64,000 bases of DNA from an uncultured Flavobacteriales bacterium (GTDB lineage Bacteria > Bacteroidota > Bacteroidia > Flavobacteriales_D > Sanyastnellaceae), in the NCBI GenBank assembly GCA_905478325.1, contig CAJQIB010000028.1, positions 1 through 64,000 on the forward strand. Reading direction: 5' to 3'. This document shows positions 1 to 64,000 of the stretch, piece by piece. Below the pieces are notes generated by a model. That model saw only the letters and a list, made by a program, of their open reading frames with translations, did not search any database and was not told the origin of the DNA. The number at the start of each line of letters is the position of its first letter. The first letter of the stretch is position 1. Both the position numbers and the translations under genes were made by a program.

Positions 1-387
1 GGCGACTTGTATACCATCTCTGGACCCGGCTTCGAGTCGTCGGATAGTGAGACAGAACCTGTCCTATTGAGCCCATCTGTTTTGCTCAAGCGGTTTCAAG
101 GGTATTTGGTCTTGAATCAACAACAAGACAATGGACGCTGGGAGGTCTTGCTAGCCAAGCGTAAAAAAGACCGCATCTTTCTCTTTCAATTCGATTCTTC
201 CAACGAAGCTTCGGTTGCCGTCTGGGAGGCCGTTTTGGGTGCATCCATGGAACAAGCGTCAGCCCCATCGGTGGATGTCAATCGCAAAACCTATGTGTTA
301 TCGCCCGAAAACAATTTTGCACTTCGACAGCTCATTCTCAAAGGGGGATTGACGGAAATTTCCACGTTGACGCGTACCGCCGACTGA
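1..387 (+). CDS. Hypothetical protein, 3' fragment
   Basis: The reading frame is open from the first base of the window to a TGA at 385-387, so the true start lies outside. The visible 128 or so codons give a soluble-looking mixed-charge protein with a basic patch (AKRKKDR) and no membrane segment, lipobox or cysteine motif. I do not recognise the family. A TTG at position 7 could in principle be a start, but the frame continues upstream and nothing promoter-like precedes it, so a fragment is the better reading. It is convergent with the superoxide dismutase gene; only 25 bases separate the two stops. Confidence 0.55.
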   Translation, partial: GDLYTISGPGFESSDSETEPVLLSPSVLLKRFQGYLVLNQQQDNGRWEVLLAKRKKDRIFLFQFDSSNEASVAVWEAVLGASMEQASAPSVDVNRKTYVLSPENNFALRQLILKGGLTEISTLTRTAD

Positions 388-412
388 GTCTCAGCGCAGC
401 GTACCAAGACCT

Positions 413-1150
413 TTAAGCCCGGTCGTTGGAAGCCACTACGTCCCAATTGATTTGCTGCATAAACGCGGCGATGTAGTCTTTTCTACGGTTTTGATAGTTC
501 AAGTAGTAGGCGTGTTCCCACACGTCAACTCCTAGCAAAGGCTGACCCAACTGTTCCACTATGTTGGTCATCAAGGGGTTGTCTTGATTGGGTGTACTCG
601 TTACTTCCAATTGCCCTTGGCTGTTTCGAATCAGCCAAGCCCAGCCGCTGCCAAATCGGGTTGCTGCCGCCTGAGAAAACGCCTCTTGAAACGCCTCTAC
701 CGACCCGAACACTTCTATCAATTCAGCCCGCAAGTCACCTTCAGGCATGGGTGAACCTCCCGGTTCCATGGTTCTCCAATACAGCGTGTGGTTGTAATGC
801 CCACCCCCATTATTTCGAAGGGCCTTTTGATCCGCTGTGATGGAGGACAACAAAGACTCCACAGTCAATCCTTCTGTTGACATTCCTGCAGCCACCATAG
901 CCCGGTTCAACTTGGTGACATACCCGGCATGATGTTTGCCATAATGGATCTCCATGGTCATCGCATCAATCGCTGGATTCAGCGCGTCAAAGCCATATCC
1001 CAATGGCTCCTGTTTGAACAGGAACGGTCGTGGGGTCAAGTCATTCCCTTGCGGACTCTCTGTCCCCTCATCGTTGCATCCGGCCAAGGGTGCCAATAAC
1101 AGTCCCGCACCTGCGGTTCCGGCCAATTTTATGAACGTGCGCTTCTTCAT
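413..1150 (-). CDS. sod: Exported Fe/Mn-family superoxide dismutase (Mn-type signature), predicted lipoprotein
   Basis: This enzyme converts superoxide to oxygen and hydrogen peroxide. The protein has 245 residues. Residues 1-25 form a signal peptide: KKRTFIK resembles a Tat motif with KR in place of RR, followed by a hydrophobic stretch and a lipobox LAGC with Cys25. The catalytic domain has all four expected metal ligands: His69 (EIHYGKHH), His121 (NHTLYW), Asp209 and His213 (DVWEHAYY). Gly117 and the Gln in NQD (about 189) are the pattern usual for Mn rather than Fe enzymes. Most superoxide dismutases of this family are cytoplasmic and about 200 residues long; the extra length here is the export signal and a short acidic linker. 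A CATCTTTG box ends 4 nt before the ATG. Metal and Tat use are inferences. Confidence 0.93.
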   Translation of the reverse strand: MKKRTFIKLAGTAGAGLLLAPLAGCNDEGTESPQGNDLTPRPFLFKQEPLGYGFDALNPAIDAMTMEIHYGKHHAGYVTKLNRAMVAAGMSTEGLTVESLLSSITADQKALRNNGGGHYNHTLYWRTMEPGGSPMPEGDLRAELIEVFGSVEAFQEAFSQAAATRFGSGWAWLIRNSQGQLEVTSTPNQDNPLMTNIVEQLGQPLLGVDVWEHAYYLNYQNRRKDYIAAFMQQINWDVVASNDRA

Positions 1151-1154
1151 GTTG

Positions 1155-1162
1155 CAAAGATG
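1155..1162 (-). promoter_or_regulatory. Candidate -7 promoter element for sod
   Basis: CATCTTTG on the minus strand differs from the Bacteroidota consensus TAnnTTTG at one base. It ends 4 nt before the sod ATG, the same spacing as at several other genes here. No clear TTG -33 element is seen, so this is tentative. Confidence 0.35.
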
Positions 1163-1248
1163 GGTCTTCCACGTTAAAGTGTGGACATCAATGCAATCCT
1201 ACTGCGCGTCCGTCCGTTGGAACCATTAGATTCGATGTTGCAAGCGCC

Positions 1249-3603
1249 ATGAAACATTCACTCCGATGGATCTTATTGCTCGTGCTCCTCACGTTCCTCT
1301 CTGTAGGCGGAGGATTGCTCTGGATTGTCCAGCATGAGGAGGAGGCGGAATCTGCTGTTTTGGAATCCATCGCATCGCATTTGTTAACCGATGCGCACAT
1401 CGGTGATGTCACACTCGACATCTGGACCGACTTCCCTCACATCTCCTTGCGCCTTGAAGACGTCGTTCTTATGGGGTCGTCTGGCTCCCCGTCCGATACC
1501 CTGCTGAAGGCCGATCAGTTGCAGCTACACTGCAATGCCTTTCAGCTGCTCCGCGGACAGTACCAAATCCAATCGGCATCCATGGAAGGCGGTTTCATTT
1601 CACTCTTGTCCACTCCCAACGGTTCATGGAATACCGCTGTTTGGAAAACAGATAATGCGGAAAATCAGAGCGAAGCCAGCTTTGCCATCAACGGATTGAC
1701 CTTGAGTCAATGTGAGGTCCAAATGGATGAAATGTCAATGCGTCTGCCCGACATGCACATTACAGGAGCTTGGGAGGATGCCATTCTCAATGCGACCATA
1801 GAGGGAACTGTTGAACAATTCCGCTTACAAAGGGATGCTGCGCCACTCCCAGAAGCCGCTGTATTGCTCATTGCCCAATGGAATGAAAGCACAGAAAACG
1901 CGTCGATACAAATGCCTCGAGCCAAGTGGATGGAAGGGCAGTGGCAAACAGAAATTCTTTACGACACAGCGTCAGGGTGGTCCTGCGAAGGAACTTTTGA
2001 CGACATCCCCGCACGCTTTGTCCTCCCGTGGCTTGACCTTTCCAAGCCCTACAATTCCCTTGAATCAAACGCCCTGCTTTCTGGTCAGTTTACCTGGCTC
2101 GATGGTGAATTGGGGATGCAGGCAACCCTTCCCAAACAAACCTGGAGCATCGCACCTGATGAGTTCAACCGCCGCATAGAAGGCCAAGTCGAGGCTTCCA
2201 TCTGGGCTAAATACGCCCAGAACCACTGGCGCATCGATGTGCCGAAATATGCACTTGAACTAGACGGCCTCAAGCTCGATGGTACGTTGAATACCTTCAA
2301 TCCCGAGCGGGGATCTTTTGAGCAATCACTCATAAACGTTCAGTTGGATGCACTGCAGTTGGGTCAGTGGTGGGATGTGGTCTTTGACGAAGAGGTCCAA
2401 CCAACGAACGGGTCGGCCAATTGGAAAGGTCATTTAGCCCGCAATGCTCAAAGCCAGTTGACTGCAGACGGCCTGTGGGAGGTAGCGAACTGGAGTGGCT
2501 TAGAAGATGACGGGTCTCCCTGGGAGTTTACAGGCAACGGAACACTCGATCATAACGCGCTCGAAATCGAACGCTTCGATGCCCACTGGGGCGAGGATTA
2601 TTTTTCAGGGTCAGCAGGGATCCTCGATCCTCTTTCATGGCAATCCGGTCGGCCGATCCGAGGGCACGCCGAGATCGCCTTGGAATCGTGGTCGTACGCG
2701 CCTTCAACGCAAGAACCCCTTCTCCTCTCGCAATTGCATTTGCCCGCGGGTAGCCGCATTGATTGGTCGGTTTCCTGCGAAAGAGCCCATTACAGTGGCT
2801 GGACCTTGCAAAACATTGAAGCCCAAGGACGCCTCGAATCAGACCTCTGGAAGGTGCACCGGTTTCAAAGTGAAACGCTTGAAGGACAATTGAGCGGAGA
2901 TGGCCAAATCCTCTTCATCCCAGAAGAAGACCGCGCTGTGGTCCAGTGGCACCCTGTGGCAACAGCGTTGAACCTGCCCTCCTTATTTCAAGCATTCGAT
3001 AATTTTGATCAAGCCACACTCAGGGCTGAGCATCTAACAGGCGCGCTTACGGCGTCCGGTTCCATGCAATTCGATTGGAATCATACCATTGCTTGGCTTC
3101 CGGACACATTCGAAATGCTCGCTGAGGCAAAAGTTGAACAAGGTGCTCTTCGAAAACTGGAAGCCTTTGAAGCCATTGCCCAATACCTGAGAGACAACCG
3201 CATGATGGCGCCGTTGCTGGACCCCAACGACCTGTCTCAAAGACTCGAGGAAGTCGTCTTTCAACCGCTCGAAACCCCCATTTATGTTGCCAAACAGTCC
3301 GTGCATATCCCAGCCGTGCAAATCCGCTCTTCTGCTATGAACATTAGCCTTGAAGGTTCTTATGCATTCAATGGAGCGATGGACTACACGCTGGGGTTTG
3401 CCATGCGTGATTTACGGAGTACAGAAGAAGGCCAGTTTGGGCCCATCGAAGACGACGGTTTGGGACAGCAGTTCTTTATCCAAATGCATGGCAATGTCGC
3501 TTCTCCCGAATACCGCTGGGATCGCGAGGCACAACGCAATCACCGCAAGAGCAATTTTCAACGGGAAAAGGAATTGCTCAAATCATTGTTCAAACGTTCC
3601 TAA
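1249..3603 (+). CDS. AsmA-like envelope protein
   Basis: This 784-residue protein has a single N-terminal membrane segment (about 6-28) and then a long beta-rich region with no further membrane helices. That is the architecture of AsmA/TamB-like proteins, which bridge the periplasm and are linked to outer-membrane biogenesis and lipid movement. The N-terminal part after the anchor (DVTLDIWTDFPHISLRLEDV) reads like the start of AsmA proteins, and the C-terminal part (about 660-760, with repeated short beta strands such as SYAFNGAMDYTLGFAM) resembles an AsmA C-terminal region. It is divergent from sod; the 98 bp between them contain a weak TAGATTCG box. The next gene starts 31 bp after the stop with its own promoter box. 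The family call rests on architecture and short motif likeness. Confidence 0.75.
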   Translation: MKHSLRWILLLVLLTFLSVGGGLLWIVQHEEEAESAVLESIASHLLTDAHIGDVTLDIWTDFPHISLRLEDVVLMGSSGSPSDTLLKADQLQLHCNAFQLLRGQYQIQSASMEGGFISLLSTPNGSWNTAVWKTDNAENQSEASFAINGLTLSQCEVQMDEMSMRLPDMHITGAWEDAILNATIEGTVEQFRLQRDAAPLPEAAVLLIAQWNESTENASIQMPRAKWMEGQWQTEILYDTASGWSCEGTFDDIPARFVLPWLDLSKPYNSLESNALLSGQFTWLDGELGMQATLPKQTWSIAPDEFNRRIEGQVEASIWAKYAQNHWRIDVPKYALELDGLKLDGTLNTFNPERGSFEQSLINVQLDALQLGQWWDVVFDEEVQPTNGSANWKGHLARNAQSQLTADGLWEVANWSGLEDDGSPWEFTGNGTLDHNALEIERFDAHWGEDYFSGSAGILDPLSWQSGRPIRGHAEIALESWSYAPSTQEPLLLSQLHLPAGSRIDWSVSCERAHYSGWTLQNIEAQGRLESDLWKVHRFQSETLEGQLSGDGQILFIPEEDRAVVQWHPVATALNLPSLFQAFDNFDQATLRAEHLTGALTASGSMQFDWNHTIAWLPDTFEMLAEAKVEQGALRKLEAFEAIAQYLRDNRMMAPLLDPNDLSQRLEEVVFQPLETPIYVAKQSVHIPAVQIRSSAMNISLEGSYAFNGAMDYTLGFAMRDLRSTEEGQFGPIEDDGLGQQFFIQMHGNVASPEYRWDREAQRNHRKSNFQREKELLKSLFKRS

Positions 3604-3622
3604 GCTCCCCATAGCACGCCCT

Positions 3623-3630
3623 TATCTTTG
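3623..3630 (+). promoter_or_regulatory. -7 promoter element, leaderless arrangement
   Basis: TATCTTTG matches TAnnTTTG exactly and ends 4 nt before the ATG at 3635. If transcription begins the usual few bases downstream of this box, the mRNA would have almost no 5' leader. Confidence 0.6.
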
Positions 3631-3634
3631 ATTC

Positions 3635-4279
3635 ATGACGCAGCAAGATCATTTAGCGACCATTCGAGTAAAACAAGACCGAGCCGCATCGGCTTGCCAA
3701 AGGGCAACCTTGTTGCTTCAGCAAAACCCTGATGCGGACACGCTCGATCAGATTGCCGCATCCCTGTCTGAAGTTCAGGCTGCAGTAGCAGTCATTGCAC
3801 ATTGTTTGGAGGCCGCTGAATCGTTGAGCGTATCCGCTCCTGAGCAAACAGAATCCATTCCAATCCCACCGGAACCGTTAGAAGCCGTTGTCACTCCAGC
3901 GTACGAACCTTCCGCAGCAACAACTGCGACAGTCGCCGAGCCAGCCATCGAAGAGGCCATCGAAGAAGCCGCTGCTACCATACCAGAGGGAAATCACAGC
4001 CCCTCTTCAGGGCCTTCGCTTTTAGAAAAGCTCAACGATTCTCCACTGGAAAGCATCCAAATGGCACTGAGCATCAACGATCGCGTGCGTTTCTCCGCCG
4101 TCTTGGCGCTGGGTGACATGAAGCGATTCAATCAGTTGTGCGCAGCCGTGGATACCGCTGCGAATCTCGAAGAGGCACTGCACTCAGTACAATCCTCTTG
4201 TTCTCACATCACAACTTGGGATGACGAAGAGGAAGCTCCTTTCGAGTTTATACACCGCGTCCACAGAGTCTTCGCCTGA
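3635..4279 (+). CDS. Hypothetical protein with acidic Pro/Ala/Glu linker
   Basis: The 214-residue protein has three visible parts: an N-terminal helical region (1-75) rich in Ala and Gln; a low-complexity linker (about 75-135) of Pro, Ala, Glu and Thr; and a C-terminal helical domain (about 137-214) starting SLLEKLNDSPLESIQMALSINDRVRF. That C-terminal pattern (SINDRVRF...LGDMKRFNQL) is one I associate with conserved Bacteroidota proteins of unknown function, but I cannot assign a role. There is no signal peptide or membrane segment. Its stop overlaps the rsmI start by one base (TGATG), so the two genes are co-translated and probably form one operon driven by the TATCTTTG box. Confidence 0.75.
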   Translation: MTQQDHLATIRVKQDRAASACQRATLLLQQNPDADTLDQIAASLSEVQAAVAVIAHCLEAAESLSVSAPEQTESIPIPPEPLEAVVTPAYEPSAATTATVAEPAIEEAIEEAAATIPEGNHSPSSGPSLLEKLNDSPLESIQMALSINDRVRFSAVLALGDMKRFNQLCAAVDTAANLEEALHSVQSSCSHITTWDDEEEAPFEFIHRVHRVFA

Positions 4280-4980
4280 TGGAAGCCAAAGAAAAAAACC
4301 GCGCTTCGATCGGTTCCCTGGTCCTGATTCCCACACCTGTTGGAAATTTGGGTGACCTCGCTCCGCGCTCCGTAGAGGTTCTCAAAGAGGCCGACTTGGT
4401 TCTGGCTGAAGACACCCGAACCACCGGGAAACTGATGCGTCATTTCGAAATTGACACCCCGATTCGAGCGTTTCATCAGCACAACGAACACCGTGCCGTG
4501 GAAGGGTTGGTCCAACAGATGGAATCAGGGTTACAAATTGCGCTGTGCTCCGATGCCGGAACACCTGGAATTTCTGACCCCGGGTTTTTGTTGGTGCGAG
4601 AGGCCGTTCAACGCGGATTCATCATCAGTTGTATCCCCGGTCCTACAGCCTTTGTGCCTGCACTTGTGGTCTCTGGACTCCCGTGCGATCGCTTCGTTTT
4701 CGAGGGGTTCCTACCGCACAAAAAAGGACGTCAGAAGAAGTTGGGGGCGCTCGCCGAAGAGGAAAGAACCTGGGTCGTTTACGAGTCCCCGCATCGCATG
4801 GTGAAATTGCTCGGAGAACTGATTGAATATTGTGGTCCTGATCGCTTGGTTTCGTGCTCTCGAGAAATCTCGAAGCTCCACGAAGAAACTGTCCGAGGTA
4901 CCGTCACCTCTGTTTTGGCCCATTTCACAGAACATGAACCGCGTGGCGAATTTGTCGTGGTCGTGGCTGGTCGGGCCTGA
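4279..4980 (+). CDS. rsmI: 16S rRNA (cytidine1402-2'-O)-methyltransferase
   Basis: RsmI uses S-adenosylmethionine to methylate the ribose of C1402 in the 16S rRNA decoding centre. The 233-residue protein shows the tetrapyrrole-methylase-like fold signatures: IPTPVGNLGDLAPRSVEVL near the N-terminus, LAEDTRTT, a glycine-rich CSDAGTPGISDPG loop (about 93-105) and PGPTAFVPALVVSGLP. All are typical of RsmI. Its length is a little shorter than the enterobacterial enzyme, as is common in this phylum. It overlaps the preceding gene by one base. It is convergent with radA, with 11 bases between the stops and no obvious terminator hairpin. Confidence 0.95.
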   Translation: MEAKEKNRASIGSLVLIPTPVGNLGDLAPRSVEVLKEADLVLAEDTRTTGKLMRHFEIDTPIRAFHQHNEHRAVEGLVQQMESGLQIALCSDAGTPGISDPGFLLVREAVQRGFIISCIPGPTAFVPALVVSGLPCDRFVFEGFLPHKKGRQKKLGALAEEERTWVVYESPHRMVKLLGELIEYCGPDRLVSCSREISKLHEETVRGTVTSVLAHFTEHEPRGEFVVVVAGRA

Positions 4981-4991
4981 GGGCGTCGTTG

Positions 4992-6368
4992 CTAAAACAA
5001 CTTTCCATGCAAGTCACTGACTTGCGCAATCGCCACTAGCTCCATATTGCTTCCTTCTGGAATCTGAATGTTCCGAGCGTGCGCGCTGTGAAACATCCTT
5101 TTCATGCCCAATCGCGATGCCTCGGAAACACGCTGACCGAGTCTCGGAACAGGGCGAATCTCACCTGTCAGGCCGACTTCACCAGCGAATACGGTGCCCC
5201 AAGGCAGAGGGACATCCAAGGCGCTGCTCAAAATAGCCGCCACCACTGCCAGGTCCAACGCGGGATCTTGAATCCGCAAGCCACCAGCCATATTCAAAAA
5301 AACGTCCTTCGAAGCCAACTTAAATCCGCAGCGTTTCTCCAAGACTGCGAGTAACATGTTCAAGCGTCGAAGGTCAAAACCAGTCCCTGAACGTTGAGGC
5401 GTTCCGTAAACGGCGGTACTCACAAGTGATTGTACTTCCACCAACATCGGCCGAACACCTTCAATCGCTGCAGCGATGGCTGTTCCACTCAAACCATCCT
5501 CTCCAATTTTTTGACCCAACAAGGCGTGAGAAGGATGTTCGACGGCCATCAAACCGTTGCCCTGCATTTCATACAACCCCAACTCCGCTGTGGTTCCAAA
5601 ACGATTCTTGATCGCACGGAGCATGCGGTATGCATGATGGCGTTCCCCTTCAAACTGCAGCACAACATCGACCATGTGCTCAAGCACCTTGGGTCCTGCC
5701 AAAGAACCCTCTTTGGTGATGTGGCCAATGAAAAAAATAGGGACCTGGTGCTGCTTGGCAAATCGTGTCAATGCCGACGCGGCTTCCCGAATTTGACTGA
5801 CTGAGCCTGGGGCCGATTCAATTTCAGGTAGAAACAGGGTTTGAACTGAATCCACAATCACCGCTCCGGGTCTGTTTTCTTCCAACTCCTTCAGAACCTC
5901 TTGTACGTTGGTCTCAGGTAAAATGTATAGGTTCGGAGGCACTGTCCCCAAGCGTTCAGCACGCATTCGGACCTGCTCTGGACTTTCCTCACCCCCGACA
6001 TAGAGGACCCGATCCATCTTCACCGCCATTTGCAGTACCGCCTGCAACATCAGAGTCGACTTGCCAATTCCCGGTTCACCGCCCAAAAGCACTACACCTC
6101 CAGGTACCACACCTCCTCCTAAAACCCGGTCCAACTCGTGATCGCCCGATGATTGACGGTCCACGTCCAAAACTTCCACGTCCGCGAGCGGCCGCGCCAT
6201 GACTTTTTGCATCCCAACCGGCATACGCCGTTCGTGAACTACTGCAGAGGAGTTGACCGTAAAGGACTCCAGTGTATTCCACGATTTGCACCCGGGACAT
6301 TTTCCGACCCATTGGACCGATTCATGTCCACATGCCGAACAAGAGTAGTGCGTTTTTGCCTTCGCCAC
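4992..6368 (-). CDS. radA: DNA repair protein RadA
   Basis: RadA is a RecA-related ATPase that helps process recombination intermediates. The 458-residue protein has an N-terminal zinc finger (Cys10, Cys13, Cys24, Cys27), a Walker A loop GEPGIGKST (about 97-105), a Walker B-like region (PGAVIVDSVQT), the RadA-specific KNRFG motif (AIKNRFGTTAELG) and a C-terminal Lon-protease-like domain. All expected landmarks are intact. It starts only 6 nt after the stop of the upstream 1214-residue T9SS adhesin on the same strand. No TAnnTTTG box lies in that gap, so it may be read from the adhesin promoter or from a promoter inside the adhesin gene. Confidence 0.96.
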   Translation of the reverse strand: MAKAKTHYSCSACGHESVQWVGKCPGCKSWNTLESFTVNSSAVVHERRMPVGMQKVMARPLADVEVLDVDRQSSGDHELDRVLGGGVVPGGVVLLGGEPGIGKSTLMLQAVLQMAVKMDRVLYVGGEESPEQVRMRAERLGTVPPNLYILPETNVQEVLKELEENRPGAVIVDSVQTLFLPEIESAPGSVSQIREAASALTRFAKQHQVPIFFIGHITKEGSLAGPKVLEHMVDVVLQFEGERHHAYRMLRAIKNRFGTTAELGLYEMQGNGLMAVEHPSHALLGQKIGEDGLSGTAIAAAIEGVRPMLVEVQSLVSTAVYGTPQRSGTGFDLRRLNMLLAVLEKRCGFKLASKDVFLNMAGGLRIQDPALDLAVVAAILSSALDVPLPWGTVFAGEVGLTGEIRPVPRLGQRVSEASRLGMKRMFHSAHARNIQIPEGSNMELVAIAQVSDLHGKLF

Positions 6369-6374
6369 CCAGAC

Positions 6375-9300
6375 TCAATCTCTGAGGATTGTAACCGTTC
6401 CTGCATAATCTCTGCCATTGGGCAAAATCATGGTGTACCAATAGGTCCCCGTTTCCTCGTTGTTTGGGCGCCACGCATCTTCGTTTTTGTAATTATTGTT
6501 GGAGTAAACAAGTTGTCCCCAACGATTGTAAACACGGAGATTCACATTGTCAAATCTTTCTAGCCCTGTGATATAAAACGACTCGTTCATGTCATCTCCA
6601 TAATCCGGCGTAAAGACATTCGGAATGATCAATTCACACCAGTCCATTATCAATTTCCACTCTTCACGAACTCCGTCAACAGCACATGGATTGATGGCCG
6701 ACCCCGTCAGTATAATTCCCTCTTCCCAGCAGCTTTGAGGTAGCTGGGAGCTTAGCAAATTCAATGCACCTGTTGGCCCATCGAAATCGATCAACTCCCC
6801 TTCTTCGCATTCTATCCACCATTCATATTCTACACCATATTCTGCAGCTTCTCCATCCCTCAAATCGAATGTAAATGGTATTTCCGGACACATGACTAAA
6901 TAACCCTCCTCGTCATAGTATTGAGGAGTCGTATCAGCACTGACCAAATCGCCATCCCCAATGTTCCTCGTCGTTGAAGGATTGATTGTAGGAGGAGTGC
7001 CGATGTACAGATAAGAGCAGACTGTATTGGTCTCACAGCCAAAAGGGTCTGTGTAATCCAGACAGAAGACCTCTTCGTCATACACTCCTTCGTCGTCAAC
7101 CAACCACGTATCATCCGTGGATCCATCAGGCCAAACCACCGTGTAGCCTTCCGGAAGGTCTGGGACAACGACCGTTGAACCTCCTGAACAATCCAATATA
7201 TTGTCTTCTAATGGCGCGGGGATTTCCCCTACAATTGTAATCTCGGCACAGGCTTCACCCTGGCCACACAAATTACTGACTTCCACACAAAATTCTCCCG
7301 TTGAAACCGCGGTATACTCCTCCGCAATTTCGCCCGGGATCAAACCTCCATCAATGTACCATTCGAATTCCAAGTCTGGCGTGTCTGGACTTGTCGGATC
7401 CAAGTAAACCGTTCCTCCTTCGCAGAGAATTTCATCGTCCAAACTAGGGTCTGGCGTGTACTGCGAATACAACGGCAGGGAAGCTTGCGCCGAACCACAT
7501 CCATTGGTAATCGTAACCGAAGCATTGTACGTCGTCGTGTTGGAAAAAGAGAACGTGTTCTGCGTAACACCGTCCGTTCCTGGCGCTGACCAGTTGATAT
7601 TTGCCGTTCCACCAAGATCCGTGATGTCAGCAAAGACCGTGGTTTCATCCCCATCACATAACAAGTCTTCCGAAGTCACCAAGCTGACATCCGGCTCCTC
7701 CGTAATTTCAATGTCGTAACAATAGTCCGTTTGGCAGACTTCTTCCGTGAAGCAAATCTCATACAACCCATAATCTGACGGGTAGAACGTTGCGTCATAT
7801 TCATTTGTGTTCGAAAAGCTCCAAGGTACAGGCCCTGAGAGGCAGTTCCATGTTCCAACCGCAGGCTCAGCATTGCACTCCGAAGGACCACTATAAATCG
7901 TTCCTGCCGTGAGGTCTGATATCTGAGTCGCGTTTAAAAACCCACAATTGTACACCGACACCGACAAGACATCCGTGTCAATCGAACTGTCTTCATAGAA
8001 AATGATTTCAATATCATCCGCCGCCGCGATGTCATACGTGTGTTGGGTGAAATCATCGGGAGATGTCAAGATGCCGACCGATTCTCCATTGATGATCAAT
8101 TCCAAATAACTTCCTCCCCAACCTGACTCCTCATTGGAACTCATATACACGAGTAAAGCCCCCTCTGTCGGGCTCGAATAGCCCCCTTCAAAAACAATCT
8201 CATCTGGAATTCCATCGCAGTAAGCGTCCAGCTCAACTTCCGGGATATACGATCCGATGGTCTCAATGATAAAGACACGCTGTCCTTGACACCCTTCGTT
8301 GTTGGTGATGAGCAGACGGTAGGTTCCTGCAGTTAATTCCGCATTCGTTTCATTGTCCGCAATCACTTCACCTCCCAAACCATTCCAATCGGCATCCCAT
8401 TGGTAAATATCATACTCTGGCTGCTCTGTTGGGTCTACTGTGACAATCGCTGTTTCACCAACGCAAACCGCAGGCGGGTCGATGACGACGTCTGGTAAGA
8501 AATAAGGCGACTGATCGATGAAGAAGTATTCAACGGTTTCGCATTGCCCGATTTGCCCTGTGACAAAAAAGTTTCCCCCAAAAACGTACGTATTGGTAAC
8601 GCCAACATTTCCATTGGACCAAACGATCTCGTCAAAATCCCCCGTTGCTGTAATCGTAGCCTCACCCCCTGCGCAAATGCTCGTATTGCCTTCAATGGAC
8701 AATTCAGGAATCACAATATCCAACACCTCAACAATGAATGTCACCTCTGTCGTGGCTGCAGGACTTCCGTCATCTGTTGCCGAAATAGTCACCTCATGGA
8801 TGCCTAAGTTGGTGGCCTCCCCCACGAAAACACCTGTCACATTGCCTGTTGATCCATCTGTTGCGGTAAATGTCCAACCTGGAGCATCGGTCACGACCAT
8901 GGTAATCGTCTGATCAATTTCCGGGGCCAAAAAGCTCAAATCCACGTCGAACTCATTGCCTTGACACAGCACAATGGTATCGCATCCCAAGTTGTTAGAA
9001 GGAAGCGGTGGGGTGTTGCCCGATGTCACCGCAGCATCCATATTAAATACTTTGTAGTCCAACCAATTGACACCGTCCTGGTCTTCGTCACCCGCTCCAT
9101 AAGGACCGTTGTAATCATCTGTCAAGAAATTAAACCGTCCGTACTGCAAGTGGTCGCCCGTTGCAGGGGCATCATCTAGCCCTACCGTAGCAGGACCGTC
9201 ACCACAGCATCCGCCTGATCCTCCAACGTCACCATGCGCCCAGTTCATGTCCAAATAGCACATCTGGGTGTTGGACCCATCAGGCAAAATGATGCCGTCA

Positions 9301-10019
9301 GTGGGCGTAATAATGATCTGATACGAATTGATCAAATCATCGTGGTTGTTGTAGTAACCGACATCCACAAAATTGATGAACACCGCGTCCTGATCGATTT
9401 TGTAATAAATATCTCCTGACGCTCGATAATCCGAATCTGCCCAAAACCCCGCTACTTGCGCCACCAAATTGACTGTGTTTGGAAATTCCTCTGGAGTCCA
9501 ATCAATCAAATAATCGCCAAATGAAATAGAGCCTTTTGAATTGATGTAAATCTCATCATACGCTGTTCCATAAAAGTCGAAGGTCCAGGGCAGCTGCAAT
9601 GGGCCAATTGAACAATCCACGTTAGCGCCAGCGCCATCCGTAAAGTCCCAATCAAACGTCGTGATCTGCTCGTACGTGTCATCAGGCTCAATCCAGCAGT
9701 CGCATCCGCCTGGTTGGTTTTGACGCATCGCCTTGCGCTCTTGGATCAACGCTGCGTTTTCCTTCTTCCAAGCCTCTTTGGATTCATTCAAGATCACCCG
9801 AGCATCCTGCTCATTGTACTCTTCTGAATTGCGGATGACGGACCATTCATCCCGTGTCATATTCAGTACAGCCCCTTTGAAGGACTTGTATTTATCTAGA
9901 ATGCTCTGGGCGCTTTGATCCTCAAACTTCGGCGAAGACGTTTCCTCAATGGCTTGTGAAAAAGCCACTTGAATACTCAAAAGAGCAAAGGCAAATGTCA
10001 GAATGGATTGACGACTCAT
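6375..10019 (-). CDS. Large secreted adhesin-like protein with T9SS type B (gliding-motility-associated) C-terminal domain
   Basis: The 1214-residue protein begins with a signal peptide (MSRQSILTFAFALLS...AFSQ). I chose this ATG because the frame upstream encodes no plausible secreted start. Next comes a coiled, charged segment, then about residues 100-330 resembling a nidogen-type (NIDO) domain with cysteines (CCGDGPATVGLDDAPATGDH). After that are several beta-sandwich, Ig/PKD-like modules, each with cysteine pairs. The last 90 or so residues (IIPNVFTPDYGDDMNESFYITGLE...LRVYNRWGQLVY...GTYWYTMIL) are a clear type B sorting domain recognised by the type IX secretion system. The protein is acidic, as usual for surface proteins of these bacteria. 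Role in adhesion is inferred from architecture. radA follows after 6 nt. Confidence 0.9.
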   Translation of the reverse strand: MSRQSILTFAFALLSIQVAFSQAIEETSSPKFEDQSAQSILDKYKSFKGAVLNMTRDEWSVIRNSEEYNEQDARVILNESKEAWKKENAALIQERKAMRQNQPGGCDCWIEPDDTYEQITTFDWDFTDGAGANVDCSIGPLQLPWTFDFYGTAYDEIYINSKGSISFGDYLIDWTPEEFPNTVNLVAQVAGFWADSDYRASGDIYYKIDQDAVFINFVDVGYYNNHDDLINSYQIIITPTDGIILPDGSNTQMCYLDMNWAHGDVGGSGGCCGDGPATVGLDDAPATGDHLQYGRFNFLTDDYNGPYGAGDEDQDGVNWLDYKVFNMDAAVTSGNTPPLPSNNLGCDTIVLCQGNEFDVDLSFLAPEIDQTITMVVTDAPGWTFTATDGSTGNVTGVFVGEATNLGIHEVTISATDDGSPAATTEVTFIVEVLDIVIPELSIEGNTSICAGGEATITATGDFDEIVWSNGNVGVTNTYVFGGNFFVTGQIGQCETVEYFFIDQSPYFLPDVVIDPPAVCVGETAIVTVDPTEQPEYDIYQWDADWNGLGGEVIADNETNAELTAGTYRLLITNNEGCQGQRVFIIETIGSYIPEVELDAYCDGIPDEIVFEGGYSSPTEGALLVYMSSNEESGWGGSYLELIINGESVGILTSPDDFTQHTYDIAAADDIEIIFYEDSSIDTDVLSVSVYNCGFLNATQISDLTAGTIYSGPSECNAEPAVGTWNCLSGPVPWSFSNTNEYDATFYPSDYGLYEICFTEEVCQTDYCYDIEITEEPDVSLVTSEDLLCDGDETTVFADITDLGGTANINWSAPGTDGVTQNTFSFSNTTTYNASVTITNGCGSAQASLPLYSQYTPDPSLDDEILCEGGTVYLDPTSPDTPDLEFEWYIDGGLIPGEIAEEYTAVSTGEFCVEVSNLCGQGEACAEITIVGEIPAPLEDNILDCSGGSTVVVPDLPEGYTVVWPDGSTDDTWLVDDEGVYDEEVFCLDYTDPFGCETNTVCSYLYIGTPPTINPSTTRNIGDGDLVSADTTPQYYDEEGYLVMCPEIPFTFDLRDGEAAEYGVEYEWWIECEEGELIDFDGPTGALNLLSSQLPQSCWEEGIILTGSAINPCAVDGVREEWKLIMDWCELIIPNVFTPDYGDDMNESFYITGLERFDNVNLRVYNRWGQLVYSNNNYKNEDAWRPNNEETGTYWYTMILPNGRDYAGTVTILRD

Positions 10020-10099
10020 GAACTCGTGTTTTCGATTTGAACGGTGCCTATTCTCCAATTTTGCATTCCAAATGCAGAAAAAAAACAGCACGTAGGGTG

Positions 10100-10107
10100 T
10101 AAATATA
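10100..10107 (-). promoter_or_regulatory. Candidate -7 element for the T9SS adhesin
   Basis: TATATTTA on the minus strand is one base off TAnnTTTG. It would give a leader of roughly 75 nt for the gene starting at 10019. The divergent lepA promoter lies in the same 176-bp gap. No other structure is evident in this gap. Confidence 0.35.
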
Positions 10108-10171
10108 ATGCATTGACTTGCGTCTTTGCGCTCTCTTAACACCCTTCTGAAGAACGCAGCCGGTATAGGTG

Positions 10172-10179
10172 TATTTTTG
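10172..10179 (+). promoter_or_regulatory. -7 promoter element for lepA
   Basis: TATTTTTG matches TAnnTTTG and lies 16 nt before the lepA ATG at 10196. The longer in-frame start at 10169 would place the box inside the gene, which is one reason for preferring 10196. Confidence 0.5.
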
Positions 10180-10195
10180 CACCACATTTCACAGA

Positions 10196-11986
10196 ATGAA
10201 ACGCACACGAAATTTCTGCATCATCGCCCATATTGACCATGGGAAGAGTACGCTCGCCGACCGCCTCCTGCATTTGACGGGGACCATATCGGACCGCGAG
10301 TTGCAGGAACAAACCTTGGATGACATGGACATCGAGCGTGAACGTGGAATCACGATCAAAAGCCATGCGATTCAGATGCTGTACACAGCGGACGACGGAG
10401 AGGAGTATGTGTTTAATCTGATCGACACACCTGGACACGTTGATTTCAGCTATGAAGTTTCTCGTTCCATTGCGGCATGCGAAGGAGCGCTGCTCATCGT
10501 AGATGCGACTCAAGGAATTGAGGCTCAGACGATTTCAAATCTCTATCTCGCACTTGAACACGATTTGGAAATCATTCCAGTGCTAAACAAAATGGATTTG
10601 GATTCGGCCGACCCTGAGGTCGTCGGAGATCAGATTGTTGATTTGATTGGGTGCACCCTGGATGACATCATACCGGCGAGTGGCAAATCCGGCATGGGCG
10701 TTGCAGAAATCCTTGAGGCAGTCGTGAAACGCGTTCCAGCGCCAAAAGGAGATCCAAACGGACCGCTTCAGGCCATGGTTTTTGACAGCGTATACAATCC
10801 TTTCCGAGGCATTATCGCTTATTTCCGCATTCTAAACGGATCAATCAAGAAAGGTGATTTGGTGAGGTTCTTTGCGACTTCAAATGAATACACGGCCGAT
10901 GAAATTGGCATTCTAGGCCTCGATCTCAAGCCCCGGAAGGAGCTTTCTGCTGGAAACGTCGGCTACATCATTTCGGGCATCAAAAATGCCAAAGAAGTCA
11001 AAGTTGGAGACACACTCACGAAAAAAGAGAACCCCTGCTTGGAAGCCGTTCGCGGTTTCGAAGATGTGAAGCCCATGGTTTTCGCAGGGATTTATCCTGT
11101 AGACACTGAGGATTACGAAGAGCTCCGCGCTTCTATGGACAAGCTGCAATTAAACGACGCTTCTCTGGTATACGAACCGGAATCTTCGGCGGCACTTGGG
11201 TTTGGGTTTCGCTGTGGCTTTTTGGGGATGCTGCACATGGAGATTATCCAAGAGCGGCTGGAGCGTGAATTCGACATGACCGTCATTACGACAGTCCCCA
11301 ACGTGAGCTATCACGCCTATATCAAGGACGGTGAAATGCTCGTTGTGAATAATCCCGCTGACTTGCCTGAACCCAATCATCTGGAACGCGTTGAGGAACC
11401 CTTCATTAAGGCACAGGTCATCACAAAATCGGAATACATCGGCCAAGTCATGAACCTTTGCATCGAAAAGCGGGGAATCCTTTCGAACCAGGTTTACTTA
11501 ACTGCAGACCGTGTGGAGCTGTCTTTCAGCATGCCTTTGGGTGAAATTGTCTTCGATTTCTACGACAAACTGAAATCCGTCTCTCGGGGGTATGCTTCCT
11601 TTGATTATTTCCCTGACGAATACAAAGAATCCAAGCTAGTCAAGTTGGACATCATGCTCAACGGTGATCCCGTGGATGCTTTGAGCGCTTTGATACACAA
11701 AGACAATGCATTCGATTTGGGAAAACGCATCTGTTTGAAGTTAAAGGAGCTCATCCCTCGGCAACAGTTTATGATTGCACTTCAGGCAGGAATCGGAGCG
11801 AAAATCATTGCACGCGAAACCATCAAGCCGGTCCGAAAGGATGTCACAGCCAAGTGCTATGGCGGCGACATTACACGAAAGCGAAAGTTGCTCGAAAAGC
11901 AGAAAAAAGGCAAGAAGCGCATGCGCCAAGTCGGCAATGTTGAAGTGCCACAGTCCGCATTCTTAGCGGTTCTCAAGCTGGATTAA
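10196..11986 (+). CDS. lepA: Elongation factor 4 (LepA), translational GTPase
   Basis: LepA is a ribosome-associated GTPase related to EF-G, implicated in back-translocation and 30S assembly. The 596-residue protein has the full set of GTPase motifs: AHIDHGKST (G1), RGITI (G2), DTPGHVDF (G3) and NKMD (G4). These are followed by EF-G-like domains and the LepA-specific C-terminal region with [17 protein letters not shown]. Its length equals the family norm when the ATG at 10196 is used. An upstream in-frame start at 10169 adds nine residues not typical of LepA. The stop (11984-11986) directly abuts the stop of convergent rlmN, leaving no room for a terminator. Confidence 0.97.
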
Positions 11987-13051
11987 TCAACCCGCCTTGA
12001 ACGCGTTTGCTGGCGTGTTTTTATTTGCCAATTGCCCGCAAGCCGCATCAATGTCCTTGCCGCGTGAACGACGAAGGTTCACGATGATGTTACAATCCTC
12101 CAGGAGTTTGACAAACTCATCCACCCGGTCAACTTTTGCCATTTGGAATTCCCCATCGTCAATCGGGTTGTACTCGATGATGTTGACTTTACATGGGACG
12201 TGTTTGCAGAATTGCACCAATTCTCGTGCATCACTCAATTGGTCATTGAACCCATCAAAAATGATGTATTCAAACGTTACACGCGTTCCTGTTTTCTCAT
12301 GAAAATAGCGCAACGAATCAGCGAGAGCTTCCAAGTTATTGGATTCGTTGATGGCCATGATATGATTCCGTTTGGCATCATTGGCCGCATGCAATGACAG
12401 GGCCAGGTTGAAGCGAACCTCATCATCTCCCAATCGCTTAATTGCTTTGGCAATTCCCGCCGTACTGATGGTCACACGCTTCGGAGACATTCCAAGCCCG
12501 GGGTCTCCGCAGATCCGCTCAATCGATGTTAAAACAGAGCTATAGTTCAACAGCGGCTCTCCCATTCCCATGTACACAATATTGGAAAGCGGTTTGTTGT
12601 AATGCTCATCAGCCAAACCTCGAATGACCTCTACTTGATCATAGATTTCTCCTGAGGTGAGGTTTTTGAGGAGTTTCAGTTTGCCTGTTGCGCAAAACTT
12701 ACAGGCCAAACTACATCCCACTTGTGATGAAATGCATGCCGTCATGCGCTTAGTCGTAGGGATCAAAACCCCTTCAACCACCTTGTTTACACCAACATCA
12801 AACGCACACTTGATTGTCCCATCACGACTGACCTGCTGTTCAGCCAAGCGAATCCGTGACAATTCAAAACGCTCGCCGAGCAAACCGCGAAACGACTTGG
12901 ATAAATTGGTCATTTCATCAAACGAACCGGCACCGTGCGTCCAAATCCAATCTTCAAGCTGTCGCGAGCGAAATGGTTTTTCTCCCAATTCAGCAACTGC
13001 GTTTTTGAGTTCTTCAGAACTCAATAGCCGTATGTCAGTTCGATCTGTCAT
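11987..13051 (-). CDS. rlmN: Dual-specificity RNA methyltransferase RlmN (23S rRNA A2503)
   Basis: RlmN is a radical-SAM enzyme that methylates C2 of A2503 in 23S rRNA and of A37 in some tRNAs. The 354-residue protein carries the cluster motif CxxxCxxC (Cys113, Cys117, Cys120 in CSLACKFCATG), a YMGMGEPLLNY segment and, near the C-terminus, the catalytic cysteine in AACGQL. I use the ATG at 13051; a TTG nine bases upstream falls within the promoter box. TATCTTTG ends 6 nt before this ATG, implying a very short leader. The gene is convergent with lepA, with immediately adjacent stop codons. Confidence 0.96.
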   Translation of the reverse strand: MTDRTDIRLLSSEELKNAVAELGEKPFRSRQLEDWIWTHGAGSFDEMTNLSKSFRGLLGERFELSRIRLAEQQVSRDGTIKCAFDVGVNKVVEGVLIPTTKRMTACISSQVGCSLACKFCATGKLKLLKNLTSGEIYDQVEVIRGLADEHYNKPLSNIVYMGMGEPLLNYSSVLTSIERICGDPGLGMSPKRVTISTAGIAKAIKRLGDDEVRFNLALSLHAANDAKRNHIMAINESNNLEALADSLRYFHEKTGTRVTFEYIIFDGFNDQLSDARELVQFCKHVPCKVNIIEYNPIDDGEFQMAKVDRVDEFVKLLEDCNIIVNLRRSRGKDIDAACGQLANKNTPANAFKAG

Positions 13052-13057
13052 GAACGG

Positions 13058-13065
13058 CAAAGATA
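13058..13065 (-). promoter_or_regulatory. -7 promoter element for rlmN
   Basis: TATCTTTG on the minus strand is an exact TAnnTTTG match and ends 6 nt before the rlmN ATG. It lies between rlmN and the end of the LytTR regulator gene. Confidence 0.55.
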
Positions 13066-13084
13066 CGGGGAGAACCGAGGGTAG

Positions 13085-13897
13085 CTATTGCGACGTCAAC
13101 AATTGCTGTTGCTGTTCTGCTGCAAGGGGCAATTCAGTCTCATCCTGGGCACCTGTCATCAACTCAACCAATCGCTTCCTAACCTGCTCCCGCTTCCGCA
13201 CCGCCATAGGGATCTCCTTCCCATTTGGAAGCAACAACGTGCCATTGCGGTGGCTAAATGATTGCACCGCATCGAGTCGAACCAAGAAGGAGTTGTGCAC
13301 CCTACAAAACAGCGTGTCTTGAAGCATTTCTTCAATGCGCTTTAAGTTTTTCGATACGGTAATGCGTTTGCCTGTGGTCAGATAAAGCGTCGAATAACTG
13401 CCCGACGCCTCGACATACACAATGTCTGCGTGCCGCACAAAATGGCGTTGACCCGAGGTAATTAGCTCCACTCGACGCCCCCCTGGCGGCGTCTGTGTCT
13501 GCTGTGATTCTGGCTGAACCCTGAGCGCATACGTAATGCGCTTGGCACATGCGATCAAGTCCATGGCATCCACTGGTTTTAGCAAATAATCGAACGCTTT
13601 TTTGCGCAAGGCTTCAACGGCATATTCGTGGTAGGTGGTGCAAAAAACAACATGGAAGGTGCGTTCTTCAAAGCGGTCCAAAAGCTCGAGTCCTGTTTCA
13701 TGGGGCATGCGGACATCCAAGAATACCACTTCGGGAGCAAGCTCTTTGATCAGTTGAAACGCTTCCGCGGCAGAACTCGCCGTTTGCACAACTTGAAAGT
13801 GCGGACAATGCCTTTCAATTTGACGGCACAACGCCTGACGCGCTGGCATTTCATCGTCTACAACAAGACACCGGATGGGTTGATTTAGAGCAGTCAT
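13085..13897 (-). CDS. LytTR-family response regulator
   Basis: This is a two-domain transcriptional regulator of about 270 residues. The receiver domain (about 8-125) has the acidic pair in VVDDEMP, the phospho-acceptor Asp in VVFLDVRMP and the conserved Lys in LLKPVDA. The C-terminal LytTR DNA-binding domain (about 150-250) has the usual pattern IVYVEASGSYSTLYL, KNLKRIEEML and RVHNSFLVRLDAV. A polyglutamine-rich tail closes the protein. No sensor kinase is adjacent, so it is an orphan regulator; LytS-type partners are often encoded elsewhere. Starts at 13915 (ATG) or 13918 (TTG) are also possible. I prefer 13897 because an A-rich segment precedes it and the receiver domain begins soon after. 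Confidence 0.9.
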   Translation of the reverse strand: MTALNQPIRCLVVDDEMPARQALCRQIERHCPHFQVVQTASSAAEAFQLIKELAPEVVFLDVRMPHETGLELLDRFEERTFHVVFCTTYHEYAVEALRKKAFDYLLKPVDAMDLIACAKRITYALRVQPESQQTQTPPGGRRVELITSGQRHFVRHADIVYVEASGSYSTLYLTTGKRITVSKNLKRIEEMLQDTLFCRVHNSFLVRLDAVQSFSHRNGTLLLPNGKEIPMAVRKREQVRKRLVELMTGAQDETELPLAAEQQQQLLTSQ

Positions 13898-13940
13898 TGA
13901 TTTATTTCTTGTCATCAAAACAATGGATTAAACATCCGCG

Positions 13941-13979
13941 TTGATGACTTGAATTTGTAACTGGCCTCAATGACTTCAT
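13941..13979. promoter_or_regulatory. Direct repeat upstream of the LytTR regulator
   Basis: The core ATGACTT occurs at 13944-13950 and 13970-13976, 26 nt apart, with similar flanks. LytTR proteins bind paired direct repeats, so this could be an autoregulatory site, but the repeats do not match the known consensus well. Confidence 0.25.
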
Positions 13980-14002
13980 GGCTGACGAATCAGTTAGCGC
14001 CT

Positions 14003-15160
14003 CTATCCATTGATACTACGCAGTCCCATGTCCAAGACTCGGTAGATGTCAGCCGGTAATTCACCCTGCTTCAATTCTTGTTTGCTGTAACCCGTCCGCA
14101 CAACGACCACATTCAACTCGGGCACGGAAATAATCATTTGACCTCGCAGGCCCTCCATGCAGCTAAACGCCTCGCCATTGGATGTCTCGCCCAACCAAAT
14201 TTGGTAGCCGTAATGTTCCGCGTCACACGCGTCCGTCGTCTGCGCAATTGGTGTCGTGACCGCTTCCGTAAATGCTTCGCTCAACAATTGACGATCTCCC
14301 CATTTTCCGGCGGAATTGAGCAGTTTTCCAAATCGAGCATAGTCACGAGTCGTTGCATAAAACTGAGCAAAACAACGTTCGACACCGCCCTCCTCAAGTG
14401 GTGCATCCAACCCCCAAAACGCATCGTTCTCTGCTCCCATTGGCTGCCACAACTCTCTCTCAACCCAATCACTCAATGAACCTTTTCCCAATGAAGCTAT
14501 AATTTCTTCCAAGAGCATGGTATTGCCTCCTTCATATTTCCAACGACTGCCCGGTGCATCGGTCACCTTGTACGGCTCTACCAAAGAACGAATGTCCTCG
14601 CGATAATATGCTTTCGCCATGAAACCCAATGGGCTTGAGTAGCTCTCTCCAAATGGAATGTGAGAACGCATTTGGAGTAGCTCTTTGATCGTCAGGCCAC
14701 GTCCCGCTTCGCCTATAAATCGGGGCAGGTATTTCGCCACGGAATCATTGATGTCGAGCAACCCGCGGTCCGATGCCAGGCCAATGGCGAGTGCAACGAT
14801 GGATTTACAGGCAGAGAATGAATTTGTCACCGTCTGCTCATCGTGTCCTTGCCAATACGTCTCATGCCGAATGGTGTCATTTTGAATCACCAAAAAGCTG
14901 GCTGAGAGATACTCCTCATTCCAGGCCTCATCCTCTTCCGTGAAAGGATTGACTTCATTGAGTTTTTCTGCCCAAGGCTGCGCCACATCTGCAGATTGCA
15001 GAACACGAATGTCCCTAAACTCGAGATCGTCAATGTTTGAATTCTTCCACCCTCGAAAATACGTTTCCTGAATTCCCCCCCAGACATATCCATGTCCCGT
15101 AATGAATGAAAGGATGCCGATGCCGACGATGACAGCAAGAAGGGATTTAAAAAGGCGCAT
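14003..15160 (-). CDS. Serine hydrolase, beta-lactamase/penicillin-binding-protein-like family
   Basis: The 385-residue protein has an N-terminal membrane anchor or uncleaved signal (RLFKSLLAVIVGIGILSFI) and a class C beta-lactamase-like domain. The nucleophile motif SxxK is present as SACK (about residue 117), and the tyrosine motif appears as YEGGN (about 196), as in many esterase-like members. Such proteins act as DD-peptidases, esterases or amide hydrolases at the cell surface; real beta-lactamase activity is uncommon and not implied. It lies 38 nt after lipB on the same strand, at the end of the TonB receptor-isomerase-lipB run. No terminator hairpin is obvious after it. Confidence 0.88.
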   Translation of the reverse strand: MRLFKSLLAVIVGIGILSFITGHGYVWGGIQETYFRGWKNSNIDDLEFRDIRVLQSADVAQPWAEKLNEVNPFTEEDEAWNEEYLSASFLVIQNDTIRHETYWQGHDEQTVTNSFSACKSIVALAIGLASDRGLLDINDSVAKYLPRFIGEAGRGLTIKELLQMRSHIPFGESYSSPLGFMAKAYYREDIRSLVEPYKVTDAPGSRWKYEGGNTMLLEEIIASLGKGSLSDWVERELWQPMGAENDAFWGLDAPLEEGGVERCFAQFYATTRDYARFGKLLNSAGKWGDRQLLSEAFTEAVTTPIAQTTDACDAEHYGYQIWLGETSNGEAFSCMEGLRGQMIISVPELNVVVVRTGYSKQELKQGELPADIYRVLDMGLRSING

Positions 15161-15198
15161 GGCAGTTTTTTTGCGAATTTCAACTAAAGCAGGTCAAA

Positions 15199-15936
15199 TC
15201 AGGCTTCATCGGATACATTCCATGCAAACAATTCCGTCAAATGCTTCAACACGCGAGCTGACACTTCATCATAATCCATGGTCCGGCCGCATTCTTTTGA
15301 CAACGATGTCACACCACGATCTCCGATTCCACAAGGCACAATGAGCTCAAAAAATTGCAGATCCGTATTGATATTGAACGCAAAGCCGTGCATGGTGACC
15401 CAGCGGGAACACTTGACGCCAAGCGCCGCAATTTTACGCGCTCCCAAGCCAGCATCGGGATTGACCCAAACGCCGGTAAGTCCTTCGATTCGACCTGTTT
15501 CCAAACCATAATCAGCGCACGTCAGCATGATGGCTTCCTCCAACATCCGCATGTACTTGCCGATGTCGGTATAGAATTGTTCCAAATCCAAAATGGGATA
15601 TCCGACGAGCTGGCCCGGTCCGTGGTAGGTAATGTCACCGCCTCGATTGGTCGGGAAATACTCGACTCCTAAGTCCTTGAGGCGCTCCTCAGAGGCGACC
15701 ACGTGCGTGGCGCTGCCTGTTTTACCGAGCGTCAATACATGCGCGTGTTCCACAAAAATCAAATGGCTATCCGGCAGACTCAATTCAGAATCTTCTGAGA
15801 TCTCTTGCCCCCCTAATCCCGCATTCCGACGGTTTTTTTTTCGTTCAATCACTCCCTTCATCAGCCGTTCTTGCAACTCCAGGGCCGAAGTGTAGGCCGA
15901 ATGACCCAACGCATGGAAACGGACCTTGGGCTTCAT
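15199..15936 (-). CDS. lipB: Octanoyl-[acyl carrier protein]:protein N-octanoyltransferase
   Basis: LipB transfers octanoyl groups from ACP to the lipoyl domains of dehydrogenase complexes and the glycine cleavage H protein, the first step of lipoate assembly. The 245-residue protein shows the core motifs RGGDITYHGPGQLVGYPI, the catalytic Lys in ARKIAALGVK and the catalytic Cys in IVPCGI. Between about 33 and 55 there is a charged insertion (ERKKNRRNAG...) whose DNA contains a run of nine A (plus-strand T at 15833-15841), a slip-prone tract. The gene starts 10 nt after the stop of the sugar-phosphate isomerase-like gene, so they are cotranscribed. Confidence 0.95.
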   Translation of the reverse strand: MKPKVRFHALGHSAYTSALELQERLMKGVIERKKNRRNAGLGGQEISEDSELSLPDSHLIFVEHAHVLTLGKTGSATHVVASEERLKDLGVEYFPTNRGGDITYHGPGQLVGYPILDLEQFYTDIGKYMRMLEEAIMLTCADYGLETGRIEGLTGVWVNPDAGLGARKIAALGVKCSRWVTMHGFAFNINTDLQFFELIVPCGIGDRGVTSLSKECGRTMDYDEVSARVLKHLTELFAWNVSDEA

Positions 15937-15946
15937 GCTGTTGCGG

Positions 15947-16945
15947 TCAATATGGAATCTTGGACAACGCGTCCTTCAAGTGATCAATGTTCTCGATCGC
16001 AACGGGATCAACTCCTGAACTTTCGGCCAATAACAAGCTGGTCCAATCACCGACATGAACGAGGTCGAAGAAGCGCAAAATTGCATCGTCTCCATCGCCC
16101 TCAATCACGACCACGTCAGCGCCTTGCTCCTGGAAAATTTCCATGCAAACATCCATTCGAGCCCGTGTTCTTGGATGATCCTCCGGAGTTTGAAAGACCA
16201 ATGCCATGATCTGTTCGTCTCCACTCTCCCATCCAACCAACTCATTGTGATTCATCTCCGGGAAGACATGGTGTGAACACAGCAGCTTGCTGTTTTCATT
16301 CAATTGTTGTCTCCATCGGATGATCAGCCCCTCTTGCGAGGCATCGCCGTAGAGCAAGACTTTTCGGCCATCCAGTAATTCAGACAACGACTCGCCACGA
16401 CTGATGGCATTCTCTTGGCCTGCAGCCAAGTGATCCCCGACGCGACCAAAGGCCGCGCGTTGCTTGTCCGAGGCTAAACCAGCAGCATGCAGAACGTGGA
16501 AGACGCTCGTAAACGCATATCCAAATTGAGACCGTGGAGGCTGACCTCCTGGGAAACGCACCGATGGCCACCCGTGTTGATCCGCCAATTCCCCTAACTG
16601 GCCTCCAGAAGTGATCGCAACAATTCGAGCGCCTCGCTCCTGAGCCAACTTCAAGGCGATCAATGTCTCCTCCGTGTTGCCAGAATAACTGCAGGCGATC
16701 ACCAATGTGTCAGCGCCCACCCAACCCGGAATCGAATAGTCTGAATTGGCCTGGATTGGAACGGGGCTCGTTGCCGCAAGCATACGCGAAGCAATGACGC
16801 CACTAATCCCGCTGCCTCCCATTCCGAGTATCAAAGCTCCTTTGGGGATAAATCCTTCCAAATCTATGGGTGAATTCTCTACCACCTTCCAAGCGTCCCG
16901 CATCTGATTGGGGAACTCCGTGATCAATTGCCTCATTAATTCCAT
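15947..16945 (-). CDS. SIS-domain phosphoglucose/phosphomannose isomerase-like protein
   Basis: The 332-residue protein has two SIS (sugar isomerase) folds. The first contains LGMGGSGISG (about 40-49) and CSYSGNTEET (about 89-98), which bind sugar phosphates. The C-terminal half matches the bifunctional phosphoglucose/phosphomannose isomerase family, including FPEMNHNELVGWE. Such enzymes interconvert glucose-6-P or mannose-6-P with fructose-6-P in the cytoplasm. It starts 6 nt after the TonB receptor stop and ends 10 nt before lipB. Substrate preference cannot be read from sequence. Confidence 0.88.
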   Translation of the reverse strand: MELMRQLITEFPNQMRDAWKVVENSPIDLEGFIPKGALILGMGGSGISGVIASRMLAATSPVPIQANSDYSIPGWVGADTLVIACSYSGNTEETLIALKLAQERGARIVAITSGGQLGELADQHGWPSVRFPGGQPPRSQFGYAFTSVFHVLHAAGLASDKQRAAFGRVGDHLAAGQENAISRGESLSELLDGRKVLLYGDASQEGLIIRWRQQLNENSKLLCSHHVFPEMNHNELVGWESGDEQIMALVFQTPEDHPRTRARMDVCMEIFQEQGADVVVIEGDGDDAILRFFDLVHVGDWTSLLLAESSGVDPVAIENIDHLKDALSKIPY

Positions 16946-16951
16946 AGCCCT

Positions 16952-19042
16952 CTATTCTTCTGATTTCAAATCAAAAATAAGGCTGAATCGGTAATGTCTG
17001 CCCGGTTGCACGACTTGACCGATATCCAAGTATTGTTCGTCCAACGCATTGTTCATTCGAATGGCGGTACGAATTTGGTTTTGCTCACCCCATGCGCGTT
17101 CTAGCGACAGGCTCAAAAGATGAAACACTTCATTTCCTGTTGCATACGCAAATGGCTGATTTCGCTGTTGCATACTATACCGAACGCCTGCATTCACCTC
17201 CAGCGGAAGTGACCAGTCTGTCACCAGGTCTAGTTTTGTTTTAAGAAAATCCAACACATAGCTCGATATAAAATCTTGCTCCATTCGATCCGCCTCCACC
17301 CATGCATAGGCAATCCGCGCGCGCCGCAAAATGGAAGCATCCCATCGATAGGTCGCGGAAACATCCCAGCCCTCAAAGTCTACGGAAGACAAGTTCGCTG
17401 CTTGATACACATCCTGTGCGGGAACCGCTTGTTCATACTTGATCCAATCAATGAGGTTTCTTCCTCTGCGAATGAATCCTGAAGCCTCCAAAACAAAATT
17501 CCCTTGTTGAGGCACCCAACGTCCGCCAGCCTCCGCCTGGTCAGCCCACTCCGAAAGCAAATCTTCACTTCCTTGTGCTCCCCCAACATTGTAGTACAAG
17601 TCCGTAAACGACGGGTGACGCACTGACCGGCCAGCCGAAGCAAAAACCACCACCTCTTGATCCGGCCCCAATCGGTAGCGGACATCGGCCGAAGGCAAGA
17701 AGTTCGTTCCAAATCGGCTATTTAAATTGGCTCCTGATGTCACTGAAGCCGCCAATCGACCCGATTCTGAATGGCCCCGCCACGACACCAAGGCATCGAC
17801 ATTGCTTCGTTGATCTGCGAGTGGATACATCTCCGGAGCACCCTCTACGGCAGCTCCCAATCGGTTGCTCTGGATGATTTCCTCACGCACATCCGCTGAG
17901 AAAGTCCATGCCGATTGATCGAGAAACCACTGAAACTTTCCATTGACCGCTGCCGTCAATGACCGGTGCTGGTTGGCACCTGCATACCAGGATGCAGGTT
18001 CATAAGGTTTCAATACGTTCCTTAACGCTCTTCGAGCATACAGTCCAGCCGTATCCGCTTCAGCCTGCGACCCCAGTGTATTTCGAACATAAAATCCGTC
18101 CTCCGTTGGTTGGTACCACCCCGTCCCCTCACGGTACAATTCAAAGCGGTCACGGTGATAGCGTCCATGCGCTGCGGCTGAAGCTCGCCAGTTCGTGCCT
18201 GTCTTCTCCCAATTCAACTGGGCAATCGCCGCCTGGGTCGTTTCGTATTGATCCGGATAAGTTGAAGTATAAAAGTTCTGTGCTCCAAATGCTTTGTCTT
18301 CCAAGGCCACCATCAACTTCCACCGCTCTGCTCCCAGATTCCAATCAGACACCCACATGGCCCGCGTAATCTGAGCATCAGAGTTGTCCACATGGCCATC
18401 CGTCTCTGCTCGAGACATACTAAATCGCTGGATGGAATTGCCCGCTTTCATATCGGCATGAAGGCGCAAGCGCTTCCAACCAAAGCTGCCCGCTTCTATC
18501 GCTGCTGATCCGCCATCGGTCACATCACCCGTTGGGGTCCGCAAGTGAACCGATCCGGCAAAAGCACCCGCTCCTGCCATCGCGCCCGATCCACTGCGTA
18601 CGATTTCGACATGACCCAAATCTTCCGGATCTATCGGAACATTCATCAAGTGATGTCCTGTGTGTGGAGCGCTCCAACGGACACCATTGACCAACAATGC
18701 CGTTTGCTCAAAGGAGCCCCCGCGAATGCTGATGTCACTTTGGATGCCCCAAGGACCTCGGCTGCGGATGTCCACACCAGGAGCAAACTCCAAGGCTTCA
18801 GTCAGTGCAACAGCCGTTTTCAATTCACTCAAGTCAAGTACAGTGGTTGCTTTCGGTGCATCGGTTTTTAAAATGGACCCGAATGAGGTTCCAACAGAGA
18901 CCGGAGCCTCCGCAAGAAGCACCAACGGAATCGGTTGGCCTTTTACGTCCAATGAATCTTGAATTGAAGCACTCAATTCACCGATAGTCGACGCCCCAAT
19001 CAATGAGAGGCATATGATAAAATTCAACTTAAAAGGGCCCAT
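16952..19042 (-). CDS. TonB-dependent outer-membrane receptor
   Basis: The 696-residue protein has a signal peptide (MGPFKLNFIICLSLIGASTIG...), a plug domain (about 55-165, with PGVDIRSRGPWGIQSDISIRGG, SFEQTALLVNG and HLMNVPIDPEDLGHVEIVRG-like segments) and a C-terminal 22-strand barrel rich in aromatic residues. The compact size and absence of a carboxypeptidase-like leader domain resemble the BtuB/vitamin or siderophore type rather than SusC. The ligand is unknown. The start at 19042 is chosen because it begins a signal peptide; the frame upstream crosses the divergent lysS promoter. The gene heads a run with the isomerase-like gene, lipB and the serine hydrolase. Confidence 0.9.
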   Translation of the reverse strand: MGPFKLNFIICLSLIGASTIGELSASIQDSLDVKGQPIPLVLLAEAPVSVGTSFGSILKTDAPKATTVLDLSELKTAVALTEALEFAPGVDIRSRGPWGIQSDISIRGGSFEQTALLVNGVRWSAPHTGHHLMNVPIDPEDLGHVEIVRSGSGAMAGAGAFAGSVHLRTPTGDVTDGGSAAIEAGSFGWKRLRLHADMKAGNSIQRFSMSRAETDGHVDNSDAQITRAMWVSDWNLGAERWKLMVALEDKAFGAQNFYTSTYPDQYETTQAAIAQLNWEKTGTNWRASAAAHGRYHRDRFELYREGTGWYQPTEDGFYVRNTLGSQAEADTAGLYARRALRNVLKPYEPASWYAGANQHRSLTAAVNGKFQWFLDQSAWTFSADVREEIIQSNRLGAAVEGAPEMYPLADQRSNVDALVSWRGHSESGRLAASVTSGANLNSRFGTNFLPSADVRYRLGPDQEVVVFASAGRSVRHPSFTDLYYNVGGAQGSEDLLSEWADQAEAGGRWVPQQGNFVLEASGFIRRGRNLIDWIKYEQAVPAQDVYQAANLSSVDFEGWDVSATYRWDASILRRARIAYAWVEADRMEQDFISSYVLDFLKTKLDLVTDWSLPLEVNAGVRYSMQQRNQPFAYATGNEVFHLLSLSLERAWGEQNQIRTAIRMNNALDEQYLDIGQVVQPGRHYRFSLIFDLKSEE

Positions 19043-19069
19043 GGATTTCTTACGTTGTGATTGCAGTTG

Positions 19070-19077
19070 CAAACCTA
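19070..19077 (-). promoter_or_regulatory. -7 promoter element for the TonB receptor operon
   Basis: TAGGTTTG on the minus strand matches TAnnTTTG and lies 27 nt before the receptor ATG. A TTG on the minus strand (plus 19094-19096) sits 16 nt upstream as a possible -33 element. Confidence 0.5.
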
Positions 19078-19121
19078 CAAAGGTCCATGCGACCAACCAC
19101 CGCTCAGTGCGTCCGTCGATG

Positions 19122-19129
19122 TACCTTTG
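19122..19129 (+). promoter_or_regulatory. -7 promoter element for lysS, leaderless arrangement
   Basis: TACCTTTG matches TAnnTTTG and ends 4 nt before the ATG at 19134. This decides the lysS start: the ATG at 19119 would lie upstream of the box and the distant one at 19014 far outside the transcript. Confidence 0.55.
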
Positions 19130-19133
19130 GGGC

Positions 19134-20846
19134 ATGCAATTGTCGGAACAAGAACGCATTCGCAGGGATTCCCTCGTCGAATTACGTAAACTAGGAATTG
19201 AACCGTATCCCGCGGCCGCATTTGATGCGACCCACCGGTCCACAGAACTTGCGGCTTCCTTTCAGGACGGCATGGAAGTCACTTTGGCTGGACGCCTGAT
19301 GAGCCGAAGGATCATGGGAAAGGCTTCTTTTGCTGAAATGCAAGACAGCGAAGGCACGTTCCAACTGTATCTCAATCGAGACGAGTTGTGCCCGGGAGAG
19401 GATAAAACGATGTACAACGTGGTCTTCAAGAAGCTCCTTGATCGCGGAGATTTCATTGGTGTATCCGGAGAAACTTTTACCACCCAAACGGGTGAACAGA
19501 GTCTCCTCGTGAAAGAGCTTACCGTCCTTTCAAAGTCGTTGAAGCCACTCCCTGCCGTGAAGGTGGATGATGCCGGCACCACCCACGATGCTTTCTCTGA
19601 TCCCGAATTGCGGTATCGCATGCGCTATGTAGACCTCGTGGTCAATCCCCATGTTCGCGAAACGTTTGAATCCCGATCCCGCATCATCCGGACCATCCGG
19701 GAATCGTTTGATCAACAAGGATGGTTGGAAGTGGACACACCGGTGTTGCAAGCCATCCCCGGTGGTGCGGCGGCGCGACCATTCGAAACGCATCACAATG
19801 CGTTGGATATTCCGCTGTATTTGCGCATTGCCAACGAATTGTACCTCAAACGACTCATCGTGGGTGGATTCGAAGGCGTGTATGAATTCTCTCGAAACTT
19901 CCGGAACGAGGGCATGGACCGCACCCACAATCCTGAATTCACGGTGCTGGAACTGTATGTGGCGTACAAGGACTATCACTGGATGATGGAGACCATTGAA
20001 AACCTCATTGGGGATGTCTGCCAATCCGTGCATGGAAAAATGCAGGCCAACTTGGGCGGGCATGAAATCAATTTCAAACCCCCTTACAAGCGCGTTACCA
20101 TGCGCGATGCGATAGTGGAACACACCGGGGTTGATATCGACGGAAAGGACGAAGCCGAGCTTCGCAGCGCCTGCCAATCGGTCGGTGTAGACACGGATGA
20201 CAGTATGGGGAAAGGCAAGTTGATTGACGAGTTGTTCGGCGAAAAATGCGAACACCACTATATCCAACCGACGTTCATCACCGATTATCCAGTGGAAATG
20301 TCACCACTTACAAAAGTGCACCGCGACAAGCCCGACTACACGGAACGGTTTGAATTGATGATCAACGGAACGGAGGTCGCCAACGCGTATAGCGAGCTCA
20401 ACGACCCGATCGTTCAACGGGAACGGTTTGAAGAACAGCTGAAGTTGGGAGAGCGCGGTGACGATGAAGCGATGTTCATTGACCAGGACTTCTTGCGCGC
20501 ATTGGAATACGGCATGCCGCCAACAAGTGGTGTGGGAATCGGTATTGACCGCTTGGTCATGATGCTGACCAACCAAACATCCATTCAAGAGGTCTTATTG
20601 TTCCCTCAAATGCGTCCCGAAGTATTCAATGCTAGCCCGGATTTGACCGCATTAGAAGCATTGGGCATTCCACCCGAGTGGGTTGAACATGTGGCTGCTG
20701 CTGGTTTTGATTCCGCTGCTGCTCTAAGTGAGCTATCTCCTGCAGGTCTCCGTGAAAAAATGAACGGATACCGAAAAAAGAACAAATTGTCCATCTCTGC
20801 ACTTTCATTGGAAGCTGTGGAATCGTGGTATTCCTCCATTCATTAA
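19134..20846 (+). CDS. lysS: Lysyl-tRNA synthetase, class II
   Basis: This enzyme charges tRNA-Lys. The 570-residue protein starts MQLSEQERIRRDSL, the usual beginning in this phylum. It then has an OB-fold anticodon-binding domain (about 55-150) and a class II catalytic core with motif 2 FRNEGMDRTHNPEFT and motif 3 GVGIGIDRLVMM. After the usual end (LLFPQMRPE) there is an extra C-terminal domain of roughly 70 residues containing ALEALGIPPEW and GYRKKNKLS. I associate this extension with Bacteroidota enzymes; its role is not known to me. A SufT-like gene follows after 12 nt and then dxr, so these likely form one operon. Confidence 0.96.
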   Translation: MQLSEQERIRRDSLVELRKLGIEPYPAAAFDATHRSTELAASFQDGMEVTLAGRLMSRRIMGKASFAEMQDSEGTFQLYLNRDELCPGEDKTMYNVVFKKLLDRGDFIGVSGETFTTQTGEQSLLVKELTVLSKSLKPLPAVKVDDAGTTHDAFSDPELRYRMRYVDLVVNPHVRETFESRSRIIRTIRESFDQQGWLEVDTPVLQAIPGGAAARPFETHHNALDIPLYLRIANELYLKRLIVGGFEGVYEFSRNFRNEGMDRTHNPEFTVLELYVAYKDYHWMMETIENLIGDVCQSVHGKMQANLGGHEINFKPPYKRVTMRDAIVEHTGVDIDGKDEAELRSACQSVGVDTDDSMGKGKLIDELFGEKCEHHYIQPTFITDYPVEMSPLTKVHRDKPDYTERFELMINGTEVANAYSELNDPIVQRERFEEQLKLGERGDDEAMFIDQDFLRALEYGMPPTSGVGIGIDRLVMMLTNQTSIQEVLLFPQMRPEVFNASPDLTALEALGIPPEWVEHVAAAGFDSAAALSELSPAGLREKMNGYRKKNKLSISALSLEAVESWYSSIH

Positions 20847-20858
20847 GGCCCCATATCG

Positions 20859-21170
20859 ATGCCCGCACCTTTCAAGCAATCCATTGTCATTGACGTTTTG
20901 AAAACCATTCATGACCCGGAAATTCCTGTGGACATCTATGAATTGGGATTGATTTATGAAGTGAAAATCACGGGGGATGGATTCGTCCACATCGAGATGA
21001 CACTCACTTCGCCCAATTGCCCTGTCGCTGAAAGTCTTCCCGCTGAGGTAGAAGAGAAGGTTTCGGGGATCGAAGGAGCCACAGGTGCTAAGGTGAACAT
21101 CGTATTCGACCCACCATGGACGCAAGACCTCATGAGTGAAGAAGCCAAACTAGAACTCGGATTCCTTTGA
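20859..21170 (+). CDS. SufT/MIP18-like (DUF59) iron-sulfur assembly protein
   Basis: The 103-residue protein is a single DUF59 domain. It has the signature DPEIPVDIYELGLIYEV near residues 19-35 and the cysteine in TSPNCPVAE (about 51), which is conserved in SufT and PaaD-type proteins involved in maturation or transfer of iron-sulfur clusters. It carries no other domain. The downstream gene, dxr, does not use an Fe-S cluster, but later enzymes of the same pathway (IspG, IspH) do, so the pairing may be relevant; that link is inference. Its TGA overlaps the TTG start of dxr by three bases (TTGA), indicating translational coupling. Confidence 0.88.
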   Translation: MPAPFKQSIVIDVLKTIHDPEIPVDIYELGLIYEVKITGDGFVHIEMTLTSPNCPVAESLPAEVEEKVSGIEGATGAKVNIVFDPPWTQDLMSEEAKLELGFL

Positions 21171-22348
21171 GTACAGACCAACCGACCACCCGCGGCATTG
21201 CCATTCTTGGGAGCACCGGATCCATCGGAACCCAAGCCTTAGAGGTCATCCGGCAACAGCCCGAATCCTTGCACGTTGAAGTTCTCAGCGCATACCGCAA
21301 TGCTGACTTGCTGATTGAGCAAGCCCTGGAGTTTCATCCGAATACTGTGGTCATTGGAGAACTTTCGTTGCTCTCGAAAGTCAAGGACGCGTTGTTTGAT
21401 GAGGGCATTAAAGTCTACGCAGGCGAAGATGCACTCGAGCAAATTGTGGAGATGGCGGGAATCGATATGGTGCTCACGGCTTTGATGGGCGCCGCCGGAT
21501 TGCGACCAACTTTGAAGGCCATACGCGCCGGAAAAGACATCGCGCTTGCCAACAAAGAAACGTTGGTGGTAGCTGGAGAGTTGATCATGTCAGAAGCACG
21601 CGCTGCAGGCGTGAACATCCACCCTGTTGATTCGGAGCACAGTGCCATTTACCAATGTCTCGCTGGAGAAGTGTTGAATCCCATTGAGAAGATCATTCTT
21701 ACGGCTTCTGGAGGCCCTTTTCGCGGGCGTACACGTGAAGCGTTAGAGGGAGTGACCAAAGCGCAAGCACTGAAACATCCCAATTGGAGCATGGGCGCCA
21801 AGATCACCATCGACAGCGCTTCGATGATGAACAAGGGCCTAGAGGTCATTGAAGCGAAGTGGTTATTCGATTTACGCATGGATCAGGTAGATGTTGTCGT
21901 GCATCCACAGAGCATTATCCATAGCTGTGTCCAATTCGAAGACGGCTCGATCAAAGCCCAAATGGGATTGCCTGATATGAAATTGCCCATCCAATACGCC
22001 TTAGGATATCCTAGACGTTTGGCCAATCATTTCGAGCGTTTCGATTTTATGAACTATCCCCAGCTCACGTTTGAAAAACCAGACTTGGAAGCCTTCCGGA
22101 ATCTAGCACTGGCGTTTGAAGCGGGAAACAAGGGAGGGAACGCACCGTGCATTCTGAACGCCGCAAACGAAGTGGCTGTTGCGCGCTTCCTTGCGGACGA
22201 AATTACTTTTTTAGAACTGACGTCGGTAGTCGAACATGCTTTATCCCGTGTGGAATGGCTGGAACTTCCGGGACTTGATGGGCTCCTCGCTAGCGATGCA
22301 GAAGCACGCGTCAAGGCAGGTGAGTATGCGCCACAATTGATCCGATAA
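21167..22348 (+). CDS. dxr: 1-deoxy-D-xylulose 5-phosphate reductoisomerase
   Basis: Dxr converts DXP to 2-C-methyl-erythritol 4-phosphate with NADPH, the committed step of the non-mevalonate isoprenoid pathway. The 393-residue protein has the nucleotide-binding loop ILGSTGSIGTQAL near the N-terminus, the ANKETLV segment, and the metal and substrate motif DSEHSAIYQCL. No ATG exists near the conserved N-terminus. The only suitable start is a TTG at 21167 that overlaps the upstream stop as TTGA, a coupled non-ATG start. The gene is convergent with frr; the two stops lie within one small hairpin. Confidence 0.96.
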   Translation: MSTDQPTTRGIAILGSTGSIGTQALEVIRQQPESLHVEVLSAYRNADLLIEQALEFHPNTVVIGELSLLSKVKDALFDEGIKVYAGEDALEQIVEMAGIDMVLTALMGAAGLRPTLKAIRAGKDIALANKETLVVAGELIMSEARAAGVNIHPVDSEHSAIYQCLAGEVLNPIEKIILTASGGPFRGRTREALEGVTKAQALKHPNWSMGAKITIDSASMMNKGLEVIEAKWLFDLRMDQVDVVVHPQSIIHSCVQFEDGSIKAQMGLPDMKLPIQYALGYPRRLANHFERFDFMNYPQLTFEKPDLEAFRNLALAFEAGNKGGNAPCILNAANEVAVARFLADEITFLELTSVVEHALSRVEWLELPGLDGLLASDAEARVKAGEYAPQLIR

Positions 22349-22368
22349 AGCGATCCTACAGGACGCTT
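22348..22368. terminator. Small hairpin between dxr and frr
   Basis: AAGCG-A-TCC-TACA-GGA-CGCTT forms a stem with one bulged A, spanning both convergent stop codons. There is no clear T-tract, so its strength as a terminator is uncertain. Confidence 0.35.
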
Positions 22369-22930
22369 AGACCGTCATTATATCCGATTCTTTCGCGGCC
22401 AAAATCTCATCAATTTTCTTGATGTAGCCGTCGGTCAAGGCCTGTACTTCGGCCTCTCCGTCTTTTGCCATGTCCTCGCTCAGCCCATCATTCTTAGCGG
22501 CCTTGATGAAATCATTCGCTTCCTTTCTAGCATTGCGAATACCCACTCGAGCTCCTTCCCCTTCCCCACGTGCGCGCTTCGTTAAATCGCGGCGGCGATC
22601 CTCGGTTAAAGATGGGATGTTAATCAGGATAGACTCTCCGTTGTTCATTGGATTCAACCCCAAATTGGCATTGATGATGGCTGTGGCGATGTTGTCAAGC
22701 ATGGACTTTTCCCACGCCTGCACCGTCAAGGTTCGTGCGTCTGTTGAATTCACGTTGGCCACTTGGCTCAATGGTGTCATCGCACCATAATAATCCACCT
22801 TGACACTGTCTAACATCGCAGGGTGTGCTTTTCCAGCGCGCACTTTGGTCAACTCAGACTCCATGTGCTTGATGGCTTTATCCATGGCTTCTCGCGCCAC
22901 ATCCAATGCCATTTGAATTTCCTCGCTCAT
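22367..22930 (-). CDS. frr: Ribosome recycling factor
   Basis: This factor works with EF-G to split post-termination ribosomes. The 187-residue protein is an all-helical plus beta domain typical of the family: the long N-terminal helix includes HMESELTKVRAGKAHPAMLDSVKVDYYGAMTPLSQVAN, and the C-terminal helices include RRDLTKRARGEGEGARVGIRNARKEAN. Its length equals the family norm. It starts 11 nt after the pyrH stop, as in the usual tsf-pyrH-frr order. Confidence 0.97.
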   Translation of the reverse strand: MSEEIQMALDVAREAMDKAIKHMESELTKVRAGKAHPAMLDSVKVDYYGAMTPLSQVANVNSTDARTLTVQAWEKSMLDNIATAIINANLGLNPMNNGESILINIPSLTEDRRRDLTKRARGEGEGARVGIRNARKEANDFIKAAKNDGLSEDMAKDGEAEVQALTDGYIKKIDEILAAKESDIMTV

Positions 22931-22941
22931 CGGTTCCGTTT

Positions 22942-23679
<738 letters not shown>

Positions 23680-23699
23680 TCATTCTGCACAGAAAACAA

Positions 23700-23727
23700 C
23701 AAGGGCCACCAAAAAAGGCAGCCCTTG
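23700..23727 (-). terminator. Rho-independent terminator after tsf
   Basis: On the minus strand an 11-bp stem, CAAGGGCTGCC with GGTGGCCCTTG (two G-T wobbles), encloses a TTTTTT loop and is followed by TTGTTTTC. It separates the rplM-rpsI-rpsB-tsf transcript from pyrH-frr. Confidence 0.75.
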
Positions 23728-23753
23728 CTTTTAAACTCCTAAATGGGATTGTA

Positions 23754-24581
23754 TCAATCCAGTGCTTCGCGGCAATATGCTGTCAACACAGCATCATTGT
23801 TGGCGGCCTTCACATAGGCGGCAACATTGATTTTATTGTCCTTGATGAACATCTGGTTTACCAACGTGGCTTCCTTAAACCACTTCTTCAAGCGGCCTTC
23901 GGCAATCTTTTCAGCCATCTCTTCTGGCTTGCCCTCTTGGATGGCAAGTTCCTTTCCAATGGCGCGTTCTTTTTCGATCAAATCAGCAGGAATGGTGGTC
24001 TCATCCAACGCTACAGGAGCCATTGCGGCCGCTTGCATCGCAACATTACGTCCCACCTCACTATCCACTGACGCCGAAAAACCAACAAGCGTAGCCAACC
24101 GGTTTCCAGGGTGGATGTACGCCGCTACCTGAGAAGCGCTCATTGTGTGATACACCGCAACTTCAATTTTTTCGCCAATCTTTCCGATTTGATCGGTAAT
24201 CTTCTCAGCAACAGAAACACCAGAACCTGGATATTCCTGTTCCATCAACGCTTCCTTTGATTGGAGTTTATTGCTCAACGCGAGGTCTACCAACGTCTGG
24301 GCGACTCCTACAAATTCTTCGTTTTTCGCAACAAAGTCCGTTTCGCAATTCAACGACAACAAGACTCCGAAATCACCTTCGCCATTCGAAGATGCCAAAA
24401 TGACACCCTCGCCTGTTTCGCGATCTCCGCGCTTTGCCGCAACCTTTTGTCCTTTCAGACGCAAAATTTCAATGGCTTTTTCTGTATTTCCTTCGGCTTC
24501 TTGGAGAGCTTTTTTGCAATCCATCATACCGGCTCCGGTTTGCTTCCGGAGATTGTTCACTTCAGCAGCTGTGATGCTCAT
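23754..24581 (-). CDS. tsf: Translation elongation factor Ts
   Basis: EF-Ts exchanges GDP for GTP on EF-Tu. The 275-residue protein has the N-terminal UBA-like helix bundle (ITAAEVNNLRKQTGAGMMDCKKALQEAEG), the TDFVAKNEEF motif (about 81-90), and the core dimer-like domain ending in VLTAYCREALD. It follows rpsB at a distance of 67 nt, the near-universal rpsB-tsf order. The gap contains a small hairpin (24603-24617). A strong terminator follows the stop. Confidence 0.97.
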   Translation of the reverse strand: MSITAAEVNNLRKQTGAGMMDCKKALQEAEGNTEKAIEILRLKGQKVAAKRGDRETGEGVILASSNGEGDFGVLLSLNCETDFVAKNEEFVGVAQTLVDLALSNKLQSKEALMEQEYPGSGVSVAEKITDQIGKIGEKIEVAVYHTMSASQVAAYIHPGNRLATLVGFSASVDSEVGRNVAMQAAAMAPVALDETTIPADLIEKERAIGKELAIQEGKPEEMAEKIAEGRLKKWFKEATLVNQMFIKDNKINVAAYVKAANNDAVLTAYCREALD

Positions 24582-24602
24582 GATTTGGTTTTTTTGAGGG
24601 GC

Positions 24603-24617
24603 GTGGGATCATCCCAC
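24603..24617 (-). promoter_or_regulatory. Hairpin between rpsB and tsf
   Basis: GTGGGA-TCA-TCCCAC is a perfect 6-bp stem with a 3-nt loop in the 67-nt gap. On the minus strand it is followed by GCCCCTC and then A-rich, not T-rich, sequence. It is therefore not a classic terminator; it may attenuate or protect the mRNA. Confidence 0.4.
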
Positions 24618-24648
24618 CGCACGTTCAATGCCTAAATAAATTAAGGAA

Positions 24649-25515
24649 TCAATCTTCCTTCTTGTCCTCTGAAGGAGCTTCAGCAGCAGGAGCTTCAGCA
24701 ACAGCGGCTTCAGCAGCAGGAGCTTCAGCAACAACGGCCTCAGCAGCAGGGGCTTCAGCAGCAGCTTCAGTTGCTTCTTTCTTCGCTTTTGACTTTGCAA
24801 TTGCAGCGTCCGCAGCGTCCTTATCTGACTTGCGTTCCTGAAGGCCTTCAGCTACGGCTTGTGACAAAGCGTCCAAAACCAAAGCAATCGAACGGCTAGC
24901 GTCGTCATTGGAGGGAATTGGGAAATCGACTGGTCGTGGATCTGAATTGGTATCTACCATCGCGAAAACAGGGATGCCTAATTTCTTCGCTTCGGCAAGA
25001 GCAATGTGCTCTTTACTCACATCAACAATAAAGATTGCTGCTGGAATTCGAGTCAAGTCAGTAATGGAACCGAGGTTCTTCTCCAACTTGGCACGCTGAC
25101 GGCTCACCTGCAAGCGCTCACGCTTGGACATGGTCTTCAATGTTCCGTCTTCACCCATCTTGTCGATCTGCGACATCTTTCGAACCCCCTTTCGGATGGT
25201 AGCGAAATTCGTCAACATACCTCCTGACCAACGCTCCGTGACGTATGGCATGCCAATCGCCTTCACTCGCTCTGCAACAACATCTTTCGCTTGCTTCTTC
25301 GTAGCAACAAACAAAATCTTTTTACCGCTCTTGGCAATTTGTTTCATTGCAGCTGCGGCTTCGTCTAGCTTGACGCCCGTTTTGTGCAAATCAATGATGT
25401 GGATTCCTTTCTTCTCGGTGAAGATGTAAGGAGCCATGTGTGGGTTCCACTTGCGCTTGAGGTGGCCGAAGTGCACTCCGGCTTGGAGCATTTGCTCGAA
25501 TGATGTTCTTTCCAT
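24649..25515 (-). CDS. rpsB: 30S ribosomal protein S2 with Ala/Glu-rich C-terminal extension
   Basis: S2 is a 30S subunit protein that helps recruit S1. The 288-residue protein starts MERTSFEQMLQAGVHFGH; the ATG at 25515 is chosen because upstream in-frame codons lie outside the conserved S2 start. The core (about 1-225) contains the typical HLKRKWNPHM, FVATKKQAKDVV, RWSGGMLTNF and FPIPSNDDASRSI. After this there is a 50-60 residue tail built of EAPAAEA-type repeats and ending in acidic residues. Similar tails occur in other bacteria of this phylum; their role is unclear. It lies 148 nt downstream of rpsI and 67 nt upstream of tsf. Confidence 0.97.
   Translation of the reverse strand: MERTSFEQMLQAGVHFGHLKRKWNPHMAPYIFTEKKGIHIIDLHKTGVKLDEAAAAMKQIAKSGKKILFVATKKQAKDVVAERVKAIGMPYVTERWSGGMLTNFATIRKGVRKMSQIDKMGEDGTLKTMSKRERLQVSRQRAKLEKNLGSITDLTRIPAAIFIVDVSKEHIALAEAKKLGIPVFAMVDTNSDPRPVDFPIPSNDDASRSIALVLDALSQAVAEGLQERKSDKDAADAAIAKSKAKKEATEAAAEAPAAEAVVAEAPAAEAAVAEAPAAEAPSEDKKED
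24677..24763. repeat. 30-bp tandem repeat in the 3' end of rpsB
   Basis: Two full 30-bp copies (24677-24706, 24707-24736), differing by about one base, and a third diverged partial copy encode the AEAPAAEAVV-like repeats of the S2 tail. The in-frame length (10 codons) would let copy number vary without frameshift. Confidence 0.75.
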
Positions 25516-25663
25516 GTTTACGTTCCTGGATTGATCAACTTCTGGGTAGCCATCTGGCACTTTGCCTGATGAGTCCGAGAAGTTTGGATGCTAAACAGCT
25601 ATGTTGTTAAATAAATTCAAAGAGAAAATCGAAGAAACGATTCCGTCCAATTCAAACAAGCGA

Positions 25664-26050
25664 TTAACGCTTAGAGAATTGTGACTTCTTACGTGCCTTC
25701 TTCTGACCAAACTTCTTGCGCTCCACCATACGAGGATCACGAGTGGTCAAACCGTGTTGCTTCAAAATAGGCTTCCATTCAGGATTGATTTCAATCAATG
25801 CCTTGGAAATGGCCAAGCGAACTGCTTCTGCCTGTCCTGTGATACCTCCACCATCAACGTTGACATTCATGTCATACTGACCAGCGGTCTCCGTCAACAT
25901 GAACGGTTGGTTGATTTTATACTGAAGAACGGCCGTGGTGAAATACGTATTCGCTTCCAACTTGTTTACAGTCAAAGCTCCCTTTCCTGGCTTCAGGTAG
26001 AGACGTGCGACTGCTGTTTTTCGGCGGCCAGATGTGTTGATGACTTCCAT
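25664..26050 (-). CDS. rpsI: 30S ribosomal protein S9
   Basis: S9 is a small-subunit protein whose basic C-terminal tail reaches the P-site tRNA. The 128-residue protein has the signature GGGITGQAEAVRLAISKAL (about 69-87), and the tail ends in KKARKKSQFSKR with the terminal Lys-Arg typical of S9. It lies 23 nt after rplM (the universal rplM-rpsI pair). The 148-nt gap to rpsB holds no visible hairpin strong enough to be a terminator. Confidence 0.98.
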   Translation of the reverse strand: MEVINTSGRRKTAVARLYLKPGKGALTVNKLEANTYFTTAVLQYKINQPFMLTETAGQYDMNVNVDGGGITGQAEAVRLAISKALIEINPEWKPILKQHGLTTRDPRMVERKKFGQKKARKKSQFSKR

Positions 26051-26073
26051 GCGGATGATTGATCAGGCTAAGG

Positions 26074-26523
26074 TCAGGCGTTGAGTGTGAAAAGCTCCGG
26101 TTGTTGAGCTTCGTGCTTGTGATCGGGACCGACCACAACGTGAAGGTTACGGAACAAGGCGCGTCCCAAAGTATTCTTTGGCAACATACCGCGAACAGCA
26201 TCTTCCACCATCGCAAATGGCTTCCGTGACATTTGCTCGCGGGCAGTTCGTTTGCGCTGGCCTCCAGGATAGCCTGTATATCGGATGTATTCCTTTTGGT
26301 CCCACTTGTTTCCAGTCAAAACAATTTTCTCCGCATTGATTACGATGACGTAATCTCCGCAATCAGCGTGAGGCGTGAAATTGGTCTTGTGCTTGCCACG
26401 AAGGCGCTTGGCGACCTCTGACGCTAGACGGCCTAAAGTCTGGCCTTCAGCATCGACAAGTAACCACTTTTTCTCAGCATTCTCCTTATTAGCGGAGAGC
26501 GTCTTGTAGCTCAAAGTATCCAC
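26074..26523 (-). CDS. rplM: 50S ribosomal protein L13
   Basis: L13 is an early-assembly large-subunit protein. The 149-residue sequence has WLLVDAEGQTLGRLASEVAKRLRGKHK and the signature near GMLPKNTLGRALFRNLHVVVGPDHKHEAQQPE. I place the start at a GTG (26523), giving (M)DTLSYKTLSANK, the usual beginning in this phylum. A GTG at 26550 adds nine residues of unusual sequence and is less likely. A short hairpin and a promoter-like box lie upstream. This gene heads the rplM-rpsI-rpsB-tsf cluster. Confidence 0.96.
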   Translation of the reverse strand: MDTLSYKTLSANKENAEKKWLLVDAEGQTLGRLASEVAKRLRGKHKTNFTPHADCGDYVIVINAEKIVLTGNKWDQKEYIRYTGYPGGQRKRTAREQMSRKPFAMVEDAVRGMLPKNTLGRALFRNLHVVVGPDHKHEAQQPELFTLNA

Positions 26524-26549
26524 GGTGCGTGTTTTGAATGTACTGTTCA

Positions 26550-26574
26550 CCCCAAAATTGGGGCTGCGAAGATA
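26550..26574 (-). promoter_or_regulatory. rplM promoter box and leader hairpin
   Basis: TATCTTCG on the minus strand (26567-26574) is one base off TAnnTTTG. Just downstream CCCCAAAATTGGGG (26550-26563) can form a short stem in the 5' leader. An L13 leader RNA has been described in Bacteroidia, but this hairpin alone does not prove it. Confidence 0.35.
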
Positions 26575-26643
26575 GCAAACGGATGTTTACAACCCAAGCT
26601 CAGGTGTGGACAAAAATCACATCGCGTCAAATTCCTTCCCCAA

Positions 26644-27768
26644 TCAGTCCATTTCTGTCGATCTCACAGGCATGCTTCTACCCAATAAATCAATGGATTG
26701 AGCTCCTTTTCCTTGCTGTGGTCCGACCTGAATTTCCTGTATTTGACCCTGAGGATGAATCCAAAACAGGCGCTCACCGTCCGCTGAAATCCCAAAATCA
26801 AAGCTCCCTTGGCCTTTTTCATACCCCTTCCACTTCCCTTGAGGAGGCAGAACAATTGCGTCAAACTCCAAACCCGATTTCTCCAATGAATCCGTCAGAC
26901 GCCACCCCTTTAACGTACACCAACTCTCACTCCGGTTCGTGATCACAATCCAATCAGCTGGTTGACCTTTTGCATGTACTTCTGAAACGTAGGCCGCTTC
27001 TGAGGTGCACACAGGAGGCACAACAGGCGCGACTTGATTGCCCTGTTCAGCCACCATCACAAGCGCACTCGGAATCTTGGTTTTTGATTTCTTGCGTTTC
27101 TTAGGGCGGTCCAATGTCCAACTCAAGTTGGTTTTCAGAATGTGCTGCGTTTGCGGATCGACCGCATTCCATTGCTGTGACCAGATATAGCCAATGCTTG
27201 CAGACAACGCCTGGTTTACCTGTCGCGTAAACAACCATCGAAAGCGCGTCTTTTGGTCAGCAAACGTCTCGAAATCGGGGAAGAGTTCAATATCTGTTTT
27301 CCATCGCCAAAGACCAGTCCAATCATGCTGGTAGCCAAAGCGAAATCTGACAGACTCATCAACTTCCATCCAAGGGGTATCATTTGCCCGAATACTCGGG
27401 CCCAAGGATTGCGAACCCATGAGTCGGGCGTTCCATTTTCCTATTCCCCATTGACCCTCACTGCTCAATCGCAAAGCCAAACGCTGTCGGGGGGTATAGC
27501 CGCCCGTCCGGTTTCTTTCTTCTGAATACCGGTATTGGACGTTCGCGGTAATCCGAGAGAATAGGTTTTTCTCTATCGAGGCGTCCAAAATGCCGCGTTG
27601 ATGTCGAGATAAGTCTGTGTCCCACCGGTTTTCCCATTGCAACGACCAGGCCCAATCATTGCGCAACTTCTGGTCCACTTCCACGCCAAGCCAACCGCCC
27701 GTCTCAGACCATTGGCCCCAGATGGATTGCGTGAATAAACCCAAAACAAGTAACAACGCGATGCGCAT
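26644..27768 (-). CDS. DUF2490-like outer-membrane beta-barrel with C-terminal lamin-tail domain
   Basis: The 374-residue protein has a signal peptide (RIALLLVLGLFTQSIWGQ). An N-terminal region (about 20-225) of alternating aromatic and polar strands (SLQWENRWDTD, RITANVQYRYSEERNR, IRANDTPWMEVDESVRFRFGYQHDW) matches DUF2490 barrels. A basic linker (KKRKKSKTK) then leads to a domain of about 110 residues (AAYVSEVHAKGQPADWIVITNRSE...LKGWRLTD...VLPPQGKW) that resembles a lamin-tail beta-sandwich. The domain combination is unusual to me. The start codon follows the upstream lipoprotein stop by one base, so they are coupled and probably function together in the outer membrane. Function is unknown. 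Confidence 0.8.
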   Translation of the reverse strand: MRIALLLVLGLFTQSIWGQWSETGGWLGVEVDQKLRNDWAWSLQWENRWDTDLSRHQRGILDASIEKNLFSRITANVQYRYSEERNRTGGYTPRQRLALRLSSEGQWGIGKWNARLMGSQSLGPSIRANDTPWMEVDESVRFRFGYQHDWTGLWRWKTDIELFPDFETFADQKTRFRWLFTRQVNQALSASIGYIWSQQWNAVDPQTQHILKTNLSWTLDRPKKRKKSKTKIPSALVMVAEQGNQVAPVVPPVCTSEAAYVSEVHAKGQPADWIVITNRSESWCTLKGWRLTDSLEKSGLEFDAIVLPPQGKWKGYEKGQGSFDFGISADGERLFWIHPQGQIQEIQVGPQQGKGAQSIDLLGRSMPVRSTEMD

Positions 27769-27769
27769 C

Positions 27770-28207
27770 TCAGATGTCTTCAAAAATGCGCAAGACTCCT
27801 AAATCCAACGCTTCATCCCGATCAACAACGGTCACTTCTTGGATGATGGCAATTTTCGGTGCGTTGTTAAAAGCCGGTAGGGTGTCTTCGCTGTACACGT
27901 ATACCGTGTAATCCCCCGTTCTCATACCATAAAAAGCAAATTCCCCGTCGAAATTCGTCTGAACACGGTCATCCGGACCCACCCGGTCGCCATAAATAAT
28001 GAACACATCTTCGTCAGCAGCAGGTGCTCTGACCGCACCGTTTGGGTTCGTTATGACCAATCGTTGTTCCACTTCAATCTTACCGTGTATCACGGCTTGA
28101 CCACCTTCACCAGGGGTTCGCGTGCAACCAATCGCTATGATTGTACACGCCAAACCGGCCATCCAAACTACATTTGGGCGCCATTCGAAAATTTGATTCC
28201 TTTTCAT
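27770..28207 (-). CDS. Putative lipoprotein with carboxypeptidase-regulatory-like fold
   Basis: The 145-residue protein has a basic N-terminus, a hydrophobic segment and a lipobox IGC (about Cys28), so it is predicted to be lipid-anchored. The rest is a small beta-sandwich resembling carboxypeptidase-regulatory or surface Ig-like modules (VQTNFDGEFAFYGMRTGDYTVYVYSEDT). I use the ATG at 28207, which begins the signal; a longer frame upstream has no signal. A TACTTTG box lies 7 nt before it. The stop is one base before the start of the barrel gene. The specific role is unknown. Confidence 0.78.
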   Translation of the reverse strand: MKRNQIFEWRPNVVWMAGLACTIIAIGCTRTPGEGGQAVIHGKIEVEQRLVITNPNGAVRAPAADEDVFIIYGDRVGPDDRVQTNFDGEFAFYGMRTGDYTVYVYSEDTLPAFNNAPKIAIIQEVTVVDRDEALDLGVLRIFEDI

Positions 28208-28250
28208 GAGAGTGCAAAGTAGCAACTGAAGTAATTTCGAACACAAGAAC

Positions 28251-28883
28251 ATGGTACCACACGACGAACATTCTCCACTTCAGCACACCGGAATTGGCGA
28301 AGGACGCATCGAAGTCGTCTGCGGCCCGATGTTTTCTGGGAAAACTGAAGAGTTATTGCGACGGGTTCGGCGCGCTCAAATCGCCCGACAGCCTACGCTT
28401 ATTTTCAAACCAGCAACAGACACTCGCTACAATAAAGATGCCGTTACATCCCACGATTCTAACGCATTGCCCTCTGTTACGGTCAAGGATAGTCCGTCAA
28501 TACTTGCGCATTTGCAAGCACTTGAACGCCCCGTGACCGTCGTAGCCATTGATGAAGTTCAGTTTTTTGACCCCGATTTACCTGCCTTGTGCACGTTTCT
28601 AGCCAATCAAGGCATTCGTGTCATTGCCGCAGGGCTCGATTTGGATTTTACAGGGGAGCCCTTCGGGTGCATGCCCGAGCTGCTTGCACGTGCTGAGGAG
28701 GTCACAAAATTGCATGCCGTTTGCATGGAGACGGGCAGGCCTGCACACTTTTCACATCGGATCGCAGGAGGCGATACGACCGTAGAGATTGGTGAAAAAG
28801 ACCTGTATATCCCATTGACGAGACAAGCTTTTGTAGAGGCCCGCAAAGAAGGCGGCAAAGACTCTGAAGCAGATCGCTCATGA
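28251..28883 (+). CDS. tdk: Thymidine kinase (type II) with degenerate zinc site
   Basis: Thymidine kinase salvages thymidine to dTMP. The 210-residue protein has the P-loop GPMFSGKTEELLRR (about 25-38), the DEVQFF segment (about 102-107) and the lasso-region GEKDLY. In related kinases four cysteines bind zinc (two CxxC pairs). Here the first pair is CMETG, with one Cys, and the second is PLTRQAF, with none, so the zinc site is missing three of four ligands. I believe similar losses occur in other Bacteroidota, so this is probably not inactivation. Its stop overlaps the start of murF-alr (ATGA). Confidence 0.92.
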   Translation: MVPHDEHSPLQHTGIGEGRIEVVCGPMFSGKTEELLRRVRRAQIARQPTLIFKPATDTRYNKDAVTSHDSNALPSVTVKDSPSILAHLQALERPVTVVAIDEVQFFDPDLPALCTFLANQGIRVIAAGLDLDFTGEPFGCMPELLARAEEVTKLHAVCMETGRPAHFSHRIAGGDTTVEIGEKDLYIPLTRQAFVEARKEGGKDSEADRS

Positions 28884-31369
28884 ATGTTGAAGCATGGCGC
28901 CAGTGGATCTCTGGCAAACAAATGCTCTCAACCAATGCCTCGGCTGAATCGAAGGAGCCTTTACAGGTTGCTTTTGATAGCCGCTTACTAGCAAGCCCCC
29001 TTTCCACACCAACCCTCTTTATTGCCATCGATGGGTTATGGCATGATGGGCATGACTTTATTGAAGATGCGCATTCCGCAGGGGTGCGGTTCTTTCTGGT
29101 GAAGGAAGGTGCCACACTCCCTGAACTTCCTGATTCCGACATTCTCGCTGTTGCCGATGTCATTCAAGCCTGGCAATCGATGGCGTTTCAATGGCGATCA
29201 CGTTGGGGGAAACCGGTTATTGCCATTGCAGGAAGCAACGGTAAAACCACTGTAAAAGAGTGGTTGGCGTCCTTGCTCGCACCGGTCGTGCATGTTCACA
29301 GCAGTCCACGCAGCTACAACAGCCAAATTGGCGTTCCGGTATCGCTTTGGGATCTAAACGACGATCATGCGGTGGCACTCATTGAGGCAGGCATCTCCGT
29401 CCCTGGTGAAATGGAACGGCATGCGCAAACCATTGGACCTGATTTTGGAGTACTCACCCACGTAGGGACCTCGCATTTGGAGTCGTTTGAAAATGCAGCT
29501 CATCTCTTAGAGGAAAAGCTGACGTTGTTTCGGTCCTGCCAATGGGTCGCGATGCCCGAATCTTTAAGTGAGGCCAAACGTCGTTTAACCGAGCGTGGTT
29601 GCGTTGTCATCACATGGGGCTCGTCAGAACAGAGTCATCTCAATATCAACAGCCTGCCGACCGATTCAGGCCGGGTCATTCGGGCAACGTGGAAGGGAGT
29701 CGCTTACGATTGGACGCTGCCGTTTTCAAGTGAAATTGGATTCCGAAATGCCATGACCGCTGCTTTAGTCGCTCTGCAATGGGGGGTGGAAGGGAATCAA
29801 ATAGGGGCGTCGCTGGCCCACCTGCAAGACTTGGATATGCGGATGCAACGGTTGCGTTCACGCAGCGGTGCATGGGTACTCTCTGATGCATACACCAACG
29901 ATTGGGACGCGCTCACATTGGCTATCAACGACCTCGATCGACTTCCCGGTCCTTTTCCAAAGTCTGCCATCATTGGACCCATCCCGGGAATGGACCAATC
30001 CGATCCGTTGAGACTCGTTCAGCTCATCGAAAGCTCCTCCATCCAACATCTGTGGCTCATCGGACCGACTTGGGAGTCGAAATTGGGCGGCGCTTTCCCC
30101 GATAAACTGGATGTCGCCTACTTCTCGTCTACAGAAATGGCCTTGGCCCATCTGCAAACACACCCCAACGAGTTTTTCAAACAGCACGTGCTCATCAAAG
30201 GCCCACGGGTAGAACGATTCGAACGGTTTCACCCGTTGCTTTTGCAACGCGGGCACATGACGCAACTGAATTTAGATCTCGAAGCTGTCGCGTACAATTT
30301 GCGCACATTCAAAGCGCACATTCGACAACATGCTGGGGCTGACACCTCCATATTAGCGGTCATTAAGGCTTCGGGTTACGGTACAAGTGGTCCGGCGATG
30401 GCCAGGCTTCTTCAGTTCCACGGGGTCGACCTCATGGCCGTTGCGTGCACCGAAGAAGGAGTGGAACTTCGTCAACATGGTTTGTCCATGCGGATTTTAG
30501 TCCTCAATCCAGAGCCCGATACATTTAGCACCGTGCTGCAATACCGTCTTGAACCGGGCTTACACAACTTCGACCAGTTGGAATTGTTTTCCAAGGCGGT
30601 TGAATCAGCTGGACAGACCGTTCCGTGGCCTGTTCACATTAAAATTGATACCGGAATGCATCGGCTAGGGTTCGACCAAGCCTCGTGGCCTGTGTTACGT
30701 TCCACTTTGGATCACAATCAAACCCTCCAGGTCAAATCCGTCTTCAGCCATTTGGCCAGCGCAGATGACGCCAAACAAGATGCGCGGACTTTGGAGCAAT
30801 TCTCGTCTTTCAATCATGCGATACAGGCGCTTGAAGACGAACATAAGCCCTTCAAAACACATATTTTAAACACAGCCGGACTTATCCGTTTTCCGTCTTT
30901 TGCGGGAGATTATGTTCGCATAGGAATCGGTTTGTTTGGCGTTCGAGTCGCGGACGTGCCCAGCACGTGGGAGCTGCGACCAGCCATTCAATTCACTACG
31001 GTAATTTCCACCATCCACAGCATCGCTCCTGGTGAAGGGGTCGGATACGGGATGACGGATACGAGCGACACGCTGCGTCTAGTCGCCACGCTTCCGGTTG
31101 GTTATGCCGATGGGTTTCCAAGGCACTTAAGTCACGGGAAAGGACACGTCGCTATCCATGGAAAGCTCGCCCCCGTTGTGGGGAAAGTCTGCATGGACAT
31201 GGTCATGGTGGATGTTACCGAAATCCCCCATACACAACCAGGAGATCCTGTTGAGCTCTTTGGGTCCACCATTTCTGTAGAGTCCTTTGCCGAGGCGGCC
31301 GGCACGATTCCCTACGAGATTTTAACACGCATCACCGCGAGGGTGCATCGCACGCAAAGCGGAAATTAA
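28880..31369 (+). CDS. murF-alr: Bifunctional UDP-N-acetylmuramoyl-tripeptide:D-Ala-D-Ala ligase / alanine racemase
   Basis: This 829-residue fusion joins two steps of wall synthesis: Alr makes D-alanine and MurF attaches D-Ala-D-Ala to the muropeptide precursor. The MurF part (about 1-455) has the ATP loop IAGSNGKTTVKEWLA (about 112-126), the SPRSYNSQIGVP segment and MurF-type domain order. The Alr part (about 457-829) begins TQLNLDLEAVAYNL; the PLP lysine is in AVIKASGYGTSG, and further motifs are KIDTGMHRLGF, RIGIGLFGV, GVGYGMT and GKVCMDMVMVDVT. This fusion is typical of Bacteroidota. It overlaps tdk by four bases. Confidence 0.95.
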   Translation: MNVEAWRQWISGKQMLSTNASAESKEPLQVAFDSRLLASPLSTPTLFIAIDGLWHDGHDFIEDAHSAGVRFFLVKEGATLPELPDSDILAVADVIQAWQSMAFQWRSRWGKPVIAIAGSNGKTTVKEWLASLLAPVVHVHSSPRSYNSQIGVPVSLWDLNDDHAVALIEAGISVPGEMERHAQTIGPDFGVLTHVGTSHLESFENAAHLLEEKLTLFRSCQWVAMPESLSEAKRRLTERGCVVITWGSSEQSHLNINSLPTDSGRVIRATWKGVAYDWTLPFSSEIGFRNAMTAALVALQWGVEGNQIGASLAHLQDLDMRMQRLRSRSGAWVLSDAYTNDWDALTLAINDLDRLPGPFPKSAIIGPIPGMDQSDPLRLVQLIESSSIQHLWLIGPTWESKLGGAFPDKLDVAYFSSTEMALAHLQTHPNEFFKQHVLIKGPRVERFERFHPLLLQRGHMTQLNLDLEAVAYNLRTFKAHIRQHAGADTSILAVIKASGYGTSGPAMARLLQFHGVDLMAVACTEEGVELRQHGLSMRILVLNPEPDTFSTVLQYRLEPGLHNFDQLELFSKAVESAGQTVPWPVHIKIDTGMHRLGFDQASWPVLRSTLDHNQTLQVKSVFSHLASADDAKQDARTLEQFSSFNHAIQALEDEHKPFKTHILNTAGLIRFPSFAGDYVRIGIGLFGVRVADVPSTWELRPAIQFTTVISTIHSIAPGEGVGYGMTDTSDTLRLVATLPVGYADGFPRHLSHGKGHVAIHGKLAPVVGKVCMDMVMVDVTEIPHTQPGDPVELFGSTISVESFAEAAGTIPYEILTRITARVHRTQSGN

Positions 31370-31373
31370 GGGC

Positions 31374-34300
31374 TTAGACCGCCTCCTTCTTTCCGTACTT
31401 ATAAATCATGCGGTTGATCCACCAGTACATCACCGGAACGATGATCAACGTGAGGAACGTCGCAAACGTGAGACCGTAAATAATCGCCCAACTCATCGGC
31501 TTCCAGAAGACATTGTTGTCACCGCCAATGTAAATCCGCGGATCATATTCCGTAATCAACGTAATAAAATCGATGTTCAACCCGATGGCCAAAGGCAACA
31601 AACCTAAGATGGTTGTAATCGCGGTCAGCAGCACGGGACGCAGTCTTGTTCGGCCACCCGAAACAATGGACTCCACCACTTCACTGAATGGCAAATACTC
31701 CCCAACACCCAACTCGCTCCGTTTTCGTTCCCTCAATAAATCCGTGTAGTCGATCAGAACAATGGCATTGTTGACCACGACACCGGCTAAGGAAATGATC
31801 CCAATCATCGTCATGATAATGACAAAATCCATCTGGAAAATCACCAATCCGAGCAACACCCCTATCAAACTAAAGAATACGCTGAACCCAATGATGAATG
31901 GCGTTGTAATTGAATTGAACTGGGCTACGATGATCAGGATAATCAAGAAAAGCGCTAGCAACAACGCTCGAGACAAGAAGGCCATTTCCTTCGCTTGCTC
32001 TTCCTGTTGTCCGGTGAAGGCCCACTGAACGCCCTCTGGAGTATCAAACCCAGCCAATTCGGCCTTCATTCCTTCCACAATTTCATTGGCATTGGCACCT
32101 TCCAATACGTTGGAGCTCAATGTGATGATTCGATCCATATCCTTTCGCTTGACGCTGCTAAACGTGGTGCTTCGTTTGGCAGTCGCTACGGCGCTGATCG
32201 GAACTTCCTTGATTTGACCATCTGAAGCGCTCCGGAAAATCACCTTTTGGTTCATCAAGGCGTCCACGTTATTGCGGGCAGATTCTTCAAAACGCACATT
32301 GATAGGATAATCGTCTTCGCCGTCTTTGTACGTACTCACCTCACGGCCAAACAAGGCTGTTCGAATGGTCATGCCAATATTCTGCGTCGACAATCCATAA
32401 TTCCGTGCCTTGGTCCGGTCAATGGTAATGGGCAATTCAGGCTTTCGTTTATCCACATCAATCTTGAGCTCTTCCACCCCGTCGTATTCCATTTCTCTCA
32501 GAAATTGACGCATCGCGGTCGAAGTCGCTAAGACCTCATCGTAGTCCTCACCTCGAATTTCGATGTTGATCGGCGGGCCTTGGGGCGGGCCATCCGAGTT
32601 TTTCGTCACGATGACTTCTGCGTCAGGGTAACCCCGCAACTTCTCTCGGACTGCAGACAGCATGTCCCGGGTAGATTGTCCTTTTCGGTCCTGGAACTTC
32701 ACGAAGTTGACCACGATTCGAGCCTTGTGTGGCGTATTGCCCAAGGAAGGCCCTTCCTGTGGATCGCTGGTTCCGTTGCCTACTTGGCCAATGACCGAGT
32801 TGGCCATGTATGCCGTGAGTTCTCCTGTCTCTGGGTCAACCTGCTTGAATCGATCTTCCGCTAGCACATCCATGATCAAATTCTCGATCTCCTTGGTCAC
32901 CCGATTGGTCTCTTCGATATCCGTGCCAATCGGCTTCGTGATGAAGATGTTGAGATACTGCGGCTCATTGGATGGGAAAAACTCCACTTTCGGCGGGAAC
33001 GTGCCCAGCAACGCAAATGCCAATACCATCAAACTCGCTGTTCCAAAGAAGAAAACCCACGGTTTCTTCCCGGCCAAAGCGTACCGTAAAAAAGCTTCGT
33101 AGCCTCTTTCCAAACGCGGTAAAAACCGATTTTGGAAGAGCTTGGTCGCAGGGAACAAGACATAGGCATTGAGGATGGTCATCAAGCCCGCAATGATCAA
33201 GATATTACCTAAAGCCGTAGCGCCCAGCACAAGAAAAACACCACCGAATGTCACCAATGACCCCGTTAGCCAATGTACCCGCTTCTTGTTGATTTCCTGA
33301 TCTCCTACGCGCATCAGCACCGCGGTCAATACGGGGTTGATGACCAATGCCACAAAAAGGGACGAGCTCAATACAATCATCAACGTGATCGGCAGGTATT
33401 TCATGAATTGCCCGATCAATCCAGGCCAGATCGCCAAGGGTAAAAACGCCGCCAATGTAGTCGCCGTTGACGCAATGATGGGCCAGGCCACCTCGCCCAC
33501 ACCAAACTTTGCAGCACGCAGCGGACTCTCTCCCTCCTCCATCAGTCGATAGATGTTCTCCACGACCACAATGCCATTGTCAACCAACATACCCAACGCG
33601 AGAACCAATGAGAACAATACCATCACGTTGAACGTAATGCCCAACGCGCTGAGGATCATGAACGACATGAACATCGACAAAGGAATGGCCACACCCACAA
33701 ACATGGCGTTGCGCAGCCCCAAGAAAAACAGCAACACTCCGACCACCAACAACACCCCAAAAATGATGGAGTTCTGCAACTCCTCCACCTGCGTTCGCGT
33801 CTGGTCTGATTGGTCGTTGGTAATGGAGACACTCAAGTCCGTCGGCAGGTAGTCCACCTTCGCTTGGTCAATGATTCCGTTGATTCCGTTGGACGCCGCG
33901 ATGAGGTTTTCCCCGGCACGTTTGATGATGTCCAAAGAGACCACCGGTTGTCCATATTCCCGAGCATAACTCGTCTTCTCCTGCTCCACAAAATGCACGG
34001 AAGCAACATCCTTGAGGTACACTGGCGCATCATTTTCGCTCTTGACAATGACATTTTCAATGTCGGCCATGGAGTGAAAATCGCCTTCCACTTGCACGGT
34101 TCTTCGGAAGTGGTCTACAAGCAAATCGCCACCGGAAATGGTCACGTTTTCTTGCGCAATCGCTCCTGAAATGTCATTGAAGCTGACTTTCATGGCTTCA
34201 GCCCGCAAGTGATCCACCACCACTTCAACCTCCTTGTCCATCACGCCACGGATGTCCACTTTACTGATTTCAGGCAATTCCTCAATGGCTTCTTCCAACG

Positions 34301-34820
34301 CTTCCGCATATCGCTTCAATTCATCCAGCGAATAGTTGCCGGATAAATTCACGTTCATCACAGGAAGCAACTCGGAAAAATTCAACTCAAAAACGTTGGG
34401 GTCTGCAGGCAAGTCATCCGGGAAATCAGGATCCGCTTTGGCCTTGTCGACTGCGTCCTTGACCTTTCGCAAGGCTTCGTCTGGTGTCACATCGAAATCA
34501 AACTTGATGTCAATCGCACTATACCCTTGGATTGAGGTGGAGGATATTTCATCCACTCCAGTAATCGTGTTGATTTCCTTCTCGAGTGGTCGCGTAATCA
34601 GTTTTTCGATGTTCACCGGACTGTTGCCCGGATACGGTGTTCCGATGAAAATCTCTGGAATCACCACTTCTGGAAAACTCTCCTTGGGCACCGAGATATA
34701 ACTGTAAATCCCGCTGACCGTGATGATGGCCATCAAGACAAACACCGTGGTTCTGTTGGAAACACTCCAACTACTCAGGCCAAATTCCCTTCTCTTAGGG
34801 GTTGGGGTCGCGTTTTCCAT
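31374..34820 (-). CDS. RND-family efflux transporter, permease subunit
   Basis: This 1148-residue inner-membrane pump is of the AcrB/MexB-CusA superfamily and expels substrates using the proton gradient. It shows the RND architecture: an N-terminal helix (SVSNRTTVFVLMAIITVSGIYSYISVP), a large periplasmic loop, a six-helix block with LVLALGMLVDNGIVVVENIYRLMEEG, a second periplasmic loop and a second block with SLAGVVVNNAIVLIDYTDLLRERK and RPVLLTAITTILGLLPLA. These signatures are characteristic. It is slightly longer than AcrB. It is the last gene of the TetR-TolC-MFP-RND unit, 5 nt after the adaptor gene. Substrate is unknown. Confidence 0.95.
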   Translation of the reverse strand: MENATPTPKRREFGLSSWSVSNRTTVFVLMAIITVSGIYSYISVPKESFPEVVIPEIFIGTPYPGNSPVNIEKLITRPLEKEINTITGVDEISSTSIQGYSAIDIKFDFDVTPDEALRKVKDAVDKAKADPDFPDDLPADPNVFELNFSELLPVMNVNLSGNYSLDELKRYAEALEEAIEELPEISKVDIRGVMDKEVEVVVDHLRAEAMKVSFNDISGAIAQENVTISGGDLLVDHFRRTVQVEGDFHSMADIENVIVKSENDAPVYLKDVASVHFVEQEKTSYAREYGQPVVSLDIIKRAGENLIAASNGINGIIDQAKVDYLPTDLSVSITNDQSDQTRTQVEELQNSIIFGVLLVVGVLLFFLGLRNAMFVGVAIPLSMFMSFMILSALGITFNVMVLFSLVLALGMLVDNGIVVVENIYRLMEEGESPLRAAKFGVGEVAWPIIASTATTLAAFLPLAIWPGLIGQFMKYLPITLMIVLSSSLFVALVINPVLTAVLMRVGDQEINKKRVHWLTGSLVTFGGVFLVLGATALGNILIIAGLMTILNAYVLFPATKLFQNRFLPRLERGYEAFLRYALAGKKPWVFFFGTASLMVLAFALLGTFPPKVEFFPSNEPQYLNIFITKPIGTDIEETNRVTKEIENLIMDVLAEDRFKQVDPETGELTAYMANSVIGQVGNGTSDPQEGPSLGNTPHKARIVVNFVKFQDRKGQSTRDMLSAVREKLRGYPDAEVIVTKNSDGPPQGPPINIEIRGEDYDEVLATSTAMRQFLREMEYDGVEELKIDVDKRKPELPITIDRTKARNYGLSTQNIGMTIRTALFGREVSTYKDGEDDYPINVRFEESARNNVDALMNQKVIFRSASDGQIKEVPISAVATAKRSTTFSSVKRKDMDRIITLSSNVLEGANANEIVEGMKAELAGFDTPEGVQWAFTGQQEEQAKEMAFLSRALLLALFLIILIIVAQFNSITTPFIIGFSVFFSLIGVLLGLVIFQMDFVIIMTMIGIISLAGVVVNNAIVLIDYTDLLRERKRSELGVGEYLPFSEVVESIVSGGRTRLRPVLLTAITTILGLLPLAIGLNIDFITLITEYDPRIYIGGDNNVFWKPMSWAIIYGLTFATFLTLIIVPVMYWWINRMIYKYGKKEAV

Positions 34821-34825
34821 ACTGT

Positions 34826-35935
34826 TTATTCTTCGCCGTTAATGCGGATGATCTGACCACTTACAATCCGCGTCGCTCCCTTGGAAACAACCCGATCCCC
34901 AAACACCAAACCACCTTGGATGAGCATGCTGTCTCCTGAGCCCATCCCCACGTTGAGGCTACGTTTCTCAGCCCGCACCGATCCGTCTTGTTGGGATACC
35001 GCCACAAACACATAGTCCTGGCCTTCGATATCTTGTTGAATCAGCGCGCTTGGCAACACCACTGCGCTATCCAAAGCCACATCCTGTAGCCAAACGCTTG
35101 CGTACATGTTGGGCAACAGCGCCGAACCTCTTGGGAGGGGTAGGGTCAATTCCAATGTTCGGTTGGCTGGATTGATAAACTGCCCTACACGTCCAATTTC
35201 AGTCGCCAAAGTGTCCACGCCACTCACAATGACTTCAGCAGGCATTCCTTTGGAAACGCGTCCCGCATAATGGTCACTCACGCTTGCACGGACGTACATA
35301 TTGCGCAAATCAATCACGCGTGCTAGTGGGGAGCCGGGCATCGCCATCTCTCCTGTTTTCGCAAGGCAACGATCCAAAATCCCATCGAATGGAGCGCGAA
35401 TCATCGCCATGTCCATTTGTTCGAGCAGCGTTTTCATGCTGTTCTCCAATGTTATTTTTTGATTCTGTGCCTGCATGAAGTCCAATTCAGAGCCAATGTT
35501 CTGCTTCCACAAGCGCTCTTGTCGATTGAAGAGTTCCGTAGCAAGGTCCAGTTGGCTTTGCAATTCCGCCATGGAACGATTCAAGACGTCGGTGTTGATC
35601 CGAATGAGCACGTCCCCTTCACGCACTTGAGCTCCTTCTGAAACCATCACTTCTTCAATGAGTCCAGCAAATTCAGCTGTCAGTATGGAATTCATATCCG
35701 TTTCCACATTGCCTTGAATACTAAATCGGTGTGAAAATGCCTCAGGCTGCACATCGAATACAGCGACAGCCATGCCTTTAGACTTCGTTGGCACGGCAGA
35801 TTCATCAACTGCGGGTTCTGCCATTTCAGAGGAGCCACAGCTCATGAAAACCGCACTGCTTATGACCAGGAGGAATCCAGTCAATCGAAGGGAAAAGAAT
35901 GAAGGCATCGAAAAGGGATTGCGTAATGTGTTCAT
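34826..35935 (-). CDS. RND efflux periplasmic adaptor (membrane fusion protein), lipoprotein
   Basis: The adaptor links the inner-membrane pump to the outer-membrane channel. The 369-residue protein has a signal with lipobox MSC (about Cys33), a biotin/lipoyl-like domain (EGAQVREGDVLIRINTDVLNRSMAEL), a coiled-coil hairpin (about 115-175) and beta-barrel domains (RAPFDGILDRCLAKTGEM; VRASVSDHYAGRVSKGMPAEVIVSG). I choose the ATG at 35935, which lies 4 nt after the TolC stop and begins the signal peptide. It belongs to the TetR-TolC-MFP-RND operon. Confidence 0.93.
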   Translation of the reverse strand: MNTLRNPFSMPSFFSLRLTGFLLVISSAVFMSCGSSEMAEPAVDESAVPTKSKGMAVAVFDVQPEAFSHRFSIQGNVETDMNSILTAEFAGLIEEVMVSEGAQVREGDVLIRINTDVLNRSMAELQSQLDLATELFNRQERLWKQNIGSELDFMQAQNQKITLENSMKTLLEQMDMAMIRAPFDGILDRCLAKTGEMAMPGSPLARVIDLRNMYVRASVSDHYAGRVSKGMPAEVIVSGVDTLATEIGRVGQFINPANRTLELTLPLPRGSALLPNMYASVWLQDVALDSAVVLPSALIQQDIEGQDYVFVAVSQQDGSVRAEKRSLNVGMGSGDSMLIQGGLVFGDRVVSKGATRIVSGQIIRINGEE

Positions 35936-35939
35936 GGGG

Positions 35940-37358
35940 TCATTCAAATTCTGAAAGCGCACGTTTCAGTTGAGTTTGGGCATTGAGCCAGTCCAAAACA
36001 GCCGATAGACTATTGCCTTGGGCTTCGAGTAATTGATTGCGCGCTTGGGTCCACTCAAAGGAAGAGACCAAGCCTTCTTGGTAGGCCGAATACGTCTGGT
36101 CAAAAATTCGCTGTGCAATGGTCTCTGCGCTGGTACGATTTTGATATGCCATCATGGCCAATTCCAATGTCAGACGCGCGTTGTCAAATTCCATTTGAGT
36201 GGACTGGCGCAGTTGCTCCAATCCAATGATGGCTCGATCTTCCTGAATGCGTTTCTTCTCGACCTGTTGCTTTCCACCAAAACTCGTCCACAAGGGCATG
36301 CTAAAATTCACTCCCCACAACTGGATCGGGTACCAATTGCCATCGCTTTGGAAGAAGTTAAACGCGTCCCGCTGTGCGTTGCCTTGATTGGTGTAAAAAG
36401 CGGATACCTGAGGTAGACCTTTGGCCTGTTGGTTGCGCACGTCTAAACCCGCTAATTCAACATACGATTCCTGGAGTTGAATTCCTGGAAGCGAGCTCGC
36501 GTTGAAGGGTTGAGACAACAGTCCCAATCCCTTTACGCGACTCAACAGGTCCTCCAAAGAGTCCTCTAATATCAAGTCCATCGTGGGATCCACTCCCATC
36601 TGAAAGCGCAAGAGGGCTAACGTTAGCGGCACTTGAAGCTTTGCGGAAGACCATTCGAGTTCGAGTTCCTGAACGGCAAGTTCCAGCTGATCCACGGCGA
36701 TTTGATTGACAAACCCTTCGGAATACACTTGTTGCGTCTCCTTTAAGCTGGTTTGTACGAGCTCCAGCGCTTGTTCTAAAATAAGGGCGCCTTGAGCCGC
36801 CCCAAGCGCCACATGGTATGCCTGCGCAACCTGTTCTCGCACCTCATCCGCCGTTCGCTCAATGGATTGGTCCTTGGATTCAGCGTACAATTGAGCTGCG
36901 CGCAGGCCCACAAAATAGGATCCACTAAAAACCAATTGCGTGGCTTGAACTCCAACATTCGCTGTGTGGTTTTGACCAAATTGCAATTCAGACAGCGCAT
37001 TCGGATCAGATGGAGGTGCATTCAACGCAACGCCCGTTTCCTCTGCAACACCCGACAAAAAATCATTGAAATACGATGGCAGTCCGAACGCATCAGCCGG
37101 AACTACCTGCGTTGGGATGTCAATGTACTGGCTGTAGTCTGCTACCAAGTTAATTTGCGGCAAGCCCGAAGCGAGCAACTCCTTGACGTCTCGCTCAGCC
37201 TGGGCCTTATCAAGTCGAGCATACTGCATGGAGAAAGCCTGTTTCAGCGCGATGTCTTGGGCTTCGGCCAAAGTCACTTGAAGGGTCTTCGGGTTTTGGG
37301 CCGACGCGGTGCCACTGCAGAGTCCTATGAACAGGATAAAAATGAAGGAAAATCTCAT
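35940..37358 (-). CDS. TolC-family outer-membrane efflux protein
   Basis: TolC-like proteins form trimeric channels through the outer membrane and periplasm. The 472-residue protein has a signal peptide (RFSFIFILFIGLCSGTASAQ) and two duplicated outer-membrane efflux repeats (about 30-240 and 260-470) with long amphipathic helices, for example LAEAQDIALKQAFSMQYARLDK and TLELAMMAYQNRTSAETIAQRI. Its start overlaps the tetR stop by four bases (ATGA). In combination with the downstream adaptor and pump, it makes a complete tripartite system encoded as one operon. Confidence 0.93.
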   Translation of the reverse strand: MRFSFIFILFIGLCSGTASAQNPKTLQVTLAEAQDIALKQAFSMQYARLDKAQAERDVKELLASGLPQINLVADYSQYIDIPTQVVPADAFGLPSYFNDFLSGVAEETGVALNAPPSDPNALSELQFGQNHTANVGVQATQLVFSGSYFVGLRAAQLYAESKDQSIERTADEVREQVAQAYHVALGAAQGALILEQALELVQTSLKETQQVYSEGFVNQIAVDQLELAVQELELEWSSAKLQVPLTLALLRFQMGVDPTMDLILEDSLEDLLSRVKGLGLLSQPFNASSLPGIQLQESYVELAGLDVRNQQAKGLPQVSAFYTNQGNAQRDAFNFFQSDGNWYPIQLWGVNFSMPLWTSFGGKQQVEKKRIQEDRAIIGLEQLRQSTQMEFDNARLTLELAMMAYQNRTSAETIAQRIFDQTYSAYQEGLVSSFEWTQARNQLLEAQGNSLSAVLDWLNAQTQLKRALSEFE

Positions 37359-38005
37359 GATACGGGATGAAAGTCTGCTGCCAACTTGTTTTGCAAGTAG
37401 TCCAAACCCATAGGGCTTGAAATGGCATGGATGTGATACAAAGCCGATTGCAAATACAATTGAGCGATGGGCTTGTGATTCGATGTGTCTTGAGCCATTT
37501 CTCGAACAGTCGAGCTAATGGAAACGAGGAATTGTGCAGCGACCCCTGGATCTACTTCCTGGCGGTAAACACCCTCGTCCTGGCCTCTTTTTATGTTGCT
37601 CTCGACAGCGCCAAGTAAAATCGCATCCCTGCTATTGATCAGGTTTGAAAATGCAATGGGGTGGTACTTCTGAAGATCGTACAGAATACTCGGATGCATC
37701 TGTGATACGACCTGGTGCACATGCTTCATGATGCGCAATTCGCTATCAATGGCATTCCCCTCCGCGCTCGACGCCTCAGTAATAATGCTCTCCAACTCCA
37801 AGCAATGTTGCTCCATTCCCAACTGAATCAACTCTTTTTTGTCTTGAAAGTGCTTATAAAGCGTCTTCTTAGAGACTCCCAATTCTCGAGCCAAATCCTC
37901 CATGTTGACGGACTTGATGCCGCAGCGCAAGAATACAGCCATGGCTTTTTTCACCAAGTCTTTTGCAGCTTCTTGCAGCAAATTGAATGCGGGACACGTG
38001 TTCAT
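37355..38005 (-). CDS. TetR-family transcriptional regulator
   Basis: The 216-residue protein has an N-terminal helix-turn-helix domain (about 12-60, RCGIKSVNMEDLARELGVSKKTLYKHFQDKKELI), the classic TetR signature, and a helical C-terminal ligand-binding domain. It is the first gene of the efflux operon, overlapping tolC by four bases. This implies it represses its own operon and is released by a pump substrate; that is an inference from layout. TACTTTTG lies 8 nt before the ATG, and a perfect 12-bp palindrome overlaps the box and the start, a good operator candidate. Confidence 0.93.
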   Translation of the reverse strand: MNTCPAFNLLQEAAKDLVKKAMAVFLRCGIKSVNMEDLARELGVSKKTLYKHFQDKKELIQLGMEQHCLELESIITEASSAEGNAIDSELRIMKHVHQVVSQMHPSILYDLQKYHPIAFSNLINSRDAILLGAVESNIKRGQDEGVYRQEVDPGVAAQFLVSISSTVREMAQDTSNHKPIAQLYLQSALYHIHAISSPMGLDYLQNKLAADFHPVS

Positions 38006-38016
38006 TGCGGCCGCAA
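38005..38016. promoter_or_regulatory. Palindrome at the tetR start, candidate operator
   Basis: TTGCGGCCGCAA is a perfect 12-bp palindrome. It overlaps the 3' end of the TACTTTTG box and the first base of the ATG, placing it where a repressor would block the promoter. Confidence 0.45.
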
Positions 38017-38021
38017 AAGTA
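38014..38021 (-). promoter_or_regulatory. -7 promoter element for the tetR-efflux operon
   Basis: TACTTTTG on the minus strand matches TAnnTTTG and ends 8 nt before the tetR ATG. A TTG lies 14 nt upstream, somewhat closer than the usual -33 spacing. Confidence 0.5.
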
Positions 38022-38038
38022 CTACCATATGTCTACAA

Positions 38039-38069
38039 TGGAAACGAAAAGTGTGTTAAAACGTTTCCA
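38039..38069. repeat. Inverted repeat TGGAAACG-15 nt-CGTTTCCA between hutU and tetR
   Basis: Two perfect 8-bp arms are separated by 15 nt. The repeat lies just after the hutU stop and over the expected upstream region of the tetR promoter. It could be a weak hutU terminator (no T-tract) or a second regulator site. Confidence 0.45.
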
Positions 38070-38074
38070 ACAAG

Positions 38075-40105
38075 TCAATCAAAGGCTTGGTCAATGACCG
38101 CGTCTGAGGCGTGTTGAGCCACGGTGACTTGCAATAACGGCTCGCGTTCCATGGCCCGTTGGATGGCCCATTCTGCCCCTTTATTTCGCGCCCAACTTCG
38201 ACGCGCGATGCCATTGTTGACGTCCCAATGCAGCATCGCTTTCAGTCGCCGTTCAGCATCTGAACTTCCGTCGATGACCATGCCAAACCCGCCATTCACA
38301 ACTTCTCCCCAACCAACACCGCCTCCGTTGTGCAGCGAAATCCACGTCGCTCCGCGGAACGCATCACCCGCAAAGTTCTGCACCGCCATGTCGGCTGTAA
38401 ACGCCGATCCATCATAGATGTTGGACGTCTCCCGATACGGCGAATCTGTGCCGCTGACATCATGGTGATCTCGGCCCAACACCACCGGCCCTTTCAATCG
38501 ACCGTCCGCAATGGCGTCATTGAATGCTTTCGCGATGAGCATGCGGCCTTCTGCGTCGGCGTAAAGAATGCGGGCTTGAGAGCCAACAACCAGCCGATTT
38601 GCTTTTGCTCCTTGAATCCAGCGGATATTGTCCTCCATCTGCTGACGAATTTCAGCGGGTGCCTCTTTCATGAGTGCTTCCAATACGTCGCAAGCGATGC
38701 CATCGGTCACTTCCAAATCCGCAGGATCTCCACTTCCACACACCCAACGAAACGGTCCAAACCCAAAATCAAAACACATCGGACCCATGATATCCTGGAC
38801 ATAGCTTGGATATCGAAATTCAAGCCCACTTGGAGCCATCACGTCTGCTCCTGCGCGCGATGCCTCCAATAAAAAAGCATTGCCATAATCAAAGAAGTAC
38901 GTACCGCGTGCCGTGTGCTTGTTGACCGCTGCAGCATGACGAACCAAGGAGGCTTTCACGCAGGCTTCAAATTTTTCAGGGTCATGCGCCATCATCTCGT
39001 TGGCTTCTTCAAACTCCAATCCCATGGGGTAGTATCCACCTGCCCAAGGATTGTGTAGGGATGTCTGGTCTGAACCCAGGTCCACAAAAACCTGGGCCTC
39101 ATCAAATGCTTCCCACACATCCACGACATTGCCGATGTAGGCATACGATTCTGCGCGTTTTGCCAAAACAGAGGCTTTCACTTGCGTGACCAAGTCGTTC
39201 ACATCTTCAATCAAATGATCCACCCACCCTTGTTCGTGACGCTTGCGCGCTGCGACCGGATTGACCTCAGCTGTGACGCTGACGACACCCGCAATATTGC
39301 CTGCTTTGGGTTGAGCGCCGCTCATCCCACCCAATCCGGCGGTTACGAATAGTTTACCTGCTGTTCCTGTACCTGTTTTGTCGTTCATACGAACGGCATT
39401 GAGCACCGTGATGGTCGTACCGTGAACGATGCCTTGAGGGCCGATGTACATGTAAGACCCTGCTGTCATTTGACCGTACTGTGAAACGCCCATCGCGTTC
39501 ATACGCTCCCAATCATCTGGCTTCGAGTAGTTTGGAATAACCATGCCATTGGTAGCAACAACGCGCGGAGCTTCCTTATTGGAAGGAAACAACCCCATGG
39601 GGTGTCCACTGTAAATCGCCAACGTCTGCTCTTCCGTCATTTCGCTGAGATACCGCATGGTCAAGCGGTATTGTGCCCAATTCTGGAAAACACCACCGTT
39701 CCCGCCATATGTAATCAACTCATCGGGGTGTTGAGCCACTGCGGGGTCCAGATTGTTCTGGATCATCAACATGATTCCTGCAGCTTGGGTACAACGAGAT
39801 GGATAGCTCTCGATGGGCCGCGCGTGCATGGAGTAGGTCGGCTTCAAACGGTACATGTATATCCGTCCAAAGTCTTTGAGTTCTTGAGCAAATTCTGGGG
39901 CCAACACTTCGTGCTGATCCGATGGAAAATAACGCAACGCATTGCGCAACGCCAGTTTTTTCTCTACGGCCGTCAGGATGTCCTTTCGAACGGGCGCGTG
40001 GCTCCATTCATCTGACCGCGCTTTAAAAGCGGGCAATTCCGAAGGAATTCCCTCTGCAATAGCCGCATGAAACGCTTGATTGGTTGTACTCGATTCGTGC
40101 TTCAT
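38075..40105 (-). CDS. hutU: Urocanate hydratase
   Basis: Urocanase converts urocanate to imidazolone propionate, the second step of histidine breakdown, using tightly bound NAD. The 676-residue protein is of the long Bacteroidota type. It shows SYPSRCTQAAGIMLMIQNNLDP, YGGNGGVFQNWAQYRLTMRYL, GAAG-like and PQGIVHGTTITVLNA segments, the catalytic region GPFRWVCGSGDP, and VVLGRDHHDVSGTDSPYRETS. No other hut gene (hutH, hutI) lies in the window. The start overlaps the stop of a 53-codon upstream gene (ATGA), so hutU is translated by coupling and shares its TAAATTTG promoter. Confidence 0.96.
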   Translation of the reverse strand: MKHESSTTNQAFHAAIAEGIPSELPAFKARSDEWSHAPVRKDILTAVEKKLALRNALRYFPSDQHEVLAPEFAQELKDFGRIYMYRLKPTYSMHARPIESYPSRCTQAAGIMLMIQNNLDPAVAQHPDELITYGGNGGVFQNWAQYRLTMRYLSEMTEEQTLAIYSGHPMGLFPSNKEAPRVVATNGMVIPNYSKPDDWERMNAMGVSQYGQMTAGSYMYIGPQGIVHGTTITVLNAVRMNDKTGTGTAGKLFVTAGLGGMSGAQPKAGNIAGVVSVTAEVNPVAARKRHEQGWVDHLIEDVNDLVTQVKASVLAKRAESYAYIGNVVDVWEAFDEAQVFVDLGSDQTSLHNPWAGGYYPMGLEFEEANEMMAHDPEKFEACVKASLVRHAAAVNKHTARGTYFFDYGNAFLLEASRAGADVMAPSGLEFRYPSYVQDIMGPMCFDFGFGPFRWVCGSGDPADLEVTDGIACDVLEALMKEAPAEIRQQMEDNIRWIQGAKANRLVVGSQARILYADAEGRMLIAKAFNDAIADGRLKGPVVLGRDHHDVSGTDSPYRETSNIYDGSAFTADMAVQNFAGDAFRGATWISLHNGGGVGWGEVVNGGFGMVIDGSSDAERRLKAMLHWDVNNGIARRSWARNKGAEWAIQRAMEREPLLQVTVAQHASDAVIDQAFD

Positions 40106-40263
40106 CCTTTGTTCGTTTTTCCCGTGCGTTTATCATAGCCGAATGGACAATGTTTGCATCCACTCAAACAACAATGACCCCGCTTGAGGTGGTATTGTTC
40201 CGTGAACACCACAAATCCTTCCGGACTGTGATAAAAATCTCCTGGTTCCAAATCGTCCCGCAT
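40102..40263 (-). CDS. Small cysteine-rich protein, DUF5522-like
   Basis: This is a 53-residue protein beginning MRDDLEPGDFYHSPEGFVVFT. It contains a compact motif, HLKRGHCCLSGCKHCPFGYDK, with four cysteines arranged CC-x3-C-x2-C, which suggests metal binding. I recognise this as the DUF5522-type protein widespread in Bacteroidota; its function is unknown. It is real rather than chance because the motif matches the family closely, an exact TAAATTTG box ends 4 nt before the ATG, and its stop overlaps the hutU start as ATGA. The start is 18 bp from the divergent PLP-enzyme start. Confidence 0.85.
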   Translation of the reverse strand: MRDDLEPGDFYHSPEGFVVFTEQYHLKRGHCCLSGCKHCPFGYDKRTGKTNKG

Positions 40264-40267
40264 GTTG

Positions 40268-40275
40268 CAAATTTA
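40268..40275 (-). promoter_or_regulatory. -7 promoter element for the DUF5522-like gene and hutU
   Basis: TAAATTTG on the minus strand matches TAnnTTTG exactly and ends 4 nt (CAAC) before the ATG at 40263. Confidence 0.6.
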
Positions 40276-40281
40276 CCATCT

Positions 40282-41250
40282 ATGAAGTCGACTGACATCC
40301 CCACATGGCCCCAACCTAAAACTGAGCGTGTCAATTGGTCTGTTTCAGAGCATGCTGGCGTGGATTTGTGGGTGCGCCGTTTGGATGCCATTCCTGGGCC
40401 TTCCCCAGGAAACAAAGCCTGGAAACTTCACTGGCATTTAGAAAAAGCACAGCAAACCGTTTCCAAGTCCCTCCTCACTTTTGGAGGGCCCTGGTCCAAT
40501 CACCTCCATGCCGTTGCAGCCGCTGGTCGCGTTCGAGGCATCCGAACCATTGGCGTTGTCCGAGGGGAGCGCCCCTCAAATGAAGAAGACCTCACGGCGA
40601 CCTTGCGCGATTGCGAAGCATGGGGGATGATATTGTTTTTCGTGAGCCGCGCTGAATATGCTGAAAAGCACACTGATTTTTTCAAGGCTTGGCTGCGTGA
40701 TCAGTTTGGTAACCCCTGGGTTGTTCCTGAAGGAGGAGCCGATGCTTGGGGGGTCATGGGAAGTCAAAAACTCATAGAACCCGATGACATCAATACCCCT
40801 TGGGATGCCATTTTAGTGGCTGCTGGAACCGGCACTACGGCCGCCGGAATGGCCCTTGGGCTCAGGGGATCGTGCCCTTTAATTGTTTGCAGTGCCTTGA
40901 AAGGATGGAAGCCTTTGGAAGCGATTCAAACGTTGATTCAATCCACAGTCAATGATGGCCTTTGGGCTGACGATTTGCTTGGGAATATCGCGTCATGGGA
41001 AGATGCGCATGAGGGTGGGTTTGCAAAACAATCGCCTGAATTGATGACATGCATGAACGCCTGGGAAGACGAAACACACATTGAATTGGATGCCGTGTAT
41101 ACCGGAAAACTTGTGCTCGCACTGAAGCGGCGATTGGAAATGGACCTGGTCAACCGTCCCGCATTTTTATCTCGAGGTGCTCGAATCTTGATGCTTCACA
41201 GTGGCGGATTGCAAGGAAATCGATCTTGGAAAACGAAATACAAGCGTTGA
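40282..41250 (+). CDS. PLP-dependent enzyme, D-cysteine desulfhydrase / ACC deaminase family
   Basis: This 322-residue protein belongs to fold-type II PLP enzymes. The PLP lysine lies in PGPSPGNKAWKLHW (about residue 49), the substrate/PLP loop is FGGPWSNHLHAVAAAG (about 73-88), and the phosphate-binding glycine cluster is AAGTGTTAAGM (about 173-183). These match the D-cysteine desulfhydrase and 1-aminocyclopropane-1-carboxylate deaminase family. In Bacteroidota members the true substrate is usually unknown. The start at 40282 is used because the frame upstream overlaps the small gene on the other strand. Its promoter was not identified and must lie within that small gene. Confidence 0.85.
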   Translation: MKSTDIPTWPQPKTERVNWSVSEHAGVDLWVRRLDAIPGPSPGNKAWKLHWHLEKAQQTVSKSLLTFGGPWSNHLHAVAAAGRVRGIRTIGVVRGERPSNEEDLTATLRDCEAWGMILFFVSRAEYAEKHTDFFKAWLRDQFGNPWVVPEGGADAWGVMGSQKLIEPDDINTPWDAILVAAGTGTTAAGMALGLRGSCPLIVCSALKGWKPLEAIQTLIQSTVNDGLWADDLLGNIASWEDAHEGGFAKQSPELMTCMNAWEDETHIELDAVYTGKLVLALKRRLEMDLVNRPAFLSRGARILMLHSGGLQGNRSWKTKYKR

Positions 41251-41274
41251 GGCGCACCGTGCTGCTCCGCGCAC

Positions 41275-41282
41275 TAAATTTG
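41275..41282 (+). promoter_or_regulatory. -7 promoter element for purF
   Basis: TAAATTTG matches TAnnTTTG and lies 38 nt before the purF ATG at 41321. A TTG at 41247-41249 is 25 nt upstream. Confidence 0.5.
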
Positions 41283-41320
41283 GCACTCATCATCCACCAA
41301 GACCTCTTTTTTCGCATTCT

Positions 41321-43216
41321 ATGAGTGATTTCCTTCAGCACGAATGTGGCATCGCAATGATGCGGCTTAAGAAGCCTTTGCAGCATTACATTGACAAGTA
41401 TGGCACCGCGTTTTACGGTCTCAATAAGATGTACCTGCTTATGGAAAAGCAGCACAACCGAGGTCAGGATGGTGCGGGATTGGCCAACATCAAATTGGAT
41501 GTCCCCGCTGGAAGCCGGTACATCTCGCGGGTCCGTTCCGTAGACTCCCGCCCTATTCATGATGTGTTTTCGCGCATTATGCCTCGATTTGAGGGCTTGA
41601 CCACCGAACAACTCCAAGACGCTGAATTCCTACAACGCGAGTTTGCCTTTACCGGGGAATTGTTTTTAGCGCATCTGCGTTACGGCACCTATGGAAAAAA
41701 CGAAGTGGAGAACTGCCACCCTTTTCTCCGTCAAAATAACTGGAGGACACGAAACTTGGTGGTGGCCGGCAACTTCAACATGACCAATACAGATGAGCTT
41801 TTCCAAAAGCTTGTCGCGTTGGGACAGCACCCGAAGGAGGAGGCCGATACCGTCACCATCTTGGAGCGCATTGGTCACTTCCTCGATGAGGAAAATCAAC
41901 TGCTTTTTGACAAGCTAAAGAAGGACGGTATTGACGATCATCGCGAAATCAGCGCACGCATTGGCGAGTCGCTTGATGTTCAGAAAATACTTACACATGC
42001 GGCCAATTCATTGGATGGCGGGTATGTCATGTGCGGTCTCATTGGACATGGCGATGCCTTTGTCATGCGCGACCCCAATGGAATTCGACCTGCGTTCTGG
42101 TTTGAAGATGATGAGGTTGTCGTGGTGGCCAGTGAGCGCCCAGTCATCCAAACAGCTTTTAACTTGTCAGCAGATCAGATCCAAGAGGTCGCCCCTGGAC
42201 ATGCGTTGATTATCAAGCGTGACGGTTCTGTTTCCATGCCTCAGGTGAAACAACCGGGCGAGCAGAAATCGTGCAGTTTTGAGCGGATTTATTTCAGCCG
42301 AGGAAACGACGCATCCATTTACAACGAGCGCAAGGCTTTGGGACGGTATTTGGTCCCGAAGATTTTGGAGGCTGTGGAACACGATCTAGAACATACCGTC
42401 ACCAGTTTCATTCCAAACACCGCTGAAGTTTCATTCTATGGCCTCATCAAGGGAATGGAGGACTACCTCAACCAAGCCAAGATTGCGCGCATCATTGGGT
42501 TGGGTTCAAATCCGAATCCTGGAGAAATCCAAGACATCCTGAGTGAACGCATGCGCATCGAAAAGGTCGCCATCAAGGATGCGAAGTTGCGCACGTTCAT
42601 TACAGAGGATGCCAACCGCGATGACCTGGTGGCGCACGTTTATGACATCGCTTATGGCACTGTTGAAGCGGGAGTTGATAATTTGGTTGTGATTGATGAC
42701 AGCATCGTTCGTGGAACCACGCTGAAAAAATCCATTCTGAGGATCTTAGATCGCTTGGGTCCAAAACGCATCGTCGTCGCGTCCAGCGCTCCGCAAATCC
42801 GATACCCCGATTGCTATGGCATTGACATGGCCCGGATGGGTGACTTCATTGCTTTCCAAGCAGCTGTTAGCTTGATTAAGAAACGCGGATTGGAACACAT
42901 TCTAACGGAAACCCTTGCTGCATGCAAAGCACAGGTTGAATTACCGAAAGAAGACAACGTCAACCAGGTTAAAGCGGTTTACGACCCCTTTACTCCCGAA
43001 GAAATCAGTGAGGAAATTTCATTGCTGCTGACACCGGTAGGGATGAAAGCGGAAGTCAAAATCGTCTATCAAAGCATTGAAGGACTCCATGCCTCTTGCC
43101 CTGACCACACCGGTGACTGGTACTTCACTGGTGATTTTCCGACACCCGGCGGTCACAAAGTCGTAAACCGGGCGTTTGTGTATTACATGGAAGGCCGGAG
43201 CGAACGGGCCTACTAA
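41321..43216 (+). CDS. purF: Amidophosphoribosyltransferase
   Basis: PurF makes phosphoribosylamine from PRPP and glutamine, the first step of purine synthesis. The 631-residue protein has an N-terminal glutaminase domain whose catalytic Cys is in HECGIAMMRL (Cys9), with EKQHNRGQDGAG and HLRYGTYG. The C-terminal phosphoribosyltransferase domain has the PRPP loop VVIDDSIVRGTT and SSAPQIRYPDCYGID. The N-terminus of about eight residues before the Cys and the overall length are typical of Bacteroidota. The ATG at 41321 is chosen for that reason; the open frame upstream is not PurF-like. Its stop is one base from that of the convergent T9SS gene. Confidence 0.96.
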   Translation: MSDFLQHECGIAMMRLKKPLQHYIDKYGTAFYGLNKMYLLMEKQHNRGQDGAGLANIKLDVPAGSRYISRVRSVDSRPIHDVFSRIMPRFEGLTTEQLQDAEFLQREFAFTGELFLAHLRYGTYGKNEVENCHPFLRQNNWRTRNLVVAGNFNMTNTDELFQKLVALGQHPKEEADTVTILERIGHFLDEENQLLFDKLKKDGIDDHREISARIGESLDVQKILTHAANSLDGGYVMCGLIGHGDAFVMRDPNGIRPAFWFEDDEVVVVASERPVIQTAFNLSADQIQEVAPGHALIIKRDGSVSMPQVKQPGEQKSCSFERIYFSRGNDASIYNERKALGRYLVPKILEAVEHDLEHTVTSFIPNTAEVSFYGLIKGMEDYLNQAKIARIIGLGSNPNPGEIQDILSERMRIEKVAIKDAKLRTFITEDANRDDLVAHVYDIAYGTVEAGVDNLVVIDDSIVRGTTLKKSILRILDRLGPKRIVVASSAPQIRYPDCYGIDMARMGDFIAFQAAVSLIKKRGLEHILTETLAACKAQVELPKEDNVNQVKAVYDPFTPEEISEEISLLLTPVGMKAEVKIVYQSIEGLHASCPDHTGDWYFTGDFPTPGGHKVVNRAFVYYMEGRSERAY

Positions 43217-43217
43217 C

Positions 43218-44204
43218 TCAATGCGCGATCACCAGGCGTTGCGCTTGTTCTGTGCGGCTTGAGCGCACGAGATAAACACCTTCTGCGAGTCCGCTGACAT
43301 CCATATTCAAGGATGGTTGGCCAAAAGTGAATTGACTTTGCATCACGAGCGTACCGTCCATCGACACCACTTCAATGGTTTCTGAAGACAATCCAGTGCT
43401 TCGAAAAAAGGTAACCGCGTCTGAAGCAGGGTTGGGCATCATGCCCCATGTCGGCAATGAAGTAACCTCTTCTATTCCGAGCACATAGCTATCCATCCAT
43501 ATGCTGTAGTCATAAGAATTCGAGACAGGAGTGCCACCAACCGGAACATCGTAGGTCGAGACTTGCACCGCTCCCATAAGTGCAAAGGCGTAATCGCTCG
43601 ATATTAAAGCATCCGACTCAACAGTGAGTTCCAACGTTCCCGCGAAAGTCGAGTCCAAAAGCACTTCTGTTGAATGAATGTGATACACATCCTCATACAC
43701 TTCTCCGCCGGGCAATGTCAATGAACCGGATGACAGGCATTCGGACACGATTGATCCCGTTCTATAAATGGTAATTCCCGCCGCCCCGAATTCTGCGAGA
43801 TACGTGTCTGGCCAAGATTCTCCCACAGCAAAAGGATACGGCAGAGCAACAGCAGGGTCGGAATAGATCACAACCAAAGTACCATCGGTACCCCCATGGA
43901 ACGCGGCATTATCATCAAAAGAATAGTATGTATCCTCATCTCCATCATCTATTACATAGGTGGCGTTGGGAAAGGACTTGCCCAATGAAGAACTTGCTGC
44001 ATCGCCAATGCTAAACCCAAGCGACTGCTCAGGCAACAGCGCACTGAAGTCCCAATTCTGATTGGAGGTTCCCGTGTCCTCAATGACCACATAAGCTCCA
44101 AGCATCCGTATTGTCGATTCACCCGCTTCAATCGGTGGCGACATCAATTGAGCACTCAAAGCCACGGGTAGAAAGAGAAGAATGGCGGCTATGTGTCGAA
44201 TCAT
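43218..44204 (-). CDS. Secreted protein with T9SS type A C-terminal sorting domain
   Basis: The 328-residue protein has a signal peptide (IRHIAAILLFLPVALSAQ), a beta-rich middle of unrecognised family with many short Ser/Thr/Asp strands, and a C-terminal sorting domain (about 255-328): WGMMPNPASDAVTF, IEVVSMDGTLVM, LNMDVSGLAEGVYLVRS. The domain directs secretion and lipopolysaccharide anchoring by the type IX system. I chose the ATG at 44204, since the frame upstream runs through the tRNA-Leu gene. The ligand or activity of the middle region is unknown. Confidence 0.85.
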   Translation of the reverse strand: MIRHIAAILLFLPVALSAQLMSPPIEAGESTIRMLGAYVVIEDTGTSNQNWDFSALLPEQSLGFSIGDAASSSLGKSFPNATYVIDDGDEDTYYSFDDNAAFHGGTDGTLVVIYSDPAVALPYPFAVGESWPDTYLAEFGAAGITIYRTGSIVSECLSSGSLTLPGGEVYEDVYHIHSTEVLLDSTFAGTLELTVESDALISSDYAFALMGAVQVSTYDVPVGGTPVSNSYDYSIWMDSYVLGIEEVTSLPTWGMMPNPASDAVTFFRSTGLSSETIEVVSMDGTLVMQSQFTFGQPSLNMDVSGLAEGVYLVRSSRTEQAQRLVIAH

Positions 44205-44229
44205 GACTTGAACGTTAAGGGGTTGGGTC

Positions 44230-44237
44230 CAAATATA
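44230..44237 (-). promoter_or_regulatory. -7 promoter element for the T9SS type A gene
   Basis: TATATTTG on the minus strand matches TAnnTTTG and ends 25 nt before the ATG at 44204. No convincing TTG lies in the usual position. Confidence 0.5.
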
Positions 44238-44291
44238 CCGACATGAAACCCTGAATTTATTGATTCGAATGCCTAAAAGGCCTTCAACAGA

Positions 44292-44318
44292 AAAGCGCCT
44301 CCACAAGGGAAGCGCTTT
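44292..44318 (-). terminator. Rho-independent terminator after tRNA-Leu
   Basis: An 11-bp stem (AAAGCGCTTCC with GGAGGCGCTTT on the minus strand, one G-T wobble) with a 5-nt loop lies 10 nt after the tRNA 3' end and is followed by TTCTGTT. It ends the tRNA transcript and insulates the T9SS gene. Confidence 0.7.
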
Positions 44319-44328
44319 ACATTGTTTG

Positions 44329-44410
44329 TACCCGGAGTGGGAATCGAACCCACACTCCTTTCGGAACACGAGTTTGAGTCGTGCGCGTCTACCAGTTCCG
44401 CCATCCGGGC
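44329..44410 (-). tRNA. tRNA-Leu(CAA)
   Basis: The minus strand folds into a complete 82-nt class II tRNA. The acceptor stem is GCCCGGA paired with TCCGGGT (one G-T pair) and discriminator A, and the D arm is GCG..CGC. The anticodon stem is CACGA/TCGTG with loop CTCAAAC, giving anticodon CAA for UUG codons. A long variable arm with a TTCC/GGAG-type stem is typical of tRNA-Leu, and the T arm is GTGGG-TTCGATT-CCCAC. CCA is not encoded. Confidence 0.95.
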
Positions 44411-44419
44411 AAGGGTCGA

Positions 44420-44452
44420 CAAAAATAGTAAAGGATTCGTAGCAATCTGCAA
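44420..44452 (-). promoter_or_regulatory. Promoter of tRNA-Leu
   Basis: On the minus strand a TTG (-33) is followed after 22 nt by TATTTTTG (44420-44427), 9 nt before the tRNA 5' end. Both elements and their spacing fit the Bacteroidota consensus, making this the best-supported promoter in the window. Confidence 0.7.
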
Positions 44453-44504
44453 TTATCTGCACGTTCTTCGCGCGGCGAAACGTTTACCCCTTCGCAAGAC
44501 ACCC

Positions 44505-46268
44505 ATGAAAGGCATCCGAAACATTGCGATCATCGCACACGTTGACCACGGAAAAACTACGCTTGTAGACAACATCATTCATCAGTGTCAAGCCGTTGAT
44601 CCTCGAAAAGAAACCGGTCAACTCATTCTTGATAACAACGATCTCGAACGTGAACGCGGCATTACGATTCTCTCAAAAAATGTTTCCGCAAATTGGAAAG
44701 GAGTCAAAATTAACATCCTTGACACCCCTGGTCACGCCGATTTTGGAGGTGAGGTAGAGCGTGTTTTGAAAATGGCCGATGCTGTTTTGTTGGTTGTTGA
44801 TGCTTTCGAAGGGCCCATGCCACAAACTAGATTTGTGCTCGGAAAAGCCATCGAATTAGGGCTGAAGCCTATTCTCGTGGTAAACAAAGTCGACAAGGAG
44901 AATTGTACACCTGACATTGCACAAGAGCAAGTTTTTGACTTGATGTTCACCTTGGATGCCACCGAAGAGCAGTTGGACTTCCCTACGGTCTATGGTTCGG
45001 CCAAAATGGGCTGGATGGGTCCTAATTGGGAAGAACCTACCACCGATATAACGCATTTGCTGGATGTCATCCTCGAGCACGTGCCTGAGGCACCGTACCG
45101 CGAAGGAACTCCGTTGCTTCAAATCACGTCCCTTGATTACTCAAAGTACACCGGTCGTATTGCGATTGGGCGTTTGTTCCGGGGCGACCTTCATGCGAAC
45201 CAGGATTATGCGTTGTGCACCAAAGACGGGAATCGCAAGGCAAGGGCCAAGGAATTGTTTGTTTTTGAGGGTTTGGGCAAAGAAAAGGTGGACCACGTGC
45301 GAAGCGGAGATCTCTGTGCAATCACAGGAATGGATGGCTTCGAAATCGGCGACACCATCAGCGACCTCGAAAACCCTGAGGTCATGGAGCGCATCGCAGT
45401 TGATGAGCCCACCATGTCGTTGCTCTTCACGATCAACACATCCCCTTTCCTTGGACGTGACGGGAATTTGTTGACCAGCCGGCACATCCGCGAACGACTG
45501 GACGCAGAATTGCAGAAGAACTTAGCGCTTCGCGTCGAGCCGACGGACAGCGAAGACAAGTGGACGGTTTACGGACGTGGCATTCTGCATTTGTCCGTGC
45601 TGATCGAGACGATGCGTCGTGAAGGATATGAAATGCAAATTGGAAAGCCTCAAGTGCTGTTCAAAGAGGTTGACGGTGTCAAACACGAGCCGTTTGAGCA
45701 TCTCGTCATCGATGTACCCGACGCAGTAGCAAGCAAGGCAACGGAGCTGGTAATGAAGCGCAAGGGAATGCTCCAAGTCATGGAGGCCAAAGGCGCGTTG
45801 CAGCACATGGAATACCGAATTCCCTCCCGCGGGCTCATCGGTTTGCGGAACCAAGTCTTGACCGCTACATCTGGAGAAGCGGTGATGACCCACCGCTTTG
45901 ATGGCTATGAGCCGTTTGCTGGAGAACTCGCTTCGCGCTCCCTCGGCTCCTTGGTCAGTAAAGAAGCAGGTCAATCACGTGCCTTCGAAATTGACCGTCT
46001 ACAGGACCGCGGAACGTTCTTCATCGATTCAGGACAGGACATCTACGCAGGCCAAGTTATCGGCGAAAGTTCACGCGACAACGACATGGAATTGAACCTC
46101 GTTCGTGGAAAGCAGCTCAACAACATGCGATCGTCAGGTACCGACAAAAGCCTCAACATTGCTCCACCCCGAAAACTTTCTTTGGAAGAATACATGGAGT
46201 GGATTGGCGATGATGAGTACCTTGAGGTCACTCCTAAGGCGCTGAGGGTGAGAAAGGTGCGGGGGTGA
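44505..46268 (+). CDS. typA: Translational GTPase TypA/BipA
   Basis: TypA is a ribosome-binding GTPase related to EF-G with roles in stress and 50S assembly. The 587-residue protein has G1 [11 protein letters not shown]2 RGITI, G3 [14 protein letters not shown] and G4 NKVD. The TypA C-terminal domain has [24 protein letters not shown] and [24 protein letters not shown]-like segments. I chose the ATG at 44505, where [15 protein letters not shown] matches the family start; the longer open frame overlaps the tRNA. A GT2-type glycosyltransferase starts 15 nt after it. Confidence 0.97.
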
Positions 46269-46283
46269 ATTTTTAAGAAACGA

Positions 46284-47063
46284 ATGAGCCGATTTCAATT
46301 TGGATACATCATCGCAACAGTCGAATCAAGGATACTGAAAAACGACCTCCTTTGTCGACAAATCGACGCGATCAATGAGCCGATTGTAATTGTAAATCAG
46401 TTTACTGAAAAAGCCATTAAGGCAGATCAATTCAAGCCCAACGTTACTCTGGTTAATTCCAAAACGAAAGGGTTGTCTAAAAGCAGAAACATAGCGTTGA
46501 ATTTAATCGACGCCAGCCATGTCATGATTTGTGATGATGACATTCAACTGGTAGAGGAAAACCTTGAAGAATTAAGGGGAACCTTAGCGCAATCACCCTT
46601 GCATTCCGTTTATTTCACACAATTGCAAAAGAGTACCGGGCCGCTGTGGAGAGCTACTTATGAGAGCGATGCGTTCGTTTTGAAAGGCTTGTCCTTTAAA
46701 ACGAAGCGTCGCATCCAGAGAATCAACAGTATGGAACAAATCCTTGGGTTGGATATACTCAAACAGAACCGCATTCAATTCAATGAGAAATTCGGCGCTG
46801 GAACCCCGAATTATCCGCTTGGCGAGGAAACGTTATTATCGTTCGATGCTCTCCGAGCAGGAGGTACCATGCAGTATATACCCCTTGTCTCTCGAATTCA
46901 TCCTCCTTTTAGTTCTGGAATGAAGACTGACTGGAAAAGTCGTCGCTCCACATGGGCTGTTTACAGAAGAATCTTCTGGCCGTGGGGCACCCTCATGTTC
47001 ATCGCAGTTTCAATCAAACGATCTTTTTTGAGCAATTACTCGGATCACAACAGGGTCCTCTGA
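46284..47063 (+). CDS. Glycosyltransferase, family 2-like
   Basis: The 259-residue protein has a GT-A fold arrangement: an N-terminal beta-alpha nucleotide-sugar region, the motif TKGLSKSRNIALN (about 62-74), and the metal-binding acidic motif MICDDDIQLVE (about 82-92). The C-terminal third has aromatic and basic residues with a possible membrane-associated helix (FWPWGTLMFIAVSI). No signal peptide is seen. Donor and acceptor are unknown. Base composition is more AT-rich than typA next to it. Its 3' end overlaps the convergent methyltransferase by 54 bp. It starts 15 nt after typA with no promoter box of its own. Confidence 0.8.
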   Translation: MSRFQFGYIIATVESRILKNDLLCRQIDAINEPIVIVNQFTEKAIKADQFKPNVTLVNSKTKGLSKSRNIALNLIDASHVMICDDDIQLVEENLEELRGTLAQSPLHSVYFTQLQKSTGPLWRATYESDAFVLKGLSFKTKRRIQRINSMEQILGLDILKQNRIQFNEKFGAGTPNYPLGEETLLSFDALRAGGTMQYIPLVSRIHPPFSSGMKTDWKSRRSTWAVYRRIFWPWGTLMFIAVSIKRSFLSNYSDHNRVL

Positions 47064-47639
47064 CTTGTAAGGAGCTAAGCCCTTAGCTTGGATTTTGTAA
47101 ATAATTGAAAAGCCTGCGTTCTGAATCCTTTTCACGAAAGGTTCAAACTCCACAAACCTCCGATAATGTGACGTCATGAATTCGTTGGTGTTCAACGCCT
47201 CTCCTTGTCCATAAAGTTCATCAAGGACACTCCTTATCTCGATCAATAAGACTCCATTCGGTTTTAACGTTTTGAAGGCCCAATCGAGCGTGTCTTTTTC
47301 AAGTTTTTCACTCACGGAATGCAGGGTAAACCGCGAGTAAATTGAATCCACTTCTTTCCTCTTTCCTAATGCGGTGAAATCACCCGCTTCAAACGAAACG
47401 TTCACGTTTTTGAAAGCGCCCTTCAAGTGCTCAATTTCTGAATCGCATTGGTCGAAAGCGGTGACATTCAACCCCTTCTGAGCAAAAAACACACTGTCTC
47501 TTCCGTTTCCACATCCCAACTCATACATACTCATCCCTTTCTCTAAGAATGGAAGGGTAAAGCTTGCAAATGGTGATTCAACGGATGGGTTCGGATTGTT
47601 TTTGTAATAGCCTTCCCAGTAAGTTTTAGAATTCATCAT
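47010..47639 (-). CDS. Class I SAM-dependent methyltransferase
   Basis: The 209-residue protein has a Rossmann methyltransferase core with motif I MYELGCGNGRDSVFFAQKG (about 37-55), an acidic residue after strand 2 (TAFDQCD) and post-motif segments VDSIYSRFTLHSV and LKPNGVLLIEIRS. The N-terminus is YWEGYYKNNPNPSVESPFASF. It starts 2 nt after the stop of the LicD-like gene (a TTG overlapping that stop is another possible start). The context of two LicD-like genes and a glycosyltransferase suggests modification of a surface glycan or its phospho-substituent. The substrate is unknown. Confidence 0.8.
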   Translation of the reverse strand: MMNSKTYWEGYYKNNPNPSVESPFASFTLPFLEKGMSMYELGCGNGRDSVFFAQKGLNVTAFDQCDSEIEHLKGAFKNVNVSFEAGDFTALGKRKEVDSIYSRFTLHSVSEKLEKDTLDWAFKTLKPNGVLLIEIRSVLDELYGQGEALNTNEFMTSHYRRFVEFEPFVKRIQNAGFSIIYKIQAKGLAPYKSEDPVVIRVIAQKRSFD

Positions 47640-47641
47640 GC

Positions 47642-48340
47642 TCAATAATAGGCTGTATTACAGCTCCGTGAAATAATCTTTGAATTTAGCGCACTGGTCG
47701 GCGTGTGCCAATCCTTTCTTGGGATTAAATAATCCCCGTAAGTATCCGTAAGTCTTTGGGCAGGGTCCGCAGGAATATTCAAAACACTCCCTTGCCACGT
47801 GATCTTATCAAACGTTGTCACTCGAGTGAAGCACTCTCGAACTAAACGAGATCCCTCTGGGGAATTTGGAAACAAGTGGCAGTGCATCCCTCCTTCGACT
47901 TTTGAGAAGAAAAACAGGTCTAGAGTAACTCCGTTCAACTCATAACTCTCTTCAAGCCCATACCTTCCCTCGTCAACCTCTATCCGGTGTATTTTTCGAA
48001 ATCCATGCTTCACCAAAGCCTTTTCTATATGTGGGGTATAATCGTCCAACAAAACCCCGAAATCTAAATCTGTATCATGATCGATGAGTTTTCCGTCACG
48101 GATAATCCCGAGCAGCGTCCCAAATTCAATCCAATAAAAAAGACCGATTTCATCCAAAGCCTGCAAAGCAATTAGCATTGTTGACTTTCCTTTCATCTTG
48201 AAGTTTTTATTTAAGATCAAAAACTTCACTTTCAACAATAACGGGAGATACAGTGGTTTAATCACACGTTTTATACCCCAGCCATCGGACATCTTTTTAA
48301 GCCTTTCGATACCGGACAACAAATAATGTCTCGCCTTCAT
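47642..48340 (-). CDS. LicD/fukutin-family nucleotidyltransferase-like protein
   Basis: The 232-residue protein has the LicD-type core YWIEFGTLLGIIRDGKLIDHDTDLDFGV (about 68-95), in which the Gly-Thr-Leu-Leu-Gly loop and spaced aspartates form the metal and substrate site. Later it has LTDTYGDYLIPRKDWHTP, which also fits. Family members (LicD, fukutin, FKRP) transfer phosphocholine or polyol-phosphate groups to sugars. No membrane segment or signal is evident apart from a hydrophobic stretch near 30-45. It overlaps both neighbours by a few bases, so three genes form one operon with the other LicD-like gene. Confidence 0.82.
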   Translation of the reverse strand: MKARHYLLSGIERLKKMSDGWGIKRVIKPLYLPLLLKVKFLILNKNFKMKGKSTMLIALQALDEIGLFYWIEFGTLLGIIRDGKLIDHDTDLDFGVLLDDYTPHIEKALVKHGFRKIHRIEVDEGRYGLEESYELNGVTLDLFFFSKVEGGMHCHLFPNSPEGSRLVRECFTRVTTFDKITWQGSVLNIPADPAQRLTDTYGDYLIPRKDWHTPTSALNSKIISRSCNTAYY

Positions 48341-49095
48341 GATTGCTTCAATAATCGATCGCTTACAACAAAATCTCCATATGGTTTGATTTGAATGCTA
48401 TCAGGTGAAGAATGAGGTGACCCCCTATCTTCTGGTGGAGGAAGTTTCATGTAATCTCCATAAACCGTGCTCAATATTTCATCCCAGTTCTTCGGAACAC
48501 CGCATGTTAAACCTTCGAATTTGCGAGGTTCAACGGGTTCGAAATTTTGCCGAGACATGTAGACGCGTTTCGCTGAGTGGACGTTTAAAAAAGAAATTCG
48601 GTCGTCAGATGCGTCACGAAGTACGAAAATATCCACCGCTACCCCTCGTTTCCCATCTCTGCTGACAATTGAACTTCGGTCCATCACTTTAAAAAAATCA
48701 ACCCCCATTGGAACCAGTAACAAGTTAGAGGGCAGGTGGTTTGAGTTTTGAATAAAAAAATTAAAATCAGATTGAATCATGAACACATCGATATCATCAT
48801 CCCAGGGGATGAAACCATCATGGCGAATAGCTCCCAGCAACGTTCCAAATGCCAATGAAAATTCAAATCCATATCGAGACCCCATTTCATTTAAAACCCG
48901 CAAGATTCTTAAACCAATTCTTTGCACTTGCTTCTCCTTCGAAAGAAACAAAAAATCACCGCGATCATCCGGTACTTCGCGGTCAAGCGTATCTCCATCC
49001 CCTGATTGAGAACGTGCCAAACGAATCCTTCTGCGATATATCCGAGAATAGAATGGCCACTGTAGAGCTTGAATATGTTTTTCTTGTAGAAGCAC
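48337..49095 (-). CDS. LicD-family protein
   Basis: The 252-residue protein has the LicD core FEFSLAFGTLLGAIRHDGFIPWDDDIDVFM (about 76-105) with the expected acidic triad DDDID, and near the end STVYGDYMKLPPPEDR, as in other LicD proteins. The N-terminus is basic. It starts with GTG (49095); no ATG is nearby. A TATATTTA box, one base off consensus, ends 4 nt before the GTG. Its stop overlaps the next LicD-like gene start (ATGA). It probably transfers a phospho-substituent to a surface glycan; this is family-based inference. Confidence 0.85.
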   Translation of the reverse strand: MLLQEKHIQALQWPFYSRIYRRRIRLARSQSGDGDTLDREVPDDRGDFLFLSKEKQVQRIGLRILRVLNEMGSRYGFEFSLAFGTLLGAIRHDGFIPWDDDIDVFMIQSDFNFFIQNSNHLPSNLLLVPMGVDFFKVMDRSSIVSRDGKRGVAVDIFVLRDASDDRISFLNVHSAKRVYMSRQNFEPVEPRKFEGLTCGVPKNWDEILSTVYGDYMKLPPPEDRGSPHSSPDSIQIKPYGDFVVSDRLLKQS

Positions 49096-49099
49096 TATG

Positions 49100-49107
49100 T
49101 AAATATA
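49100..49107 (-). promoter_or_regulatory. Candidate -7 element for the LicD operon
   Basis: TATATTTA on the minus strand, one mismatch from TAnnTTTG, ends 4 nt before the GTG start at 49095. It lies in the 45-bp gap after the histidine kinase gene. Confidence 0.4.
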
Positions 49108-49140
49108 ACCTCACGGCCTCATTGGGTTATGCAAACACCG

Positions 49141-50601
49141 TTAAAGTGTTATCAGGAATGTCGATTTACTTTCAACACTAATCTTACCTCCGTGATACTC
49201 TTCAATGATTCGCTTGCACAGGGACAATCCAAGTCCCCAGCCTCTTGACTTTGTTGTATATCCCGGAGCAAAAACTTCCTTCCTCAGGTTTTTTGGAATG
49301 CCTTTTCCGCTGTCTGAAATTGTCACTTGAATGTTCTCAGGGGTTTGAACAACTCGCAACTCAATCCGACCTTTTCCATCCATGGCATCCACGGCATTGC
49401 GTATCAGGTTTTCGAGCACCCAACTGAAAAGAGGCGGACTCAAGTAAGTTCTTGCCTCAGGATGTTCCGTTTCAAACGTCATCTCCACATGTTTAGAGAC
49501 CCGAGGACGCATGTAGTTTACGGTGGACTGGATGGCTTCTGAAATGTTGTGTTCCTTCAAAATGGGTTTGGACCCGATCTTACTGAAGCGGTCGACTACG
49601 GTGTTGAGCCGCAAAATGTCCCGATTCATCTCCGAGAGATAGTCTTTCCGGACACCATCCTCCTCCAAAAGCCCCACCCACGCCATGAGAGAACTCAGCG
49701 GTGTGCCCAATTGATGCGCCGTCTCCTTGGCCATACCCACCCAAACTTGGTCTTGTTCAGCGCGTCTAAAGCTGCTAAAAATCAAATAGGCCACGAGCAG
49801 GAAAACAGCAATCAAAACCAGTTGAACCAACGGGTAATAACGTAATTGAGTCAACACAACCGAATCAGCAAAGTAGATGTAGTGTCTTCCGGCCTCAGGG
49901 AGGTCCACTGCAATCGGTTCGTTGCCATTAGACATGTCGCGAAGCAAACGTTGCAATCGGACAGGGTCTGCAACCGTAGCGCTGTCCACACGCTGATACC
50001 GCAAGACCGCCGTTCTCATGCTATCCGTCATGACAACCGGAACAGACGCGCTGTTGATCACCGTTTCCGAAATAAACGAATTGATGAGGTCCTGCATGAC
50101 CTCTTTGAGCTCACTAAAACGAACACTTTCATTCCAGTAAACGGTATGACCAACGTCTTCAAACACGATCGGCTCATTGTGAGCAAGCATCGCAAACTTT
50201 AGAGAGTCGCGGTCCGTTGTTTGTGGCACATTTAAATCATACAATAGCCGATCATTCTCGTCGTAGATCAAAACAGGGATGGTGCGATTGGACCACACAT
50301 AATCTGTAACGAACGTCAAGTCCATGCCCCGTGGTGGATCGTTGATCAAGCGGTATGCATCGGCAAGTCGATCTGCTTTTTGGCGTTCTTCACCACTCAA
50401 CTCTTTGAATAATTGCTGCGTATACCGCACCAACTCCGACCGCTTCACGATGGCCTCGGACCACACACGCACTTTGTTTTGTTCCTCCTCACGGATGCGG
50501 CGCGCCATGTCATTGGAGTACCACAACGTGGCGACAACAATGACCGATGCTACAGCCAATAAAAGCCGCTTCCAGCGTTGTTTATTGGAGTAAACGTTCA
50601 T
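49141..50601 (-). CDS. Sensor histidine kinase
   Basis: The 486-residue protein has an N-terminal membrane helix (about 11-28), a periplasmic sensor region (about 30-265), a second helix (YYPLVQLVLIAVFLLVAYLIF) and a cytoplasmic kinase. The phospho-acceptor His is in MAKETAHQLGTPLSSLMAWVGLLEE, the N box is ENLIRNAVDAM, and ATP-binding boxes are ISDSGKGIP and GWGLGLSLCKRIIEEYHGGK. No response regulator lies next to it. The start ATG overlaps the upstream PorP/SprF stop by one base (TAATG), which fixes the start. It is the last gene of a four-gene operon. Confidence 0.92.
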   Translation of the reverse strand: MNVYSNKQRWKRLLLAVASVIVVATLWYSNDMARRIREEEQNKVRVWSEAIVKRSELVRYTQQLFKELSGEERQKADRLADAYRLINDPPRGMDLTFVTDYVWSNRTIPVLIYDENDRLLYDLNVPQTTDRDSLKFAMLAHNEPIVFEDVGHTVYWNESVRFSELKEVMQDLINSFISETVINSASVPVVMTDSMRTAVLRYQRVDSATVADPVRLQRLLRDMSNGNEPIAVDLPEAGRHYIYFADSVVLTQLRYYPLVQLVLIAVFLLVAYLIFSSFRRAEQDQVWVGMAKETAHQLGTPLSSLMAWVGLLEEDGVRKDYLSEMNRDILRLNTVVDRFSKIGSKPILKEHNISEAIQSTVNYMRPRVSKHVEMTFETEHPEARTYLSPPLFSWVLENLIRNAVDAMDGKGRIELRVVQTPENIQVTISDSGKGIPKNLRKEVFAPGYTTKSRGWGLGLSLCKRIIEEYHGGKISVESKSTFLITL

Positions 50602-51548
50602 TAATTGTAGGCAGGACAAGGCATGGTTCTGCCGCTCGGCTTGCCCGAACAACCGTTGATGCCAATGACGATTTCATGGGTCCGCGGGCCTGCACCACTC
50701 AGTGGTGAAACGTTCATCTCGTAAGCATATCCAATCGAGAGGTATTCCAAGACTTTAATTTGAGCAGCGACAATAAATGCACTTTGAGTGCGGTAACCGA
50801 TGCCAACTCCTGCGACGTCGTTGTAACGCGCCATAGCCATCAGCTCCGCGGAAATCGGAACGCCCTTAGCCATGCGTACTTGTCCAGAGGGAAGAAACAT
50901 CCACTGTCCGTCGAGCTCAACCTCTGAACCTGCCATCATCACCACGTGCCGTCTCAGCTTTCCGTACTGGCTGATCTTCTCCATGGACGGTTGGGTCACA
51001 TTCTGGATGGTCAAGCCTACATACTTTGTGCGGTCGTAAAACCAAACGCCGGCGTCCAGCATGGGAGCGATGAATTGGCTTGAACCCATGATGGCAGGGT
51101 CGTTGGTGCCTTGTACTTCGGGCATCTCCAGTAAACTCAAGTTAAGTCGATGTTGGAAAAACCCTGCACTGAAGCCCATTGCCAAACGCGCGCCTGTGGA
51201 TAGCCTCAGGTTGTACGCGTAAGCAAAATTGACCGAGGTATACCCCCAAGCTCCCGCTTCGTCCGATTCAACCCGCCCGCCAAACCCATGAAAGTCTTGT
51301 CCTTGAGCCGTCATTTGTCCATGCAAATTGGCAAACGATGTCTGCGGAGCGCCCTCAATTCCAGACCATTGGTTTCGATAGCCCATGTGCAAATCCATAC
51401 AGCCCAAAACGCCCGCCATGGCCGGGTGGTCCTGGAACGGATTCATCATGGCTGTAGTCCGAATCGGAAATTGCTGGGATTGGCCTGACGTGGCGAAGAA
51501 CAAAAACACCAGCAGTCCCGTCAAAAAAGGTGTGTGGAATTGTTTCAT
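50601..51548 (-). CDS. PorP/SprF-family type IX secretion outer-membrane protein
   Basis: PorP/SprF proteins are outer-membrane barrels that work with the type IX machinery, often paired with a type B cargo protein. The 315-residue sequence has a signal peptide (TPFLTGLLVFLFFATSGQSQ), the typical opening with FQDHPAMAGVLGCMDLHMGYRNQWSGIEGAPQTSFANLHG, and the closing EYLSIGYAYEMNVSPLSG...THEIVIGIN. It overlaps the preceding type B protein gene by four bases, the usual genetic partnership. It ends at the histidine kinase start. Confidence 0.92.
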   Translation of the reverse strand: MKQFHTPFLTGLLVFLFFATSGQSQQFPIRTTAMMNPFQDHPAMAGVLGCMDLHMGYRNQWSGIEGAPQTSFANLHGQMTAQGQDFHGFGGRVESDEAGAWGYTSVNFAYAYNLRLSTGARLAMGFSAGFFQHRLNLSLLEMPEVQGTNDPAIMGSSQFIAPMLDAGVWFYDRTKYVGLTIQNVTQPSMEKISQYGKLRRHVVMMAGSEVELDGQWMFLPSGQVRMAKGVPISAELMAMARYNDVAGVGIGYRTQSAFIVAAQIKVLEYLSIGYAYEMNVSPLSGAGPRTHEIVIGINGCSGKPSGRTMPCPAYN

Positions 51549-52540
51549 CGGATAACACTGATAAAGCCGGTGATGGTTTGAAAATCAACAAGCAATGGAT
51601 CGTTCAAATCAATCGCATAGTAATACGTCCCCTCCGGAACATCCGTTCCGCCGCGTCTTCCATCCCAAGCCTGGGTATACCCAATACTGCGATGAACCAA
51701 TTGACCCCACCGGTCAAAGATGCGCACGTCCGCTAAATCATACAGAAGCAGACCTTCAATCGTCCAAACGTCATTGATGTAGTCGCCGTTGGGCGTAAAA
51801 CTCGTTGGGATGCCTAAGGGGTTTCCGACAGTAATGGTAACCTCATCGGTGTACTGACACCCTCCAAAAAAACCTGATACCGAGTACGTAGTGGTGATGC
51901 TAGGCGACGCAATCACTTCGGGTCCCGTTGCGGGCGAAATACCGTATTCAGGAAACCACGTATATCCCAGGTCCTCATTTCCCCCTAAGACCGTCAAGGT
52001 AACGGCTTGTCCTGGAGCGATATTGGATGTGCAGCAGGCGTTGATCGAAACGGCCGGCCCCGACAGAATTAAGGACACATTGCACGGTGTTGTCGACTGG
52101 TCGTGCGCCGTGCCGATTAAAATCAAGTACGTGGTATTGGGCAACAAGCCATCGGTTTGCAAAGCGAACCCTCCTGCCGTTTCGGCACACGGAGAGACCA
52201 TTTCATACGCGGCGACGTTGCACAAATCCTGCGGATCTGGTTTGACCACAACGCACTCGATCACATCATCAATTCCATCCGTTTGACACGTGACGCCTGT
52301 AATGTCCAAAGTGGCAGAACCGGTATTGACAAAATCTCCGTTGGACATGAATTCAACCACCGTTACAAAGGGCGCGTTCAGACAATCGATCTCCAAACTT
52401 TGACTAAAGTTCAATGTGATCGCTTCTGGAATTTCACCGCAGATCGGAACCGGATTGCTGCAGTCTTGCGCCTGCAGGGCGCCCGTCAAAGCAAGCAGGA
52501 CCAAACCTAAATAGTTCTTCATGGCAATTAAACGCTTCAT
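51545..52540 (-). CDS. T9SS type B (gliding-motility-associated) secreted protein
   Basis: The 331-residue protein has an N-terminal signal (either from 52540 or from Met7, MKNYLGLVLLALTGALQAQ), a cysteine-rich beta-domain (about 25-170), an Ig-like module (about 170-240, with VTLTVLGG and TYSVSGFFGGCQYTDEVTITV) and a clear type B sorting domain at the end (PTSFTPNGDYINDVWTIEGL...VRIFDRWGQLVH...GTYYYAID). It is coupled by ATGA to the biotin-carrier gene before it and to PorP/SprF after it. The ATG at 52540 is kept because of that coupling. Confidence 0.88.
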   Translation of the reverse strand: MKRLIAMKNYLGLVLLALTGALQAQDCSNPVPICGEIPEAITLNFSQSLEIDCLNAPFVTVVEFMSNGDFVNTGSATLDITGVTCQTDGIDDVIECVVVKPDPQDLCNVAAYEMVSPCAETAGGFALQTDGLLPNTTYLILIGTAHDQSTTPCNVSLILSGPAVSINACCTSNIAPGQAVTLTVLGGNEDLGYTWFPEYGISPATGPEVIASPSITTTYSVSGFFGGCQYTDEVTITVGNPLGIPTSFTPNGDYINDVWTIEGLLLYDLADVRIFDRWGQLVHRSIGYTQAWDGRRGGTDVPEGTYYYAIDLNDPLLVDFQTITGFISVIR

Positions 52541-53025
52541 GATTCCAATTCATATGTGACCAACGCTGTTCCTTTTTCCACCGCAACACCAGACCCCACT
52601 TCGACGCTTGCAAGAACTCCTGCTCGTGGAGCACGAATGACATTTTCCATTTTCATGGCCTCCAAAACCAGCAAGGCATGTCCTTCCTCAACCATTTCGC
52701 CTTTCGTAACCCCAACAGAGAGCACCTTGCCCGGCATCGGAGCGAGCACTTCCATCTCGAGCCCCGTCTCAGCACTGCTCATGCCCATGGATTCCAGGAG
52801 AAGCATCTGACGATCCAACACCTGCAATTGGCGTTCCACACCACTGACGCGGACCAATACATGGCCCGCCTTGTCTGGCCCATTGACCAGTTCCACTCGG
52901 ACATTTCGATGGCCCATTCGCACATCAAAAACACCGTCACCTACCGGTTTCCAATCCCAAGAAGATGCTGCATCTCCTTGAACCTGTTCCGTTTGACCAT
53001 CAGGCCATCGTACTTCCCATTCCAT
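52537..53025 (-). CDS. Biotin carboxyl carrier-like protein
   Basis: The 162-residue protein ends in a biotin/lipoyl domain (about 88-162) with the biotinylation motif EAMKMENV (Lys125) and the matching VLAPMPGKVLSVGV half. The N-terminal 80 residues resemble the linker of acyl-CoA carboxylase carriers. Such subunits carry CO2 in acetyl- or propionyl-CoA carboxylases, but no carboxylase subunit gene is in the window. It is the first gene of an operon with a T9SS type B protein, PorP/SprF and a histidine kinase, an unexpected neighbourhood. It is divergent from hemW, 39 bp apart. Confidence 0.9.
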   Translation of the reverse strand: MEWEVRWPDGQTEQVQGDAASSWDWKPVGDGVFDVRMGHRNVRVELVNGPDKAGHVLVRVSGVERQLQVLDRQMLLLESMGMSSAETGLEMEVLAPMPGKVLSVGVTKGEMVEEGHALLVLEAMKMENVIRAPRAGVLASVEVGSGVAVEKGTALVTYELES

Positions 53026-53064
53026 GAAGGCAAGTTAGGAGGATTTTGGAGCGAACTTGGGGCC

Positions 53065-54204
53065 GTGTTCGGGATTTACATTCACATTCCATTCTGTAGA
53101 ACTGCGTGTCATTATTGTGACTTCCATTTTTCAACCCAATTGGATCAATTGGAGGAAATGGAGGAAGCGTTGATGCGTGAGTTGCTTTGGCGCGGCACAG
53201 GGGTTTCAGAAGAAATTAGTACTGTCTACTTCGGGGGGGGGACTCCTTCCTTATTTCCTGAAGAAGGATTGGAGCGAATGATGCACGCCATTCAATCCAT
53301 ATCCAGCACAAAAAAGGAGGTCACATTGGAGGCCAATCCAGAGGACATCACTTCTGAAAAACTAGATGTATGGTTAAAAATGGGTGTCACCCGCTTGTCA
53401 ATCGGAGTGCAAACGTTTGATGACAGCATCTTGAGTTGGATGAATCGTGCCCATACCGGAGACACCGCTGAAACCGCGATTCGCATGGCGGCGGAAGCCG
53501 GTTTTCAGCACATTACCGGTGATTTGATCTATGGGCTGCCGGATCGACCCGCACCTGCATGGGAACGTGACATCGACCGCATGTTGGACCTGCCGATTGA
53601 CCATTTGTCTGCTTACATTTTGACCATCGAGCCCAAGACAGCCTTGGGTCATCAGGTAAAACAAGGAAAGCAAAACACCGCATCCGACGAAGCCGTTGTG
53701 GCCGCCTATCAGACACTCTGCTCCCGCACTCAAACAGCGGGTTTTGAACACTACGAGGTGTCCAATTTTGCACGTCCAGGTGGGCATGCGACACACAATC
53801 GCAACTACTGGAAGGGGATTCCATTTTGGGGCATCGGACCAGGAGCCCATGGTTTTGATGGTACCAATCGGTATGCCCACGTTTCAAACAATAGGCGTTA
53901 TGTCAAGGCGATCCAACAAGCCACGTCATTGCTCGATATTCCACTTGAGGTCGATGTGCTCCAAACGTCTGATCGGTTCAATGAACGGGTCATGACCGGT
54001 TTGCGAACGATGGAAGGAATCAACCCCGAGCAGCTCCACGCGGTGTATGGAAGAGATCCGAGAACCGCAGATGCACAAGCGTGGCAATCGGCTGTGCTCA
54101 AGCGTGAACTCATTCAGCTGCCCAACGGATCCTTCCGCATCCCCGAAGACAATTGGTTGTTTGCCGATGCTATTGCGTCCGAATTTTTCTGGGTGAACGA
54201 TTGA
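53065..54204 (+). CDS. hemW: Radical SAM protein HemW (heme chaperone-like)
   Basis: HemW is related to coproporphyrinogen III oxidase HemN but acts as a heme chaperone. The 379-residue protein has FGIYIHIPFCRTACHYCDFHF with the cluster motif CxxxCxxC at Cys11, Cys15 and Cys18, then the conserved YFGGGTPSLF, VTLEANPEDI, LSIGVQTF and GDLIYGLPD. The C-terminal HemN-like domain follows. The start is a GTG at 53065 because no ATG lies just before the conserved IYIHIP. A run of nine G (53233-53241) encodes the GGG of YFGGGTPS. It is one base from the convergent EamA gene. Confidence 0.93.
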   Translation: MFGIYIHIPFCRTACHYCDFHFSTQLDQLEEMEEALMRELLWRGTGVSEEISTVYFGGGTPSLFPEEGLERMMHAIQSISSTKKEVTLEANPEDITSEKLDVWLKMGVTRLSIGVQTFDDSILSWMNRAHTGDTAETAIRMAAEAGFQHITGDLIYGLPDRPAPAWERDIDRMLDLPIDHLSAYILTIEPKTALGHQVKQGKQNTASDEAVVAAYQTLCSRTQTAGFEHYEVSNFARPGGHATHNRNYWKGIPFWGIGPGAHGFDGTNRYAHVSNNRRYVKAIQQATSLLDIPLEVDVLQTSDRFNERVMTGLRTMEGINPEQLHAVYGRDPRTADAQAWQSAVLKRELIQLPNGSFRIPEDNWLFADAIASEFFWVND

Positions 54205-54205
54205 A

Positions 54206-55129
54206 TCAGCTTGTTTGTATGCCTTTAGCTGCACGGCGTTTGAGCGCGGCGTCGACAAACACTGCACCAACGATGATCACTGTTCCAGCATAGAACCACG
54301 GTCCCATTTGTTCCTCCTCTCCAAAAATCCAAGACGCAAATAGGATTGCGTAAACAGGCTCCATGTTGATGGCGACTGCTGTCGTGAAGGGGGATAGTTT
54401 TCGCATGACCTCAATACTCATTAAGAATGCAAATGCGGTAGCAACGCTAGCCAGCAAACCCAACCACAGCCAATCGGATGTTGGAACAGTCCAGAAATCC
54501 AATGAGCGTCCCTTTGGCTGCAACAGAAAAACCACGGCTAGGACTGCTGCTGCGCTCAATAGCTCCAACCGTGTCAAGTTTGACGCGTCGTATTGTCTCA
54601 CCAAAACCGAATTGAGCGTGCTAAAAACACCGGCTAAAAAGGCAGACACCAAAGCCAGTGAAACCCCCCAATAATAATCACTCGCATCCAAAGCAAACCC
54701 TCCATTGGTCATCTTAGGCCCCATAAGCAGCACGAGAAGGCCCACTAAAATCACCAAACCAAGTGCCATTTCACGCCAATCCAACTGCCTTCGGTGCACC
54801 AACGGTTCAATGAAACTCACAAACAAAGGGGTGGTCGCGAGTGTCGCCAAGGCAATGGACACATTGCTCACCTTAATGGCCGCAAAAAAAGCAATCCAAT
54901 GACCGGCAGCAACACATCCTACAAACGCGACTTGAACGGCTGTTTTCGGTTTAAATCGCACTGTTTTTCCTCGAAAAAGCAGCCACAGCATCACCAAAGA
55001 CCCCCCCAAGAAAACCCGCCAAAAAACAAGGCGTTCAGCGTCTAACGAAATCAATTTACCGAGGATTCCGGTAAACCCGAAAATCAGCACAATCATGTGT
55101 AAAATCAAGGAGCTTTGCCTGCGATTCAT
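54206..55129 (-). CDS. EamA/DMT-family transporter
   Basis: The 307-residue protein has about ten hydrophobic helices in two repeated EamA halves: LILHMIVLIFGFTGILGKLI through AALGVILVGLLVLLMGP-like segments, and YYWGVSLALVSAFLAGVFS through WFYAGTVIIVGAVFVDAAL. Members export amino acids or metabolites; the substrate cannot be read. The start ATG at 55129 is preferred because a TAGATTTG box ends 5 nt upstream and the longer frame has a non-hydrophobic extension. It faces hemW and is divergent from the nuclease-family gene. Confidence 0.9.
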   Translation of the reverse strand: MNRRQSSLILHMIVLIFGFTGILGKLISLDAERLVFWRVFLGGSLVMLWLLFRGKTVRFKPKTAVQVAFVGCVAAGHWIAFFAAIKVSNVSIALATLATTPLFVSFIEPLVHRRQLDWREMALGLVILVGLLVLLMGPKMTNGGFALDASDYYWGVSLALVSAFLAGVFSTLNSVLVRQYDASNLTRLELLSAAAVLAVVFLLQPKGRSLDFWTVPTSDWLWLGLLASVATAFAFLMSIEVMRKLSPFTTAVAINMEPVYAILFASWIFGEEEQMGPWFYAGTVIIVGAVFVDAALKRRAAKGIQTS

Positions 55130-55134
55130 AACGG

Positions 55135-55142
55135 CAAATCTA
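55135..55142 (-). promoter_or_regulatory. -7 promoter element for the EamA transporter
   Basis: TAGATTTG on the minus strand matches TAnnTTTG and ends 5 nt before the ATG at 55129. Confidence 0.55.
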
Positions 55143-55146
55143 CCCG

Positions 55147-55154
55147 TAACTTCG
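55147..55154 (+). promoter_or_regulatory. Candidate -7 element for the exported nuclease-family gene
   Basis: TAACTTCG is one base off TAnnTTTG and ends 5 nt before the ATG at 55160. It is adjacent to, and divergent from, the EamA promoter box. Confidence 0.35.
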
Positions 55155-55159
55155 TCCAC

Positions 55160-56947
55160 ATGATTGCATTTTCTTCTTTTCCAGGCCTGCGGTTTTTTTT
55201 GACAACTAGCTGCATCCTCATCGCGTCTTGGAGCTTCGCTCAAATTCAGTTGGACAACGAGTTCGGTGACTGGAGCAATATCGAGCACTTCGAAGCTGGA
55301 GATGGAGTCGGTTCTTTTGTTGCGGTTGGAATTGCAAGCAATGATGCGTGGTTGTTTGTTCATGTAATCCTCGCCGACGAAGTCGGACTCGATGAAGAGG
55401 TTTTACCGAATGATCTCAAGGTATTGCTGGATCTTGACGATGATCTTGAGACCGGCGTGGACTATGCCGATTTGGGTCTGGGCGTTGACTTGTTGATTGA
55501 TTTACCCAATCGCCAAGCCATCCGTTATTCAGGTGGCACGGGGGCTGAATCCCTCAATGACATCGGATTGCATGTTTCACCCACCTACAGTTCTACAGAG
55601 TTTGAACTGGCCTTTCACCGGGAATCCACAGAGATCGATGGGCCGTCTATCCGGGTTATGTGGTATGATGGTGCAACCGGAGAAGGGTTCCCGAATGGCG
55701 GTGCTTTTCACGCCGTGAGCGAAGCCTTAAGTCCGTGGCAGCCTCAAGGCTTGGAGCGTCCTGCGGAAACCTTGAATCGCGTCGCATTCTGGAACATGAA
55801 CAATCGCATGGATCAAAGCGGTGCACAAGCCTCTATGGAGCGCATTTTGCAAGCTCTTGACCCGGATATCATTGGGTTTTCTGAGGTCAGTGATGAGTCT
55901 CCCGGTTTTGTAGCGGGTTTGCTCAATCAGTGGCTCCCTTTGGAAAACGATGCCTCTTGGAATGTCATCAAGGACGATTATGACCTCATGGTCGCATCCA
56001 AAGGAGCCATTCTTGAAGGGTTTGATGAGGTGTACCGGCAGTTTCCTGTATTGGTTGAAGGACATCCGGGTTGGGGGGTTCCTTTGCTGATAACAAGCAG
56101 CCACCTCAAATGCTGCGGTGGGTCTTCAAGTGAAGCACAACGTCAATCCGAAGCCGATGAATACATGGCGTTTCTTCGCGATGCCATTGCGGGCGACGGC
56201 GACGGGCCCAACCTTGCGACCAACACCCCAATTATATACGGGGGAGACTTGAACATGGTCGGGCTCGACAATCCGATCTACACCCTGAAAACAGGAGATA
56301 TCAGTGACGAAGACTCATACGGAGCGGACTTCACTCCCGATTGGGATGGCAGCTCATTGACCGAATGGCCTTTGTTGCAATCTGAAGCACCTATGGATTA
56401 CACCTGGACCAACTCGTCCAGCGAGTGGATGCCCGGAAAATTGGATTACCTCATCACGTCCGACGCTTCAGCGACGCTGCTTCATGGCTTCACTTTACGC
56501 ACGGATATCATGAGTTCAGCTCGATTGGACCAATACGGCCTTCAATCAGGAGATGCGCTCGCGGCATCGGACCACTACATCATTGTAGCTGACCTTGGGA
56601 TCGGTTCACTTGTCGGGTCGTTTCCAGATTCGGACAATGACGGCACTGCCGATAACTTTGACAATTGCGTAGCGATTGCCAATAGCGATCAAAGCGATTT
56701 CAACAATGACGGTGTCGGAGACGCCTGCAGCGATACCGATGGAGATGGCATCAGCGACGCCCTTGAAATCTCCTTGTACAACACCAATCCTTTGGACGTT
56801 GACACCGATGGCGACGGAGTCGTCGACGGTTTGGAGTTGTGTGTTTGCAGCAATACCAACCTGTGTCCAGGAGACCTCACCAATGACTTGGTGGTCAGCA
56901 TTGGAGACCTGCTCTTGCTGCTCGGTTTGTTTGGTTCTAACTGCTAA
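55160..56947 (+). CDS. Exported endonuclease/exonuclease/phosphatase-family protein with TSP3-type repeats
   Basis: The 595-residue protein has a signal peptide (about 1-27, ending SWSFAQ), a beta-rich N-terminal module (about 28-200) and an EEP domain (about 205-500). Catalytic landmarks are WNMNNR (Asn), IIGFSEV (Glu), YGGDLNMVG (Asp and Asn) and AASDHYIIVADLG (Asp-His), so it looks active. After this come calcium-binding thrombospondin type 3-like repeats (DSDNDGTADNFDNC, NNDGVGDACSDTDGDGISD, DVDTDGDGVVDGLE) and a C-terminal LVVSIGDLLLLLGLFGSNC segment. There is no type A or B sorting domain. The substrate could be DNA, RNA or a phosphoester. It is convergent with a lamin-tail T9SS protein. 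Confidence 0.88.
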   Translation: MIAFSSFPGLRFFLTTSCILIASWSFAQIQLDNEFGDWSNIEHFEAGDGVGSFVAVGIASNDAWLFVHVILADEVGLDEEVLPNDLKVLLDLDDDLETGVDYADLGLGVDLLIDLPNRQAIRYSGGTGAESLNDIGLHVSPTYSSTEFELAFHRESTEIDGPSIRVMWYDGATGEGFPNGGAFHAVSEALSPWQPQGLERPAETLNRVAFWNMNNRMDQSGAQASMERILQALDPDIIGFSEVSDESPGFVAGLLNQWLPLENDASWNVIKDDYDLMVASKGAILEGFDEVYRQFPVLVEGHPGWGVPLLITSSHLKCCGGSSSEAQRQSEADEYMAFLRDAIAGDGDGPNLATNTPIIYGGDLNMVGLDNPIYTLKTGDISDEDSYGADFTPDWDGSSLTEWPLLQSEAPMDYTWTNSSSEWMPGKLDYLITSDASATLLHGFTLRTDIMSSARLDQYGLQSGDALAASDHYIIVADLGIGSLVGSFPDSDNDGTADNFDNCVAIANSDQSDFNNDGVGDACSDTDGDGISDALEISLYNTNPLDVDTDGDGVVDGLELCVCSNTNLCPGDLTNDLVVSIGDLLLLLGLFGSNC

Positions 56948-56971
56948 CGCCGCCTTGAACGGGTCGAGGTT

Positions 56972-59900
56972 TTAGGACTTGATCAGCTTGTGCTGCGTCC
57001 AACCAAAGCGTGTTGCTACAGAGACCACATACATGCCCACAGGCCAGTTTTTTGTGGAAAGCGATGTGAGACGACCATTGATGGTTTGCTCATAAATCAG
57101 ATGGCCTTGTAGGGTGTGCACCTGAATGGATTGAACATCAACCGATGACTCCATGAACACGCGATCCTCTGTTGGGTTTGGCCAAAATTGCATGCGCGCT
57201 TTGATTTCCTCCAAGCCAACAATGATGATTTCTACCGTCGCTGTCATTTCATGCAAGCAGTTTCCATCAGCCCCATACGCAATGAGCGTCACTTCGTACG
57301 TTCCGTCCTCTGAGTAACTGAATTCCGGTTCAAACGCATCGCTTGATTCGTTGTTTCCAAAATCCCAATAGTAGCTACCCGCTCCTTGACTGTTGTTGGT
57401 AATTTCCAGTGGGCCATCATTCGGATTCCATGGCGACTCAATTTCAAAATCCGCGTACACTGGCTCTGTAATATCGGACTGGTAACGTGGTGAGATTCGA
57501 TATCCCTCAAAATAAGGCGACTCGAAATCTCGCTGGTCCGCGATGCCTGAAACCAAGAACGTGCCCATCGGAGCCTCCGATAAAAACAAGTCCGTATTGG
57601 CATCAATCCGCATCGTATAAACGGTGCTCCCTGTGGTGATGTCCACCTCAAAACTTGGGGCGCTGTTGGTCCATTGACCAGGGTCTACAAGCTCCACACA
57701 TTTCAACGTCACCACGTGCGATTCGGTGCTTTCGTCCAGCGTTTGAATCAGGGTTGGCTCTTCCGTAAGAAAGCCAGAGCCTTCGTAAATCACGGTGTCG
57801 GCCACAATTTGCGTCAGTCCTGCAAATTGATAGATGGTCCCTCGAATACGCAAGCTATCACCAGCAACTACTTGTTCGTAGCCAAAATCAGAGAGTGGAC
57901 TGAACACGTTGATTCCGTGGGTCGAGTCAATTAAAGTAAACTGCAATCCCGATGGGTAGTCATTCCAACCATGGGCAATGCCTCTCAATTCGCACGATAC
58001 ACCGAGTGAATCCGTGGTTCCCAAGACGCTATTCACTGTTCGAACATCGGCGATGTTGTAAACGGGATAAGTCAAGTCAGAGGGTTGAATGTGAATGGTG
58101 ATGGTGTCGATCAACAGCACGGCCTCACCACTCGAAATGGTAATCGCCAATTCCACCGTCTCCTCCCCTTCTGGGTCTTCATCGTTGATGGCAGCAAACG
58201 TGAATGATTGGTCATTCAACAATCCAATTGGGAACGTATATGTCGGAAGTGGAAACACCGCAGGGAAGTCCAAACCGGATTCAGCAGTACCACCAACAAC
58301 ATCAACGATCACGTTCACGTCTTGCAGTGGATACGCTACTTGCATGACAACCTCAGCGCCTGTGCCCTCAAAGATATAGAGGTCTGTCGCCGCGAAGCCG
58401 ATTTCCATTTCAGGAGATCCCGTGCATGTTGCGTTGTGGAAGCCAATGAAATCAAACGTGTCTTGCGGGTAAACATCCCATTGGTACTGACCCAATTCCC
58501 AATCCGTTGTTCCTTGAGAAACATTGGCTTTTCTCACCAAAGTATACTCCGCCATTTCACCGTTTCCACCGTCCACTTCAAAAGCCGTTCCGGGATCCAC
58601 TCCAAATTCACCCATCTGGTCAATGATTTCACCGTTGTGATACAATAAGATAACGTCGTTTCCATTGAACCAAGTCACTTGGCTCACCAAGTCCCCCGCA
58701 GCAAACAACGCTGGCGTTGCCAACGTATTGACAATAACAAACACCCCGTTTGGTTCAATCGTTCCCTCTAAAACTTGGGTGTTTGTTGGAGCGCTCGCGC
58801 CATTGTTCCACGTTTCCATGCTGTATTCAGAAAGGTCAATCGCCACCGGAGATGGATTGTACAGCTCGAAGGCTTTGTTGTTGCTATTGCCCTCAACGTA
58901 CTCCGAAATGAACAGCTCTTCACAAAAACTACCGCTCTCGCAATCGAGTATCTGCACATCCAAATACGATGTGCTCAAGCTATCACACTCCATGCCTAAA
59001 ACACCTGAAAGCGGCTGACCTGCCTCTAAAGTCGAGGCGTTAAACCCACCCAATGCGCTAGACCCCCACACCTGATAATTTCCAACACCCAGCTCGCTAA
59101 AGTCGTATTGTGGAAAGGCAATGGTATCTAAAATCATTTGCTCATCATCCGTGATGACAAAAATGTACTCGGCTTCAACCGCTTCAGAAGTGTATCCAAA
59201 TGTGATAAGCGCATTTTCCAAGCCATCACAACCGATCGCAGAGGGAGTTCCTCCCGCATCGGTTACCACACCTCCATCGCAAGCGGGTGGACTACACGTG
59301 ACCCCTTGAATCTCAATCGTATTGATGCTAAAGGAAACGCAGTTCATGCCCGAAACAGCCGCTGCTGGTTGGCCTGATTCAAGTGATGCTTCATCCAATG
59401 GTCCGTTGTGAGAAACACCCCAGACCTCTAAACTCTGGTCTCCCAATCCCGATAGATTCACCGCAGACCCTTCAAAAACAGAGAGAATCGTTTCGTCTAG
59501 AGCGTTTACAACCAGCAGTGTGAGATCCGCTTCTGGAACATCGGTCGTGTGAGAAAACTGAACCAAAACCAGCTCATTGTCTGTACAGACCGATTCGTTT
59601 GAAGCGTTCGTCAAAGCCAACTGTCCCCCATCGCATTGGAGGATGTTTGAATAACCCGGAGTGAGTGATTGCAGTTGGAAAGATGCCGGGTCCTGCGGTG
59701 CTCCTCCATCGGGAACTCTTGAAAAACTTTGAAAATCAGCCAACCCTTCTGCACTTTCGTTGAGCTGAAAGCCTCCAGGAGTCAAGACATCCAAAAGCGA
59801 AATCAAAGGAGGTTGGTTGTTTCCATACACCACCGCGTCTACCAAATCAGAGTCCGTTACTGGTGTTCCATCCGGAAACAACTCGGCATCAGCATCATAG

Positions 59901-60238
59901 ATTGCAACCGCCTCTTGGCCCACTTGCAGCCAATTCGTTTCTTCCACAATGAATCCCGCCTCTGTCAAGGCAGGACCTCCGATTAAGAAGAATCCGTCCT
60001 CGTCCAAAACAAAGCCATTCAAGTCAATCGTTAAGTTGGATTGCGCATTGGAACCGTTGTACACGACAACAATGAATCCGTTGAGGTCTTCATTGGGGTT
60101 GCCTTTCAACTCGATAAACTCCCGGTCATCAACCCCTTGCATGGAAGGGTCCAACTCATTGATCACAATCTGGCCATTCACGTCACAAAGGGTGAATAGG
60201 AACAGAATTACCATACCAACCAATTGAGTCTTTTTCAT
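56972..60238 (-). CDS. Large T9SS type A protein with lamin-tail, OB-like and PKD domains
   Basis: The 1088-residue protein has a signal peptide (KKTQLVGMVILFLFTLCDVNG), then a first lamin-tail domain (about 22-190, IVINELDPSMQGVDDREFIELKG), two 114-residue tandem repeats (about 202-433), and a second lamin-tail domain (about 440-600, CEELFISEYVEGNSNNKAFELYN). These are followed by a Calx-beta-like module, an OB-fold-like region (about 735-920, VYNIADVRTVNSVLGTTDSLGVSCELRGIA), a PKD domain (YYWDFGNNESSDAFEPEFSYSEDGTYEVTLIAY) and a type A sorting domain at the end (QFWPNPTEDRVFM...WPVGMYVVSVATR). An ATG at 60268 would add ten residues. Lamin-tail and OB modules also occur in extracellular nucleases, and the convergent gene is an EEP-family protein, so cooperation is plausible. 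Confidence 0.88.
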   Translation of the reverse strand: MKKTQLVGMVILFLFTLCDVNGQIVINELDPSMQGVDDREFIELKGNPNEDLNGFIVVVYNGSNAQSNLTIDLNGFVLDEDGFFLIGGPALTEAGFIVEETNWLQVGQEAVAIYDADAELFPDGTPVTDSDLVDAVVYGNNQPPLISLLDVLTPGGFQLNESAEGLADFQSFSRVPDGGAPQDPASFQLQSLTPGYSNILQCDGGQLALTNASNESVCTDNELVLVQFSHTTDVPEADLTLLVVNALDETILSVFEGSAVNLSGLGDQSLEVWGVSHNGPLDEASLESGQPAAAVSGMNCVSFSINTIEIQGVTCSPPACDGGVVTDAGGTPSAIGCDGLENALITFGYTSEAVEAEYIFVITDDEQMILDTIAFPQYDFSELGVGNYQVWGSSALGGFNASTLEAGQPLSGVLGMECDSLSTSYLDVQILDCESGSFCEELFISEYVEGNSNNKAFELYNPSPVAIDLSEYSMETWNNGASAPTNTQVLEGTIEPNGVFVIVNTLATPALFAAGDLVSQVTWFNGNDVILLYHNGEIIDQMGEFGVDPGTAFEVDGGNGEMAEYTLVRKANVSQGTTDWELGQYQWDVYPQDTFDFIGFHNATCTGSPEMEIGFAATDLYIFEGTGAEVVMQVAYPLQDVNVIVDVVGGTAESGLDFPAVFPLPTYTFPIGLLNDQSFTFAAINDEDPEGEETVELAITISSGEAVLLIDTITIHIQPSDLTYPVYNIADVRTVNSVLGTTDSLGVSCELRGIAHGWNDYPSGLQFTLIDSTHGINVFSPLSDFGYEQVVAGDSLRIRGTIYQFAGLTQIVADTVIYEGSGFLTEEPTLIQTLDESTESHVVTLKCVELVDPGQWTNSAPSFEVDITTGSTVYTMRIDANTDLFLSEAPMGTFLVSGIADQRDFESPYFEGYRISPRYQSDITEPVYADFEIESPWNPNDGPLEITNNSQGAGSYYWDFGNNESSDAFEPEFSYSEDGTYEVTLIAYGADGNCLHEMTATVEIIIVGLEEIKARMQFWPNPTEDRVFMESSVDVQSIQVHTLQGHLIYEQTINGRLTSLSTKNWPVGMYVVSVATRFGWTQHKLIKS
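58940..59635 (-). repeat. Two tandem 114-residue protein repeats
   Basis: Copies at 59294-59635 and 58940-59281 both encode exactly 114 residues from CDGG to a closing Cys, with shared positions such as VWG at 71-73, LE(S/A)GQP at 85-90 and GM(N/E)C at 96-99. DNA identity is low, so this is an old duplication. Confidence 0.75.
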
Positions 60239-60296
60239 AAAGCGATTGCTGATTAATTGACCTTGCATAGCGTTTGTGGATTCGTTGAAGGGAGAG

Positions 60297-60304
60297 CAAA
60301 AGTA
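60297..60304 (-). promoter_or_regulatory. -7 promoter element for the lamin-tail T9SS gene
   Basis: TACTTTTG on the minus strand matches TAnnTTTG and lies 28 nt before the possible ATG at 60268, or 58 nt before the preferred one at 60238. Confidence 0.5.
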
Positions 60305-60355
60305 AGGGCATATCCCGTGTTGTTGAAAGTACTCGCTTTGGCTTGCTGCTTGCCG

Positions 60356-60363
60356 TAACTTTA
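60356..60363 (+). promoter_or_regulatory. Candidate -7 element for the DUF4175-like gene
   Basis: TAACTTTA is one base off TAnnTTTG and ends 6 nt before the ATG at 60370. Confidence 0.35.
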
Positions 60364-60369
60364 TCCATC

Positions 60370-63300
60370 ATGGGAAGCCCCTCACTGTTAATACAAAAAT
60401 TGGATGTTTTCATCCGAAAGTACTACCTGAATCGCTTGATTCGTGGAGTCTTTTTTGGTGGTGGGGTCTTGCTCGGAAGTGGTTTGTTTTTATTCTTATT
60501 GGAGTATTTCGGGAACTTTGGAATCGCAGGGAGAACCTTGTTTTTTTGGGGATTGGTTATAGGTGGTGTGGGTGTTCTTTCCCGTTACATCCTATGGCCA
60601 CTGCTTCAGTGGGCACGAATTAGCAAAGGGCTTACGTACGAACAAGCCAGTGGCTTGGTGGGGGAACATTTCCCTGAAATCAGTGACCGGTTGCTGAATA
60701 CACTTCAACTGCAGCAGCAATTGGAGGGGTCGATTGCGCAAAACGTAGACACTTCTTTACTCCAAGCCTCGATCGAAGAGCGTACGGAAGCTCTCCAACC
60801 TTTTTCGTTTCAACAAGCGGTTCACTGGCGCGATAGCATCTCCTATATCTGGTATGCGCTACCCCCTATTCTAGTGATTGCCGTAATTTGGTCTTTACGT
60901 CCTGAAATGGTTCAGGAACCCGCTCAAAGAATCTTAGCCCACCGCCAAGACTTTGTGCCCGCAGCGCCATTTCACTTTCAACTGATTACAGACCCCCTTC
61001 AGGTTCCTGTTGCTTCTTCGTTTACCGTGGAGTTCGAGGTTGTGGGTTCATCCGTTCCGGAGGTTGTTTTCCTTGAGAGCAATGGCAATCGTTTTCGGAT
61101 GGAGCGGTTAAACGACCGACAATTTGCACACACCTTTCCTGTGGTGCGCACTTCGCTCGATTTTCGATGTACTGCTGCTGGGGTCAATTCGGATGTCTTC
61201 ACGTTGGAAGCTCTCCCAGTCCCCACCCTTCTGAGTCTCAATGTGAAAACCACGGCTCCGAATTATACCGGTCGAGGAATCGAGAATTGGGAGGATGTTG
61301 GCAACCTCCGGGTGCCTGAAGGAACGTTGATTCAATGGCAGGTTCGCTGCAAAGACACGGAATCGGTTCGAATGCGATTGGGAGACGAGGCGATTGAGAT
61401 GGATCGCCAAGCAGCATCCACCTTTTCGTTCCAACAGCGATTCACGGATTCTTCACCTTATTGGTTGGTTCCTTCCAATGACTTCGTTGGATCTACAGAT
61501 TCCCTTCGGTATCTCATTCAGGTTATTCCTGATCTCCACCCCTCCATTCGTGTCAATGAATCCCTAGATAGCCTCGCTCGCTCAACGCGCCGTTTCTCTG
61601 GAGAAGTCCGTGATGATTATGGGTTTAGTCGACTGAGGTTGGCATACCAGTGGACAAAAATTGCTCCGCGCAATGAAGAGGAGTTGGCCGACAAATCAAG
61701 CGCTTTATCAAGCGGAGAGGTTGTTTACATTCCACTCGAGGAGCCAAGCGGAACGGTTGACCGGTTTTACTTTGAGTGGAGCGTCTTGGACCTGGGCATT
61801 ACCGAGGGAGATGCTGTGGAGTATTGGTTTGAGGTTTGGGACAATGATGGTATCAATGGAGCGAAAATGGCGCGGTCCTCGACCATGATTTTCAGCCCTC
61901 CGTCCCAAGAAGAAGTCCGTGAGGAGCGCGATGCTTCAAGCGCGGATATCCAGAGTAAAATGGAAAGCGCTCGGGAGGAGGCGGTCCTTTTGAGAGAAGA
62001 AATGGAGGCGTTGAGTCGTCAACTCCGTGAAGACGACGAGCTCGACTGGAAAGATGAGCGGGCGATCGAAGAGTTCATGAAGCGTCAAGAGGCATTGCAA
62101 AAACAGCTGGACGAACTCCAGCAAGCCAATGAACAAAAAGACGATCGTGCCAATGAGTTTACACCTGAAGAAGAGCGTCTCCTCGAGAAACAAGAGCAGC
62201 TTCAAGAGCTAATGGAGCAGGTAATGAGCGATGAGCTCAAACAGCTTTATGAAGAGATGCAACGTTTAATGGAGGAAATGGATCCCGACGTGTTGGACGA
62301 AATCCAGGACCAGTTGGAATCCATGGAGGTCGACCAAGAATCCCTCGAAAAGGAGTTGGATCGTGCTTTGGAGCAATTCAAACAACTGGAGTATGAGGTA
62401 AAAATGGAGGAGGCCCTTGATGATCTCAAAGAGCTCGCAGAAAAACAGGCTGAACTCGCTGAAGAAACCCGGAATGAATCCACACCAAGCGATTCGTTAA
62501 AGGCGCAACAAGATTCTCTCAACCAGGCTTTTGAAGAACTCAAGAAGGAGTTGGATGAGCTGGATAAGGCCAATGAAGAATTGGAAAACCCCAATGCCAC
62601 TATGGACCGTTCTGAAGAAAACGAGTCCATTGAGGAAAAGATGAGTGACAGCTCCGAACAGCTTGACCAAGACAAAAAGAAAAAAGCCTCCGAAAACCAG
62701 CAAGACGCTGCGGAGGAGATGCAGCAAATGGCCGAACAAATGGAGGCCATGATGCAACAGGAAAAGGAGGAGGCCTTAGAAGAGGACATGGATGCCTTGA
62801 GGGCGTTGCTCGAAAACATCATCTCCTTGTCCTTTGACGAAGAGGGAGTGATGGAACTTCTGCGCCGCACAAACACCGATGATCCGTTGTATATCACTTA
62901 CGGCCAGACGCAACGACGGCTCAAAGATGATGCGAGAATGGTTGAGGACTCGTTGTTTGCGTTGAGTTTACGTATCACACAATTGGCCCCAGCGGTCAAC
63001 CGTGAAATTGGTTTAATCAACCACCACATGGACGACGCTTTGGCCATATTCGGAGAACGACTCACCGCTGAGATCAATAGCAACCAGCAATATGTGATGA
63101 CCAGCTTCAACAACCTTGCGTTGATGCTTGATGATGCCCTGCAACAGATGCAGCAATCGATGTCAGAATCAAAGCCCGGCAGTGGCAACTGTGAAAAACC
63201 GGGAGGCAATGGCAAACCCAAGCCCTCTCCAAGCGCCGGGGACATGAAAAAGATGCAAAAAGCCTTGGGTGAGCAGCTGGAAAAGATGAAGGAGTCAATG

Positions 63301-63795
63301 GGTGAAAAGGGGAAGTCAGGGAAAGACGGGAAACAACAGCGACAATTAAGCAAACAACTGGCTCAAATGGCTGCGCAACAAGCTGCTCTGAGGCAAATGG
63401 CTGAGCGAAAATCTCAAGAGCTCAATGAGGACGGTTCTAGCGATGGAGAACAGTTGGGTAACATTGCGAAGGAAATGGAGGAGTTGGAGCGCGACTTGGT
63501 CAACCGAGATGTTACTCTTGAAACCATGGCTCGACAACAAGATTTAATGGTTCGCTTGCTCGAAGCAGAAACCGCTGAGCGTACGCGGGGCGAAGATGAC
63601 AAGCGAAAATCACGTACAGGCAATCAAAACTTAAGCGAAGAGCCTTCTCAACTGATTGATTATCTGAAGCTTAAAAACAATGAACTTGAATTGTTACGAA
63701 CAGTTCCCCTTGAATTGGATTCCTATTATCGTGACCGAGTCAATGAATATTTCAATAATTTGGACGTCACGACCCCAGAATTGAATCCGCGGTAA
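60370..63795 (+). CDS. DUF4175-like membrane protein with long coiled coil
   Basis: The 1141-residue protein has two N-terminal membrane helices (about 25-75, GVFFGGGVLLGSGLFLFLLEYFG and TLFFWGLVIGGVGVLSRYILWPL), a third near 165-190 (YIWYALPPILVIAVIWSL), and then a beta-rich periplasm-like region (about 200-520). The second half (about 525-1090) is dominated by Glu, Gln and Lys heptads (MEALSRQLREDDE..., EEMQQMAEQMEAMMQQEKEEALEED), a very long coiled coil, with a Gly/Pro/Lys-rich break around 945-965. This matches the DUF4175-type proteins of Bacteroidota, whose function is unknown to me. I chose the ATG at 60370 because an upstream in-frame start at 60343 precedes the promoter box. Confidence 0.8.
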   Translation: MGSPSLLIQKLDVFIRKYYLNRLIRGVFFGGGVLLGSGLFLFLLEYFGNFGIAGRTLFFWGLVIGGVGVLSRYILWPLLQWARISKGLTYEQASGLVGEHFPEISDRLLNTLQLQQQLEGSIAQNVDTSLLQASIEERTEALQPFSFQQAVHWRDSISYIWYALPPILVIAVIWSLRPEMVQEPAQRILAHRQDFVPAAPFHFQLITDPLQVPVASSFTVEFEVVGSSVPEVVFLESNGNRFRMERLNDRQFAHTFPVVRTSLDFRCTAAGVNSDVFTLEALPVPTLLSLNVKTTAPNYTGRGIENWEDVGNLRVPEGTLIQWQVRCKDTESVRMRLGDEAIEMDRQAASTFSFQQRFTDSSPYWLVPSNDFVGSTDSLRYLIQVIPDLHPSIRVNESLDSLARSTRRFSGEVRDDYGFSRLRLAYQWTKIAPRNEEELADKSSALSSGEVVYIPLEEPSGTVDRFYFEWSVLDLGITEGDAVEYWFEVWDNDGINGAKMARSSTMIFSPPSQEEVREERDASSADIQSKMESAREEAVLLREEMEALSRQLREDDELDWKDERAIEEFMKRQEALQKQLDELQQANEQKDDRANEFTPEEERLLEKQEQLQELMEQVMSDELKQLYEEMQRLMEEMDPDVLDEIQDQLESMEVDQESLEKELDRALEQFKQLEYEVKMEEALDDLKELAEKQAELAEETRNESTPSDSLKAQQDSLNQAFEELKKELDELDKANEELENPNATMDRSEENESIEEKMSDSSEQLDQDKKKKASENQQDAAEEMQQMAEQMEAMMQQEKEEALEEDMDALRALLENIISLSFDEEGVMELLRRTNTDDPLYITYGQTQRRLKDDARMVEDSLFALSLRITQLAPAVNREIGLINHHMDDALAIFGERLTAEINSNQQYVMTSFNNLALMLDDALQQMQQSMSESKPGSGNCEKPGGNGKPKPSPSAGDMKKMQKALGEQLEKMKESMGEKGKSGKDGKQQRQLSKQLAQMAAQQAALRQMAERKSQELNEDGSSDGEQLGNIAKEMEELERDLVNRDVTLETMARQQDLMVRLLEAETAERTRGEDDKRKSRTGNQNLSEEPSQLIDYLKLKNNELELLRTVPLELDSYYRDRVNEYFNNLDVTTPELNPR

Positions 63796-63809
63796 CAATC
63801 TTTGGAACC

Positions 63810-64000
63810 ATGACCGAAACCATGCAACAACTGCAATTCCACTCTCAACCCGAAAACATTGCTGTAATCGAGCGATTGATTGATGAAATCCGAGACGGAC
63901 AATCCTTTCAAGAGGAGTGTTACGGAGATGTTCTCATCGCGATGACAGAAGGCGTCAACAATGCCATTGTCCACGGAAACCGTTTGGATGCGACGAAACT
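63810..64000 (+). CDS. Anti-sigma-type serine/threonine kinase-like ATPase, 5' fragment
   Basis: The frame opens at 63810 and runs off the window after about 63 codons. The visible part, with ENIAVIERLIDEIRDG and CYGDVLIAMTEGVNNAIVHGN, has the N-box of GHKL ATPases of the RsbW/SpoIIAB type (an Asn-Asn-Ala-Ile-x-His-Gly-Asn motif). Such proteins bind ATP and inhibit sigma or anti-anti-sigma factors. It begins 14 nt after the DUF4175-like gene, and AATCTTTG ends 5 nt before its ATG, so it may have its own leaderless start as well as operon readthrough. Confidence 0.8.
   Translation, partial: MTETMQQLQFHSQPENIAVIERLIDEIRDGQSFQEECYGDVLIAMTEGVNNAIVHGNRLDATK

Follow-up and report, generated by a model that had tools for sequence, protein, structure and literature searches.

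The island at positions 46284-49095 of the window (the whole stretch of 64,000 nucleotides analyzed here, from an uncultured Flavobacteriales genome designated G000) is probably one allele of an exchangeable slot for surface-glycan decoration genes that is common to related genomes. In the window's genus, the slot lies between a GTPase gene and a sensor histidine kinase gene (HK). We take the former to be typA/bipA, following the initial annotation.

Genes of the island and its borders

The features of the region are as follows:

44328..44410, minus strand: tRNA-Leu(CAA), probably an earlier left-hand border
44505..46268, plus strand: presumed typA/bipA GTPase, left-hand border in the window's genus
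46284..47063, plus strand: GT2-type glycosyltransferase (Pfam PF00535), typA-side part of the cassette
47010..47645, minus strand: class I SAM methyltransferase (MT; PF13847), member of the LicD1-LicD2-MT triad
47642..48340, minus strand: LicD/FKRP-family protein LicD2 (PF04991)
48337..49095, minus strand: LicD-family protein LicD1 (PF04991)
49141..50652, minus strand: sensor histidine kinase HK, right-hand border

The typA start at 44505 was placed by comparison with the G020 orthologue; the open reading frame itself is listed from 44322. GT2 is read in the same direction as typA and starts 15 nt past its stop codon. On the opposite side, 45 nt separate the HK stop from the LicD1 start, and 4-nt overlaps join MT to LicD2 and, likewise, LicD2 to LicD1, supporting the earlier proposal that these three genes form one operon. 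The ends of GT2 and MT converge and overlap by 54 nt in the window, an arrangement not conserved in G020 and G021, where the two are separate.

The match of GT2 to PF00535 was marginal (24.1 bits, cut-off 23.3), and that of MT to PF13847 reached 48.2 bits (cut-off 27). GT2 homologues occupy the equivalent position in G020, G021, G015 and G019. The island genes are conserved as proteins in other genomes and are therefore not chance open reading frames. Island GC content was 42.6%, compared with 50.2% for the window without the island. A scan in 2.8-kb windows with 50-base steps placed the lowest values of the 64 kb (42.5%) over the island, the next lowest elsewhere being 47.5%. The initial annotation of an AT-rich set of GT2, methyltransferase and two LicD genes was thus confirmed by reading frames, Pfam matches, composition and protein conservation. 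Promoter- and terminator-like sites within the island were about as numerous as in shuffled sequence.

Variation and probable exchange of the slot

The typA-HK interval was readable in 16 genomes, namely 13 of the same genus (G000 included) and G029, G048 and G033. Its length ranged from 49 to 4648 bp (tblastn end points), unlike the gaps between neighbouring genes, which were nearly constant save for two outliers; in G033 the interval was empty. Nine layouts of glycosyltransferase, methyltransferase, sulfotransferase-type and pyruvyltransferase genes were found in the 13 same-genus genomes. Because these genomes are multi-contig drafts, single joins may be misassembled. The triad occupied the slot in 3 of the 13 and was also present in another genus (G038 and G054), at a different place beside glycan genes. 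Relatives without the island carried other glycan-type genes or a near-empty interval between typA and the kinase. The island is therefore not present in all relatives, and LicD1 matched only 5 of 150 genomes (its own included), in support of the earlier view that the island was acquired.

G008 was the nearest genome found. Its flanks are 94-96% identical to those of the window and its cargo is unrelated; DNA homology ends at 46272 and restarts at 49175, so that the last ~34 nt of HK have no match in G008. Across genomes, cassettes start at the extreme ends of the flanking genes and are mostly oriented with the adjoining flank, the HK-side gene running in the same direction as HK at 22 of the 25 cargo-bearing loci. 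As a control, a 19.5-kb stretch was collinear in G008, G018 and G020 where covered. Cargo in three genomes of genus g3 was not AT-richer. Different genes of similar function at one chromosomal place, a feature of replacement islands, were found in the window's genus but not in genus g14, where homologues of the same two genes filled the slot in 9/9 fetched genomes. A search for viral carriers of LicD2 gave 31 pattern matches, but no relative.

G008 and G012 carry one common allele (95-96% DNA identity), of which ~1.5 kb is missing in G012. Since the HK tree pairs G000 with G008 and leaves G012 outside (99/92), the allele of the G008/G012 type was probably replaced in G000; the branching order suggests that this lineage exchanged it for the present set. 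G021 carries a mosaic allele: its HK end is 98.5% identical to G011 (130 bp), typA plus GT2 are 91% identical to G019 (959 bp), and the LicD triad sits between the two. LicD2 of the window is 55% identical to that of G020, from the same genus, and equally 55% to those of G038 and G054 from another genus; the corresponding HK identities, by contrast, are 81% and 50%.

The histories of the flanks also conflicted. Fourfold-site identity between G018 and G000 was 85% in typA, 34% in HK, 31% in a T9SS gene, 54% in PorP and 65% in purF, and the peak of synonymous change in the border genes was one-sided for this pair. The HK tree grouped G018 with G009/G019 (100/99), a conflict that requires the latter two genomes, as the HK tree by itself, on ten shared genomes, had no G018 conflict and recovered the expected clade at 73/82. 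With groups chosen after the fourfold-site identities had been seen, PorP rejected a G018+G019 grouping (p 0.001), and typA rejected placement of G020 with G000/G008/G012/G018 (p 3.6e-6, or p 0.005 with the set limited to the ten shared genomes). purF united all five of these genomes at 100/100. The conflicting flank histories and the mosaic allele of G021 point to homologous recombination.

Vertical inheritance of a larger ancestral glycan locus, pruned differently in each lineage, would be compatible with the shortened G012 allele, the empty intervals of G033 and genus g10 (see below), and the one gene pair retained in g14. Nevertheless, the same-genus cargoes are unrelated genes and not subsets of one set, LicD2 identity is out of step with organism distance, and the flank trees conflict. 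We therefore consider differential loss very improbable.

A second alternative to exchange by recombination at typA and HK takes its lead from the tRNA gene. HK lies near tRNA-Leu(CAA) in 11 of 20 genera examined; counted by locus, the two are neighbours in 20/21 loci of one set and in 11/37 HK loci of another. In three g10 genomes they are only 24-95 bp apart, i.e., the interval is empty, and in g2, g5, g12, g15 and g16 it holds kelch, FG-GAP or Pfam-less proteins, which, like the non-variable slot of g14, speaks against the exchange reading. The tRNA gene is probably an earlier left-hand border. An integrase-driven island anchored there, in which a mobile element brings glycan genes and typA and the cargo are successive arrivals, would agree with this proximity and with a resolvase/recombinase gene that runs into tRNA-Leu(CAA) in G034. 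However, no integrase was seen among the island genes of the window (reading frames, Pfam), the cargo borders coincide with the ends of typA and HK rather than with the tRNA, and typA separates the tRNA from the cargo, ~1.9 kb away. Moreover, the direct repeats found were 14-18 nt long with 82-89% identity, and the island is not flanked by any of them. This makes a tRNA-anchored element quite improbable. What look like recombinase remnants in G069, G272 and G289 overlap the tRNA-Leu gene and were taken to be the tRNA region read in frame.

Predicted chemistry of the triad

Both LicD proteins exceeded the PF04991 cut-off of 22.6 bits, LicD1 clearly (94.5 bits) and LicD2 over its core only (28.3 bits). 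They are paralogues with 27% identity. The LicD1 motif WDDDID (residues 98-103) and Asp155 are invariant in 5/5 orthologues, as are the three aspartates of the LicD2 motif HDTDLD (residues 88-93) and Asp141; LicD cores devoid of the catalytic aspartates were thus not found. These aspartates have a catalytic or metal-related role in the family. In a fold search with LicD2, FKRP accounted for 9/9 matches at E<=0.001 and was the top match. The predicted LicD2 model, to which the fold comparison was confined (pLDDT 65), aligned with FKRP over 131 residues (Z 9.8, rmsd 3.1), but scored as high or higher with LnuA (12.1) and ANT(2'') (10.2). Altogether, these data support the LicD/FKRP reading.

A study of the capsule enzyme Cps7C (PMC11666461) describes a role for the LicD-motif aspartates and places D247 and D293 of that enzyme 46 residues apart. 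On that account, the three-aspartate motif and a further aspartate ~50 residues on are shared with the family; in contrast, two paralogues stand here with a methyltransferase in a single operon.

The initial annotation suggested transfer of phosphocholine or N-methylation of phosphoethanolamine. A decoration system of this kind, combining LicD with an N-methyltransferase, is favoured by the MT profile, whose PDB matches at E<=1e-6 were 7/7 phosphoethanolamine-type methyltransferases, by matches of both LicD proteins to Mf1, a cholinephosphotransferase model of NCBIfam (72.9 and 37.0 bits, far below its cut-off of 225), and by an APH-family kinase match over the cut-off in the other-genus carriers G038 and G054 (frames of 679 and 747 aa). 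However, the MT alignments reach no further than profile position 135 of 206, i.e., they stay within the SAM-binding half and end before the substrate half, and in fold MT is matched equally well by TehB-like and many other enzymes. Assignment of MT as a phosphoethanolamine N-methyltransferase therefore lacks specific support. Choline kinase (PF01633) was found in 0/12 genomes, making Lic-route phosphocholine unlikely in G000; APH (PF01636) had no match in G000 and G020 and a single match below the cut-off in G021; and cytidylyltransferase-type genes were not more numerous in triad carriers than in non-carriers. We regard the phosphocholine or phosphoethanolamine system as improbable. Of the original picture of an acquired glycan-decoration island, acquisition, operon and LicD/FKRP assignment thus stand, N-methylation of phosphoethanolamine is without specific support, and phosphocholine by the Lic route is unlikely. 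That picture did not extend to the slot shared with relatives, of which the island is probably one allele.

Screens with PF01633, PF13714, PF01128, PF01467, PF12804 and PF01636 revealed no gene specific to same-genus carriers, for phosphocholine, phosphonate or polyol donors alike; neither a donor pathway nor an acceptor glycan came to light. PEP mutase did not exceed the cut-off in triad carriers (G000 reached at best 28.7 bits against 31.5) and just exceeded it in 4/12 genomes, all non-carriers. Two of four PF01467 genes of G000 were inspected and are presumably CoaD-like and RfaE2-type, and one PF12804 gene presumably KdsB-like, judging by their signatures. A PADLOC "mad2" match of MT (45.6 bits, methyltransferase part only) was taken as a generic SAM domain. 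G000 has three flippase-family matches, one below the cut-off; two of the corresponding stretches are collinear with G008 as far as the G008 contigs go, and no backbone polysaccharide locus was identified among the genes inspected, those of the first stretch (L253).

Relation to known loci and proposed mechanism

Loci of this kind have been described before, and the typA-HK slot looks like a new, unusually small example of a replacement glycan island. Lopez-Perez et al. 2014 (PMC4033161) describe replacement flexible genomic islands in aquatic prokaryotes, which likewise hold different genes of the same broad function at the same place, with signs of homologous recombination at their borders. 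Here, in contrast, the slot is mostly 1-5 kb, it lies between typA and a sensor kinase gene, and no flippase or polymerase model matched among the cargo genes scanned. The published substitution peak at the borders is absent between G000 and G008 (86 substitutions in typA, 86 in HK, 81-89 in four other genes).

Work on Pelagibacterales (PMC11898729) also reports a highly diverse surface-glycan locus among close relatives; those loci are described as whole O-chain biosynthesis clusters, whereas the typA-HK slot seems to hold genes for decoration. PntC/LicD-like phosphonoglycan neighbourhoods (PMC6697681) share LicD-like phosphotransferases near glycosyltransferases, but the triad carriers are without PEP mutase over the cut-off, and the cassette of the window is without a cytidylyltransferase, including a LicC-type one beside licD. 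Among the titles and abstracts retrieved from the openly licensed PMC literature, no description of this gene combination or site was found.

We propose that incoming DNA would recombine homologously via typA and the kinase operon, swapping the whole cassette or half of it, and that the cassette would be expressed from the flanking operons. Judging from families alone, GT2 may add a sugar, LicD1 and LicD2 may each take a phospho-alcohol or similar group from a CDP-activated donor and place it on a glycan hydroxyl, and MT may cap the glycan or the added group. A swap would then alter a surface glycan, plausibly allowing escape from phages or grazers. A more far-reaching version, which we offer tentatively and consider rather doubtful, is a promoterless, two-sided "decoration socket". 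Its typA and kinase sides would take modifying-enzyme modules independently, each module starting at a flank stop codon (often with a 4-nt overlap) and being read from the host operon, which ends in the sensor kinase. The socket would have originated between HK and tRNA-Leu(CAA), with typA captured first, and would now be the serotype switch of the genus; the allele with the LicD pair and methyltransferase would use a donor outside the known Lic, Tar and phosphonate routes.

The LicD1-LicD2-MT triad may serve a phosphate-linked glycan decoration that has not been described, for which it is a candidate. Interchangeable gene sets of this kind may let cells change their surface. As a small and well-bounded locus, the slot could be used to type strain-level surface variation of an uncultured Bacteroidota genus from metagenomes, and its types could be compared with phage susceptibility.

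Arrangement and composition of the island

The four-gene island proposed in the initial annotation was borne out by the ORF list and a Pfam scan, which recovered the genes in the arrangement described.

44328-44410: tRNA-Leu(CAA), between a T9SS-type gene and typA
44505-46268, plus strand: typA, left border
46284-49095: island, with a GT2 gene on the plus strand and the methyltransferase (MT), LicD2 and LicD1 genes on the minus strand
47010-47645, minus strand: MT gene
49141-50652, minus strand: sensor histidine kinase gene (HK), right border

The GT2 gene, whose Pfam score is barely above the cut-off, starts after 15 nt of spacer from typA. On the other side, the HK stop is followed after 45 nt by LicD1, LicD2 and MT, which run in the direction of HK and have a 4-nt overlap between neighbours. 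HK itself stands in an operon-like row with genes for a PorP/SprF and a CHU_C protein (50601-52540), both type IX secretion features.

The island was also correctly described as AT-richer: its G+C content is 42.6%, the window outside it has 50.2%, and the 2.8-kb windows lowest in G+C overlap it. In one set of 16 stretches the typA-HK interval always had a lower G+C content than the locus around it; this count includes L137, where Ns lower the value, and L141 and L143, which are not glycan cargo. In three genomes of genus g3 the interval was not G+C-poorer than its locus.

Gene content of the interval in related genomes

The interval from typA to HK could be read on one contig in 13 of the 22 genomes of the genus (G000, the window's own, to G021), G021 covering the flank ends only and G006 only the typA end. 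The contigs of G011, G013 and G017 stop early, and G002-G005, G014 and G016 were left out due to a weak or cut HK match. With G029, G048 and G033 added, 16 genomes were compared. By tblastn end points the interval ranges from 49 to 4648 bp, and the gaps neighbouring it are nearly constant where seen (PorP-CHU in 2 genomes only), apart from a T9SS-typA gap of 1037 bp in G007 and a purF-T9SS gap of 497 bp in G029. Nine layouts were found among the 13 genomes, with G007 tallied separately from G009 and G006.

Gene content between typA and HK (several genes are named by homology to a scanned gene, without a scan of their own)
G000, G020, G021: LicD1-LicD2-MT triad, GT2
G008: methyltransferase-like (below cut-off), GT4, GTGRSGT protein
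G012: G008 allele minus about 1.5 kb
G010: pyruvyltransferase-like (below cut-off), sulfotransferase, GT4-type
G009, G006: GT2, GTGRSGT protein, methyltransferase-like
G007: GT2, GTGRSGT protein
G018: methyltransferase, two GT2
G015: GT2, pyruvyltransferase
G019: two GT2, FkbM-type methyltransferase, GT11, one protein without Pfam match
G001: sulfotransferase-like (just below cut-off), two GT4-type, UDP-GlcNAc 2-epimerase
G029: GT2, sulfotransferase
G048: GT2-like
G033: empty

The GTGRSGT protein of G008 had no Pfam match; we take it to be sulfotransferase-like from its motif. The allele of G011 has a cytidylyltransferase (PF02348) and a NeuB gene (L134:4908-6668), and on this basis some alleles would appear to come with a nucleotide-sugar pathway of their own.

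LicD1 matched in 5 of 150 genomes, its own included, and LicD2 in 12 of 399 genomes of the order, of which five are orthologues over almost full length and seven, in genomes of another family, are weaker matches (26-49% identity over 37-190 residues). At the typA-HK site the triad is present in G000, G020 and G021. In G038 and G054, of another genus, neither typA nor HK was found within the 19 kb fetched; in G054 the triad is flanked by a UDP-GlcNAc 2-epimerase gene on one side and by GT2, GT4-type and, with scores below cut-off, flippase-like genes on the other. These glycan genes are followed by a glycerol-3-phosphate dehydrogenase gene (L014:15206-16201), which may be housekeeping or a hint of a glycerol-phosphate donor.

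A scripted count found the HK-side gene co-directional with HK in 22 of 25 cargo loci and convergent in G010, G001 and G048, although the count picked up an antisense ORF in G048, where a GT2-like ORF runs in the HK direction. Measured from the HK stop, the start of the HK-side gene lies at -4 to +2 nt in 9 of the 16 loci of genera g1 and g9. The typA-side gene was co-directional in 11 of 14 loci, a count that takes an antisense ORF in G048 and omits the first genes of G020 and G009, whose earliest starts lie inside typA and which are co-directional with it. Promoter-like and terminator-like sites in the island were about as frequent as in shuffled sequence. Together, co-direction, tight spacing and shuffle-level sites suggest that the cassette may be expressed from the flanking operons.

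Probable exchange of alleles and history of the borders

The proposal that the island was acquired is supported by DNA comparison with G008, which holds other cargo between matching flanks (93.8% and 96.1% identity). Similarity ends at 46272, four bases beyond the typA stop, and restarts at 49175, 34 bases into HK. In trees G000 and G008 pair together, with G012 outside (HK 99/92, purF 88/96, typA only 59/41). Since G008 and G012 carry a common allele, the LicD allele is probably the newcomer in G000. Synonymous change between G000 and G008 was not increased in typA or HK, which runs against the published pattern, and neither an integrase among the island genes (ORF list, Pfam) nor direct repeats bracketing the island were found.

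Judged from the gene sequences, the border genes have conflicting histories. Fourfold-site identity between G018 and G000 is 85% for typA and 65% for purF, and drops to 54% for PorP, 34% for HK and 31% for the T9SS gene. The HK tree places G018 with G009 and G019 (100/99), and PorP rejects G018 with G019 (p 0.001). A five-genome group including G020 is supported by purF at 100/100 (data absent for G009 and G019) and rejected by typA, with p 3.6e-6 when 14 genomes are used and p 0.005 when the trees are cut to their ten common genomes. The p-values for PorP and typA are not clean, because the groups were chosen after the fourfold-site identities were known. HK alone, on the ten common genomes, shows no conflict (expected clade 73/82). 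A control stretch of 19.5 kb elsewhere was collinear in G000, G008, G018 and G020 (12 of 15 ORFs covered in G008, 15 of 15 in G018 and in G020).

In G021 the two sides of the triad match different genomes: the end of HK shares 98.5% identity with G011 across 130 bp, and the typA-GT2 stretch shares 91% with G019 across 959 bp. LicD2 of G000 is 55% identical to that of G020, of the same genus, and 55% to those of G038 and G054; for HK the values are 81% and 50%.

ARAGORN found tRNA-Leu(CAA) at 20 of 21 loci in one set and at 11 of 37 HK loci in another, whose scan had two further sources, L014 and L015, that are not HK loci. Of the 20 genera of the family that were compared, a set that leaves g17 outside, 11 have HK near this tRNA (g1, g2, g3, g5, g9, g10, g12-g16). 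The tRNA was not found in the stretches, some of them short, fetched from four genomes of other families and from g4, g6-g8, g11 and g18-g21. The HK-tRNA interval holds typA with cargo in g1 and g9, typA alone in g13, and kelch, FG-GAP or Pfam-less proteins in g2, g5, g12, g15 and g16 (part of these scanned); in three g10 genomes the distance is 24, 45 and 95 bp. In g14, a GTGRSGT protein and a GT2, homologous from genome to genome, lie beside HK in 9 of 9 genomes fetched, and the slot is thus invariant in that lineage. Three g3 genomes each have a T9SS lectin in the interval, and the ones that were scanned also have glycosyltransferase and sulfotransferase genes there. These large HK-adjacent lectin proteins carry a legume-type lectin domain together with a C-terminal signal for type IX secretion (L219:10235-12922, L227:5130-7862, L224:3294-5930). 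From these contents we infer that the older slot was probably the HK/tRNA-Leu(CAA) interval and that typA was inserted later. A resolvase/recombinase-family gene of G034 (L144:3478-5064) extends with its 3' end into the tRNA that bounds the slot and may mark an element inserted at this tRNA.

PMC4033161 describes replacement flexible genomic islands of aquatic prokaryotes, whose borders show homologous recombination and for which a connection with phages is suggested. The typA-HK locus fits this kind of island, but it is small, its scanned cargo genes have no flippase or polymerase matches, and the borders differ, being typA and HK.

Predicted enzymes and role of the LicD allele

Both LicD proteins pass the Pfam LicD cut-off and have the GTLLG motif, the DxDxD motif and a downstream aspartate. 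The catalytic aspartates, on which the LicD assignment had been made to depend, are invariant in 5 of 5 orthologues of each protein. With the LicD2 model (pLDDT 65), FKRP made up 9 of 9 Foldseek matches at E<=0.001; in a second structural comparison FKRP (Z 9.8, rmsd 3.1, 131 aligned) was level with ANT(2'') (10.2) and below LnuA (12.1). The modelled fold class is clear, and the predicted fold leaves the substrate unspecified.

MT (model pLDDT 69) is a generic class I methyltransferase. Phosphoethanolamine-type methyltransferases rank first in a profile search of PDB sequences, a likeness confined to the SAM-binding half, and in the fold comparison TehB-like and other enzymes match equally well. 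MT also matches the PADLOC model mad2 (1.1e-12), in the methyltransferase part only.

As for a donor, choline kinase was found in 0 of 12 genomes, and no triad carrier out of five has a PEP mutase match above cut-off. IspD is present in one copy in 11 of 12 genomes, PF01467 in four copies in 9 of 10 genomes (five in G018) and PF12804 in five or six per genome; neither PF01467 nor PF12804 is in surplus in carriers versus non-carriers. Among the carriers, an APH-family kinase passes the cut-off in G038 and G054, is below it in G021, and was not found in G000 and G020; the non-carrier G007 also has one above cut-off. Most likely, the allele would add a single sugar, one or two groups linked through phosphate, and a methyl group to a surface glycan.
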